This document shows, piece after piece, positions 1 through 64,000 of a DNA stretch of 64,000 nucleotides. The notes under the pieces are model-generated. The model saw nothing but the letters and a program-made list of their open reading frames with translations. It did no database searches and was not told where the DNA came from. Every line of letters begins with the position of its first letter. The first letter of the stretch is position 1. This DNA is from Cloeon dipterum (taxonomy: Eukaryota; Arthropoda; Insecta; Ephemeroptera; Baetidae), in contig NC_088786.1 of assembly GCF_949628265.1 (NCBI RefSeq), positions 38,399,681-38,463,680 of the forward strand, read 5' to 3'. The position numbers and the translations under genes were made by a program.

Positions 1-142
1 TAATTCTCGTTATTTCTCCATAATAATCCACTTGAGAGCTGCAGTTGAGTTCTGTTACTTCTCCAAATCCTCCAGGGCGCCACTCCCATTTAAAAAATGA
101 TACAAAGAGAAGTACCAACCAAAACTCATAACGAGAAACTAA
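1..142 (-). other. Possible partial exon running off the left edge
   Basis: On the minus strand a frame stays open from about 142 to the window edge, after an acceptor-like TTATTTAG. It reads with a protein-like composition (an FWLVLLFV stretch, then a WEWRPGGFGEVTEL segment). A second frame gives a short peptide that ends in a stop near 52 (ending GALEDLEK). I cannot tell which frame is real, or whether either is. If genuine, it is one exon of an unidentified neighbour transcribed leftwards, divergent from RpL21. There is no family recognition behind this. Confidence 0.2.
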
Positions 143-609
143 ATAATTAATTCTTTTAAAGATTTGTCTTGCATGAAATCCTAAAAATAAATATTAGAAC
201 ATAAAATCCTTTTAAATAAGTTAGTTCAAACTGAAATTCTGTTCAATTTCACCATATACAGAAAGAAAATAAATAAAGTAAAAGTTTATCAAGTTGGTAG
301 TGTTAACAGCGCTCTTTTGTTTTGTTTCCTCTTCCTCCATCACAGCCGTGAGCTTTGTTAACTCCGCCAGGTAAAACATTGCCGTATTTTCCCCGTTTTC
401 CCGCAGATTTAGTGCACATCCGCCCCTAAATACCAAATTTTCCGACCCTTTGAGTATTTGAGTACGTAATTCGAGTCAAGGAAGGGCCGAAATCGGCTCG
501 GAACCTTTTTATTTACGTCGAGCCGCGATCCACGTGTCGCCCGGCCGCCGCTCCATGTGTGACACTCGCAACTCGCCCGACTCATATTTCGCATTTCCAG
601 CTCGCAAAG
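143..609 (+). promoter_or_regulatory. RpL21 upstream region and 5' leader
   Basis: No gene seen. A pyrimidine run CCTTTTT at 504-510 resembles the TOP-type start of ribosomal protein transcripts, so transcription may begin there (inference). TTTCCAG just before 601 would also serve as the acceptor of a 5'UTR intron ending nine bases before the ATG. Confidence 0.35.
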
Positions 610-1264
610 ATGACCAACTCCAAGGGATACAGGCGGGGCACCCGCGACATGTTCTCGCGGCCCTTCAGGAAGCACGGCGTCATCCCCCTGTCCACATACC
701 TCAAGGTTTACAAGGTCGGAGACATCGTCGACATTAAGGTGAGCGTTTTTACATACACCGGTTTAAAGGAGTTTATATAATTAATTTCTCAGGGTCACGG
801 AGCCGTGCAGAAGGGCATGCCCTACAAAATCTACCACGGAAAGACCGGCCGTGTTTACAACGTCACCCAACACGCCCTCGGCGTCATTGTCAACAAGAGG
901 GTGCGCGGCAGAATCATTCCCAAGAGGTAATTAATTTTTATTAAAACCCTAGAAAGGATGTTTATTGGTTGAATTCTCAGAATTAACATCCGCATTGAGC
1001 ACGTGAAGCACTCCAAGTGCCGAGAGGACTTCTTGAGGCGCGTCAAGGAGAACGAACTCAAGCGTAAGGAGGCCAAGGAAAAGGGCACCATGGCCCTGCT
1101 CAAGAGACAGGTAATTTTTTAAATAATATAATTATAAATAAGGGATTTAATGAATATTTTCGTTTGGTTTGTTGCAGCCTGCTCCTCCGAGGAAAGCACA
1201 CATTGTCAGCGGCAAGGTCGAGCCTGTTATGTTGGCGCCCATCCCATACGAGTTCATTGCCTAA
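610..1264 (+). CDS. RpL21: 60S ribosomal protein L21 (eL21)
   Basis: Structural protein of the large cytosolic ribosomal subunit. Four exons: 610-738, 793-926, 981-1110 and 1178-1264, all with GT-AG introns of only 54-67 bp, giving 159 aa, the usual animal length. The N-terminus [20 protein letters not shown] and the internal segment [20 protein letters not shown] are hallmark eL21 sequence. The C-terminus ends PIPYEFIA, as expected. The start at 610 is the only ATG that gives the conserved N-terminus; an in-frame upstream extension from 559 is not conserved sequence. The gene is intact, with short introns typical of highly expressed genes. It is convergent with Usp12/46, whose coding end lies about 400 bp away on the other strand. 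Confidence 0.97.
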
Positions 1265-1267
1265 GTT

Positions 1268-1273
1268 AATAAA
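1268..1273 (+). terminator. RpL21 polyadenylation signal
   Basis: AATAAA four bases after the stop codon, giving a very short 3'UTR. The interval 1274-1669 holds no gene. Minus-strand AATAAA copies around 1378-1388 would suit the end of the convergent Usp12/46 transcript. Confidence 0.75.
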
Positions 1274-1669
1274 ATACTTTATTATGTAACTTTCTACGAG
1301 TTTCCTTTAATTTATTATATTTAAACCAATAATTATGAGGTTTAAAGAAAACTCAAGATTTTTAACAAGGGAATATTTTTATTTTATTGCTAACGCCAAC
1401 GGAAAGAAGCTGTGAAAATTTATTACGTACTCGATCAGTTATTCAGCAATTTATTAAAACTGTAGTATCCAGCTACTACAACGATAACAAGGAGGAGAAC
1501 AATATTTTTTTCCATGTGTGATAATAATAATCGGAATCGCAGTATGTACAATTTACAAGGTGAGCTATATAATAATTACGAAAGAATAAAAACGAAACAA
1601 GTATTTCCAAAAGTTGCCGTGTAACACAATCACAGTTGAGAAGAATTCAACACTCGCGCGGTTCGTGCA

Positions 1670-4517
1670 CTACGAGGAGCACTCCCTTGACTGGTAGAAA
1701 AGAATGTAGCCGGTCTCGGACGACTTTTGGATGTCCGACGTCAGACCGTAGAAGTCTTCGATCGTGGCTGCGTCGATTTTCTGGTAAAATAAAATTCATT
1801 CCATCATTAGCGAAATTTCTAAGCAATTAAATGGCGTCAATCAGGGTCCAAAAATCAGAAATTCCGGAGAAAATTGTCCCAAAGCTTCCAGTTTTCCGCA
1901 GCACAAAAGATTTGAGGACCCTGAATGACGCCATTTTTAATAAACATGCGCACTAGGGCCGAAAATGAATTATTAACAAGGAAATCCAGTACTCTTTGAT
2001 TAAAAAACGAATTTTTGGTATTAATAAATGCTAGAATTTTTGGCCGATTTATTTATCTGCGTGAAACCAAAATAATCGGCATTGAAACAGCCAAAGAGGG
2101 GGCGTAACCAAGGGAATACAAGACGGCGGCACACCACGCCCCCTACGAGAAGCGAGCAGTGCATTCTCCGCGCCGCCATATTGTATTCCCTCGGTTACGC
2201 CCCCTCAAGAAACAGCGGAAATCTGTAGCCAGAGAGGGGGGCGTAACCGAGAGAATACAATATGGAGGCGCGGACACGGCAGGCAAGATTGGACGGCTCA
2301 CAACTCGTAGGGGGGCGTGGTGCGCTGCCTTATTGTATTCTATCGGTTACGCCCCCTCTGCAGCTGTTTCAGCGCCCAAAATTTCGGTTTCACGCACATT
2401 AAGATTAAAAAGGCGCAAATTAGCAGAAAACAGCAAGAATTCTATGCTCTTAAAGACTCGACGCTGATTGGCTGCCGCAAAACGCACAATTTACAATATA
2501 ATTTTACGCTGTTGTTCTGTTGCTAGGCAACCGCGGGAACTGCTGACTTGCGAATTCGAGAATTTTGTAGGCAAAGAATTCTTGCTGCTGTTGTTGTGTT
2601 CGAAGGCCCACGATCAGATGGCGCCACTGCGTTCTTTCAATTTTGAGGCACTTCCGCTGCAATTTGAGACTCAAATCCTGCCGCTGTGCATTCTTTTGGG
2701 TCTGAAATTGCAGCGGAAGTGCCTTAAAATTGAATGAACACAGTGGCGCCATCTGTTGGCGGCTTTGAACACTATTAAATCGGCTTAAAAGAAGTGTTTC
2801 TGTGATTATAATTCGATAAACCATCACATTCTTGGCGCGGAAATTTGGCCAATCGTTCACCTCGCCCACTTTTAAATCCCTAAACAAAGCCCACTCATCG
2901 GAGGGAAGTTAGCTCCATGGGGTAGACCTCTCTAGGTACAAACTTCACCCCACATCAGCTGACACGGAGAGAGATAAAAGTGGGCGGGGCGTCTGATGGG
3001 CCAAATTTTCGCGGCACGGACAGAGATCAAGCGATTTTCTAGAGGAATTATTAATGCAAGATGGAGTTTGCGCTTACGTCGACCATGTCGTCATCGAAGA
3101 GCAGCCAGAAGCTGTGACTTTTGACTATGCTGATGTAGTGGCCCCGGTTGGGTCCGCTGCCGCAGTGGATGACGACCGCTACCAGGTCGTACGGCCGCTC
3201 CGGAGGGTTCGCCGTGTCCTCGCTCTGCGGAATTGGCTACATTTACTGCTCGGCAATCGCGTCCAAACACTTTATTGTCACACTCACTGTGTCATAGAGT
3301 CTTAATTCGAAGGGGAAAACTACTCGATGAGAGACTTTGATGTGCCTGTTGTACTGCTCTACGTATTTAAACCGTTTTAGGTGCAAAGCTAGGATCATAG
3401 GAAACTTTTTGACTCGCATCCATTTCTAAAAAAGAATTAAAATTTTAGGATTATTCAAGGAGGTATTTCAGTTTAGGACGAACCTGTGCTTCCTGATAAC
3501 TGCGGCAGTTATCACATTTGAATTTGTTATCACTGCACAGAATCTCAGTGTTAGAAAAACACCTAAGGCTGTGATTTATATTTGTATTCTGTTCTACGTC
3601 TACTTGCAGGTCAAAGAAATGCTCGTCCTTGCTGCTCACCTGCAATTTCCTCCGTTAGAATTTTTAAAATTAAAATAAATCAAATCCAACTTACAGTTTC
3701 ACAGTTCAAGCAGCGAGTTTCACTAGTCATAATACCTTGGAATATCTCGTGCACCCATGTCGGCTCAGGCTGTGAGTTTGGAGTTTCGGCAGTCAACTGG
3801 CTTTTGCCCTTGCCCTGCTGATTCCTCTCGGCTGCAAAATTTGTTTTATATCAAAATCAGGTCGAAATTTAAATTTTAAATCTCACCAAGAATGATCTCA
3901 CTTATGTGATTGATCAGGAAGTTGAGGAACTCGTGCGCATCTTGCTGCATGTAGTTGTCAAACTCCTCTGCAGACCGGACAAATTAATTAGTTAAAACAA
4001 AACATGGCGACCTGGACGATTCAAACCTTTTTCTTTTCGCAGACGAGCGATGAATTTTTTGGGCGCTATGGACCCGACCTTTTTCTTCTGGGTGGCGATG
4101 CTGTGGAAGAGGTCGGCTAGGCAGGTGAGTAGGGTCTCCTTGGGACGTTTATTGCGCGCCTTGTACTCGAGGACCTTGTCCCGAAAGGGCTTGCAGAAGT
4201 ACAACGCTTGCAGCACCGAATTGCAGTAGCAGGTATTGCCGAACTGCAAACAAACAAACAAACAAAATTAATTAAGACACTCGGTCGCAGGGTGTGTGTT
4301 TTGAACTCACGTTGACAAGGCCGAAGTAGTGTTCGTTAGGGGGAAATTGATCCGAACCAATGTCCCTCTCCAACTGGGAGATGTTGGTGCCCTGAAACAC
4401 ACGCGAATTGTCAGCAAAGCCGCGACAAACCGACGAATCGGTGTCACCCGGCCGGTATTCGGCCCCGCCGGCCCAACTCACCATGCTAACGCGCACTTTA
4501 GGAGCTCTGTACCGCAC
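1670..4517 (-). CDS. Usp12-46: Ubiquitin carboxyl-terminal hydrolase 12/46
   Basis: Cysteine deubiquitinase of the USP12/USP46 group, which in animals is activated by WD40 partners (UAF1/WDR48, WDR20). Nine exons on the minus strand: 4482-4517, 4311-4391, 4027-4243, 3887-3967, 3695-3831, 3484-3639, 3288-3425, 3078-3224 and 1670-1780, giving 367 aa against 366 in human USP46. Visible motifs: the Cys box [17 protein letters not shown] (catalytic Cys44), the QQDAHEFLN box, the CLNC/CDNC zinc pairs (C179, C182, C226, C229), the His box [14 protein letters not shown] (His311) and the WLLFDDD acidic box. The nearly invariant HYFGLVN precedes the Cys box. The start encodes [12 protein letters not shown], ending at a donor directly after an ATG; that second Met (4482-4484) is an alternative start. 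The last intron (1781-3077) is enlarged by foldback elements. The gene looks intact. Confidence 0.95.
2005..2440. mobile_element. Two MITE copies with GGGGGCGTAACC arms
   Basis: Inside the last Usp12/46 intron. Inverted arms read GGGGGCGTAACCRAGRGAATACAA one way and TTGTATTCCCTCGGTTACGC the other, flanked by a longer inverted portion containing GTGAAACCAAAAT. Two units lie back to back (about 2090-2220 and 2240-2360), the second with lower-identity arms. The same element recurs at about 11385, 15595, 27500, 32580 and 49140. Confidence 0.7.
2590..2765. repeat. Foldback element with GGCGCCATCT ends
   Basis: Inverted arms around CAGATGGCGCCACTG (about 2616) and CAGTGGCGCCATCTG (about 2741), extending inward through GGCACTTCCGCTGCAATTT and its complement. 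A larger relative sits at 31160-31550 and half copies at about 15820-15900. Confidence 0.65.
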
Positions 4518-5121
4518 TCATCGCACTCAAATCGCATTCAAGCGCAATGAACCGCACATTCGGCATTATTTTGCACAAAATCGACGCATTAATTAAAATC
4601 TTCTCATAGTTTTGGCAGCCATCTCGCAATTTGAAAACTCAGCTGTTTTGCCAGCGCCATCTTTGACCGGGTGTCAACAACAGAAACAGCGGTGGGCGGT
4701 GCCCAGGCGGTGCGGTGAGAGAAACCGGTATAATAGCCAGACATTTTGTTTAACCGGTTTCACAAATAATGACTACTACTTGTTGTAATGGCAAAAATAA
4801 CCGTTCTTAAGGAGTGTTACCGGTATTGTTTGAATGCCCATTCCCATTCCCACACATCATCTGGAGAACCAAAATAAATCGTCGCTGCTCTTCATGTGTT
4901 TTGATTCGTGATTTTCGACCGAAATTAGCTTGATTCCACGGTATGCCGACCCTGAATTTTCGGCGAATTCGTTAAAATTGTACATAATTTCCTCCAGTCT
5001 CGGCCTTTCAACCGATTTATTTACGAATTTCTGTGTTTACATACATTGAGGCCTCTCTCTTTTGAGCCTACGCTAAAAATCGTCCTTCGCAATCAATTAG
5101 AGCCGCCCGTCTAATTTTCAG
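4518..5121. promoter_or_regulatory. Head-to-head promoter interval of Usp12/46 and Fgop2
   Basis: Non-coding 604 bp between two divergent genes, so probably a shared promoter. It holds three palindromic CCGGT motifs: AAACCGGTA at 4722-4730, TAACCGGTTT at 4751-4760 and TTACCGGTAT at 4817-4826. These resemble the Grainyhead/CP2 consensus AACCGGTT. TTTTCAG directly precedes the Fgop2 ATG and could be the acceptor of a leader intron. Confidence 0.5.
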
Positions 5122-5831
5122 ATGTCCATCACCATACAGGAAATCCTGCAGGATGCGAAGCGGCTGGCTTGTCGGCTGAAGGAGCACGATTCGGCCGCCG
5201 ACGAGCTGCTGTCCCAGTCGCAGAGCGTTTTCAAGCAAATCGACGCCATGAAACAGGTTTGAACCATACGTTCTCTTCGATAAAAAAATAAATTCCTCAC
5301 TGATTCCCCGTTCTCAGTACCAAGAGGAGCTGTGCGACCTGAGCGAGATCTCGGGGACGCGGCCGCAGAGGGCCTTGGTGGCCAGCATCCAGCAGGAGAA
5401 CCGGCAGCTGCGCGAGCTGCAGCAGGAGAACCGCGAGCTGCGCGCCCTGCTCGAGGAGCACCAGAACGCCCTCGAGCTGATCATGTCCAAGTACAGACAG
5501 CACGTCTCGCAGCTCATCAGAAACTCGCACGTCGACTTTGAAAAAATGTCCAACAGCCAACTAACACAGAAAACCGTGGACCAAGCGGACAAAATATCCG
5601 AAATGGCAGCCGTGATGCAGCACGCCCTCAAACTGGACGAGGAGGACGCAAATCGGGACGAAGAGCTGGTCGCCAGGCTCATCACGGAAAACAGGGTACT
5701 TATTTTTAGATGATTAAATTGATTTTTATTTTAATTGAGTGTTTTTTTAGAATTTGCGAGAGTTGGTGCAGATTTCGACGCAGTTTGGCTCCATACAAAA
5801 AGCAGAAGAGGCCGACGAGAAGGATTCGTGA
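5122..5831 (+). CDS. Fgop2: FGFR1OP2/SIKE family coiled-coil protein (STRIPAK subunit)
   Basis: Small coiled-coil scaffold protein. The family (vertebrate FGFR1OP2 and SIKE1, fly Fgop2) belongs to the STRIPAK phosphatase-kinase complex. Three exons, 5122-5256, 5318-5695 and 5751-5831, give 197 aa; SIKE1 is about 207 aa. The match is clearest in QYQEEL, then QQENRQLRELQQENRELR followed by LEEHQNALELIMSKYR, and later DQADKISEMAAVMQHA. The heptad-like Leu/Gln/Glu region at residues about 63-110 should form the coiled coil. The segment between the two conserved blocks is shorter than in vertebrate FGFR1OP2, as in SIKE1. An AATAAA at 5866-5871 follows the stop. It is divergent from Usp12/46. Confidence 0.93.
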
Positions 5832-5856
5832 CCCATGTCGTGATGAGAAGGCGGGA

Positions 5857-5975
5857 AAGGGGCAAAATAAATTAATCTGTAACCAAAATTATTGTAATAT
5901 TATCGCTTATTGTAATTAAATGTGATCTGAGGGTAATTAATTTAAATTATATGTTGTGAAAAGACAAGGAAAAAT
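5857..5975. repeat. Fgop2 3'-end segment recurring upstream of genes B and D
   Basis: Spans the Fgop2 poly(A) signal. Its reverse complement appears at about 16331-16445 with roughly 90% identity by eye, and again at about 27755-27850, in both cases just ahead of an F-box/LRR gene. Confidence 0.7.
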
Positions 5976-6179
5976 TCATAAAAATGCGAAAGCACTAATC
6001 AAAATAATGCGTTTCGTGGAACTGAGTTTATTGGAGGAGTTCTACTGTTTGTTATTTCTCTCATTTTGCTTTATGGAATCTGTTAATGAGTTTTTTGTAA
6101 TATAAAAAAATTATAATACTGATAACCCTGAAATTTTTCTCGTCATCACTGTCTAGAAAATACCTAAAAATCAGCATAA

Positions 6180-6480
6180 AAAACACTCAATTAAAGGAAA
6201 CCGCCCATAATTGTAGACAATATTTAAGTTATTGACGAGAAAGGGCGTAAAAATTCAAAACGCTCAAAGAATTTATTCTCATTTTGAAAAATTCATCCAG
6301 TTTTTTATTTTGTTTACCGCCAGCGCGAGACAAAAATCTTTATTTGCAATAAGGCTTACGTAAAATATTTTACTGGCGCTGCAGGCACCGGTACTACCAG
6401 TGGTGCTGGCTGGTCAATGTGACGTAACAAAATTACGTCAGCCTAACGGCACGGACAGGGACTAAGTGGAGCCAAAAGTC
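6180..6480. repeat. ~300 bp direct repeat, left copy flanking gene A
   Basis: Shares its order of blocks with 9950-10265: CGCTCAAAGAATTT, TTTGTTTACCGCCAGCGCGA, CTTACGTAAAATAT, GGCGCTGCAGGCACCGGTAC, GTGACGTAACAAAATTACGTCAG and a GGACTARTGGAGCC end. The GTGACGTAAC...TTACGTCA part is a small palindrome with CRE-like half sites. The two copies bracket gene A. Confidence 0.7.
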
Positions 6481-6556
6481 GCCGGGAAACGAGGACGAGG
6501 AACGAGGAACACTCACCAGGAATTTTTCGGTGCGTTGCCGGGCCCCCGCAGGCCCG

Positions 6557-6586
6557 CACGGCCGGGGGGAGGATCCCCCGGCCGTG
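6557..6586. repeat. Perfect GC-rich hairpin
   Basis: CACGGCCGGGGG (6557-6568) and CCCCCGGCCGTG (6575-6586) pair perfectly around a 6 bp loop. The remainder of 6481-6830 shows nothing gene-like to me. Confidence 0.8.
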
Positions 6587-7010
6587 ATATAGCTGGGAAG
6601 TGCATGCAGGCAGCTGCAATTACCTCATTAGCCTTTACAAGAATATTTATTTTGTTCGGAAATTCCTGGAAATTTTTTCTAAACAAGTCAAGCCTAGCGC
6701 AATTCTCTTTTAATGATCTTTTTATTAGTTAAAAAAACAATTACAACATACTATAGTATGTATTAAAATTGTGATATATATCAAAGGCATCGATTATAAA
6801 ACAATGGTTACGTGATTTACTGAACGAATGGCGTTTTTTAACTCATTTTCAAACTTTTGAATTGAGAGGAATTATAATCCTCGGAAGTGAAATCTCGTCC
6901 CATCATACACAGTAAATTCCTGGAGATTCTGCAAGATTTTGCGTCTTTGAATATCAGATCTATGACGGGGGCGTTGTCGCTGAAGTTAATTTTGTGTATG
7001 AAGAGTTCTT

Positions 7011-9456
7011 CTAGGAGCGGCGCTGACAAAATGCTCGAATAAGCGACGACTTTATGGAAAATCTGCAATAATTTAAAACCATAAAAAGACAAAACAATAC
7101 AAAACGTCAAAAAATCATCAAATTTTCATTATGAAACCTTTTTCTTTCTCTTCCTGTTTTAATTTTTTAAGACCATCTTTGATGATGGACAATTTTTTTC
7201 GAGCGCAACGTGCGAACCTTTTTCCCGCCAAAATAATAAGTAGGGAAACTAGGGAAGTGCGCATGCGTCAGATCTAGCTAATAGATCAGACATTCGTACA
7301 AGCGGTCTCTCTGCAAAGTGCTTAAACCAGCTCTGACGCATGCGCACTGCATCTCGCATTCAATTGTTTTGGCAGGATAAAATAAAAAACAGGCTTCATG
7401 AATAAAAAGTGGGAATATTAAAACCTTACAAAAAGAAAATTTGCATGGTCTAAAATTAAAATTGGCTAATAAATAAAAAAACGTGTACATTATTGGCGTG
7501 TTAGAAGCACAAATTACCAACTATAATGGTAAAAAGAAAGTGTCTGGGCATAGCGCTTTCCAAAAATTGATTATTTTTCTATGATTTCCTTACCTTGAAC
7601 ACTCACTCTTACGCAGTAAAAATCGTTTCAGTCGTCGAATCACATCAACAGGAGCGACTTTCCCATAAAAAAAGCAATCATCGCCAATTTCTAAGGGCTC
7701 AAGATTTGGGCAGATTCTGTAGATTTCGCCTATGGCCATGTTCTCCTTGCGTCGAATACCGGTTAGATGCAACTCCTGAAGAGTCTCTCCGTTTCTTTTT
7801 AGGAAGCACCTTACGGCGTGTGCCGATTTACCGCCGCAATCGATCCTAGCGTATTCTATAACTGGAAGGTGCGGAATCTCGACCATTTCAGGATCCTTTA
7901 GGTGAGAGCAATCAATCTGAAACATTAATTTATTAAAATTCACTTAAAGTAAAATGTAAACAAATTCTTACATGTATGGCCTGCAGTTTTTCAGCAAACA
8001 GTAGAGCCAAAGAAAAATCTAGGTTTATTTCTGGCTGAAGCCACATATTAAAGTAATACTCCTTATATGTTGAAAACTTTTGGTTCCATTTTGGTTTCTC
8101 AGTTTCCATGTGCAGGAATATCGCACCAGGGAACATTCTTGACGTCTCGACGTGGACGTAGACATAGTCATCCCTGATGAGGGCAGGAATTGAAGGTATA
8201 TGGTCAAACTCGACACAGTTCACTATGATTTTCTTTAGTTTTTCGCATCGATGAGAGATGTCCAAAATTCCTGACATAGGGACAATAACTCGAATTATCT
8301 CAAGAACGGTCAAATTCTTGAGCTGAATAATCGAAGCCAATTCGCGTTCCTCAATTGAATGTTCAAATTTGAACGGACCTTGAATTTTTAATTCCCTCAG
8401 GTTCGGTGTGTTCGCTCCCAAACACCTGATGAACTGTCAAAAAAATCATAAATATAACATAATGGAATTAAGATTTTAAAATGCATTTTACCTCTTGAAA
8501 GCGAAAGTCGGGCCAGATAGAGTAATTGCAGCCCGTGTACGTCAAAAAACTGATGTCAATTGTTGTACGAAATTTCGACTTGATCAAGCAAGGCAGAATT
8601 GCCCATATTTTGTCATTCTGATTTTTTTCAACGTAACGGCATTTTAAAGAATGGTCGTTTGCCCTTCGAAGCACTTCTTCGAGCATCTTCTCCCGCACAG
8701 GTCCTTTAAATTAATTCGTCATTATGATACGGTTGTACATATATTATTTCCTTCACTTTTAAAGACCTCGTCTTAGACGAAGTTTCTGAGCAAACCAATC
8801 GATTCTGGAGGGTTGAATTAGCTAAGAGTGGATATTTTTTTCGAGCGAGACGTGAACTTTTTTCCCGCCAAAAGAATATGAACGAGAACTGCACATGCGT
8901 CAGAGCTAGCACAAGTTAACTGCAGCAAGTTAACTGCGGCTAGCTCTGACGCATGTGCAGTTCTCGTTCATATTCTTTTGGCGGGAAAAATGTTCGCAGG
9001 TCGCGCTGCACCTATTTAGCCGGAAATATATGCACTTTCCCCGATTCGACCCTCAAGAATCGATTGGTGGGCTCAGAAACTTCGTCAAAGACTGTTTTCA
9101 AGAGCAATATTTTGAAATTTATTTTATATTTTTATGTTAGAAATTGCTATGCTTACCAATACAGGTCTTAAGTAATTCCTCGTCATAATAATCGAGGTTG
9201 TCATACACAGTTGTGATAGCCAGGTCCACTAGCCTGGGTGGCACCTGTAAGAAAAAAAATATTAGAGGTATTTCTAGCAAGAAGCGCAGTATTTCGACTT
9301 TTTCGATTGTTTGGCCTTTCATGCTTTAGCCAATTTTGAAATCGAAGCCCGCGGCTGCTATATTATTCGTACAAAAATACGCCTCAAAATTATTAGCAGT
9401 GAGAAATAAAGGAAAGGAACTTCCCCGCGATAGTTTTAAAAATTAATCTTTACCAT
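7011..9456 (-). CDS. F-box/LRR-like paralogue A (last exon frameshifted)
   Basis: First of four local paralogues; no family name can be assigned with confidence. Exons on the minus strand by alignment to B-D: 9454-9456 (ATG only), 9157-9244, 8492-8703, 7972-8433, 7594-7916 and the last from 7062. The N-terminus (MVPPRLVDLAITTVYDNL) resembles the short helical boxes that bind SKP1 or elongin (inference). The middle contains leucine-rich segments such as NTPNLRELKI, QLKNLTVLEI and CPNLEPLEI. In the last exon one base is missing after 7062, so the frame set by the AG|GTAAGG donor at 7594 runs into TAG at 7013-7011 (379 aa). The paralogous frame stays open to 6838. A second indel (+2 near 6955) also differs from the paralogues. 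The C-terminus is therefore shortened or the gene is decaying. It is opposite in orientation to B-D. Confidence 0.65.
7185..7375. mobile_element. Foldback element with GCGCATGCG core, degraded
   Basis: CCTTTTTCCCGCCAAAA ... GTGCGCATGCGTCAGATCT on one side and AGCTCTGACGCATGCGCACT ... TTGTTTTGGC on the other. It lies in the last intron of gene A (minus strand). Confidence 0.6.
8755..9110. mobile_element. Long foldback element in intron 2 of gene A
   Basis: Near-perfect inverted repeat of ~350 bp. The outer arms carry ACCAATCGATTCT...GGGT, then TTTTTTCCCGCCAAAAGAAT and its mirror ATTCTTTTGGCGGGAAAAA, then GAACTGCACATGCGTCAGAG and its mirror, with a short loop of two AAGTTAACTGC repeats at about 8923-8938. 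The orthologous site is occupied in genes B, C and D. Confidence 0.85.
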
Positions 9457-9955
9457 TTTTGTGTCTCTTAATTGCTTTGCAGGATGCAGAGGAGAGAACA
9501 CACACGTATAGAGAGCGAGCGAGTGCGAAAACACGAATGCGAGTCTCCCTTAAGCCTTTACAGGAGATTTTAGGGGCTAATTTTCAGTGCGCATGAGTCG
9601 TGAAAAGGGTTGACAGGTGGAAAATCTTGTGCGTGCCTCAAACGCTCTCCCAATGAATATAATGAGAAATCTTCCCTCTCCTGTATCTGACAATGATTGA
9701 CGCTCATCCTGTATCCTCCCACGTATCGTTTCTCTGCTTGCATTCCAGAGTATTTTTTGGGATTTTACAAGAAAACGACAAAAGATCACACAATGCGACT
9801 AACCCCTCGGCCGAGCCACGAGCCAGCTCTCCGCAGCTGCGCGGATTAAAAGCAGGTGGCTCGAATTCTCTCCCCATGCATTTATATTTACAGCGAGAAT
9901 AAGCAGGGACGAAATAAATTAAAAGTAAAATAAAACAATCTCAAGATCAGACGGG
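9425..9955 (-). repeat. Co-duplicated 5' flank of gene A
   Basis: Reverse complement of the flanks upstream of B (16440-16895), C (23140-23515) and D (27840-28290). Shared blocks include CAGTCGCATTGTGTG, GAGAAACGACGTGGGAGGAT, GGGTGAGCGTC..TCAGAT, CTCGTCATGCGCACAGAAAA and the start-codon context CAAAAATGGTAAAGATTAA. It probably contains promoter and leader. Confidence 0.8.
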
Positions 9956-10265
9956 AGAACACTCAAATAAAAGAAATTGTCCTTAATAGTAGCAAGTAAT
10001 TATGGTATTGACTCAAAAGAGCGTTAAAATTCGAAACACTCAAAGAATTTAAGCTCATTTTGGAAAATTCATCCAGGTTTATTTTGTTTACCGCCAGCGC
10101 GAAACAAAAAATTCTTTAGGTGCAACAAGGCCTACGTAAAATATGTTACCGGCGCTGCAAGCACCGGTACTATTGGAGGTGCGGTCTGTTGATTTGAACC
10201 AACGTGACGTGACGTAACAAAATTACGTCAGCCGTGCGGCAAGGACTAGTGGAGCCAACAGCCAA
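9950..10265. repeat. ~300 bp direct repeat, right copy flanking gene A
   Basis: Same block order as 6180-6480, ending at the CRE-like palindrome GTGACGTAACAAAATTACG. The interval 10266-10795 holds no gene I can support and should contain the Nap1 promoter and leader; it includes CGTTACGTCACGTGCG at about 10690. Confidence 0.7.
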
Positions 10266-10795
10266 GTCCGGAAGCTAAAGTGCCCCATCTTTGATTTCTC
10301 ATCACAGATCGAGCGGCAAAATTTACGTCGCATAATCTGCGCTTGTAATTCAGGTAATATCAATCACAGTAAGCTTGTCTTTCCGTTCAGACGTAAAGAA
10401 TTCGAGATTAGGCTGGCTCGGGTGGAATTTTTAGCCACAATCAGTAGGAATTCGTTGTAGAAAGGTCTGAGAATCGGGTCGTTTCATTACTGGCAAGGCC
10501 ATGTGGACTAAAAATTCGGCTGGCCTTTTTCGGCCACAAAACCGTCGAGACGAGGGCGATTCGCCGCCGGAGTGGAAGGTATGTCTGGCGCAAAGCGCGT
10601 CGGGCCGAATTCCTCTGCCGATTCTTGTCGAAAGCGGCGCAGAATTCGTGTCATTTCGACACACGAGCCGGCATTGCAATGTCAAATTCGTTACGTCACG
10701 TGCGACGAAGCCAGCCAGAAATAATAATTTGTTGTGCATGGCTCGCGAATCGCGGATGCAACGCTTCACATTCTAATTTTAATCCGTGAATGCAG

Positions 10796-13700
10796 ATGGC
10801 TGCCAACAAAGTGAAGGATGACGTCGAGCTGGACGAGATGGAGGACGAAGAAGACGCCGGCGACGGAGTGGTCGTGTCCAAGCGCAGCCTCCTTGGAGCC
10901 CTCAACCAGTACCAGAACGTCATCGAGATGATGCAGGCGTTGTCTCCGTCGGTCAAGCGCAGACTCAAGGCCCTCAAGCGGTTGCAGTTCGAGGCGACCA
11001 AGGTGGAGGCCCAGTTCTACCAGGAGTACCACGAGCTCGAGATGAAGTACGAGGTGCTCTACCAGCCCATCAGGGACAAGGTATACATTCTTGAGGGTCG
11101 TTTTTCAAATGTTGGATAAATTCTGGAAAATTCTCTCAGTTCAGAGCCTCAAACAGATGGCGTCACCGTTTATTTACAATTTTCTGGCACTTGAACGAAA
11201 ATTCTTGAACATTCTTGTTTCTTGGCATCAAATATTTGAACTGTACAAGCTCTTAAACGCGTTTTAAATATAAATCGAGACCTAGAACGCAAGAATTCTT
11301 GGCCTTTTGATAAATTTGATTAATTTCTAAGTCGTAATTGAGTGGTGGTGCCATCTGTCTTAAATGTTTGGCGTCAAAACTGCATGAGAGGGGGGCGTAA
11401 CCAAGGGATATGCTGCTCGTAGGGAGCGTTCGCCGCCATATTGTATTCCCTCGGTTACGCCCCCTTGTGGAAGGCTGATTTAGGCTATTTCTTCAGGGTT
11501 CGTAACCGAGGGAATATAATATGGCGGCGAACCACGCCCCCTATGAGCGCAGAGCCTGCAGAGACCGCGCTGCCATGGTGTATTCCCTCGGTTACGCCCC
11601 CTTCAGGCTGTTACGACGTCGAACAATTCAGTTTCACGCACAAAAAATATAGTATTTGTCAAAGAAAACGTCCTGAAGCTTCAAAATAAATTTAAACTCT
11701 CGATTTTTGGCATTTCAGCGAAAGGAAATCGTGAACGGTGCCCACGAGCCGACCGACCAGGAGTCGGAGTGGCCGTCGGACGATGAGAAGGATGACGATC
11801 TGTGCGAGGAGACGACCAAGATGAAAATCGAGGACGTGGCCGCCGACAGCAAGCCGGCCGCCGCCGCCGAGGACAAGAACAAGAAGAACGAGCCGGAGAA
11901 GGGCATTCCTGACTTCTGGCTCACCATCTTCAAGAACGTGGGCATCCTCTCTGAAATGGTGCAGGAACACGACGAGCCCATCCTCAAGAACCTCAAAGAC
12001 ATCGTTGTTACGCTCACCGACAAGCCAATGGTGAGCGACTTTTATTTTTAAAATAATCTCTAGCTAATTAATTCAACTCTCAGGGCTTCAACCTCGACTT
12101 CTACTTTGCGCCAAACGACTTCTTCAACAATGCAGTGCTCACCAAGCATTATGAAATGAAGTGCGAGCCCGACGAGGGCGACCCATTCAGTTTTGAAGGC
12201 CCAGAAATTGTCAAGTGCACGGTAGGTCGTTTTAAATAATTGTCTTGAAAATCTAATTTTGTATTTTCTCTCGCAGGGCTGCACAATAGACTGGAAAAAG
12301 GGAAAGAACGTGACTGTGAAGGTGGTGAAAAAGAAGCAGAAGCACCGCTCCAGAGGCTCGGTGCGCACCGTCACCAGAACTGTCCAAAATGACTCGTTCT
12401 TCAACTTCTTCGACCCGCCTGCCGGTATGAAATTCACAGAAAAGCCAATTTTGTTTAAAATTAAAATTAATTTTGCAGTCGAAGACGAGAATGAAATGGA
12501 CGACCACATTCAGTCGCTCCTCACTGCCGACTTTGAAATTGGACACTATATTCGCGAGAGGATTGTCCCCAACGCTGTCCTATTCTTCACAGGTCAGTAG
12601 TTGAAGAGCCGACGAAATTTGGCCGATTGGTCGCCTCGCCCACTTTTGTAACTCTCGGAGTCAGTCGATCGGATTGAAGTTAGTACTCGGAGATGGAGCT
12701 AACTTCACTCTGATCAGCTGATGAACGGAAACAATTAGTTTTTCAACCATCAACTGGTTGAAAGTAATTATTAGAATATTATAAGCTAAATTTTGTTTAC
12801 ATTTTGGACTATTTTCATAAATTTTAAGTATTTTTTAAGCACTTGAAAATAATATTAAATTAAATACTTCGAGAAAATTATCAATAGACACCCAGGGAAT
12901 ATTTTTTTATTATCTCCACTGTTTTGCTTGGCTAAATGCGCAATCTGGCAGGTGGCACGTCGTCAACTCGCGAATCCTGCTCCCTGTCGCTCGCCTTATT
13001 TTTGTTTTTTAACCTGAACAGACCTTATTATACCTTCAACCTGTGTTTGTTACTGTTTTTCTGGTGGTTTTGAGCGAAAGGAGCCATTTGAAACGGTTTA
13101 ATTACGGTTTGGGACACCGAAATAATTTAATTTTTGCAAATTTGCGAATTATTTTTTTATTTTTGAACCACAAACAACTAATTTTAACTTTTGGCCTGTG
13201 TTTCAGGTGGTTTTAAGTGAAAGGAGGGTTTTTGAAAGGTTAAATTACGGTTTGGGACACTCATAAATTTTTATTTTTGCACATTTGCGAATTATTTTTT
13301 ATTTTTGAATCTGAATAGACTTGTGTAAACCTTCAAACTGTTTGTAACTGTTTTTCTGGTGGTTTTAAATTTAGGGAGGGATTTAAAACGGTCAAATTAC
13401 AGTTTTGGCCGCTGAAAAAAATTAAATTTGTGCAAATATGCGAATTAATTTTATTTTTTGAACCTGAATAGACCCTTTTAAACCTTCAATCTGTGTTTTT
13501 AACAATTTTTCGGGGGGTTTTGGAACGGTAAAATTACAGTTACGACCACAAAAAAATTTAAATTTTTGCAAATTTGCTTATTTTAATTTTTTTTAACCTG
13601 AAACAACATTTTTAAACCGTTGAGCTGTGTTTTTAAAAACTTTTTTGGTGTTTTTAAGTCAAAAAAATGAGTTTAAAACGGTTATATTGCAGTTTTGGCC

Positions 13701-14491
13701 GCTGAAAAAATTAAATTTGTGCAAATATGCGAATTATTTTTAATTTTTGGACCTGTCACCACCTTATTAAATCTTCAAACTGTGTTTTTATGGTATTTTA
13801 TAGTGAATGGAGGGATTTGAAACGGTTTAATTACTTTTTGGGGCACTGAAAACATTTAATTTTTGGCAAATTTGCGATTTTTTTTTCATTTTTGAACCTT
13901 GCGCCACCTTTTAAAACATTTAACCTCTGTATTTAACTGGTTTACTGGTGGTTTTAAGTGTAAGGAAGGTTTTGGAACACAAAAAATTTGTATAAAATAT
14001 TGAAATTTTTGCAAATTTGCGAATTATTTTAAAATTTTGAACCTAAAGTGACTTTTTAACCCTTCGACATGTGTTTGTAACAGTTTTCTGGTGTTTTTAA
14101 GTTAAATTCAGGTTTAGAAACGGCTGAATTACAGTTTAGGAACACTGAAAATTCGGAACAAAAATTACAATTTTTTCAAATTCGCGAATAATTTTTTATA
14201 TTTGAGTCAGAAACTACCTTCTTAATATTTAAATTAATTTTTGAGAGTAAACCCAAGGAACAATTTTTGTATGATCCCCATCGTTTTTAAATAATAATTT
14301 TTTTCAATATCTGATCAATGCTATTTTGTCTTTCAGGCGAGGCTTTAGAAGACGAGGATTACGAGGAGGAAGAGGAGATGGAGGACGAGGACGAAGAGGA
14401 GGGCGAGAACGAGGGTGGCGGCGGAGTGGTGAACAAGGCGTCGCTGCGCAACGCCGCCGCCGGCAACCCCAACGAGTGCAAGCAGCAATAA
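10796..14491 (+). CDS. Nap1: Nucleosome assembly protein 1
   Basis: Histone H2A-H2B chaperone that shuttles histones and helps assemble nucleosomes. Six exons: 10796-11080, 11719-12030, 12084-12221, 12277-12424, 12479-12592 and 14337-14491, giving 383 aa (fly Nap1 370). The NAP domain is unmistakable: GIPDFWLTIFKNV, MVQEHDEPILKNLKDI, TKHYEMKCEPDEGDPFSF, DWKKGKNVTVKVVKKKQKH, NDSFFNFFDPP and ADFEIGHYIRERI. A basic stretch at residues 263-268 fits the nuclear signal. The tail is Glu/Asp-rich and ends CKQQ, a CAAX-type prenylation motif as in human NAP1L1. An ATG at 10790 lies six bases upstream in frame, but AATGCAG before 10796 looks like a leader-intron acceptor, so I start at MAANKVK. Intron 1 holds a MITE and intron 5 a tandem array. 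Confidence 0.96.
11385..11615. mobile_element. GGGGGCGTAACC MITE in Nap1 intron 1
   Basis: GGGGGGCGTAACCAAGGGAT at 11393 and GTTACGCCCCC at its partner ends. GCCGCCATATTGTATTCC lies at about 11431, with a second inverted pair at 11500-11605. Confidence 0.75.
12940..14230. repeat. ~154 bp minisatellite array in Nap1 intron 5
   Basis: A leader (ATCTGGCAGGTGGCACGTCG, then TCAACTCGCGAATCCTG) is followed by about eight degenerate units. Each has TTTCTGGTGGTTTTAAGTG, then AACGGTTAAATTACAGTTTG, GGACACTGA, TGCAAATTTGCGAATTATTT, TTGAACCTGAA and CCTTCAACCTGTG. The GGTGGT anchors at 13063, 13206, 13358, 13513, 13647, 13792, 13947 and about 14090 give spacings of 134-155 bp. Confidence 0.85.
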
Positions 14492-15230
14492 TAATTCTGT
14501 TGGAAAGAACGAAGAAGCCTCTGTGTTGATTGGACCATATCTCAATATAATGAAAACACGCGTACACCACCACCACCACACTGACACACACCGACACACA
14601 AATTAAAAATGATGTATTTCCAAGCGGCAATCTCTTTGCGTTCGACAATATATTATGTAAACGATATTATTTATTGCTTTCATCATCACAGCCAGTGGGA
14701 CTCAATCAACCTCACAAGTTACTACTCCTCCTCCTCTTGTTTTTCCAATGATTATTCCTCAAGCTAGGCAACTACTTTTTTGTGTAAGTGTCGCTTGCTC
14801 GGTCGCTACACTCTGAAACTCGCACGATCGTTGTTTTCGGCCTTAATTTCTTTGTCGTCCTGGATTTTTACTTGGATCTTGCTAAGTTACCTAGAATATT
14901 ACGGATGATTAAATTGCATACTTTATAATAATTGACCTTGGTTTCATTGACACACACCCGTTAAGAACTTGACCTTGTTTCCTTATCGCTGCTGAAGTTG
15001 GCCTCAATTCGCCGTACCTCCTGATAGCGCCAATTACTACATACTACAAAGTTAAACAGTGCCATTTTTTGGCGCTGATGAGAGTTTATATTGTGGTGCC
15101 ACGAATTATTTTTTTTATCAAACTCACCTTGACAGCAAAAACAAATATTTTTCTGAATGGATGGTTACTATTACTAAGTAAATATTCTAACGTATTCAAC
15201 TGATGGTGCTAGAGCATTTAAATTGAAGAC
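14492..15230. other. Nap1 3' region and intergenic DNA
   Basis: Presumed 3'UTR followed by DNA in which I see no gene. There is a short CACCACCACCACCAC run near 14565. Confidence 0.4.
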
Positions 15231-15239
15231 CTCAGCATC

Positions 15240-16290
15240 CCAGATGATGCAAAGAATTTTCTTTTGAAGCAGAACCAACGGAACCGCGTTAAAGTGGGAA
15301 ATGAACAGTGGCGCCATCTTTTATTGTTAGTGTAAACATTTCAAATGAAAAATTGTTTAAAATCCTCATAAAACGGCGTGAATTTTCAAAATCTGATCTG
15401 AAAATATTAACCTCAAAATAAATTATTTTGCACAAAATTCTTCTAATTTGTTAATGGCGGCACAGGAAAATGTTCCCTTCGACCGAGTTATTTTTGGTAT
15501 TTAAAAATACTAGATTTCTCGGTCGATTTGGTCGATTTTTTGATGTGCATGAAACCGAAATATTCGGCGTCAAAACAGCCGAAATCGGCCTCCTAAGAGG
15601 GGGGCGTAACCGAGTGATTACAATTTGGTGACTTACCACGCCCCCTATGACCGTTGAGCAGTTTACAGCGAGCTTATACCTGCTGTGTCCGCGCCACCAT
15701 ATTGCATTCCCTCGGTTACGCCCCCCTCTTCGGTGGCCGATTTTGGTTTTTAGCACGTCTAAAATTAGCAAATTAATTTAAAAAAAAGCAAAATAGATAG
15801 ATTGAGTCTGAAATCGCAGCGGAAATGCCTTAAAACCGCTTAATTAAAACAGAATTTTTAAGAAAGTCTGTGGTTGCGCCATCTGTTGGCGGTTAAAAGA
15901 TATTCGTACTATACTAAGGGATGCTATTCAATATGCAACGCAGACCATTTGAGAAATCATCAAAAACAAACGTGGCTGGGCTGTCTGGCGCGGCTGAGCC
16001 GATAATAAAGGTCGCGGCGGCTGCATGGCGGCTCGTGCAAATGATCGGCTGGCGCGGCGCGGCGCGGCCGGCTCAGATGTCTAGTGGCGGCATATCTATT
16101 TATTATTGTTTTTGCATCCTGCTCTAACGCAAAATTGATTTGGATCGAATTTTTAATGAAAAAAGTTCTGCAAAAATTGTGCATCGTTTTCTACTACTCG
16201 AGTCGCGGTTTATTTGCCTTCAGCGCTATCAAATTTAAAAAAACTATCACCAATTTTTCATTAATTGTGCAAACATTTTATTTTGACTAG
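15240..16290. repeat. Left border block of the B-D cluster
   Basis: Shares blocks with the right border at about 32400-33310: CGGAACCGCSTTWAAGT, GAACAGTGGCGCCATCT, TTCTTCTAATTTGTTAATGG, and the CGCGAGTC-type stretch before GGTTTATTTGCCT. It includes a GGGGGCGTAACC MITE (about 15500-15770, core 15595-15730) and half of the GGCGCCATCT foldback (15815-15900). A GC-rich stretch at 15960-16080 has imperfect inverted symmetry. No gene is seen. Confidence 0.6.
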
Positions 16291-16330
16291 TGCTTTCACA
16301 TTAAATAAATTTTATTGCTTGCAAATGAAT

Positions 16331-16895
16331 TTTTCCTTGTCCTTTCACAACATAATTTAAATTAATTACCCTCTGATCACATTTAATTACAATAAGCGGT
16401 AATTTATTATAGTTTTGTTTACAGATTAATTTGTTTTGCGCCCCTCTCACCTTCATGCGACTGTAAATACGGGAGAGGATGCGAGCCACCTGCTTTTATT
16501 CCCCACAGGAGTCAGTCGCATTGTGTCAAGACGTTCTTTTGTTGTTGTTTTTGTGAAATCACAAAAAATACACTGTGCAATACAAGAAAAGAAACGACGT
16601 CGTGGGGGGTTAATGACAGGGTGAGCGTTGCTCAGATAAAGGAGAGCAGGGAAGATATTTCACCATTAATTGCGATATTGTTTGACACCGCCGGCGGCAT
16701 ATTACACCTATGTCAACCTTTTCTTGACTCCGTCATGCGCACAGAAATACATAAAATATATCCCTGGATTATCCTAAAAGCAGTCGTACTCGCAGTCGTG
16801 ATTTCACCCTCGCTCGCTCACCACTTGTGTGTTCTTTCTCCTGCGCACCCTGTGTACAAAAAGCAACAAGAAAATGGTAAAGATTAATTTTTAGT
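16331..16895 (+). repeat. 5' flank of gene B, with Fgop2-tail-derived segment
   Basis: 16331-16445 is the inverted Fgop2 3'-end segment. 16440-16895 is the shared F-box/LRR 5' flank ending at the start codon exon. It is the most diverged of the four flanks. Confidence 0.75.
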
Positions 16896-19800
16896 AATCG
16901 TATGAAAATTAATCCGTTCCTTAAACCCAGCAGAAAATCCTGAGCGGATTTTTGCCGCTCTTTCTTACTCGCTCATTTTACACACGCGTATTTTGGACAT
17001 TTATTTCTCGCGCGCTCTTTCTTGCTTTCTGACTCGTTTCTGCTCTTTTTCGCTCAATGCTGCTCGCTCAAACAAGCTTTTGTTGCTCGCTCATTTAAGC
17101 ACGGAAAATTTCGGAAGAAAATTTTCCAAAAATTTAGAAAAAGGGTCGATTTTTAATATTGAGATTTATAGACGATAAACGTTTCTGAAATTCACAGGAT
17201 TCATCGTTCAAATGATTAGAAATAGAATGGCGTTTTAAATTGTAAAAGACCCAATATGGTTTTTCCAATATAAAATTCCAAGAATTTTCGAAAAAAAAGT
17301 GTGTTGGTCCAGGAATCCTGACCGGCGTAGGCGAGATAAACGTTAGCGGGATTTGGTGGGATTTGGCGAGTTATTGTGAAACGAGAATAGCGCGGGACAG
17401 AGCACGCAAGTAAGTGCGACTTGGCGTGGTCCCGCGCGAGTTTGGCGAATTATTCGGTTTTTCTTTGGAATTTTCCTATGTTTTGTGAGAGAAATCGCTG
17501 TGTGGTGAGCAGGGAGGGTGCCACTCACCGATTTAAGCGAGATATAGCGTGGATGATTGACTAAGTGTCTGCTGTTTCTGGCGGCGGATTGCATAAGATT
17601 GCGTCAGATTGCGTGGCTGCGGGACTGATCGTGGCATTCTGTCGTGACTTTGTCGCGTTTTGTCACAGTTTTAAGCCCGCGAATTCCGCGACTGGCTTGT
17701 AAATTGGGAAACTGTGGTGCCAGTCGGTGTGGCCTGCGTGGGACGCGTTGTCACCAAGTCCAGGGCATGGCCTCTCCGTGAGGAGGCCGCCGCCTGACTT
17801 GGGCGCCCGCCAGTTGGACGTCACCGGCGAACACACCAAACCCAATATCCTACCCATTAACGTTGAGTCTCTTTCACTTTTTGTAATTAAATTAGTTTGC
17901 CAATAAATCAGTTTCCTTGCTTTGCCAAACCCTGCTCGTTACCCTTCTGAATCATTTACCCTTAAACCAGGACAAGGTAGAATTGTTTCTTCAATTCCAG
18001 TAGCGCTTTAAGTCAGGTTAGAGATTGTTAGTAAGCTAGCTATTTGTGCCGCGAGCGAAGAATCCCAAGTGAGGACAACCCTTTCCCCCTAGACACCGAC
18101 CCCGCCGTCCTTGTCTGACGCTGGCCTCTGGGTGGTCTGCAACTCCTCCTCCTTCCTTCACGGCTGCAGGATTTGGTGCTTCTCTTTCTCCTGGGCAAAC
18201 GTCCATCAAGCTCGTCCTGCATCGGCTCCAGAGCAGGCCAGGTCCTTCGAGGACGCGTCATCTTCGCACGTCGGCTTCGGTTTCGTCTTGTCTTCTTCCT
18301 GTGGTTTGAGCAGACGCACTGCTCGAGCGCGGCCGCTTTAGACACCGCGGCTCTGTTGCTCCTTGGCAGGGGACTTTTTAATTCGCCCTGGCGTACACTT
18401 CCGCCAGTTTGACGTCACATTTTGGGGCTTTGAATAGCGCCTCAGGTGGCACCTTTACATGTAGCACCTCAGAGAGCCCCTCAATTGGGTCGTGGCTTGG
18501 CGTCTCAGGTGGTGCAGCCAGCGTCACAACAGGTGGCGCTGAGCGCGGCTGAAAAATGGGCGCTGGTGGCGCAACATCTGGTTCCTTTTCTGGCAACGCT
18601 TCAAGCTGCGCAGCGCGCAGCACCTCAACAGGCGCACTAGCGTCACAGCTGGGGGCGTGTCACGCATCTCAGGATCAGGGGGCACGACGCACAAAGCCGC
18701 TTCAGGCTGCGCCGTGCGCTGCACCTCACGCGGCGCCACACTGTTACATCAGGTGGCGTACCACGCGGCTCAGGGTGCAGCACCGTCATCAGCGACGTAA
18801 GGATAACACTTTGCGACCGCTTCACACGCTCAGCAAACGCGTCTCGCGCTGCCCAGACCTTCACAAGGTCGGCCCCTGATCAGGTCATCCCGGTCCGTCC
18901 ATCATGTCGAAAGCCGGGTCTTGCTGCCTAACTTCAGCCAGTCTCATTTCTAATGAATCCGACCTTTGCTTGGACAGGCTCTCAGCCATCCGTCTGCGCT
19001 CAGGGGAGATCCACCAGAGATAACGGTCCATAAGCTCACGTTCCTCGCGCGTTAGTTTCGTCCGCCGGTCTTGCCAAAGCCGTTTGTTTAATCTCTTGAG
19101 CCTGTAACTCAAGAAGACCATTAACTGGAGCAGCCATCAGGCAGTTGAACTCGAGGATGTAAAGCCTGCACTCATCCTCTGTAAGTTCACGGCTCTCCTC
19201 ATCCAACATCGGGTTAGATCCCTCATTCGGCATCGATGGCAGCGCCGGCGGCACCGCAAGCGGGGCCATGGGCCCTGCAAGCTGGGCCGGGCGCGCTACA
19301 GAGCCGGGGCTGGTCGAAGCCGACCGCATGTACCCAAGTCATTCACTGGCTTGCAGCAGCCGGTGACTGGACAGGCGGGCAAAGACTCGAGCCTTCAATG
19401 AAATAAGTGCAAGGCCGAGTCAGACACGCGTCATTTCGCGGTTCTGGACCAGGCCAGGCGTCCTCCACCTGAGGGCTTACAACTCGGGCATAGCCGGAGA
19501 AGTTTACAGTCATTTCCAGGCAAAGAAACTAAATTTTTAAGTAAAATATACGATGGCGCCATCTGCGCTGATGGCAGCTACGTACACTGAGGATTTATAC
19601 AACTGGTAAATCCCACCAAACAATGTCGACTAACAATTTTATTTCTGCACTTTGGCCTTTCATTCTCGTTGCCATTAGAAAATATTTTTACTGCCGTAAT
19701 TATTATTAATTGTTTATTCCTACTGTCATAGTTACAAAATTTAAATACATAAAATTAAGACATGGTAAGAATGGGCAAACAGATGCTAGCAGAAAAACTG

Positions 19801-22583
19801 CAAAAACGCTTGAATTAAATTGTTATTTTCCTCTTTTATACATACACTATGCGCTTTGTTGCTAAAAACCTCTAATTTTTTCTTACAGGTGCCACCCAGC
19901 CTAGTGGGCCTGGCTATCAAAGCTGTTTATGACAACATCGATAGTTTTGACGAGGAATTACTTAAGACCTGTATTGGTAAGCATTAGCAATTTCTACATA
20001 AAAATAAAAAAATTTCAAAACGTTGCTCTTGAAAACAGTCTTTGACAAAGTTTCTGAGCACACCAATCGATTCTTGAGGGTCGAATTGGGGAAAGTGGAT
20101 AATTTTTTTTCCGCCCAAATATTGCAGCGCGACTTGCGAACTTTATATCCCGCCAAAACAATATGAATGCTAGAACTGCGCAAGCGTAAAAGCTGGTTTG
20201 AGCACTTGCAGAGAGACTGCCTATACGAATGACTTCTTTGTCAGACCCATTCAACTCTGACGCATGCGCACTTCTCGTTAAGACGTTCAAATGATTTTGG
20301 CGGGAAAAAGTTCGCACGTCGCGCTGGACTTATTGGTCGGAAAAATCTCCACTTTAGCTAATTTGACCCTCCAGAATCGATTGGTGTGCTCAGAAACTTC
20401 GTCAAAGACAGGGTCTTTCAAAAAATGAATGAAATATATATTATGTTGAACTGTATCACAATGATGAATTTTAAAGACGAATTAATTTTAAGGACCTGTG
20501 CGGCGGGAGATGCTCGAAGATATGTTCCGAAAGGCGAAGGACCATTATTCAAAATGCCATTACGGCGAAACAAATCATAATGACAAAATATGGGCAATTC
20601 TGCCTTGCTTGATCAAGTCCAAATTTTATACAAAAATTGACATCAGCTCTTTGACGTTCACGGGCTGCAAATACTGTACCTGGCCCAACTATCGCTTTCA
20701 AGAGGTAAATTGCATTTTAAATTAAAAATTCCATTATGTAATATTTATGATTAATTTTTCAGTTCATCAGGTGTTTAGGGACAAACACTCCGAACCTGAA
20801 GGAATTAAAAATGATTGGTTCCAGCAATTTTGAAAATTCACTCGAAGAGCGCGAAGTGGCTTCGATTGTTCAGCTCAAGAATTTGACCATCCTTGACATT
20901 TTTAGAGTTCAGGTTTCTCTGTCAGGAATTTTGGACATCTCCCGACGATGCGAAAAATTAATGAAAATCAGAGTGATTAAATCTGTCAGAATTGACGAAG
21001 AACCTTCAATTCCTACCCTCGTCAGGGATGACTTTGCGTACGTCCACATCGAGGCGTTATTGAGCGTTGGTTTGGTATCCCTGCACATGGATACTACAGA
21101 ACCAAATCAGAACCAAGATAATTCAACTAAGAATTATTCCATTACTTTGAGGCATCAGCCAAGATATATTCGAGAGTTTTCTTTGGCACTACCATTTGCT
21201 AAAAAACTACAGGGCATACATGTAAGAATTTGTTTCCCTTTTACTTCAGTAAATTTTAATAAATTAATATTTCAGATTGATTGCATTCTCCTAGAGGATA
21301 CTGAAGAAATGGTCGAGTTCCCGCACCTTCCAGTAATAGAATACGCAAGGATTGATTGCAATAGTAAATCTGCACACGCCTTAAGGTGTTTCCTGGAAAG
21401 AAACGGAGAGACTCTTCAAGTGTTGCATCTAAGTGGTATTCACAGCGAGGAGAACATGACCTTCAGCGAAATCTTCAGCTTCTGCCCTCATCTTCAGTGC
21501 TTGGAATTATTTGATTGCTATTTATCTGGGAATGATGCACCTGTTGATGCGATGCAACAACTGAAACGATTTGAATGGAGCAATTTTGGAAAACGGTATG
21601 GAAATTATAGAAAAAAATTGAATTTTTAGAAAGCCGTACAAAACTTTCTTTTTACCCTGGTTGGTAATTATGCTTCTAACACGTGAATGTGAATTTTTTT
21701 CATTCTTTTGCTAATTTTAGTTTTAAACCATGCAAAATCTTTTTTTTTATTTTAAATTTCCCAATTTTTAAATATTAATTAAGCCTGTTTTTATTTAACA
21801 GTCCAAATAATTTAATTTAAGCACACTAATCGATTTTTGAGGTTCAAAATAGTTAGAGTGGGTATTTTTCCGACATAAAAGTCCAGCGTGACGTGCAAAT
21901 TTTTTCCCGCCAAAACATAATATGAGCGAGAAATGCGCATGCGCAAGAGCTGGGTTTAAGCTCTTGCAGAGAGACCACCCGTACGAATGACTTCTTTGTC
22001 AGATCGAGCCAGCTCTCACGCATGCGCACTTCTCGCGAATAGGCTCATATTGTTTTGGCGGAAAAAAAATTCGCAATATGTAGCGCTCGCCTTTTTGGTC
22101 GGTAAAAATATCCATATTTTACCTAATTCGACGCTCTATAGAATCGATTGGTGTGCTGAGTAACACCGTCAAAGACGGCCTTAAAAATAAAACAGGAAGA
22201 GAAAGGAAAAGGTTTCATAAAAAAAATTTGATTTTTTGACCAATTTTTCGTTGTTTTCTCTCATTATTGTTTTAAATCATTGCAGTTATTCCCTCGATGT
22301 CGTCGCTTTTTCGAGCATTTTGTCAGCGCCTCTTCTTGAAGATCTCTGCATTGTCCTGTACAAAATTGACTTCAGCGACAACGCCACCGTCACTGCTCGG
22401 ATTCAACGACGCGAAATCTTGCAGAATCTCAAGGAATTTTATATGCCTATGATGGAATACACTTTCGAGATTTTCGGGGGCGACAAATATCCCACTTACT
22501 TACAAGGTTTCAATGTTTTGAATACCACTATTATTCATTCAATAAAAATCGCTAGTGGGGCGGATTACTGCACCGTTATTTAG
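16874..22583 (+). CDS. F-box/LRR-like paralogue B
   Basis: Second member of the local family; function unknown. Exons 16874-16876 (ATG only, then GTAAAG), 19889-19976, 20493-20704, 20763-21221, 21276-21595 and 22286-22583, with the same phases as A, C and D, give 459 aa. The N-terminus (MVPPSLVGLAIKAVYDNI) resembles a SKP1/elongin-binding box. Conserved IWAILPCLIKSKF follows, then irregular leucine-rich segments: NTPNLKELKM, QLKNLTILDI, CEKLMKIRV, HLPVIEYARIDC, ETLQVLHLSGI, CPHLQCLELFDC and a last-exon SSILSAPLLEDL. A role as substrate receptor of a cullin ligase is inference from architecture only. Intron 1 is expanded to 3 kb by an insertion, and introns 2 and 5 each carry a foldback element. 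Confidence 0.75.
17290..19545. mobile_element. GC-rich unclassified insertion in intron 1 of gene B
   Basis: Absent from the paralogous introns. It differs sharply in composition from its surroundings and contains fragmentary reading frames on the minus strand. The best is 18885-19121 (LTREERELMDRYLWWISPER), with upstream minus-strand sequence 19122-19329 (LTEDECRLYILEFNCLM) in another frame. 17870-18060 has a CCAATAAATCAG signal and a pyrimidine-rich stretch that could be terminal-repeat-like. It may be a decayed retroelement. I do not recognise a domain. Confidence 0.45.
20030..20420. mobile_element. Foldback element in intron 2 of gene B
   Basis: Arms GTTTCTGAGCACACCAATCG (about 20061) and CGATTGGTGTGCTCAGAAAC (about 20378), with TTTGGCGGGAAAAAGTTCGC on the right arm and a degraded mirror on the left. 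The core carries CTCTGACGCATGCGCACTTC. Confidence 0.8.
21815..22185. mobile_element. Foldback element in intron 5 of gene B
   Basis: Arms GCACACTAATCGATT and AATCGATTGGTGTGC. Inside are TTTTTTCCCGCCAAAACATA on the left and TATTGTTTTGGCGG on the right, with AAATGCGCATGCGC and CGCATGCGCACTTCTCGC around a loop. Confidence 0.8.
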
Positions 22584-22589
22584 CTCGAC

Positions 22590-22945
22590 CTTGAAACACT
22601 GTACAATGCTTGCCTTATGCTCGCAGCGTTGCCATTTTCTCAAGGTTGCGTTGCCGTAATCCGCCCCCGTAACCATTTTCATGAAAACAATATGTCTTAT
22701 GTATTATATCACAGTTTTAATACGTATATTTGTTTTTCTTTAACTAATAACAACTTTTTAAAAGAGAATTCCGTGTAGTTTTTTACCGCCAAAAATATGA
22801 ACCTGTAAGAGAGAGTTGCGCATGCGTCAAAGCTGGTGTGGCCCAGGAGAGGCATCAGATTAGCAACACCAGCCGGCGGTTGGCGTGTAGCAGCTCTGAC
22901 GCATGCGCATTCCTCGGTTAAAAAAACATAATCAGTGCTGCCAAC
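22590..22945. repeat. Gene B 3' flank, shared with C and D
   Basis: Blocks CTTGAAACACTGTACAATGC, GCGTTGCCATTTTCTC and TTTTCTTTAACTAATAA recur after genes C and D. A short foldback with GCGCATGCGTCAAAGCTGGT and CAGCTCTGACGCATGCGCAT follows at 22790-22940. Confidence 0.65.
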
Positions 22946-23139
22946 CACGGTTTAAACGAGTAAGATTATTCAAAAGATTCTTGAAAACAAAAATTCTTCA
23001 CTTGATATCTGCTTATAGAGCATGGAATATATTAGATTATTTTGATAATTCCAGTCGTAAAATCCAGGCTAAAAATTTCAGGCAACGAAGGGAGCCACCT
23101 TAAAGTGAGAAATTTGCTTACATAATCCTCATTGTAAGC

Positions 23140-23488
23140 TGGAGAGCCGCTCGGCTGAGGGGTCAGTCGCATTGTGTGTTCTTTTGTTGTTTTCTGGTGA
23201 AATCCCAAAAAATATACTCTGGAATGCAAGAAGAGAAACGACGTGGGAGGATAAACAAAGGGTGAGCGTCACTCAGATAAAGGAGAGGGAAGATTTCACA
23301 ATTCGTTGCGACAGCGTTTTGAGGCTGGCGGCGGCATTACCACCAGGCAACCTTTTTCACTCGTCATGCGCACAGAAAATAAGCCCCTGGATTCTCCTGT
23401 TAAAGCATAAGGGAGAATCGCAGTCGTGATTTCACCCTCGTACGTGTGTCTTCTCTCCCCTGCACCCTGCACAGCAAGAGCAACAAAA
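23140..23488 (+). repeat. Co-duplicated 5' flank of gene C
   Basis: Closely similar to the D flank and to the inverted A flank: GTCAGTCGCATTGTGTG, TGGAATGCAAGAAGAG, GGGTGAGCGTC, CAGGCAACCTTTTTCACTCG and TCATGCGCACAGAAAA. It probably includes promoter and leader. Confidence 0.8.
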
Positions 23489-26485
23489 ATGGTAAAGATT
23501 AATTTTTAAAACTCGCGGGGAAGTTCCTTTCCTTTATTTCTCACTGCTAATAATTTTGAGGCGTATTTTTGTACGAATAATATAGCAGCCGCGGGCTTCG
23601 ATTTCAAAATTGGCTAGAGCAGGAAAGGCCAAACAATCGAAAAAGTTGAAATACTGAGCTTCTTGCTAAAAATACCTAATATTTTTTTCTTACAGGTGCC
23701 ACCCAGCCTAGTGGACCTGGCTATCACAACTGTGTATGACTACCTCGATTATTATGACGAGGACTTACTTAAGACCTGTATTGGTAAGCAAAGCAATATC
23801 TAAAGATAAAATAAAATAAATTTCAAAATGATATTGCTCTTGAAGATTGTCTTTAACGAAGTTTCTGAGCACACCAATCGATTCTTGAGGCTCGAATTGG
23901 GGAAAGTGGATATTTTTCCGCCTAAAAAGTGCAGCGCGACCTGCGAACTTTTTCCCGCCAAAAGAATATGAACAAAAACTGCGCATGCGTCAGAGCTCCC
24001 ACATAGTCAACCACTGGCTGCTAGCAACTGACGTGGCACGTTTCCTCGGCCACACACACCAGCTCTTACACATGCGCAGTTCTTGTTTATATTGTTTTTT
24101 TTGTTTTGCTCGCTTTATCCCTGTTCTCTCGGACCGGGAAGGGCGCTTACTGCACTAGCATGAATGCTGAAACCCTGGTCCCAATAACACCGCGAACGGA
24201 TTGAATGGGCGCACCTGGACGCACAGGGACCCAGTTCAATGAAGGGCCACTTGCCTCCGCATCCGCAACCCGAGGACTGCATTTAAACGCTAGACATTCG
24301 TCCCTTGATGCTGGAAAGGTGCAAAGCAGCAAGTAGCGAGTTGGCCTAGATTCATGCAGCAGGCAGCCGGGCGGTCACCCACCCACCTACTGACTGCCCT
24401 CAATGTTGCTTAACTTCGGTGATCTAACGAGAAACGGTTTGTCCAACATGCTATGCCCTACACTAAGGTTTGGCGGGATAAAAGTTCTTAAACGTCACCC
24501 TAGAAAATATTATACACTGTACCTCATTCGGCTCTGAAGAATCGATTAGTGTGCCCAGAAACTTCGTCACAAACGGGGTCCTTTAAAATATTAATGATAT
24601 ATATATATATATATATATATGTTAAACTGTATCACAATGATGAAATTGAACAACAAATTAATTTAAAGGACCTGTGGACCAGAAGATGCTCGAAGAAGTG
24701 CTTGGAAAGGCGAAGGACCATTATTCAAAATGCTATCACCGTGAACAAAATGAAAAAAAGCACAATGACAAAATATGGGCAATTCTGCCTTGCTTGATCA
24801 AGTCGAAATTTCGTACAGAACTTGACTTCAACTATTTGACGTACACGGGCTGCAATTGCTCTACCTGGCCCAACTCTCGCTTTCAAGAGGTAAAATGCAT
24901 TTTAAAATCTTAATTCCATTTTATTTAATATTTATGATTAATTTTTCAGTTCATCAGGTGTTTAGGGACAAACACTCCGAACCTGATGGAATTAAAAATT
25001 GGTGGTCCCATCAAATTTAAACATTCACTCGAAGAACGCGAATTGGCTTCGATTGTTCAGCTCAAGAATTTGACCATCCTTGAGATAATTCGAGTTCGTG
25101 CCCCTTTGTCAGGAATTTTGGACATCTCCCGTCGATGCAAAAAATTAAAGAAAATCACAGCAGACACTGTCGCAATTGACGAAGTACCTGCTTCAATTCC
25201 TGCCCTCGTCAGGGATGACTTTGTGAACGTCCACGTCGAGGCGAAAAATTTGTGCCATGGGTTGATATTCCTGCACATGGAAACTGCGACGCCAGAATGT
25301 GACCCGTATTTTTCAACTAGGAAGTGTTTCATTCATTTGAATGATTTTCCGAAAAAATATCGACAGTTTACTTGGGTACTACCATTTGCTCGAAAACTAC
25401 AGGGAATACATGTAAGAATTATTTGTTTCCATTTTACTTCAGTAAATTTTATTAAATTAATATTTCAGATTGATTGCGTTTTCCTAGAAAATACTGCAGA
25501 TAAGGTTGATTTCCCGCACCTTCCAGTAATAGAATTCGCAAGGATTGATTGCAATAGTAAATCGGCACGCGCCTTAAGGTGTTTCCTGAAAAGAAACGGA
25601 GAGACTCTTCAGGTGTTGCATCTAAGCGGTATTCGCAGCGAGGAGAACATGACCTTAGGCGAAATCTTCAGCTTCTGCCCAAATCTACAGACCTTGCAAT
25701 TAGATGATTGCAATTTATCTGGGAATGACGCACCTGTTGATGCGATGCAACAACTGAAACGATTTTGGTGGAGAAATTTAAGGTTAGGTCGAATTCATTG
25801 AAAATTATGCATTTTACGCCATCCAAAACTCTTTCTTTTACTCTGGTTGGTAATTTTATGCTTCTAACACGCAAGTGTACATGTTTTTTTTCATTTATTT
25901 TCCGATTTTAATTTTTAAACCTGCATACTTTTTGTGATACAGTCCATGTAATTTAATTTAAAGTCCAACTTTGACGAAGTTAGTGAGCTCACCAGTATAT
26001 TTTCTTGAGAGTCGAAATAAATAGAGGGGATACTTTATGTGACAAAGAAGTCCAGCGCAACGTATTGGTGGGCTCTGAATCAGACACTTCCTTAAAGACA
26101 GTCTTTAACAAAAAAATAATAAACAGGAAGAAGGAAGGTTTTATTAATGAAAATTTGATTATATGACTAATTATATTGTTCGATGTTTTGTCTTATTATA
26201 GTTTTAAATCATTGCAGATATTCCCCTGATGTCGTCGCTTTTTCGAGCATTTTGTCAGCGCCTCTTCTTGAAGATCTCTTTATTAACGTGTACGAAATTG
26301 ACTTCAGCGACAACGCTACCGTCATTTCTCGGATTCAAAGTCACAAAATCTTGCAGAATCTCAAGAAGTTAAAAATGGATGATAGGATGAAATTCACTTC
26401 GGAGAGTTCCGAGGGTGACTATTACACTTACATAAAAAGTTTCAATGATTTGAAAAACGCTATTTGTTCAGTAATTCGCGTATAG
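23489..26485 (+). CDS. F-box/LRR-like paralogue C
   Basis: Third local family member. Exons 23489-23491 (ATG only), 23696-23783, 24669-24889, 24950-25411, 25469-25782 and 26218-26485 give 451 aa with no internal stop. Exon 2 encodes VPPSLVDLAITTVYDYLDYY. Exon 3 has three extra codons relative to B (REQNEKKHND). Leucine-rich segments: NTPNLMELKI, QLKNLTILEI, HLPVIEFARIDC, TLQVLHLSGI, CPNLQTLQLDDC. The exon 5 donor is AG|GTTAGG rather than the CG|GT of B and D but keeps phase 2. Intron 2 contains a foldback element that is itself split by a 5S-derived SINE. No disrupting mutation is visible, so the gene looks functional. Its biochemical role is unknown. Confidence 0.75.
23845..24560. mobile_element. 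Foldback element in intron 2 of gene C, split by a SINE
   Basis: Left arm GTTTCTGAGCACACCAATCG at 23860, with CTTTTTCCCGCCAAAAGAAT and ACTGCGCATGCGTCAGAGCT. The right arm resumes after the SINE with TTTGGCGGGATAAAAGTTC and GAATCGATTAGTGTGCCCAG. The SINE sits where TATTGTTTTGGCGGG should be continuous. Confidence 0.8.
24093..24466 (-). mobile_element. 5S-rRNA-derived SINE (SINE3 type)
   Basis: Read on the minus strand, the head matches 5S rRNA over its internal promoter: GATCACCGAAGTTAAGCAAC (A-box region, about 24402-24421) and GGTGGGTGACCGCCCGG (C-box region, about 24368-24384), preceded by GTTTCTCGTTA. A non-5S body of ~250 bp follows, ending in an A-rich tail (plus-strand TTGTTTTTTTTGTTTTG near 24093-24108). 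The 5S 3' half is absent, so this is a pol III-promoted SINE and not a 5S gene. It interrupts the foldback element of intron 2. It does not encode a protein. A partner LINE is not identifiable here. Confidence 0.85.
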
Positions 26486-26529
26486 TCCACGCCAAATGTT
26501 TTGAATATCGATAGTCTGAAAAAACATCG

Positions 26530-27640
26530 ATGGTAAAATATCGTCCGATACAACCAGGAGCGGATTACGGCACCATTTTTACACTCTACAATGCTTGTCT
26601 TATGCCCAGCGTTGCCATTTTCTCTCAAAGTTGCGTTGCCGTGATCCGCCCCAATGTTAAAAATTGATTTTTACTCGACCATGACAAATTGCGTAGCCAT
26701 TTTTAATATATACATAAACAATACATTTATGCCTTTTTACATCACAATTTTAATACCTGTAATTGTTTTTCTTTAACTAATAAAAAATCATTAAAAGAGA
26801 ATTCCGCGAACTTTTTTCCCGCGAAAAAATTTGCGAGTTGCCGAGGAGAGGAGCGGTTGGCGTGTGCCAGCTCTGACGCATGCGCAGTTCTCGGTGAAAT
26901 AAATCACATTTGGACATTTTGGTAAAATATAGATTTTACTAGCGGGGGCCAGATTCGTCCGACGCGCAGAAATGGCGTCCGGTGGTGTATTGTATGAAAA
27001 AACCGTCACGTGAAAATGCGCGAATAGCAATTTTTCGTATTAATTATTGGGACGTATTATTTGCATTATACTTGTGCTAATAATTGTGTTTTTTGGATCG
27101 TAAAAACAAACTCTTGACATTCGCATGGCAATCCAAAGAGAGCTTTTTGTTTTCCACATTCAGACGCCATCTTGGATCTGCGCAGTGCGAACCAATTTTA
27201 TCGCACATCTGGATCCTCCCCCGCTGCATTTTACCTACAATTCCACCCTCAAAAATCGTTTGGTACATATATGTGCTCAGAAACTTCGTCAAAGGAATTT
27301 TAACCCATTAATTGTCGTATCGTTAACCATAAAATCAATTATTCTGCACAATTTTCTTCTAATTTGTTAATTGCGGCACAGAAAAATGCAAAAATGTTTC
27401 CTCTAGCCGAGTTTTTAGTTTAAAAAATTATAGATTTTTTGGCTATTTTAATATATGCGTGAAACCGAAATATTCGACGTCAAAATAGCCGAAATCAGTC
27501 GCCCACAGAGGGGTGCGTATCCAGTGGAATTATGGTGACGCTCCCCACGCCCCCAATGAGCGGTGAGCAGTGTCAAGTGGGCTTGCCTGCCGTGTCAACG
27601 CCACCACATTGCATTCATTCGGTTACGCCCCTTTCTACGG
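26530..27640. repeat. Gene C 3' flank, direct copy of gene D 3' flank
   Basis: Aligns in order with 31570-32715: GCGGATTACGGCACCATTTT, GCCCAGCGTTGCCATTTTCT, AACTAATAAAAAATCATTAA, a short GACGCATGCGCA foldback, TTTTACTAGCGGGGGCCAGA, GTGGTGTATTGTATGAAAAA, then the GCGTATCCARTGGAATTATG MITE (27500-27640). No gene is seen. It marks a ~4.8 kb tandem duplication unit. Confidence 0.8.
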
Positions 27641-27754
27641 TGGCCGATTTTAACTGTTTCGAGGCCGAACATTTCAGTTTCACACACAACACAAAATCGG
27701 AGAAAAAATCTAGTATGAAAAGAAGAAGTCTTGCCTATATTAGTAGCCTCACAT

Positions 27755-28269
27755 AATTTAAATTAATTACCCTGCTCAGATCACATTTAATTACATTAAG
27801 CGGTAATATATTATAATGCTGGTTACATAACAGATTAATTTATTTTGCGCCCTTCTCGCCTACATGCGACCGTAAATACGGGGAAAGAATTCGAGCTACC
27901 TGCTTTTCTTCCTCGCAGCTGGAGAGCCGCTCGGCCGATGGGTCAGTCGCATTGGGGGTGGTCTTTTGTTGTATTCTTGTAAAATCCCAACAAATACTCT
28001 GGAATGCAGGCAGAGAAACGACGTGGGATGATAAGCAGGGTGAGCGTCGCTCAGATAAAGGAGAGGGAAGATTTCATTATTCAACGGGAGAGCGTTTGAG
28101 GCCGGCGGCGGCATTACCACCAGGCAACCTTTTTCACTCGTCATGCGCACAGAAAAAAGCCCCTGGATTCTCCTGTAAAAGCATAATAAGGGAGACTCGC
28201 ATTTGTGATTTCACCCTCGTACGTGTGTGTTCTCTCCTCTCTGCACCGTGCACAGCAAGAGCAACAAAA
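27755..28269 (+). repeat. 5' flank of gene D with Fgop2-tail-derived segment
   Basis: 27755-27850 repeats the inverted Fgop2 3'-end segment (TTAATTACCCTGCTCAGATC, ATTAAGCGGTAAT). 27840-28269 is the shared F-box/LRR 5' flank. Confidence 0.75.
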
Positions 28270-31055
28270 ATGGTAAAGATTAATTTTTAAAACTCGCAGG
28301 GGAGTTCCTTTCCTGTATTTCTCACTGCTAATAATTTTGAGGTGTGTATTTGTACAAATAATAGCAGCCGCGGGCTTCGATTTGAAAATTGGCTAAAGCA
28401 TGAAAGGCCAAATAGTTGAGAAAGTCCAAATTTTCGGTGACTTTCCGTCGGCATTATATCCAATCCAGGGATCATAAATATTAACAAAATTGTCTCCTCA
28501 GTCGGCGCGTTTTTATCTATGTGGCGACCTTTCTCTCTGTTACACCACCAAAAATGTTATGCCTGGCTGATCCCTGTAACTTACGGTCCACGCAGAGCCA
28601 GAGGGAGGGTTGTCCGACGTGCCGACCCTCCGCCACCGTCGCTGATCTCTCTCTATTTAATTTCTCTGTCTGCTGCTGGGCAAAGCCATTCTCAAAAGCC
28701 TCTCCTCAATATTACTAACTCTGCCTTGCTTATTTTTATATTTGCTCTCTCTAATTATGCCTCCAACAATAAAATCACTCTCCTTAAACTGTGATCCACT
28801 GAACTATATTATTCAACATTCAACTCGGCTGATTAATAATGCCAACAATCGGTCATAATTATTATCAACTCGGCTTATATCCACGCTGTGCTTTTGTCGC
28901 TAAAAACCTCTAATTATTTCTTACAGGAGCCACCCAGGCTATTGGACCTGGCTATCAAAGCTCTGTATGACAACATCGATTATTATGACGAGGACTTACT
29001 TAAGACCTGTATTGGTAAGCAAAGCTATTTCCGAAGAAAAAAATAAAACAAATTTCAAAATGTTGCTCTTGAAAACAGTCTTTGACGAAGTTTCTGTGCA
29101 CACCAATCGATTCTTGAGGGTCGAATAGAGGAAAGTAGATATTTTTCCGGCTAAAAAGTGCTGCGCGACCTGCGAACATTTTTCCCGCCAAAAGAATATG
29201 AACAATAACTGCGCATTCGTCAGAGCAGGCACAAGCCAACCGGATGCTGACGTTACACATCTTCTCGGCCTCGACCCTCCAGAATCGATTAGTGTGCTCA
29301 GAAACTAAGTCAAAGAGGGGGTCTTTAAAAAATATATGTTGAACTGCATCATGTAATGATGAAATTAAGCGAAGAATTGATTTAAAGGACCTGTGCGGCA
29401 GATTCGGCAGAAGATGCTCGAAGAAGTGCTTCGAAAGGCGAAGAACCAATTTTCAAATTGCTCTCACCGCGATGAAATTGAAAAAAATCACAATGACAAA
29501 ATATGGGCAATTCTGCCTTGCTTGATCAAGTCGAAATTTTGTACAAAAATTGACATCAGCGTTTCGACGTACATGCGCTGCATTTACTGTACCTGGCCCA
29601 ACTCTCGCTTTCAAGAGGTAAAATGTATTTTTAATTATTAATTCCATTATGTAATATTTATGATTTTTTTCCAGTTCATCAGGTGTTTAGGGGCGAACAC
29701 TCCGAACCTGAAGGAATTAAAAATTCGAGGATCCATCAAATTTGAACATTCACTCGAAGCGCGCGAAGTGGCTTCGATTGTTCAGCTCAAGAATTTGACC
29801 GTTCTTGACATAATTCGAGTTGTTGTCCCTTTGTCAGGAATTTTGGACATCTCCCGTCGATGCAAAAAATTAAAGAAAATCAGAGCGTACACTGTTGCAA
29901 TTGACGAAGTACCTTCAACTCCTGCCATCATCAGGGATGACTTCGTGGACGTCCGCGTCGAGGCGAAAATTTTGCACCGTGGGTTGTTATCCCTGGACAT
30001 GGTATCTGGGGACCCAATTTTTTCAACTGGCAAGAATTTCTTTCATTTGGATCATCAGCTAAAATATATTCGAGAGTTTTCTTTGGCTCAACTGTTTGCT
30101 CAAAAACTACAGAGCATGCGTGTAAGAATTTGTTTCCAATTTACTTCAACTACTAAAATAAACAGTGAATTTTAATAAATTAATATTTCAGATTGATTGC
30201 TTTTTCCTAGAGGATACTGAAGAAATGGTCGAGTTTCCGCACCTTCCATTTATAGAATACGCAAGATTTGTTTGCGATGGTAAATCGACACACGCCTTAA
30301 AGTGTTTCATGAGAAGAAACGGAGAGACTCTACAGGAGTTGCGTCTAAGCGGTATTCGGAGCAAGGAGATGATGACCTTCAGCAAAATCTTCATCTTCTG
30401 CCCTCATCTTCAGTCCTTGGAATTAGTTGATTGCTATTTATCTGGGAATGACGCACCTGTTGATGCGATGCAACAACTGAAACGATTTAAATGGAGCAAT
30501 TTTGGAAACCGGTAAGGAAATTATAGAAAAAAATTCAATTTTTAGAAAAAAGTTTGCTCGTCGTGATGCATATTTTGGTTGAAAAAAAATCCACTTTACC
30601 TTATTCGCGACCCTCAAGAATAGATTGGTGGGCTCTGAATCAGAAACTTCCTTATTGACAATGTTAAAAATAAAAAAATAATAATTAACAGGAAGAGAAA
30701 GGAAGGTTTTATTATGAAAATTTGATTTTTTGACTAATTATATTGTTCGTTGTTTTGTCTTATTATGGTTTTAAATCATTGCAGATGTTCCCATGATGTC
30801 GTCGCTTTTTCGAGCATTTTGTCAGCGCCACTTCTTGAAGATCTCTTTATTGACGTTTACAAAATTGACTTGAGCGACAACGCGACCGTCATTGCTCGGA
30901 TTCAAAGTCGCGAAATCTTGCAGAATCTCAAGTATTCTAGAATAATTGATAGGGTGCAATTCACTTCGGAGAGTTCCAAGGGTGACTATTCCTCTTACGT
31001 AGAAAGTTCCATTGATTTGAAAAAAGCTTTTCGTTCAGTAATTCGGCGCGTATAG
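28270..31055 (+). CDS. F-box/LRR-like paralogue D
   Basis: Fourth family member. Exons 28270-28272 (ATG only), 28927-29014, 29388-29617, 29675-30121, 30192-30511 and 30785-31055 give 452 aa without internal stops. Residue 2 changes from Val to Glu because exon 2 begins GAG (MEPPRLLDLAIKALYDNI). Exon 3 is the longest of the four, with QIRQ added near its start and a KNQFSNCSHRDEIEKNHND stretch. Leucine-rich parts are conserved (NTPNLKELKI, QLKNLTVLDI, CPHLQSLELVDC, SSILSAPLLEDL). Exon 4 is five codons shorter than in C, mostly in the variable TGDP/FSTGKN region. Intron 1 carries a private ~450 bp insertion. The foldback in intron 2 has lost most of its right arm. Function is unknown. Confidence 0.75.
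28430..28890. mobile_element. Unclassified ~450 bp insertion in intron 1 of gene D
   Basis: Missing from the C and A introns. It contains TGTTACACCACCAAAAATG, a CTATTTAATT box and CAACAATAAAATCACT, an order reminiscent of a solo LTR. No clear terminal repeats or target duplication are seen, so this is only a suggestion. Confidence 0.35.
29075..29320. mobile_element. Truncated foldback element in intron 2 of gene D
   Basis: The left arm is intact (GTTTCTGTGCACACCAATCG, TTTTTCCCGCCAAAAGAATA). The right arm is reduced to CTCCAGAATCGATTAGTGTG. The central GCGCATGCG has become GCGCATTCG. Confidence 0.75.
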
Positions 31056-31159
31056 TCTACGCCAAATGTTTTGAAAATCGATAGTATAATTTTCGGTATA
31101 TATTGTCTAAAAAAATATCGATGGTAAAATATCGTCCAATTGACCAGTTGCATAAACCC

Positions 31160-31550
31160 CTAGTGTTCGAAGCCGCCAACAGATGGCGCAACCACAGACT
31201 TTCTTAAAAATTTTTGTTTTAAGCGGTTTTAAGGCACTTCCGCTGCGATTTCAGACTCAATCTAGCTATTTTGCATTTTCTAATTAATTTGCTTTTTTTT
31301 GACGTGCTGAAAACCAAAATCAGTTCAGCCTTTCGCCGTAGAAACGCTGGGAAAGATTTTTTTTATTTCAAAAAATAGTTTTTCACGATTCTACGGCGAT
31401 TGGCTGAACCGATTTTGGTTTTCAGCACGTCAAAAAATAGCAAATTAATTGAAGAATGCACATTAGCTAGATTGAGTCTGAAATCGCAGCGGAAGTGCCT
31501 TAAAATCGAAAGCCTACGGTGGCGCCATCTATTGTCGGCTTCGAACAATT
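31160..31550. mobile_element. Long foldback element after gene D
   Basis: Arms of about 170-190 bp: CCGCCAACAGATGGCGC, GGCACTTCCGCTGCGATTTC, TTTGACGTGCTGAAAACCAA and CCGTAGAA on the left, with TTCTACGG, TTGGTTTTCAGCACGTCAAA, GAAATCGCAGCGGAAGTGCC and GCGCCATCTATTG on the right. Confidence 0.85.
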
Positions 31551-31569
31551 AGGATTTTTGCAACTGGTG

Positions 31570-32715
31570 AATTCAAACCAGGATCGGATTTTACGGCACC
31601 ATTTTTTAGCTCGACCTTGATACACTGTACAATGCTTGCCTTATGCCCAGCGTTGCCATTTTCTCTCAAGGCTACGTTGCCGTGATCCGCCCCAATAATG
31701 TTAAAAATTGATTTTTACTCGACCATGACAAATTGCGTAACCATTTTTAATGTATACATAAACAATACATTTATGCCTTTTTACATCACAATTTTAATAC
31801 CTGTAATTGTTTTTCTTTAACTAATAAAAAATCATTAAAATAGAATTCCGCGAATTTTTTTCCTTCAAAAAAATACGAAAGTATAAATATGCTAGACCTG
31901 CACATGCGCCAGAGCTGGTGTTGCCGAGGAGAGGAGCGGTTGGCGTGTGCCAGCTCTGACGCATGCGCATTTCTCGGTAGAATAAATCACATTTGGACTT
32001 TTTGGTCGGAAAAACATCCGTTTTACCAGCGGGGGCCAGATTCGTGCGACGCGCAGATATGGCATCCGGTGGTGTATTGTATGAAAAAACGGTCACGTGA
32101 AAATGCACGAAAAGCAATTTTTCGTATTAATTATTGGGACGTATTATTTGCATTACTTGTGATACTTGTGTCTTTTGAATCGTAAAAACCAGCTCTTGAC
32201 ACTCGCATGGAAATCCAAAGAGAGATTTTTGTTTCCCACATTCAGACGCAATCTCTCACCTGCGCAGTGCGAACCAATTTTATCGCTCATCTGGATCCTC
32301 CCTTGGTGCAATTTTACCTAATTCGACCCTCAAAAATCGTTTGGTACATATTATGTGCACAGAAACTTCATCAAAGGAATTTTTACCCATTAATCGTTGT
32401 ATCTTTAACCACTAAATCAATTATTCTGCACAATTTTCTTCTAATTTGTTAATGGCGGCACAGGAATGTTTCCTTTGGCCGGGTTTTGGTATATATAAAA
32501 TACTACAGATCTTGGCAGATTTTTTTAAGTGCGTGAATCCGAAATATTCGACGTCAAAACAGCGGACAGCTGATATCGGTCGCAACAGAGGGCGGCGTAT
32601 CCAATGGAATTATGGTGGCGTACCACGCCCTCTATGAGCGGTGAACAGTGTCAAGCGAGCTTTTCTGCCATGTCCGCGCCGCCATATTGCATTCCCCCTC
32701 GGTTACGCCCCTCCT
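31570..32715. repeat. Gene D 3' flank, direct copy of gene C 3' flank
   Basis: Collinear with 26530-27640, including the GCGTATCCAATGGAATTATG MITE at 32580-32715 in the equivalent position. No gene is seen. Confidence 0.8.
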
Positions 32716-33329
32716 TCGGCGGCCGATTTCGGCTGTTTCGACGCCAAACAATTCGGTTTCACGCATACATGAAAAAATCTGCCAAAAAATCAAGTATATT
32801 TAATATAAAAACATCCCTAATCCAAATTCAGTGCTGCCAACCAGTATAAAACGAATAAAAATATTCAAAGAATTATTTGAACAAAAATTCTTTACCCAAT
32901 TTCTGCTTTGATTGCATAGAATCATAGATTCTTTTGAGAATTTCCAGCAAAGAATACGGAACCGCCTTTAAGTCGTGAATGAACAGTGGCGCCATCTCTT
33001 TTTTGAAAGAATTTTTAACGCAAAATGGCTTAAAATCCCAATTTAACGGTGCGAATTTTCAAATGTCATTCAGATAAATTCTCAAGAGGGATATATTTGT
33101 TGTCTTAATTAAACATTAAATCACTTATAGTTAATTCTTATCAAGAATCCCATTCTTTAAACTTCACATTTAAAAGAATTTTTAATAAAAAAAGTTCTTC
33201 AAATAATGCGTATCATTATCTACGCGAGTCACGGTTTATTTGCCTCCAGCAATATGAATCACAATAAAAAAAACTGGCGCCAATTTGCATTGCAAACATT
33301 GACGTGTGTTGTTATTACTATTTGCCGCC

Positions 33330-33578
33330 ACCAGCCAGAGCCGACGGCGCGCGAAATAGGCCTAGGTCGTCTTCGTCTGGCTGGCTGGACGTGCGAGGAG
33401 CGAGCGAGGCGTAGAGCGCGCGCGGGGCGTGACGTCAGAGGTCACGTGGCTCCCCCCTCTGGGGCGCATGCTGCTGCAAAATAGAGCGACGGGAGCGCCT
33501 CTGCTGGTGACGAGATATTGACAAACAAAGTACGTATGGAGTAAGTCAGCCAGCAGCGAGCACAAGAAAAACACGAGA
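33330..33578 (+). promoter_or_regulatory. CpG-rich TMEM131 promoter region
   Basis: GC- and CpG-rich DNA immediately before the start codon, contrasting with AT-rich flanks. Contains GCGTGACGTCAGAGGTCACG at about 33425-33444, that is, a full CRE (TGACGTCA) followed by an E-box (TCACGTGG). 32716-33329 holds repeat-derived border DNA similar to 15240-16290 and no gene. Confidence 0.55.
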
Positions 33579-36500
33579 ATGGCTGAATTAACAGTGTGGG
33601 GTCTCGTGGTTTTGATCACGCTGTCCGAGGTGATCATCAACACATGCAACTTCATCCACGGCAACAGTCACGGTGAGTCTCGAGTGGCGCAAAAGTGGCC
33701 ACTTTTCGCTCGCTCGGGCACGGGCACGGGCACGGGCACACTACCACCACCAACTCGCGAATCTCTCTCGTCCGCACTCAGGCAGGCAGGCAGGCAGTCT
33801 GCAACTTTAATTTCTATTTTTAATTCCTGGTCAAATTGTAATTAATATCGACTGCGTGCTAAATGCTAAATGCGGTGCACCCGCGCGCGATCTGGCAGGT
33901 GGCACGTCGTCAACTCGCGAATCTTGCGAATCCGTCTCTCGCCTTATTTTGGTTTTTCAACCTGGCTAGACCTTTTAGTACCTTCAACCTGTCTTCTGTA
34001 ACTGTTTTTCTGGTTGTTTTGAGTGAAAGGAGCTATTCGAAACGGTTAAATTATGGTTTGGGACACTGAAAAATTGGGATGTTTGCGAATTTGCGAATTT
34101 TTCCGTGTTTTGTTTAGTTTTGAACCTGAAACGACCTAATTAAACCTCGAACATGTGTTTTTAATTGTTTTTCTGGTGGTTTTTAGTGAAATTGAGGGCT
34201 TGAAATGGTTAAATTACGGTTTGGGACACTGAAAATTTGAATGAAATGTTGTAGTTTTTGCTAATTTGCGAATTCTTTTAAATTTTTGAACCAGAAACGA
34301 CCTGTTTTAACCTTTGGCCTGTGTTTCTGGTGGTTTTAAGGGAAAGGAGAATTTTGGAACGGTTAAATTACGGTTTGGGACACTGATTAATTTTGATTTT
34401 TGCAAATTTGCGAATTATTTTTAATTCTTGAACCTGAATAGACCCTTCTAAACCTTCAATCTGTGTTTTTAACAATTTTTCCGGTGGTTTTAAGAGAAAA
34501 GAGGCGTTTGAAACGGTTAAATCACAGTTTGGGCCACTGATAAAAATTTAATTGATGCAAATTCGCGAATTATTTTTTACTTTTGAAGCTGACACGATCT
34601 TCCTAAACCTTTAACCTTTGTTTTTAACTGTTTTTCTGGTGGTTTGAAGTAAAAATAGGAGTTCAAAACGGTTAAATTACAGTTTGGGCCACTGGAAAAT
34701 TTTAAACTTTTGGCAAATATTGCGAATTATCCCGTTTTGAAGTGTCTCAACGGCAGATTTGATAACGAAATGCACGCGGGGCAGGTGCTACCTGACAATC
34801 GACGCTTAAATAACGTCAGCTAGTCGAAAGAAAGAAAGTGAGACACGAAAAGTGAAACCGGCACGTATACCATTAATTTGCTTTCAGGTTACATACCCCA
34901 AAGAATCGACGTGAGGAATTTGCAGGTAGACGCCCTTCACAATGGTGTTAGGTACGTATTATCACCCTGAATTTATTTTTATTAATAAAAATCCTCGGAC
35001 AGGATCTCCAAATACGAGGAGGACGTGTTCGCCTCCAGCTCTCTTCTTTCGCTCGCGCCCCGCGTTTTGGACTTCAAGGACAGGTTTGTTTGTTTTTTTA
35101 TTTCAAAGAATTTGTGAATGAAATATTTATTAAACACCAAAAGGTGTACAACAGACATAAAATACAGAGTAATTAAATCACATATCAATGCTCGTTTTTG
35201 CTTTGGCGGCTTGGCACAACGTCAGATTGTTCTTAACACATTCAAAAAAATGGTCAAAGTTAATTTGTTTAATATCACAGAATTTGCACTCGCAGCCCTC
35301 ACTCGCGCAGGAGTGATAGGTCAATTTATTACAGATCAAATAGTGAAAACCGTGACAAGCGTGTCTCGTGAACATATGTCTGTTAATAAACATGGCTCCC
35401 TTCCAATTTTGGTTGACCATGGCGGGTGCGCTTCCAAAGAATTTGTGTCGAATTTTTTAATTTCAGACCGCTGGGGGTGCCGCACCAGGAAAAGGTGACA
35501 GTGTTCAACACTGACAACAACAAAACCATCCAGCTCACCTCGATATCGGGCACGACGCCGCACTTCCACTGCTCCTTCTTCGAGGACAAGGTAAATTCGG
35601 CCGGACGCCGACGGCGGCCATGCTTGCGCGGAAATTATTTCGACAATTTGTTTGTTTGTTTGTTCAGGTGGTGCCGCCGTTGGGCAACACGAGTTTCAGC
35701 GTCGTGTTCCTGGGCCGGGAGGAGGGCGTGGCCGAGTCGCTGCTCTTCATCCACACCTCGGAGGGCACAATCAAGTTTCAGGTCAAGGGTAACAGCGTCA
35801 GCTCGCCCTACCGCCTGCGACCGCTCGTCGGCCTCCAGATGCCCATCAACGCCAGCTTCTCACCCCTCATCCACGTGCACAACCCCCATCCCAACCCCAT
35901 CCAAGTAAGAGCCACGAAATTCTGTTTTTCACAAACGTCGATAAAAAATTTACAGAAAAAAATAAATCTTGTTGGTGTGGATTTTTCCAATTAGCTCAAC
36001 ATTTTTAGATAAGGACAACGCTTCATAATAAATAAAAACAGGCTTAATTAGATTCTATTTCTGGAACGTCGATAAAATTTAAAAAAATACACCAACTAAA
36101 TTTTATAAAGAAAGAATTCTTACTGCTGCTCATATCGATTTTGTCAATTAATTCAAGTTTAATTTATTAATTAGATTCCTCGGCGCGACTCCAATGCGCA
36201 GGATTTTTTTATTTTAAAAAAGGTCCTTTACCTCTGCATCGGTTTTTTCCAGATGTTCTTTAAATTTTTGTTTCTGGAAAAATTTTAATAAACCTTTTTT
36301 TAATGTGTTGAGTGATAATTTTGAGCATAATCATTTTTCTATATTTTCTCTACTGATTTTTAATTGAAAATTAAATAGAATTTTGGTGTTGCCTAAATTT
36401 CCTGGATTTCGCCAGTTAATTTAATTGGAAAAAGAAGAAACTCCTTCAAAATTATACTGCTGCTGATTTTTTTCTTCTCTTTTGGGAGATTTTAAACTTT

Positions 36501-39500
36501 TGGTCCGAATTTCTGGCTTTGTATATTCTGATATTTTTCAAATAAAATTTTTCTGGTGGTTTCAAGTAAAAGGAGGGACTTGAAACGGTTGAAATACAGT
36601 TTGGGACACTGATAGATTTTGATTTTTGCAAATTTGCGAATTATTTTTAATTTTTATGAACTTTTGACCTTCGTATTTAACTGTTTTTATGGTGGTTTTA
36701 AGTGTAAGGAGGGATTTTAAATGGCTAAATTACAGTTTGGGGCACTAAGATAATTTTATTTTTGCAAATTTGCGAATTAATTTAATTTTTTGGACCTGAA
36801 ACGACTTTTTTAAACCTTCGACCTGCGTTTTTCACTATTTTTCTGGTGGTTTTAAGTGAAAGGAGGGGTTAAAATCGGTTAAATTACAGTTTGGGGCACT
36901 AAGATAATTTTATTTTTGCAAATTTGCGAATTAATTTTAATTTTTGAACCTGAATAGACCCTTTTAAACCTTCAATCTGTGTTTTTAACAATTTTTCCGG
37001 TGGTTTGAAGTGAAAAGAGGCGTTTGAAACGGTTAAATTACAGTTTGGGGCACTAAGATAAATTTATTTTTGCAAATTTGCGAATTAATTTAATTTTTTG
37101 GACCTGAAACGACCTGTTTAAACCTTCGACCGGCGTTTTTGACTATTTTTCTGGTGGTTTCAAGTGAAAGGAGGGACTTTAAACGGTTGAAATACAGTTT
37201 GGGACACTGATAAATTTTGATTTTTGCAAATTTGCGAATTATTTAATTTTTATGAACTTTTGACCTTTGTATTTAACAGTTTTTATGGTGGTTTGAAGTG
37301 TAAGGAGGGGTTAAAAACGGTTAAATTACAGTTAGGGGCACTGAAAAAAATTTTATTTTTTGCAAATTTGCGAATTGATTTAAATTTTGGGACCTGAAAC
37401 GACCTCTTTAAACCTTCGACCTGCGTTTTTCACTATTTTTCTGGTGGTTTCAAGTGAAAGGAGGGACTTGAAACGGTTGAAATACAGTTTGGGACACTGA
37501 AAAAAATTTGAGTTTTGCAAATTTGCGAATTAATTTAATTTTTTGGACCTGAAACGACCTTTTTAAACCTTCGACCTGCGTTTTTGACTTTTTTCTGGTG
37601 GTTTTAAGTTAAAGGAGGGGTTAAAAACGGTTAAATTACAGTTTGGGACATTACAAAATTTAATTTGCTCTGATTTTCTGGATTTTTGCATGCACATTCT
37701 GATTTTTATCTAAATAAATTTTTAATCGAATTAGATTTATGTGGTGCTTCAAACTTTTTGATATTCCCTGCTAAACTTTTGGTTTTTTGTCTAAATAAAA
37801 AGATTCCATTTCGATTTCATCATTGCTTCATTATTCTTGAGTTGTAAATATTTTTCAGGAAATTTCTCTACCGATTTTCAAATATTTAAAATAATTCTGA
37901 ATTAAATTTCTACTTATATCTCTATTTTTACCAATATTTTCTTAGTAAATTTATTTAAAAAATGATTTTCTAAAATTAATTAAATTAATTTTTTGTGCTT
38001 GCAAAATGAAAAATCTTATAGAATTTTGGTCTCATGGCTCAATTTCCTAGATTTTCGTTAGTTTATTGAATTAAAAAAATAAAACAGTTTAAATTTCTAC
38101 TGCTGCCAATTTATTTTTCTTCTTTTTTTGAGAGATTCTAAATTATTGTTTGAATTGTTTCTGGATTTTTGCCGGTTAATTAAATTAAAATATAATTTAA
38201 TTCGAATTTCTACTGCTGAATCTGATTTATTTATTTTATTTTGAAGAGATTTTTAATTTAATTCTGACGTTTAAATTATTTAAAAAATGGAAAATAACTC
38301 AATTTTCTACTGCTGATTATTTTTTATTAAAAAAAGGATTTCTTTGTTTTAATTTTACCGCTGCTTCATTTTCCGGAATGAAAAATAATTTTTGAAATTT
38401 TCTCCATTATTTTTGTTTGATGCCCAAAACGCCCCCGACTAATCCCCCTTCTAATTTGGCCGCGTTTTTGTTTTAGACCAGATAATTAAACTGTGTGTCA
38501 ATTTGGTGCCGAGTGAGAGAAAAGAAAGAAAGAGAGTGAAACGTGTGTTGACCACAGATAATGGAGATCTACAGCAGCGGCGGCGAAGTGAAGCTGGAGC
38601 TGCCGAGCGGCGAGCTGGAGGCTGTCAAGGAGCTGTGGCAGATCCAGCCGTTCGAGACCAAGGCCGTCATCCGCGCCAGCTTCCGCGCCAACGTGCAGCG
38701 CAACCACACGTGCTACCTGCGCATCAGGGTCAACGGCACGGCAGAGCACCTCGTCGTGCCCTTCGAGGTCGAGGTCGGGCCTTCCGCGGGCCTCTACCCG
38801 CCAGAGCCGGCCGTCGACCTCGGCGTCCTTGGCTCCGAGTACGCACCCAAGCGCTTCTCGGTCAGCCTCCTCAACTCGGGCAAAAAGACCGCCGTCATTC
38901 AGGTATTTTTTTTCCCTAAAAATACGAATTTATCGCTGTTTATTTTTCTAACGCTTTAAATTGTGTTTTACAGTATCTAATTGACTTGTTTTGTTGTTTT
39001 TTCAATGAATTTGTCGTCCTTGAAGATAAAGAGTCCGGTATTTTTTATTTTATTGAGAAAATATGTTTTCTGAAATCTAAAAAATAGATTAAATTTTATT
39101 TTTAGTTAGAATTATTGGAAAAATCAGTGTATTTTTTCGACAAGTTGTAGAGAAAAATTTAAAAAACAATATTTTAATTAAAATATGACGATTTTCCAGA
39201 AAATCTTGGAAAATGAGCCTCTCGAAGATTAAAAAATTGAGATCATCTCGAGTTCTAATAAAGCTAGAACATCAAAATTGGTGCCAAAAGATGCAGAATT
39301 AAATGGCCAACGTCATAAATATTTGCAAAAAAATTAAGAATGTCCTAAATTTAATTAATTATTTATTTTGTTTTTAAAATTTGAATATTTAAAAATCAGC
39401 CGGACCTATTTTTTCAATGAATCGAATAAAATGTTGCCCTAAGTGTGTGCATCATGCCCAGAAATTTCCAGGTTTCGAAACACAAAGGGTCAAAGGGTAT

Positions 39501-42500
39501 TTTTAATTCAGGTCAAAATTGAAAAAAATTCAAAATTTCCCGATCGGTAGATTTTTACGCTTTGGGCCACCTCTGAAGTCTGTTAAGACCATCAGGATAG
39601 GTGAAAAAATCGAACCCTGGCGTCAGGGTAGCCCTGGAGCGATCAAAAATCATAAAATAATTTTTTTTAAACGTAAAAATACGAATCGTTAGGGAATTTT
39701 TATCGCTGTTTATTTTTCTAACGCTTTAAATTGTGTTTTACAGTATCTAATTGACTTGTTTTTATGTTTTTTCGATTAAATTGTCGTTCTCGAAGATAAA
39801 GAAGCCGGTATTTTTTATTTTATTGAGAAAATATGTTTTCTGATTTCTTAAAATAAACTGAAAATTTATTTTTAGTTAGAATTATTGGAAAAATCGGTGT
39901 ATTTTTTAGATAAATTCTAAGGAAAAATTTAAAAAGCAATATTTTTAATAAATATGACGATTTTCCGGAAAATCTGGGAAAATTAACCACTCGAAGATTA
40001 CAAAATTGAGATTATCTCGAGTTCTAATAAAGCTAGAATATCAAAATTGGTGCCAAAAGATGCAGAATTAAATTGCCAACAACTTTTATATTTGCAAAAA
40101 AATTAGGAATTTCCAAAATTTGAGAAATGTTCAATTTTGCAATTAAATTTTGAATTTCTCAAAAACAGCTGGACTAATTTCTGTCAATGTATGGAATAAA
40201 ATGTTGCCCTAAGTGTGTGTAACATGCCCAGAACTCTTCAGTGTAGTGAAACTTTCAGGTTTTGAATTGTAAAGGGTCAAAGGGTATTTTTAAATTTAGT
40301 TCAAAATTTATAAAAATTCAAAATTCAATTTTTACTCTCATTAATCGCTTTGGGACACCTCTGAGATCAGACAAGAGGCAAAAAAAATTTACCCTGGCGT
40401 CAGGGTAGTCCGGGAGTGAACAAAATCACAAAATTTCCATTTTTTGACCACTTTAACGATACATGACGGGTTCTGTAATGGTTTGATTTGCAAAATCTGC
40501 ACACCATTGGAACGGCCAAATCGAGAGCTTTCAGAAAATGTATGATTTGACCCTTCAGGGTGCTCAGGAACGAAATCAGGGTGTAATTTTCTTAACAAAA
40601 ATTGAAAAATCACTTTGGAAATTCTTTCTTAATTTTTATTTTGGGCTTGGAAACCCCGATAACACGGAGTTTTCACGTTTCTTTAAAGAATTATTCTCAG
40701 ATTTTATTTTTTAATTTGAGGCTACGAGAGAAAATAAAGAAATTTAACCTCAAAAATTAATAATAAAAAATATTGCGTCTATTTTTTATATCCATAGAAA
40801 TTGGGGCGAATTTCACAGCGTTCCACTTCTAGAGTTGTAAAATTTTTGATAAAATTTTTATCTGCGTAGTGCGTAAAAACAAACTAAACCGCGATAAAAC
40901 TATCAAACGTTCGATTGTAAAAATATTTTCATGATTTGTAGCATTAATTTAAAATTTCCTCATTCCAATTAATTAATTTTGTGCATTTGTGTTTCAGAAT
41001 GTATACACGGTTCCAGCAAGCGACGCTGTCAAAGTAGAATTCGAGAGCTTAAAAGTCCCACCAGACTCAAAAGTGGCAACCAAAGTTGCGAGCATCACGT
41101 TTTACCGTGAGTAGAATTTTAAAACGCGGAAAAATTTCTCTCTCTTCTGGCAGCGCGCGCTCGGTCCGGAAGCGCGCTCAGCCATCGCTGTTTCGAAATT
41201 TTATTTAAACGTTTATGCAGCTGGAAACTTGATTCCTGATTCCTCGCGGCGGCCGCAAGCGCGATAACTTTACAAACAAGATTATCAACACAGCTGTTTG
41301 TCGACCACCGACACCTGCTGAATTTTTATTTTTTATTTTTTTTTTATCATCGATTGCGTTGCACCACAGAGCGTGAGCTGAAATAATAATAATAATAATA
41401 AAATTAGCAGCACGCGAGGATGGTTGGTGGTTTAAAATCCATATAATTATTATTATTTTATGCTGCGTGGCCGATATTTTATAGTTGTTTTACGCGGCGG
41501 GCGCTGACGTTTCGAATTTTGTGACTCATTTTTATTGCGTCGCCGCGGCGGCGGCGGCGGCAGCGGCGGCCGCTTCCTGAAACCCGGTTTTGCCTAATTA
41601 GAGCAGCGGCCGCGCCGACGAATAATGTGCTGGAATTTTATCTTTTGCCTCGCCGCCGCTTCATCGCGCGTCTATGCGTGCGGCAACTTGATCGTTTTCC
41701 TAACGGCCTTCGCTTCTTGTCAAAGTTTGTTTACTTTTTAACAAAATGTGTTGATTGTTTTCACAGCTGACAACTTTAAAATATTATTTTTGGCGGGAAA
41801 AATCCATCTTTTGTAATTTTCATCCTAAACGACGCTGAAAAAATTTATTTGTTGAAATTAAGGGGTGATTTTTAGGGGAATTTCCATTTCAATCCTCCCC
41901 AAAGATTGTAAAAATCCTGTTTTCGCAAACTGAAACCTGGATTTGATGGATTTAATGCGATCAATTTTACTATTTTTTAATTTCAACCCCTTAATTACCC
42001 TCTAAATCCACCCCTAATTGAATTTTTTGGTTTAAATGTTTCTAATTTAGAGCACATTCTTTAATTACATCCACCAGTTCACCCTCCAAAAAACTATATA
42101 CCATTTTATCAGGGTTCAACCCTAATTCATCCCCCTTAAACCAGTCAATTCATCCCTGTGACAGAATTTCTTGTATTTGATTTAAAAATTTTTAGCCAAA
42201 AACCAGCAATATTTGTCTAAAACATTAAGCAATTAGGTCACAAAATTTTTTAGGGGGTGGTTATGGGGTTGAAGGGTCGAATGGTTCAATAAAATTCGTT
42301 CCGGCTCTTTTCTTTATTGAAAAGTGCCCAATAACGCGATGAACATTAATTTAAATTAGAAATTCTTTCAAAGGGGTGGTTTTTAAGGGATGAAAAATTA
42401 GAATGGCAAATTGTCTATGCATGAAATAATTTTTGGTTGAAGATAAAGAGCTTTGAACAAGAGACAAGGTGCGTTAGGGTCTGTTTAGGGGTTGAAATCG

Positions 42501-45500
42501 AAAGGGGGTTGGAAATATACACTCAAAATTCACCCCTTATATGACCTACATCAAGATATCGAGATAAAATCAGTTTATTCCTATAAAAAATAATTTAACG
42601 TCATTGTTTGTGATTGAAAATGGGGTGAAATTTGCAAGGGGTTGATTTTAAAAAAATAAATTTCGGTTTCTGATGACCAAAGTGTCGTAAATTTAAAAAT
42701 CCAACGCCAAGGATTTTAAACCGTCTGCAAAAAGAAGCGTTTCCTCATAAACAAAACAAAAATAACCTCGCACACAATTTTCCCTTTTTTGACGCCTGTC
42801 CTGTCGTCCGACTCGCGGCCGACGCGCACTATCTGCCTGATATCTTTCCCAACACGCATGTCACCATCGCTATTTCCAAGAAAACGAAATTCTCTCGTAA
42901 CCAAAAACAGGTTTTTTACGCATTTTATTTTTGTTTTTTAATTCCGCAGCTGATATTGCGTACAAAGAAAAGCACTTTTCTGGCTCGATCGTGGTGAAAG
43001 GCAAGAGCAAGATCGTCATCCCGTACCACGTGGTGGTGCTGCCCGGCGGCCTGCACTACAACGCGTCGTTCGCCAGTTTTTGCTGCGACGAGCCCGTCTC
43101 GCCGCGCAACCTCACCTTGCGCAACACCTTCGACTACCCTGTCGTCGTCAGCAACGTCACCCTCGCGCCGGAGGCTGCCAAGTACTTCGAGGTCGGTATT
43201 AAAATTATTTAATGGTCAATTTGTGATAAAGTTAAATTTTTTTATATTGAATTTATTATTTTAAAAATTGAAAAGTCTTTTAAAATTCAAGGCGGCGATA
43301 TATTTTATGCTTGAAATATTTTAATTTTGTTATTTCCTTAATTTTAGCCAATTTTGCCGGGTCTGTTGGTTTTCCCGCGGTTTTTTAGTAATTTAAATTT
43401 AAAATAAAAACTTGTTTCCCTCCTGAAAGGGACCTTAAAGACTCAGCATTTCACGATGAGTCTGATGAACTTTGGTTTTTTACTCTACGACCCATAGGAG
43501 CCGAGTTATAAATTTTCAAAGTTGAAAAAAACGCGATTTGTGACATTTCAAACTTTTCTTTTTGGGGCCCAGGCGGAGCCCTATGGGCCGGACGGAGCTG
43601 GTTCAAGTACCAATCGATGCCCCTTGATGAGGCGCATTCACCCATGTGCGGTTTTCCAAAATCGGACCATGTTTCGAATTTTCACGAATTTTTTCTGCCA
43701 ATTTTGGGAAAAAGTCAAAATTTTGGTTTTATTTTTATATAAATTCGGCCGTTTGTCCAATCGTTTACCACGACCCCTCATTTGACAGGTCTTTTATTGG
43801 GCTTTTACCTGGGAAACCTTAATGACCTTTTTCAGGGTCCCCGCGACCTGAGAACCGCTCCGAGGCCGGTTTTTACTGCTTTTCCGTACTTTCAAGCACA
43901 TATTTGCCGACGATATTTGACTCTTATCATTCACTGACCTTCCTCAGGTCGCGTGACCTGAGGTCCTAGATTGCGGTTTCACTTGCACCTCGGCCACTTA
44001 TTTCTTTTATAAAATAATATTAAAAAAGTTGTGTTTTGTATCTCCCGCGTTTTCGTTCCCTACGTTTTCCACCTCAGAAAAATCAAAATTTGAGTCAGTT
44101 TCACGTTCAAATTGCTTCCTCTAGCTCCACGTGACCTATTTTCCAAATTTCATCAAAATCCGAGACCTAAACCTAATTTAAATCCTGCCATTTTCACGTT
44201 AAACATCTAATTTTGTATTTCTGCAGGTCCAAAATTTTTCCGCACAAGCCGTAAAGTCTGGCGCCAACACGGTCCTCTTCCAGCTGGTGCCGAAGCCGAA
44301 ATCTCAGATTCCGAAGGGTTTCCGTCTCGAGTCGTCGCTGGAGATCGTGACCAATGTGTCGGTTCTCTCGGTGCCGGTGCTCTGCTACGACGGAAAAATC
44401 ATCAAGGTAATTTAAATTAAATTGAATTAATCCTATTGACTCTAAGATTAATGATCAGATGATTGCTGAGAGGGACTGGGGCGAGGAGGAAGAGCCAACG
44501 CTCGACCTCGGCCTCATGGGCACGCGAAGGGAACGAAGCGTCGAGTTCATGCTGTACAACCCGAACCCGGTGCCGATCGCCGTCAAGTCGATCCACGTCG
44601 AGCCGCTGAGAGGTGGAGATTTGGACACCTCGCTCGTCCTCGTCGGCACCGGCAAATCCAGTAACAGAGACGTCATGCAGCAGTGGATCAAGACGCCCAT
44701 GAATTTGTCCACTGAGGTGAGCAAAAATTTTCATGGTCGATGGCGCTGGGAAAATCGAAATAAGGTTGCTCGGGGTACGGAACCCTGAAAATGGTTTCAT
44801 TTAAGACCTCATGACTTGAAATCCGTCAAATCGATGAATTAATAAATAATTTTTTGCCTTTTGTAATATTTTTGAGACGTAAAACGCTGGAATTTATTTT
44901 TTAATTTTTTATGGCACCCACGGTCTTGAAACTCGGTTTGTTTTCTTTGGGTATTATTTAGAGTTAACCGAGAGCTAAAAACAAGAAAAATTCCGAATGA
45001 AAATGTCGGAAAAAATGTTGTTCGTACAGGATTCTGGCTAAAAAGGCTATTTTTCAAACTTCAAACCCTCATAACTCGGGCTATTTTTATAGATATTTTC
45101 AAAAAATTTTGTACCAAATGGTGTGTAATGGTAATTCTATCACATCTGACCATTTGCAACCCTGGACCGTACCCTGAACCTGAGCTATTATTGAAAAATT
45201 TGTTTTTTAAATTTTTGGACCATTTTTGGTGGCGTTCTAAAATTATCTCCTCCTACAATTTTCGAGATAAATGGACCAATATGGTGCCAAAAGACGCAGA
45301 AATAAATTCCGCAAAACCTATACGTGCCATTTTGGTTAATTTTGACCCTGAATTATTTTAATTCTCTTTCGAAGGTATTTTTTTAAGGTATAAAAGGATG
45401 AGTGTTCCTGAAACCGCCTTTGTAATTATTCGATTTTAGAAAAGCGTGCACTTATGCTTCTTAATATTTGAATTAATTATTCCAATCGCATCCTAAAGGT

Positions 45501-48500
45501 CAAAATAGGTGGAAAAATTAATTTTCAGGCCGAAAAAAAATGTTTTTCGACGTGAAAAACCAAACGCACGGTTTTTTGGCGCGCAAAACGTTTGAATTTA
45601 TCGCTACTGCGCATGCGTCATCTCTGTGACGTCAGAGGGAGGACGCATGCGCAGTAGGGAATAAAAGATTCAAACGTTTAACGCGCGATTTGCTTTACTT
45701 CTCTTTCACACGTCTTAAAACGTTTTTGACCTGAAAAATCTATTTCGAGACCCTCCGAAATCAACTGGAACCTTTGAAAATGCGGTTTCAGCTGGTCCTT
45801 AAATAATTAAATAGGGAAAATAATTTTAGATGGATTTTGGAGCAATTTTTACTTCAAAAATTCAGCATGAAAATTATTTGCTTGCGCTGAAAATGCTACC
45901 AGTTTGAATTTCAAATATTACTCAGTTGAAAGCTCATTTCCAGCCAATTCGACGGCCTATATAGCTGTAAACCGTTTCCAACGTGGATGCTGTGTGTGGA
46001 CACTTCCCGTGCACACACACACACGGATTTCCAGGAAACAGAAATGGCACAGCTTCCCAGGCAAAAATATTCTCAAACCGGTGACGAAAGCGAGCAAATG
46101 AAAATAAAAAAAACAAAACATGTAACTTGATAATGACGACGTAACTGCGGTGGCATTGGATGCTCGAGCTTGCGTGACGTAACCTGAATTATTTTCTTTC
46201 CGCAGAGCACGATCCCGCCGAAGGGTTTCGCCGTGTTCAAGTTCAAAGTGCGCACCGGATACGAGGAAGGCTACTTCTCCGGTGAGCTGGTAGTCAAGAC
46301 GAAATTCGAGTCGGTGTTGCTGCCCTTCCGCCTCAAGGTGTCCAAGGGACAGCTCCGCCTCGAACCCGCCGAAATCCTCTTTGACGACGCGTTTCCGGTG
46401 AGTTGTTTCGGAAAATTATAATTGGCCGATATGGAAATTAAAATACCCTTTAATTTTAGGGTCGGACGTCAGTGCAGCAGCTAGAGCTGCACTCGGAGTT
46501 TCAGCAGCACATGAAAGTGGTTTCTCTCGGAGGACGCGACCAGCGCGTGCAATTCGTCAAAATCGCCGACGTCGGCGTGAAACCCTTTTCTTCGTCGATT
46601 ATCGGCGAGCTGATGTTCGACCCGCAACTCGCCTGCTCCGGCGTCTGCTACCTCGGCATCGACTACGAAACGCAAGGTTGGTTTATTTTCTTCTTGGCTG
46701 TTGTCAGGAGGAGGAGGAGGTATAAAAACTGCCAAATTTCATTTATTATTTTTGTGTGGGAATTTTAAGAACAACTGTATAAAAATATCTACATTAAACA
46801 CGAATATTAGAATAAAATGCTCGAAAAGTAAATTTAAGAAAAAAAGTGAACCAAAAACATTAATTTAACGCAGATTTAGGGGTAATAGAGGGTGGCTAAA
46901 GGACTTAAAAGACGCCGAATTTTACGGCGAGTCTGATGAACTTTGTTTTTTTACTCTACGACCCATATAAGCCGAGTTATCAATTATCAGTGAAAAACTT
47001 CCTGTAGCTCTTTATGACCTTATTTCTACAATTTCAGGTGGGACGCAGTGGTTGGAGGGTCTGAGCCTGAAGCCGAGCACGTGGCGCAGCGACGTTGAGA
47101 TCTTGAACACGCTGTACGCGCGTTTTTCGGCGTCGGAGTCGATGCTCTGGCTGAACACAACTCTAAGACTGGACACCACCGAGGTCAGGGGCCACCTGGC
47201 GCCCCTCGCCACAAGACTGATCTGGCCGTCGCTCTTCTCCTGCCAACGACACATCCAGTTTCCACTCACGCAGGTGAAGAATTTTTTGTCACATTTTTGG
47301 TTTTTTGTTTGTGATTAAAAAAATTCTATTCTTCAGGTGGGGAACACTTCAAAGCTGATGCTGCATTTCCACAACCCATCGGACAGTCCGCTGATCATGC
47401 AGTTGGTCATCGGAGACTTATATGCGCCGCCTGATGAGATCTTGCAATTTGTACCTGAAGAGTGAGTTGATGAACCGCTGAGAAAATGATTAAAATTTAA
47501 TTGTCCTTGCGCATTTTGGCGCAAAACTTGAGTTATTGATGCGTTTTGTCGTGTCTGCAAATTAGAATCGCCATCTGACCCACTGGTGAATTTTAAAAAA
47601 AAATAATTAAACAATTTTTTTTAAATGTGTAGATTTTGCGGCCTTTAGTGGTGGCGGCGGCGCGCGGACGAGGGTTGTGTTAGGGTCCAATAGACGCGAA
47701 ATTTTACTGCGAGTCTAGCCAACTTTGGATTTTTACTCTACGACCAATAGGAGCCGAGTTATCAATTTTTAAAGTCGAAAGAACGCGATTTGTGACATAG
47801 CAAACTTTTGTTTTTGGGGCCTAGGTGGGGTCCCATGGGCCCGACGGTGCCAATTCTGGTTCCAATCGATGCCCCTTGGTGAAACGCGTCCGCCCGTGTT
47901 CGGTTTTTCCAAATCGGATCATTTTTCGAATTATTAAGATTTTTTTTCTGCTGATTTTTCGATAAAGTCAAATTTTTGAAACTAAATGGTTTTATTTTTA
48001 TTAAAATTTGGTCGTTTGTCCGATCGTCGATCACGACCCCTCATTGGACAGGTCTTTGATTGGGCTTTTACCTGAGAAACCTTAATGACCTTTTTCAGGG
48101 TACCACGACCTGAGATCCGCTCCGAGGCCGGTTTTTAATGCTTTTTCCGCATTTTCGAGCACATTTTACGATACACAGCGGTGATTTTTCACCCCTACTT
48201 TTCACTGACCTTCCGCAGGTCGCGTACCCTGAGACCTAGCTCTTATAATATTTAAGTTTTTTGGTCAATTTTAATTTTAATAATGATTTTTTCTATTATT
48301 CCTCTTGTTCCAGTTTACAGCCTCCGAGCGCGTCTGGCGAGGACCGAGGCGAGTTCCGCGTGTCCCGCGCTCCCTCCGATTCCGACAACCTCAATTGGTT
48401 GGACGGATCGGAGGACGTGGAGGGTTTCACGGGGGTGCGAGCGCACAGTGGCAGCGTGACGGTGGTTTTGGGCCCGGGCGTTTCGTACCCGGCCGTGGTG

Positions 48501-51500
48501 GAGTACCGGCCGCGCGAGGCGCAAGCCGCCAGCGCCGTTCTCTTCGTCAAAAACAACCTGACGGTGCTGGAGGCGGTGCGGCTGTCGGGGGCGGGCGCCG
48601 TCGCCCACTTCCGCTTCGGAAATCGCAGGTCGGGCGCGTCGCCGCCGCTGCAGTTCGACATGAGCAAGAAAATCGAGAAGGAATGCCGGAAAGGCGGCTG
48701 GGGCCCTGGAATCGTGCCCCTGCTCAGCGTAAGACGCTCCTTCACGGCCAGGAACACCGGAGAGTTGCCCGTCTACGTGTCAAAGTTCACCATCGACGAC
48801 CAGCCCTGCGTCGGCTACGGATTTCGCGTCACCCACTGCCAGCCCTTCCTCCTCCCTGTCAACGGCAGCAGGAAAATCGAGCTCGCTTTCACGCCGGATT
48901 TCACCCTGGCAAAGGTCCAACGAGTCCTCAAGGTCAGTTAATATTAAAAAATTGATTCAGATTTTTTTCAATTCAGCATGTTTAAAAAAACGATATTTTT
49001 TTAAAAAAATCTCACGGCGTCACCTGAGCAGGCCGCGCATAATGGCCGCCACTAGCGTCTCCACTCAAAAATTTTCTTTTTAGCCAAGAACATACATTAG
49101 AAAATGCAATATTTGATCCAAAAACGTGTTTTTTGGGCTTAAATAGACGTTTTAGAAAATCGGCCGCTGAAGAGGGGGGCGTAACCAAGTGCCAATTGGG
49201 CTTTAAAAGACGCAGAATTTTACGGCGAGTCTGTTGAACTTTGGTTTTTCGTAGTACGACCCATAGGAGCCGAGTTGTTAATTTTTTAAGTTGTAAAAAC
49301 GCGATTTGGGACATTACAAACTTTTATTTTTGGGGCCCAGCCGGGGCCCTATGGGCCGGATGGCGCCGATTTTGGTACCAATCGATGCCCCTTAATTTGG
49401 CACGTCCGCCCGTGTGCGGTTTTCCAAAATCGGACCACTTTTCGAATTTTTACGAATTTTTTTCGGACGAATTTTTGAAAAAAGTCATAATTTTGTTTTT
49501 TTTTTATTTAAATTCGTCCGGTTGTCCAATCGTGGACCACGAGCCCTCATCGGACAGGTCTCGAGAAGGTCTTTGATTTACGGTACACTAACGACCTTTT
49601 TCAGGGTACCCTGACCTGAGATCCGCTCCGAGGCCGGTTTTAATGCTTTTTCAAGAACATCTTTGTGACGAATTTTTAAGGAGGTGTAACCGCATTGCAT
49701 AGCTTTTGCCGCTCTTAGGGGGCGTGGTTCACCGCCATATTGTATTCCCTCGGTTACGCCCCCTTCTTCAGTGGCCGATTTCCTCTGTTTGGACGCCGAA
49801 TATTTCGGTTTCACGCACATAAAAAAATCTAGCATTTTTAAAAACCAAAATCCGTTCAAAGGAAACAATTTTCAACTAAATTAACGCTTTTTTCAGGTTT
49901 CGACGAGTGTGGGCGGGGCGGACAATGGCGTGATGAACTACACGCTGCTGGCCACGGTGCCGACCGAGCTCTTGGGCCCGTGTTCTCGCACCCTGCCACG
50001 CCCACTCTGGGAACGGAACATCTACATGTTCGTGCTGTTCTTCATGCTCGTCCTGCTCGCTCTCATCATCGCCGGCGCCCTCGTCGAGGCCGAACGCATC
50101 CACAAACAGAGCCTCACCAACGTCTCAGCCGCATTTTCAAAGTAGAACACAAATTTGGATTATTTATTTAGGGATTTCGTTCCTTTGGTGCATGCGCTCA
50201 ACGCTTGAACCTTTTGATCGCTACTGCGCATGCGTCACCCCTGTCCCGTCAGAAGGAGGACGCATGCGCCGTAGCGACCAATAGATTCGAACCATTTGCG
50301 CGCCAAATTGGATCGTAAAAAATTGTTTTAATCATTCTTTTAAATAAGAAATACTTATTTTCTAATATTTAATTTAATTTTTAGGAACAAAGTGATCAGC
50401 AACGGAGTGAGTTTGCCCTCGCCGCAGCAGTCATCGTCTCTTTCTGCACTGTGCACGTCTTCGAGCTCGTCCTCGTCCTCCTCCTCTTCGTCCTCGTCCT
50501 CCACGAACTCGACGCCGACCTCGCAGACGACGAAAAGCAGCAGCAGTAGCGGCATGGCGGACGCCTCAAAGGCGAAGGATGGCAAGGAGGAGGAGGAGGG
50601 CAGCAAGCCGCGTCTGCAGGAGTCCAAGGAGGTGACCAAAATGTCGCCGCAACCCGCACACGTCAAAGTCGTCCGTCGCAAGCTGAGCAAGAAGCAAACC
50701 AGCTCTGCCGACGCCGTCTCACAAGGTTTTTAAATGTTTTTAAATTGGTAATTTAATTAAAAAGCAGGCAAACTAATACAAAAATTGAATGAAATGCTTA
50801 AAATTCCGGCCCGAAAGAAAATTTTCAAAAATTTGATTAAAAAAAATTAATTGTAATGCAGATTTTGGGGGGTGTTGGTAGCGATAGGGGCGGGCGGGGG
50901 TTGGTAAAAGGCTCAAAAGACGCAGAATTTTATGGCGAGTCTGATGAACTTTGGTTTTTTACCCTACGACCCATAGGAGCCGAGTTATTAATTTTTAAAG
51001 TCCAAAAAACGAGATTTGTGACATTTCAAACTTTTATTTTTGGGGCCCAGGCTAGGCCCTATGGGCCGGATGGCGCCGATTTTGGTACTAATCGATGCGC
51101 CTTAGTGAGGCGCGTCCGCCCATGTGCGGTTTTCCAAAACCTGACCATTTTTATAATTATTATGAATTTTTTTCTGCCGATTTTTTGAAAAAGTCGAAAT
51201 TCTGGTTCTATTTTTATTAAAATTCAGCCGTTTGTCCGATCGTCGATCATGACCCCTCATCGGACAGGTCTCAAGAAGGGCTTTGACCTTCAGTACCCTG
51301 GTGACCTTTTTCAGGGTACCCCGACCTGAGATCTGCTCCGAGGCCAGTTTTTAATGTTCTTTCAGTAATTTTGAGTCCATTTGGTGATACTCGGTGACGA
51401 TTTTTCACCCTTACCTTTCACTGACCTTCCTCAGGTCGCGCTACCTGAAGACCTACTTCTTCAATGAATAGAAAAAAATTAAATAATAAAATTCAACCAT

Positions 51501-54500
51501 TTTGCAGTTCCGGAAGCAGTTGTGACGCCAGCGTGTCCGAGCCCGCCTTCGCCGCCACCGCCTCCCAAAGAGGCGAAGCGGAAGGGCGCCTGGACGGACA
51601 TGTTCGGCCGGAAGTCGAGGGACGCGTCCGAGCCAGTGGCCGAGCAGAAGAAACCTCTGCAGAAGGCGAAGCGGTCCAAGGTAGCAACGTGCGAGTCGGC
51701 GGCCGCCTCGACCACCTCGGGCGAGGGCAGCCCCACGCCCAGCCTCGAGGAGCCGTTCGAGAACAAGGAGCGGCTCGCCATGCACAGGAAAAACCTCAAC
51801 GCGGCCTCGCACAAGCTCGACCTCTACGAGATGGACACTGAGGAGGACCTTGAAGACGCAAAGTGCATCAAGTAATTTTTTTTTTTGGGGCCCAATTTCT
51901 AAAGTAAAATATGCGTTGGATTTCTCTCGTCAAACCCGATCGAAAGATTACCAAATTCAAGGTTTATATTAAAGGTCAAAGGTCATTAATGGTAATTTTC
52001 TGCAAATTTTTGTGTTTTTGGACAAGCTTTTCAATTAATTTAATTTTTTTAAATCTTAAAAGACCTTCAAAAGTAATTCTAAAACACTTGGAAGGTCTTG
52101 CAAAAATTTCTAACTGATATTTGACCAAAATTTTGAGATTTTGAGAATTTAAAATTTGAAACTTGAAAAAAGATTTTCTTTTTTTTTCACGGCCAAATCT
52201 CAGCTTCTAAGCTTCAGAATTTCACAAACTACACACCGTTAGACTCGTCTCGACCTCCCCTATTGAATAGAGGGGGTTAAAGGGTGAACTACCCCAACCT
52301 TTAACACCAAAATTAAATAGAAAAACGTCAAAAACTGACCATCATCTCAAAAAAAAATTTTAATATGGTTTTAAAGCTCAATTTTTAAATTACAAACACT
52401 AACCTATTTTAAAAACGTGTTTAAATGAAAATCCCGTTAAAAAATTCATTTAAAAATTTAAACTTTTTCAGGTCGAAGGCAAAGCAGACGAAGGGAAGTT
52501 TGGAGGAGCCGTTGGAGCCGCTGGTGAACAAAAAGAAGCTGCCGTTGGTGCTGCCTGAGCACCCGAAGAAGAAAAAGGGCAAGGCGCCGCGCGGCGGCAC
52601 CCCGATGCTCATTCAGCCGCAGCCGCTGGCCAAGACCAAGAAAATGCTGCCAAGCAACTTCAAAGGTTCCTTATTAACTAATTGTTTTGGTTCTAATCGT
52701 TTCCTGCTTTCTGTACATAAATTATTTTGATTTAATTCTGTGACTGACCGTTTAATTTGTTTGTTTGGTGTATTGCAGACATTTTAAGTTGTGATATTTT
52801 CGTCTTTGGTGAGCCGGAAGGTAGCTAGTCCGCGCCAGGCCCCTCAGCTCCGTTTCCTGAACCTTTTTTCTCGTCTCAGTTTCAGAGGCGCCTGAGAAGA
52901 GTCGGCCCGTGACGCCGCCGCCGCCGCCGCGACCCGCGTCGTCGCCCGTGGAGGCGCCGACCTGCCCGTCGCCGCTCTACTCGTCGGTCCTCTCGCCCCT
53001 CGCCGACTCGGACGTTGTCGTCAAAAAGGAACTGCCAGGCCCCATTGGATCTAAGTGCTCGCCCAAGCTGCAGCAGAACAGCCTCAACCTCCACTGGTCC
53101 GACATCGACGCCGCCAGGTTCGACACTTTGTCCGAAAATCTTCCCTGTCTTCCCATGTAAAAAAAATTGGAAAAGTTGCGAATTTTGGCGCGAAACCAGA
53201 GTTATCGTTGCGTTTCGTCGCGGGGAGGCGTATTTTCAAGTCAGAAATCGAATCCGGCCCATAGGTGAATTTAAGGACAAAAATAAAACCAAAATCTTTA
53301 ATTTAAAGCAGATTTTGGGGTGTTTTGGGGCAGTAAAAAGGCTTAAAAGACTCAGAATTTCTCGATGAGTCTGATAAACTTTGATTTTCTACTCTACGAC
53401 CCTTAGGAGACGAGTTATTAATTTTTTTAAATGAACAAACGCGATTTAGGACATTTCAAACTTTTATATTCTGAGCCCAGGCGGAGTCTTATGGGCCCGA
53501 TGGCGCCGAATCCGGTAGCAATCGACGACCCTTGGTGAGACACATTCACCCGTGTGTGATTTTCCATAATCGGACCACTTTTCGATTTTTTACGATTTTT
53601 TTTCGACCCAATTTTCGAAAAAGTCGAAATTTTCAATGACTGACGCCCGTTATATCTCCATTCCAGGGCAAAAATTCGGAAATTGGCTGCTCAGTCAACC
53701 CGAAATTTATCTGGGATCATTTTAAGACTAAATACGAGCTAATCAAATCAAAATCCTAGCAGGAGATAGATTTTGAAGTTTGAAAAACGTGATTTTTGTG
53801 CTTTCTCCATAAGGTTAACATGGGAAACCGAAAATCCGCGATTTTTTCCAAACAGAAGAAAATTAAACAGTTTTACCGACTCCATCGCATGTGCTGGACC
53901 ACTGCCGGTGTGGAAACTGATTTTCAGATTTTTCGCGCCCATAGAAGAATTAAAATTAATTTTTTTTCCGTGAATTTTCGGCTTTGTGACTCTGGCGAAA
54001 ATGGTTTTATTTTTGTTAAAATTCGGCCGTTCGTCCGATTTCCGACCACGACCCCTCATTGGACAGGTCTCGTGAAGGGCTTTGACCTGCGGTACCCTGA
54101 TTACCTTTTTAAGGGTCCCCGCGACCTGAGATCCGCTCCCAGGCCGATTTTTCATGCTTTCCCGACGGTTTTTTTTTATCCTAGTCTGTCTCCAACCTTG
54201 CTCAGGTCGCGTGACCTGACGATTATTTTTCACCGTCACACGCGTAGGTCTAACGCTATTCTGTAAAGCGATTATCAGACTTTTCGCGCACATAGAAAAA
54301 TTAAAATAAATTTTGTACGGTTTTACGGCTTCTCAAGATAAAAGTGGTTTTATTTTTGTCAAAATTCAGCCGTTCGTCCGATCTCCGACCACGAACCCTC
54401 ATCTGATAGGTCTTGGGAAGGGCTTTGACCTGCGGCACTCAAACGACCTTTTTCAGGGTAACCCGACCTGAGAACCGCTCCAAGGCCGATTTTAAATGCT

Positions 54501-56569
54501 TTTTTCACTAATTTCGAGCACATTTAGCGACTATTTTTCCTCCTTGCCTGTCCCCGACCTTCCTCAGGTCGCGCAACCTGACTGTTTCGCCGGCGTTTTT
54601 TTTTAATTAATATTTTCAATCAAATAAATTAATAAAATTCTATTTTCAACAGTAATTCTCGGATGATGCGCGACATTTTCGACAACGCGTCGTACCACTC
54701 GTTGGAGAGCCAGTCTTCAGGGTCTCCGTGGACTCCGATGGTGGTGAACGACTCGTGGCGGTCACTCTTGGCGGACCGGCGGCGCCGCGTCGAGCAGCAC
54801 GAGAGCCGCTTCTCGTTCGGCCAGAGCACGCCCACCACCTCATCCTCGGGCGTCGTGGACAACAACTCATCCTGGAACACGTGGGCGTTCGATCCTCCGT
54901 CGCTGACCAACATCGGCAGCACACCGCAGCACCTGGACGCAGCCGCGGTAGCCGCAGCCGCCGCCGCAGCCGCAAGCGCAGCCGAGAGCAAGAGTTTGTG
55001 GGCATACGGAGGCGGCGGCGCCAGCGCCTGGACCAACACGCCCGCGCAGGCTCCACCGCCGCAGCCGCAGCACCAACCCACCGTCGCCCCCGTCGAGGTA
55101 AATTTTTCTCACTTATGATTTTTAAAATTATTTTAAATTGAATGACAGGACAGAATTAATCAATTTTTTCGCTTTTAGAAGGTGTTACAAATTTTTAAAA
55201 TATTTGTATTTTATTAAAAAAATCCAAAAGGACAAAACTTTGACCTACAGAATGACAAAACTTCACCAAAAAAGGGTTAAAAAGTTTGTCATCCCCTTCA
55301 AATTCAAAATATTCACTTTTTAAACAAAATATCTTGCCTCTTAGAGGTCTAATTGAGATAAAGAAACGTTTATTATATTCTTCTCGTCAAGCCCAATCGA
55401 ATGACATTTAAATTAAAGTCTCTGGTTGGGGTCAAAGGTCATAACGGTCATTTTGTGAAAATTTTAGAGTTTTTTTCTTCGTGTATAGGTTAAAATCTAA
55501 ATTTTAAAAACAGTTCCCAACCATTTGTGAACCTTTGTAAAAAATTCAGACCTATTTAAGCTTTTGGTTATGAAAAAATCTCTTATTGAGCTCAAAAAAC
55601 ACGCATTTTTAAACATTTGACTGGAAAATCTCAGTTCAAACAGACAGAATTTGCTAAAAATACTCTTGGTTTGACTCGTTTTGATCTCTTTTAACGAAGT
55701 GAAGGGTTAGCGAGGAGCTCATTCCTCCCAATTTGAAACCATAATCGCGGGAAATAAAACAACCGAGAAATTCGCGTTCGAAAATTGCCCCTTTTTGTCT
55801 GGGAAGAAAGATGCAGGCGACAGTAGTGACATCTGCGCATACCCAGCCAGAGCAGAGAAGCTCACGCAGTTCCAGCAGTCACGTGACTCAAATCCGCCAT
55901 CTCATTGGCGCATCTCTCTTGGCTTCTCCCCACCACTCTCTCCAAGCAGTGGCAGGCACTCTGGTGCGCATGTCACACTCCTCAGTCTTCAGAGTGGGGG
56001 TATTACAAGAGGAGGGAGAAGCGAGAAATTCGCGTGCCTGATCTTGGCCAATGAGATGGCGGGATTGGGTCACGTGACTGCTAGAACTGCGTCTGCTTCT
56101 CTGATCTCTACTACAGCTGGAACTCGCGACAGTGGAGACATCTGCGCATACCCAGCAAGAGCAGTGAACCACAACAAGTTCCAGCAGTCACGTGACTTAA
56201 TCTCGTCATCTCATTGGCCAAGAGCATGCAGGGAGTATGGAAGGGAGTTAGCAAAGAAACTCTTGGCCAATGAGATGGAGGGATTGAGTCACGTGACTGC
56301 TATAGAACTAGTCTGCTTCGCCGCTCTCGCTAGATATGATCCGATGTCGCCACTGTCGCCTGCTGCTGTTCTCGCTCTCCTTTTCTAGACACTGTTTAAC
56401 CCATTTTTTTTAAAAAAAATTCTGATTTCAGTTCAACCTGTTTGAGCCGCCGACGAACCTCTGGAGCATTCCGACTCAGCAGCAGGCGCCGCAGCAGCAC
56501 TCGCCCACCTGGTTCTCGAGCAGCGGCGGCACCGGCACCAACAACAACAACAACAACAACCAAGGCTAG
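33579..56569 (+). CDS. TMEM131: TMEM131 family type I membrane protein
   Basis: ER/Golgi protein. Animal TMEM131 recruits procollagen through N-terminal PapD-like domains and TRAPP through its cytoplasmic tail. Twenty-three exons: 33579-33672, 34888-34951, 35003-35083, 35467-35590, 35668-35904, 38558-38902, 40998-41106, 42950-43191, 44227-44406, 44459-44716, 46206-46397, 46460-46676, 47038-47273, 47337-47461, 48314-48932, 49897-50141, 50385-50725, 51508-51871, 52472-52665, 52779-52808, 52880-53117, 54653-55097 and 56432-56569, giving 1705 aa (human 1883). The signal peptide is about residues 1-25. Diagnostic matches: TPHFHCSFFEDK, NASFSPLIHVHNPHPNP, EIYSSGGEVKLELPSG, LFVKNNLTVLEAVRLSGAG, ELAFTPDFTLAKVQRVLK. 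The single TM is about 1083-1105 (FVLFFMLVLLALIIAGALVE). The tail has a 15-Ser run (1148-1162), an Ala tract (about 1608-1622) and a 7-Asn run near the end. Introns are repeat-laden. Confidence 0.93.
33885..34740. repeat. Leader plus ~154 bp minisatellite in TMEM131 intron 1
   Basis: Begins with the same leader as the Nap1 intron (ATCTGGCAGGTGGCACGTCG, TCAACTCGCGAATCTTG). About five units follow, with GGTGGT-type anchors at 34012, 34175, 34329, 34493 and 34638. Confidence 0.85.
36540..37680. repeat. ~154 bp minisatellite array in TMEM131 intron 5
   Basis: Eight units of the same satellite without the leader. GGTGGT anchors at 36555, 36691, 36845, 36999, 37153, 37287, 37443 and 37597 give spacings 136, 154, 154, 154, 134, 156, 154. 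Two of the units share a ~20 bp deletion. The remainder of intron 5 (35905-38557) is AT-rich and shows no gene. Confidence 0.9.
38905..40440. repeat. Tandem duplication of ~770 bp in TMEM131 intron 6
   Basis: TATCGCTGTTTATTTTTCTA starts at 38931 and again at 39701. Matching blocks continue through TCTAATAAAGCTAGAA, TGGTGCCAAAAGATGCAGAA and ACCCTGGCGTCAGGGTAG in both halves. Both copies end with the CCCTGGCGTCAGGG palindrome. Non-coding. The rest of the intron to 40997 is AT-rich. Confidence 0.85.
41107..42949. other. TMEM131 intron 7, low-complexity tracts
   Basis: No gene seen. Holds (AAT)n at about 41383-41400 and a GCC/GGC-rich stretch at 41540-41575. Confidence 0.6.
43425..43985. mobile_element. 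Dispersed GACCTGAG element, copy in intron 8
   Basis: Blocks in order: AAAGACTCAGCATTT, TACTCTACGACCCATAGGAG, CAAACTTTTCTTTTTGGGGC, CCCTATGGGCCGGACGG, CCAATCGATGCCCCTT, ACGACCCCTCATTTGACAGG, CTTTTTCAGGGT, GAGAACCGCTCCGAGGCCGG, and an ending hairpin CCTCAGGTCGCGTGACCTGA followed by GGTCCTAG. Confidence 0.75.
45520..45750. mobile_element. Foldback element with CRE and NRF1-like core, intron 10
   Basis: AAAACGTTTGAATTTATCGC and its mirror GATTCAAACGTTT. Inside are CTACTGCGCATGCGTCATC and GGACGCATGCGCAGTAG around GTGACGTCAGAGG. The rest of intron 10 (44717-46205) shows no gene. Confidence 0.8.
47670..48240. mobile_element. Dispersed GACCTGAG element, copy in intron 14
   Basis: Same block order as 43425-43985, ending CCTTCCGCAGGTCGCGTACC then CTGAGACCTAG. 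A 5' fragment of the same element lies at 46870-46990 in intron 12. Confidence 0.75.
49135..49850. mobile_element. MITE split by a GACCTGAG element, intron 15
   Basis: GAGGGGGGCGTAACCAAGTG (about 49172) starts the MITE. A partial GACCTGAG element (about 49195-49650) intervenes. The MITE resumes near 49680 and ends GCCATATTGTATTCCCTCGG. Confidence 0.75.
50180..50325. mobile_element. Foldback element with NRF1-like core, intron 16
   Basis: GATCGCTACTGCGCATGCGT and GACGCATGCGCCGTAGCGAC are arms around CACCCCTGTCCCGTCAGAAG. Close relative of 45520-45750. Confidence 0.75.
50860..51460. mobile_element. Dispersed GACCTGAG element, copy in intron 17
   Basis: Starts near GCAGATTTTGGGG and ends CCTTCCTCAGGTCGCGCTAC then CTGAAGACCTAC. 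Same block order as the other copies. Confidence 0.75.
52779..52808 (+). other. 30-nt TMEM131 microexon
   Basis: Bounded by TATTGCAG and GGTGAGCC. Enters and leaves in phase 1, adding ten residues (DILSCDIFVF, with flanking codon). Skipping it keeps the frame, so it could be an alternative cassette. Its inclusion is inferred from splice sites and frame only. Confidence 0.55.
53285..54585. mobile_element. Full-length GACCTGAG element plus 3' fragment, intron 21
   Basis: 53285-54235 closely matches 59489-60435 and includes a ~350 bp middle part (TATCTCCATTCCAGGGCAAA, CTCCATAAGGTTAACATGGG, GACTCCATCGCA) missing from most other copies. A second 3' part repeats at about 54260-54585. The frames open across it are conserved between copies only by ancestry and contain stops. 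Confidence 0.7.
55790..56390. mobile_element. Foldback element with GTCACGTGAC and CCAAT motifs, intron 22
   Basis: Two diverged inverted units. Each has ACATCTGCGCATACCCAGC, CCAGCAGTCACGTGACT and ATCTCATTGGC on the left, with GGCCAATGAGATGG and GTCACGTGACTGCTA on the right. GCGCATGTCACACTCCTCAG and a GGGGGTATTACAAGAGGAGG segment lie between. The related copy is in the lipocalin intron. Confidence 0.85.
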
Positions 56570-57400
56570 GAAGAGGAAGAATGGAAGAAGAGCTCGGAGA
56601 GCGTCGATTTGCGGCCTCTCCTCCTTGTAAAAAGAATCAGCGTCGTTGTTTTCGTGATCACAGGCTCAAATGATTGCTAGTCACAAGTGAGCTCTACCTT
56701 AGGGTCGCACCCGTCTCGACCGCAGGAAGAATTTTAGTCGTTATCCTCGTAAAACTGCTCCGCGGAGCGTGCTTTTGATCTGAACGTGCAGTCTCTTTTT
56801 CCCAATTGCGGAATTAAAATTATTGAAAGAAAGCAAGAAAATAAACAAAGAAAGAAACGCAGGTCGCTGGACCACAAAGTCAAACTCGCGGCTCAACTTA
56901 CAACTGTCTCTGTGTTTAATTTATTAATTATTCGTTGGTTGGTTGGTTGATTTTGCACGGCGCGCAGTTCAAATCGTTCGTTCGTTCCTGCTCGCGGACT
57001 AATTTCTTAGCTGATTAAGTGAGAAAAACAAAACAAGCAAACAAAAACGCAAAATGACAAAATTATTGTTGTTGTTACTTTTTTTACTACTCTCGACTGA
57101 TTTATTTTTTGTTTCTTCCTCTGTATCTTTCGCTTTTGGACTTGAGTTGGGAAGAATTAATTTGTCACAAATGCGAGTGCTTCTTTTTTCGGAAAGTTCT
57201 GGTCTAAAAATATGTTTTTTTTCTCTAAGAATAGGGATGTGCAAAGATGCAACTTGATGGAATGTCGGAAAATGGCGACTTTTCAAATGTGGGCGTGGCA
57301 CCGGGTGTAAAACGAACACTCATTGGTGCCAGGCTCGGAAAAACTGATTTTTATTTACGAATTATCAGTTGAAATTGAATTTAATTATTGGAAATTTCAA
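56570..57400 (+). terminator. TMEM131 3' region with AATAAA at 56840
   Basis: AATAAA at 56840-56845, about 270 bp after the stop, is the best poly(A) signal. 56850-57400 is AT-rich and shows no gene. Confidence 0.6.
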
Positions 57401-57409
57401 TGAAATTGA

Positions 57410-58690
57410 AATAGGGGCGTGGCAGGGGGCGAAACTCCAACAGAACTGTTGGAGTTTTGAGTTTGGATGGATTGGCGGGAGTTGGAAATGTTAGAAAGTG
57501 ATTTCAGACCCAAGAATTTATAAAAATGGGCGTGGCAGGAAGTGATTTCTGCGAGATAGAACTTAAAGCGGAAACTGGGAATTTTTTTATCTGTTTCTGC
57601 TATTCTTCACTACTTGATTATAGTCAGATTATGTAATCAAAAATTTATTTTGTTTTGTAAATTCAATTAAATTGAAGAAAGGGGCGTGGCAGGTGACAAA
57701 ATTAACAATTAGAATTAGTTTATTTTGGAGGGGGCGTGACCAGCTGGAGTGAAAAACCTGTCTGAGAATTATTGCAGTCAAGTTCCCAAGAAAGGGGGTG
57801 TAACCAACGGATTACGATTCTAAAGAATTATTACGTTCGTTGGTGCAAGACAGTGAACATCTCCATTTTTGTCACAAATTTTTAGTCGGAAAATTCGTTC
57901 TTGTCGAAATTGAAAAAGGGGCGTAGCAGGTGAACAAATAAACAATTAGAAATGATTTGTTTTGGAGGGGGCGTGACCAGCTGGAACAAAAAACGTTAGA
58001 GAATTATTGCAGTGAAGTTCTCGAGAAAAATGGGCGTGGCGGGAGGTTTAACCAACTGATTCTAAAGAATTTTTACGTTCGTTGGTGCAACAGTCAAAAT
58101 TTTCAAGAACTTATCTCCATTTTTGTCACAAATGTTTGGTCGCAAAATTCCTTCAATTATAAATTGAAAATGGGGCGTGGCAAGTGACAAATAAACAATC
58201 GGAATTAATTTGTTTTGGAGGGGGCGTGTGTAGCAGGAACAAAAAACATGTTGGAGAATTATTGCAGTGAAGTTCCAGAGAAAAATGGGCGTGGCAGGAG
58301 GTGTAACAAACGGATTACGATTCAAAAGAACTTAACTCCATTGTAGTCACAAAATTTAAGTCGCAAAATTCTTTCTGGTCAAATTCTTTCGATTAAATTG
58401 AAAAGGGGGCGTGGCAGGTCACTAAACTAATAATTAGAAATGATTTATTTTGGAGGGGCGTGTCCAGCTGGAATAACAACATGTCGGAGAATTATTGCTG
58501 TAAAATTCCCAAGAAAGTGGGCGTGGCAGGGGGGTGTAACCAACGGAAAAGTATTATTACGATCGTTGGTGCGAGACAGTCAAAGAACTTATGACATTTT
58601 AGTCAAAATATTGAACGGAAAATCTTTTCTTGTCGAATTCTTTCAATTAAATTGAAACAGGGGCGTGTCACGGAGCGGAACTAACAGAAT
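57410..58690. repeat. GGGCGTGGC satellite, 235-255 bp units
   Basis: Unit anchors GGGGCGTGGCAGG (with variants) at 57681, 57918, 58172, 58406 and 58660, spacings 237, 254, 234, 254. Each unit also has GGAGGGGGCGTGACCAGCTGG and an ACGTTCGTTGGTGCAA-type block (lost in part from some units). Partial units precede 57681. Confidence 0.85.
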
Positions 58691-59315
58691 TTAAGAATCT
58701 AATCCAGTCAGAAAATGCTTAAAATGTGTTTTTTATTTACTTAATTAACACGATGAAGTTGGTTTTGCATTTGCACATCCCTAGCTGATTCGACCGAACA
58801 AAAATGTATTAATTTGGTATGAAAATAAAGACGGCGCACTCGTTAAAAAAATGTAATACTCTGATGGGTTCCAGGAGCTCGATTGGTTTTCGTCCAGCTC
58901 TGATTCTGTGCAGAAATCGTGATTGAGATGCACTTCCTATCCTGTCTAACGAAATAAAGAAAGAAAGAAAGAAAGAAAATAAAAAATGATAAAATCACTA
59001 GTGTCGTAGGCGGACCTCTGTCTCCTCTGCTCTTTTCTCTTGGCCCCGTCGTCGTCGTCGTCGTTGTCGAGCACACACCTCTTTCGGATTTTCGGCTCCG
59101 CGCGCATCCATCGCAGTCCGACCCGACACAAACAAAAAATTCGTTCTTGTCACATTCCCGCGATAAATTCGGGAATTTAATTAATTAATTTATTTATTTA
59201 TGTCGGTCCTGCAACAGGTCCCGCCTCTGATTTTACTGATTTTCCTCTTTTTTTTTGGTATGTATTCGATGTCAACACAAAATAATGTCGCCAAAGACAC
59301 ACACACATTAATTTT
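58691..59315. other. Intergenic DNA with microsatellites
   Basis: (GAAA)n at about 58956-58978 and a CGTCGTCGTCGTCGTC run near 59047. No gene seen. Confidence 0.6.
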
Positions 59316-60610
59316 ATTTGTTTCCTATTTTACTTTTTAGCCTGCTCAAAGCTGATTGTGTTTGATGGATGTGTGAACGCTGGGAGGGAAAATTGAATAA
59401 AATTTTACACCCAGAATATGCAAACTGAAGTCGCTTGGCTGCCTCGTTTCATTTCTCTCGTCGTTTCCTCATCTAGTCGATTAAAAAAACCCAAAATCTT
59501 TAATATAAAGCAGATTTTGGGATCGTTTAGGGGCGGAAAAAGGGCCGAAAAGATGCAGAATTTCACGAACAGTCTGATAAACTTTGGATTTTTACTGTAC
59601 GATCCATAGGAGCTGAGTTATTGATTTTTAAAGTCGAAAAAAGCGATTTGTGACATTTCGAAATTTAGTTTTCAGGGCCCAGGCGGGGTCCTATGGGCCC
59701 GACGGCGCCGATTTGGGTACCAATCGATGCCCCTTTATATGGTGCGTCCGCCCGTGTGCGGTTTTCTAAAATCAGACCATTTTTCGAATTTTTACGAATT
59801 GTTTTCAACCCAATTTTATAAAAAGTCGGAATTTTCCGAATTTTCAATGAATACCGCCGGTCATATCTCCATTCCAGGGCAAAAATTCGGAAAATGGCTG
59901 CTCAGTCTACGGGAAATTTATCTGGGATCATTTTAAGACCAAATACGAGCCAATCCGATCAAAATCCTAGCAGGAGATAGACTTTGAAGTTCGAAAAACG
60001 TGATTTTTGGGCTTTCTCCATAAGGTTAACATGGGAAACCGAAAAATCGCGATTTTTTCCAAACGGAAGAAAATTAAACAGTTTTACCGACTCCATCGCA
60101 CGTGCCGGACCACTGCCGGTGTGGAAACCGATTTTCAGATTTTTCGCGCCCATAGAAGAATTAAAACTAAATTTTTTCCGTGAATTTTTGGCTTCGTGAC
60201 TCTGGCGAAAATGGTTTTATTTTTGTTAAAATTCGGCCGTTCGTCCGATTTCCGACCACGACCCCTCATTGGACAGGTCTCGTGAAGGACTTTGACCTGC
60301 GGTACCCTGACGACCTTTTTCAGGGTCCCCGCGACCTGAGATCCGCTCCCAGTCCGAATTTTCGTGCTTTTCCAACGCTTTCTTTAATCCTAGTCTGTCT
60401 CCAACCTTGCTCAGGTCGCGCGACCTGACGATTATTGTTTGCTAGTCTGGAAACCGCCAAAATTTGTTTCCTACTTTACTTGCTGCTTGTGTTTGATGGA
60501 CGTGTGAGCGCTGGGAGGGAAAATTGAACAAAAATTTACACCCTGAAAACTGAAGTCGCTCTCGGCTGCGTCGTTTCATTTCTCTGTTCGTTTCCTCTTC
60601 TCGCTTTTGA
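59316..60610. repeat. GACCTGAG element flanked by a duplicated ~150 bp segment
   Basis: TTTCCTATTTTACTT, TGTGTTTGATGGATGTGTGA, GCTGGGAGGGAAAATTGAA and TGCCTCGTTTCATTTCTC at 59320-59470 recur at 60465-60600. Between them lies a full-length GACCTGAG element (59489-60435). The right copy lies just upstream of the lipocalin gene and may be its promoter or leader. Confidence 0.75.
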
Positions 60611-60694
60611 TTAGACTCTGGGTGCTAATTCGAGAAAATCAGCACTGCTCTCGTTAAGAGAAAGAAAACGGCGACGCAGAAAGCAGCAGCTAGC

Positions 60695-62526
60695 ATGGCA
60701 CCGCAGCTCCTTCTGCTCTTCCTCCTCGGCTCCCTGATTGGCAGCAGCGTCCAGGACGCGGCCATCCGCTGTCCCAATGTCCGCATCGTCTCGCCCTTCG
60801 ACCTCAAACAAGTAAGAACACACAGTTCGAAAACAAAGCGCAGTTTCTTAAATTGAAAAAAATAGAATTATTTCAGTATTTTTTCCTTGAAAAAGCAGTA
60901 TTAAAAAATTATTTGGTGCAGTTTCTAGGCACCTGGTACGAGATCGCGCGTTTCCAAGTGTTCGACCCGAATTTGGGCAGCAGCGGACTGACGACGCGGC
61001 CGCGTTTGTCGTCGTGCGTGCGCCTCAACTTCCTGCTGACCGACGAGGGAAAACTGCGCGTCGAACGGACCGGCCTCGACGCCAAAAACAACACCATCAC
61101 GCAAATCGGCGTCGCTGAGCAGAACGTCCACGACAATGCTAGATTTTTCTTCAAGTACTCCGGTAAAAATATTTTTTTATTTCAAGACCCACTAAAACCA
61201 CATTTTTCATATTCCAATCGATTCCTGAGGGTCGAAATAGGGGGAGTAGATGATTTTTCTGGTCGAAAAACGTTTTGTGACGTGCTAGCAGAGGTTTAAA
61301 GCAAAACGCACGTTGCTTTGGCGCGCAAAACATTTGAATCTTTTAATCGCGTCCCCCCTCTGACGTCACAGCCAGGCTTCGCGCTTAGTTGAGATGGCAG
61401 GCGACGGCAGAGCCATCTATCTGCGCATACCCAGCAAGAGCAGCGAAGCAAACAGTCACGTGACTCAATCTCGCCATCTCATTGGCCGAGAACAAGCATG
61501 CGCGTCTCCCCTCCACTCCCTCCAATCACTCTGGTGCGCATGTCACACTCCTCAGAGTGGGGGTATTATATACAAGAGGAGGGGGAAGCGAGAAATGAAG
61601 AAATTCGCGTGCCTCTGCTCCTAGCCAATGAGATGGCGAGATTTAGTCACGAGACCCTCTCAGCTGTCAATGCCAAGATTTTAGCATGGCTGTGACGTCA
61701 GAGAATGACGCTTGCGCAGTAGCGACCAATTAAATGGTTCGAGCGATCACGTGACTCAGTCTCGCCAAAAGCACGCACTGCTTCGAGGGTGTGTGGAAGG
61801 GAGTTAGCACACTCTAGGCCAATGAGAAGGCGGGATTAAGTCACGTGACTGCTGGAACCTCGTCTCTGCTTCACTGCACTTGCTAGTCATGAGCAGATGT
61901 CTCTACTGTCGCCTACTCCAGCTGTTGCTTGGTGCTTGGCAGCTGTGACGTCAGAGGGGGGACGAATGCGTAGTAGCGACAAATGGATTCAAACGTTTTG
62001 CGCGCCAAAGCAACGTGCGTTTTGCTTTCCGCCTCTGTTCACACGTCAAAAAAGGTTTTAAAACCAGAAAAACAGTTCATCCTACCTAATTCGACCCTCA
62101 GGAATCGATTGGAATGAACAAAAATGTGATTTGAGTTGGTCTTTCAGCAAAAAAATTCCTGTTGAAAATTGTAAAAATCGTGTTTCCTTCCAGACGCCGT
62201 GGAGGAGGAATTGGGGGTGGTTGAGGTGGTGTACGAGGAGCACGCGCTGCTCTACGGCTGCTACCTGACCAGGACCGGCCACATCAAGCAGGACGCCTGG
62301 ATCCTCGGGTTTGAAATACAATTCTAGCCTTTATTTTTATTATTAATTTTATTTTGTGGTGAGCAGCCGGGACCCTGAGCTGCCCAGGGTGACGGTGGAC
62401 GTGCTGCAGGGCACGCTGCAGAGCAAACGCGTCGACATCTCCAACTTCAGGCACGTCTCCCACGACGAATTCTGCAAAAACGTGTTGCCCGAGAACTCCA
62501 CCGTCGTCTCCGATGATGAGTTTTGA
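60695..62526 (+). CDS. Secreted lipocalin, apolipoprotein D/Lazarillo-like
   Basis: Secreted carrier of small hydrophobic ligands. Four exons, 60695-60811, 60922-61162, 62194-62308 and 62367-62526, give 210 aa. The signal peptide is about residues 1-20 (MAPQLLLLFLLGSLIGSSVQ). The lipocalin signature FLGTWYEIARF begins exon 2 (residues 40-50), preceded by the CPNVRIVSPFDLKQ leader typical of ApoD-type proteins. Four cysteines (RCPN, SCVRLN, YGCYLT, EFCKNV) fit the two-disulfide ApoD pattern. The middle strand has VVEVVYEEHALLYGCYLTRTG and exon 4 starts with GRDPELP. The start is the only ATG giving a signal peptide. Intron 2 is expanded to 1 kb by nested foldback elements. A candidate poly(A) signal AATAAA lies at 62735-62740. 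The family is clear; which insect paralogue it is cannot be said. Confidence 0.9.
61200..62135. mobile_element. Nested foldback elements in lipocalin intron 2
   Basis: Outer arms of ~190 bp (about 61205-61385 and 61930-62130): CCAATCGATTCCTGAGGGTC, AAGCAAAACGCACGTTGCTT, TGGCGCGCAAAACATTTGAA and CCCTCTGACGTCACAGC, with mirrors on the right. Inside at 61390-61920 is a GTCACGTGAC/CCAAT element like the one at 55790-56390, including GGGGGTATTATATACAAGAG. Another TGACGTCAGAGAATGACG lies near 61692. Confidence 0.85.
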
Positions 62527-64000
62527 GACGCGGGCACCAGATATGGATTTGATTTTTGTTCTTGTTTTTTTTTAGATTAGAATTGAGGTGTTAGACTCTT
62601 TTCAGGAATTTATTTATGTTTCAAAATAATTAAAAAAATTACCTCGATTTTGTGTGAATTTTGGACTGCTTTTTCTTTATTTCTTTCCGTCAAAAGAAAG
62701 CTGATAGCAAAAAAATTTTCAGAGGAGATTCTCGAATAAATTAACTCAATTTTGGGCATTTTAATTTTCCCCAAAAATATTTTTAGGTTCTCTAACGGCC
62801 AGTTGAAATTTTCAGACGCATTTTGTGCGAAAATGGTAAATTTGAGAAATATTTGCTCAATAGGAAAAATACTGGAAATTTAATCAGCTTTCTGAATTTA
62901 GCCTGTTTTTGACGCTACTTAAAACTGCTGAATTTTAATTAGACCAAACACACACCCCTTTCGAAAATCTGCAATTTTTGGAAAAATAAAAAATTACTCT
63001 CAAGACTCAAAAGAACTATTTTTTATCTTCTCACAATTCAATTTTCATAATTTTTCTAACCCCGGAAGTGCTCAATTCATTTCCTTTGCTCAAAAAAGGG
63101 GGCGTTAACCAGTAAAATTTCAGTAAATTTTCGGGTTTGAATTTCTTATTAAATAAAACAAAAATGACATACTTTGTAACTTATATGTATTTACTGTTTT
63201 TATTTCCTACAAAGCAAATAATTTGAATTTTTCCGAGTGTTTGTTTGTGTGTGTTTTGTTTGTTGGTTTGTTTGTCAGGCGATTCACAGAAGTAGCAAAA
63301 GAAAATAATGAATGAGACATGTACAGCTTTGTTAATTTATTTGCACTCTGGTTTGTCGTACGTATACACTCGAATTCGAATGAAATGTCACGCGCTACAA
63401 TTAGCAACAATTGCGGATCGGTTGAATAACAAAATAATGAACGAACGAACTCTCTCATCAGCACAACGACGATCAATGAATGAAAAGACGATCAGAGCAG
63501 ATAGAGGATTAAGATGCGGGTAGATAGATCGAGAGAGAGAGAGAGAGAAAGAGTTGCTGCGTGGCAAAATGCACCTTTTTACAATAATTCGTGTCTAATT
63601 TACTGCGTGTAATGTATAATAATTGTTTATGAACATTAGGCGTAGTACGTATACAGTAGAAGTAGTCAATCATCATGTTGTCATGTAAAAAATTATTTTC
63701 ATACACTTATCACAGATAGTTATGCGCAAAACAATCAATATAATCACGGAAAATCGCTTCGGAATCAAATTGGAATTTTTATTTTCGAGGTTTGGTTGCC
63801 GTTGCGTAGTGTCCGAAGCCGTCCACAGGGGCGCTGATTACTTCAAACACTTATTAACGGCTGTACGGATTGATTTTAAATTAAAAAATAAATATCTCAT
63901 CGTTTTGTCATGATTCAATGAATATTTAGAGAGGAAAAAGCTTGAAAATGATCAGTCCTACGTACGCTTTTCATTAGACAATTAACCGTTTTTACAGCTA
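62527..64000. other. Intergenic DNA after the lipocalin gene
   Basis: AT-rich, with no reading frame I can support. (GA)n at about 63530-63548, and GTTTGTTTG-type runs near 63240. GTCCACAGGGGCGCTGATT near 63811 resembles the ends of the GGCGCCATCT foldback family. Confidence 0.5.

Follow-up and report, generated by a model that had tools for sequence, protein, structure and literature searches.

A dispersed SINE family with a 5S rRNA-derived head in Cloeon dipterum, and its body shared with differently headed copies

The sequence analysed in this study (the window) is a stretch of 64,000 nucleotides of Cloeon dipterum (NCBI RefSeq assembly GCF_949628265.1, contig NC_088786.1, positions 38,399,681 to 38,463,680 of the forward strand), and positions within it are counted from its first nucleotide. 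Tandem paralogous genes were observed at 7.9-9.8, 19.9-21.3, 23.0-25.5 and 28.9-30.2 kb, and the one paralog scanned gave a leucine-rich-repeat match below the Pfam cut-off. The region of interest lies in a putative intron of this tandemly repeated gene, 23784-24668 on the plus strand, assigned from GT..AG borders with flanking exons in frame; the borders, at approximately 23784 and 24668, are a reading of the sequence. The intron carries a foldback element, with its left arm at 23837-24012 (plus strand) and its right arm in two pieces, 24061-24092 and 24467-24574 (both plus strand), located on the low- and high-coordinate sides, respectively, of an inserted SINE at 24093-24466 on the minus strand. 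The left arm was delimited by an inverted-repeat search, and the right-arm pieces by the same search together with alignment of the joined SINE flanks. Two pairs of arm segments were found, 23849-23917/24506-24574 (77% complementary) and 23960-23997/24061-24098 (87%), and the foldback itself is present in many copies, a search with 40 scored candidates giving 78 matches.

An earlier reading made from the sequence alone (the sequence-only reading) had proposed that the SINE inserted after the foldback was in place, splitting its right arm, and comparison with other foldback copies upheld this order. When the SINE flanks were joined, 7 of the 7 foldback loci examined, and also the window's own left arm, aligned across the joint without the SINE. 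Paralog alignment identified an empty site in the paralogous intron at 20195-20440 (plus strand), where right-arm sequence is present and the SINE absent, the alignment being poor on one side of the joint. Since both the foldback copies elsewhere and the paralogous intron lack the SINE, the SINE entered an existing foldback. Foldback sequence was also located between the same exons in the paralogs at 7.9-9.8, 19.9-21.3 and 28.9-30.2 kb, and the likely order of events is foldback, then gene duplication, then SINE.

The SINE at 24093-24466 is one copy of a dispersed family, in which a 5S-derived head is followed by about 240 nt of non-5S body and by an A-rich tail. The head (24343-24463, minus strand), which contains box A, the intermediate element (IE) and box C at what we take to be their boundaries within 5S sequence, was defined by consensus alignment (91% over 121 nt, 24463-24343) and by Rfam, which placed 5S_rRNA at 24351-24465 on the minus strand (55.5 bits, cut-off 38, E 6.8e-9, model positions 1-120), the sole RNA family in the window to reach its gathering score. 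The body (24108-24341, minus strand), which is also common to the head-B copies described below, aligned to the body consensus at 83% (24341-24108) and lacks 14 nt present in most aligned copies, and the tail (approximately 24093-24107, minus strand) was read from the sequence. The three parts that had been proposed for the element, a 5S-derived promoter head, a non-5S body and an A-rich tail, were therefore all recovered. The sequence-only reading had also set continuous 5S identity beyond box C, as in a 5S pseudogene, against a SINE. Similarity does continue past box C, with a weaker 3' part that reaches the 3' end of 5S, and the condition applies in part; it does not refute a SINE, because the 5S/body fusion recurs at more than 100 places in the genome. 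The element at 24093-24466 is thus very probably a 5S-headed SINE of the SINE3 type.

Copies were sought in the assembly from which the window was taken (190 Mb, 10 contigs). The DNA search returned 40 scored matches from 1608 candidates, with identities of 76-100% and positions on all five long contigs. A word spanning the 5S/body junction was found at 115 genomic places when up to three mismatches were allowed, and an exact gapped junction pattern at 29, the reversed-pattern control giving 0 in each case. The expected many dispersed copies were accordingly found, and a single-copy sequence was ruled out. The body word alone occurred 1152 times (up to two mismatches), and a five-fold TTAGG telomere word, sought as a sign of the host group, had no match in the assembly. 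An alignment of 40 copies, including the window copy and leaving out the longer duplicate loci L002 and L003, revealed a common head and body with an A-tail present; five of the 40 rows (L035, L041, L042, L043 and L045) were without the 5S head.

When the genome was searched for 5S genes, 47 matches passed the cut-off, of which 34 scored at least 101 bits, one scored 78.8 and 12 fell between 41 and 72; at least 8 of these 12 weak matches were known SINE copies. The organism's own 5S sequence was 92.6% identical to the SINE consensus head over 81 nt (head positions 17-97). The SINE consensus word TTGAGTGCAGTCAGTA is also present in L048, one of six own 5S genes compared, the other five differing by at least one base. 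An identity profile against the own 5S gene was computed by local alignment, head ends being counted only where aligned, for 34 copies; the five rows without a 5S head and L019, whose body start was not found by the script, were dropped. Similarity to the own 5S gene peaks in the IE and box C of the internal promoter (184/198 and 548/587 identical positions, 0.93 in both parts). Box A, at 404/474 (0.85), was hardly closer to the 5S gene than the stretch preceding it (0.83), and lower values were obtained for positions 1-20 (0.80), positions 73-79 (163/237, 0.69) and the last 21 positions (103/153, 0.67). In its predicted fold the head consensus still forms a terminal helix like that of 5S (z -2.18, 10 of 200 shuffles equally good), a result that carries little weight since the own 5S gene sequence itself reached a z of only -1.32. 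As a separate observation, the own 5S genes among the 35 best matches listed were either dispersed singletons or lay close together in small groups and inverted pairs (for example at C2:6.97 and 7.13 Mb and at C5:29.5 Mb), with no single long tandem array among them.

A second upstream sequence, here called head B, was found on the same body. It is about 178 nt long, starts with AACCAGCCCGTTGGCTCGC, and was joined to the body at 529 exact junctions as against 29 exact 5S/body junctions, a comparison in which exact patterns undercount the 5S-headed copies more because those copies are more diverged. The 40 best genome matches to the body consensus were 98-100% identical to it, and of the 20 that were read upstream, 18 had head B, complete or in part, and two had neither head; the head-B copies were picked by body similarity, and their apparent youth is biased accordingly. 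A third head was sought in 12 body copies absent from the listed head-B places, of which eight carried head-B variants, two only its last ~20 nt, and two neither head. The similarity of head B to 5S is limited to a 7-nt word. A tRNA origin of head B gained no support, as ARAGORN found no tRNA in five head-B loci and Rfam none at E<=5 in ten, where its only hit was a microRNA match in a flank (E 4.2); head B may still derive from a degenerate tRNA. Box-like words in head B were noticed by eye and given no weight as evidence.

Divergence from the consensus in 34 5S-headed copies, six of the 40 rows being left out as lacking the 5S head or as duplicates, was higher in the head (mean 0.095) than in the body (0.047; Wilcoxon p 2e-8), and therefore either the body is constrained or the heads have several sources. 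In a tree of 63 bodies (69 minus six duplicate rows), 5S-headed and head-B copies were interleaved with weak support. The tree implied 10 head changes for 5S and 11 for B, but the well-supported branches require no more than 1 and 2, respectively, and repeated head swaps were accordingly not established. The use of one body by both heads would be explained most simply by template switching or RNA joining that gave an existing SINE a new 5' end.

In the mechanism suggested by these features, box A, the IE and box C would recruit RNA polymerase III, the transcript would extend across the body as far as a T-run in the flanking DNA, and its A-tail would serve a LINE enzyme as primer for reverse transcription, leaving a target duplication that is very short or absent. 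The SINE consensus is free of TTTT, which was not retained as a meaningful feature, since about one-third of shuffled sequences are likewise without it. The sequence-only reading had looked for a 3' end shared with a LINE; this was not borne out among the LINE 3' ends examined (0 of 26). These were stretches downstream of reverse-transcriptase matches (10 + 16), chosen from 150 listed, whose LINE identity was taken from long match spans and which were judged only visually to reach the true 3' end; inspection of the 3' sequences by eye suggests about 20 families, several being sampled twice. In one set no shared word exceeded 15 nt, the longest perfect one being in the opposite orientation, and in the other no match was obtained at E<=1. 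Two of the 26 ends (L135 and L136) are poly(A), and it is possible that a partner LINE recognises the SINE through poly(A) alone. Beyond the 3' ends of L115, L119, L120 and L121, ATCGAT-containing tandem repeats of roughly 60 nt were seen by eye. A further candidate, in which the body is the 3' end of a full LINE, was rejected: five extended loci (7.4-7.6 kb) carrying the body or head B contained no open reading frame of 200 amino acids (150 for L090), and their pairwise alignments stopped at the SINE ends, save for a few weak or unrelated matches elsewhere.

The integration of the family was analysed through its target sites, using exact direct repeats only, in 41 full-length rows representing 38 loci (three appear twice). 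Target duplications, which SINEs usually have, had been expected from the sequence alone and did not appear at this resolution: none of the 41 rows had an exact duplication of at least 9 nt, and flank repeats of at least 7 nt were present in 5 of 41 (12%), compared with 9% in shuffled pairings. Most 5S-headed rows are too diverged to retain exact repeats, and the informative rows are the 19 with head B (16 loci), which likewise gave no duplication, most of their bodies being about 98-100% identical. The foldback site of the window copy is uninterrupted elsewhere and, as read from the alignments, shows no duplication beyond a short A-run. These results bear on whether integration occurs by a route other than ordinary staggered-cut target-primed reverse transcription, with few or no A residues duplicated or with cDNA captured at breaks, a reading that we hold with some reserve and lean against. 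It is favoured by the lack of duplications in the head-B rows and by the base directly preceding copies with an intact head-B 5' end, which is A in all 17 of them (the second place being A in 13 and the third in 11, local A background 0.42). Such A-rich flanks fit insertion at an A-run with either no duplication or one of A's only, or else one or more A's borne by the element itself. In eight other head-B copies, whose start lies about 9 nt deeper in the element, an A precedes the matched word in only one (four if the preceding CG belongs to the element). Also on its side is L099 (C2:22440623-22441358), where a headless SINE was seen by eye in antisense orientation within a 5S-headed copy that lacks its middle part, an arrangement that suggests a target deletion. 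A-only duplications would, however, merge with the A-tail and be indistinguishable from none, and integration without a staggered cut therefore stays a variant of the best explanation, that of a 5S-headed retroposed SINE. A fuller model, in which a strongly conserved body of about 240 nt has acquired new pol III heads (5S or B) time and again, leaves no staggered-cut duplication and uses a LINE enzyme without need of a shared 3' tail, appears to us unlikely as a whole.

Two other explanations concern what the 5S-headed copies are and how they now spread. That the window copy is a 5S rRNA pseudogene with chance neighbours would agree with 5S similarity along the full 5S length; this reading was rejected and is scarcely credible, as this one fusion of head end and body recurs at 115 junction places, against 0 for the control, and 34 of the 47 genomic 5S matches score at least 101 bits compared with 55.5 for the window copy. 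A second possibility is that the 5S-headed copies are now spread by duplication at the DNA level, as old SINEs carried in segmental duplications. Eight of the 10 genomic places of the body variant with the 14-nt deletion lie at C1:38.18-38.81 Mb, a span of 0.63 Mb that includes the window. The copies found at 38.27 Mb and 38.29 Mb have 841 bp in common at 97%. Some copies of this cluster are segmental duplicates, and part of the local set was therefore multiplied by DNA duplication; L031, L040 and L044 also have one upstream flank in common. As a general account this is nevertheless improbable, given that the 5' flanks of most other copies listed in the alignment seem unrelated by eye, and that the window copy has an empty site. 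Both heads were observed in the 14-nt-deletion cluster, the window copy carrying 5S and L035 part of head B.

SINEs with a 5S-derived head are known from vertebrates as well as insects. In the literature found, arthropod 5S-headed SINEs are described from Lepidoptera and Tribolium, as far as the available passages extend (PMC3272025, PMC8010984, PMC10886601, PMC7245038). The closest arrangement described in those passages is that of Helicoverpa armigera, in which the 5S-headed HaSE3 shares its body and 3' tail with the differently headed HaSE1, as in the present family, and 5S similarity is likewise highest at the promoter boxes, there A, IE and C (PMC3272025). According to the same text, HaSE1 has a tRNA-derived head and a 3' end matching an RTE LINE, whereas in the present genome the head-B loci scanned yielded no tRNA match and none of the 26 LINE ends was a partner; two H. 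subflexa relatives have 19- and 8-bp duplications and HaSE3.1 none, compared with 0 of 41 rows at 9 nt or more in this study. PxSE4, PxSE5 and other lepidopteran 5S SINEs are described as resembling the window family in having a 5S head with an A/IE/C promoter, and PxSE4 and PxSE5, at 389 bp each, have much of their body in common; unlike the window family among the 26 ends, PxSE5 has a 3' end that matches a LINE, a comparison by description only (PMC8010984, PMC10886601). SINE3-1_TC of Tribolium castaneum, also compared by description only, is another insect 5S-headed SINE, apparently mobilised by an I-clade LINE as stated in the passages available (PMC3272025, PMC7245038). Chimeric 5S/LINE-1 insertions resemble the window family in that a retroposed sequence has 5S attached at its 5' end, but the text available describes each as a separate, independent insertion, usually truncated and in antisense orientation, while here the 5S head is in sense orientation in a multi-copy family (PMC13174262). 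No description of this SINE family was found among the open PubMed Central papers searched, compared by description. The SINE family is genuinely 5S-headed and belongs to a known kind, and the arrangement of two heads on one body was already known from HaSE3/HaSE1.

Two features deserve to be followed further: copies with another head, which are the commoner ones, use the same body, and target duplications are not visible. Near-identical copies without such duplications raise the question of which enzyme integrates them. With a more diverged 5S-headed set and a commoner, near-identical head-B set on one body, head replacement and its effect on the success of a SINE are open to direct study.
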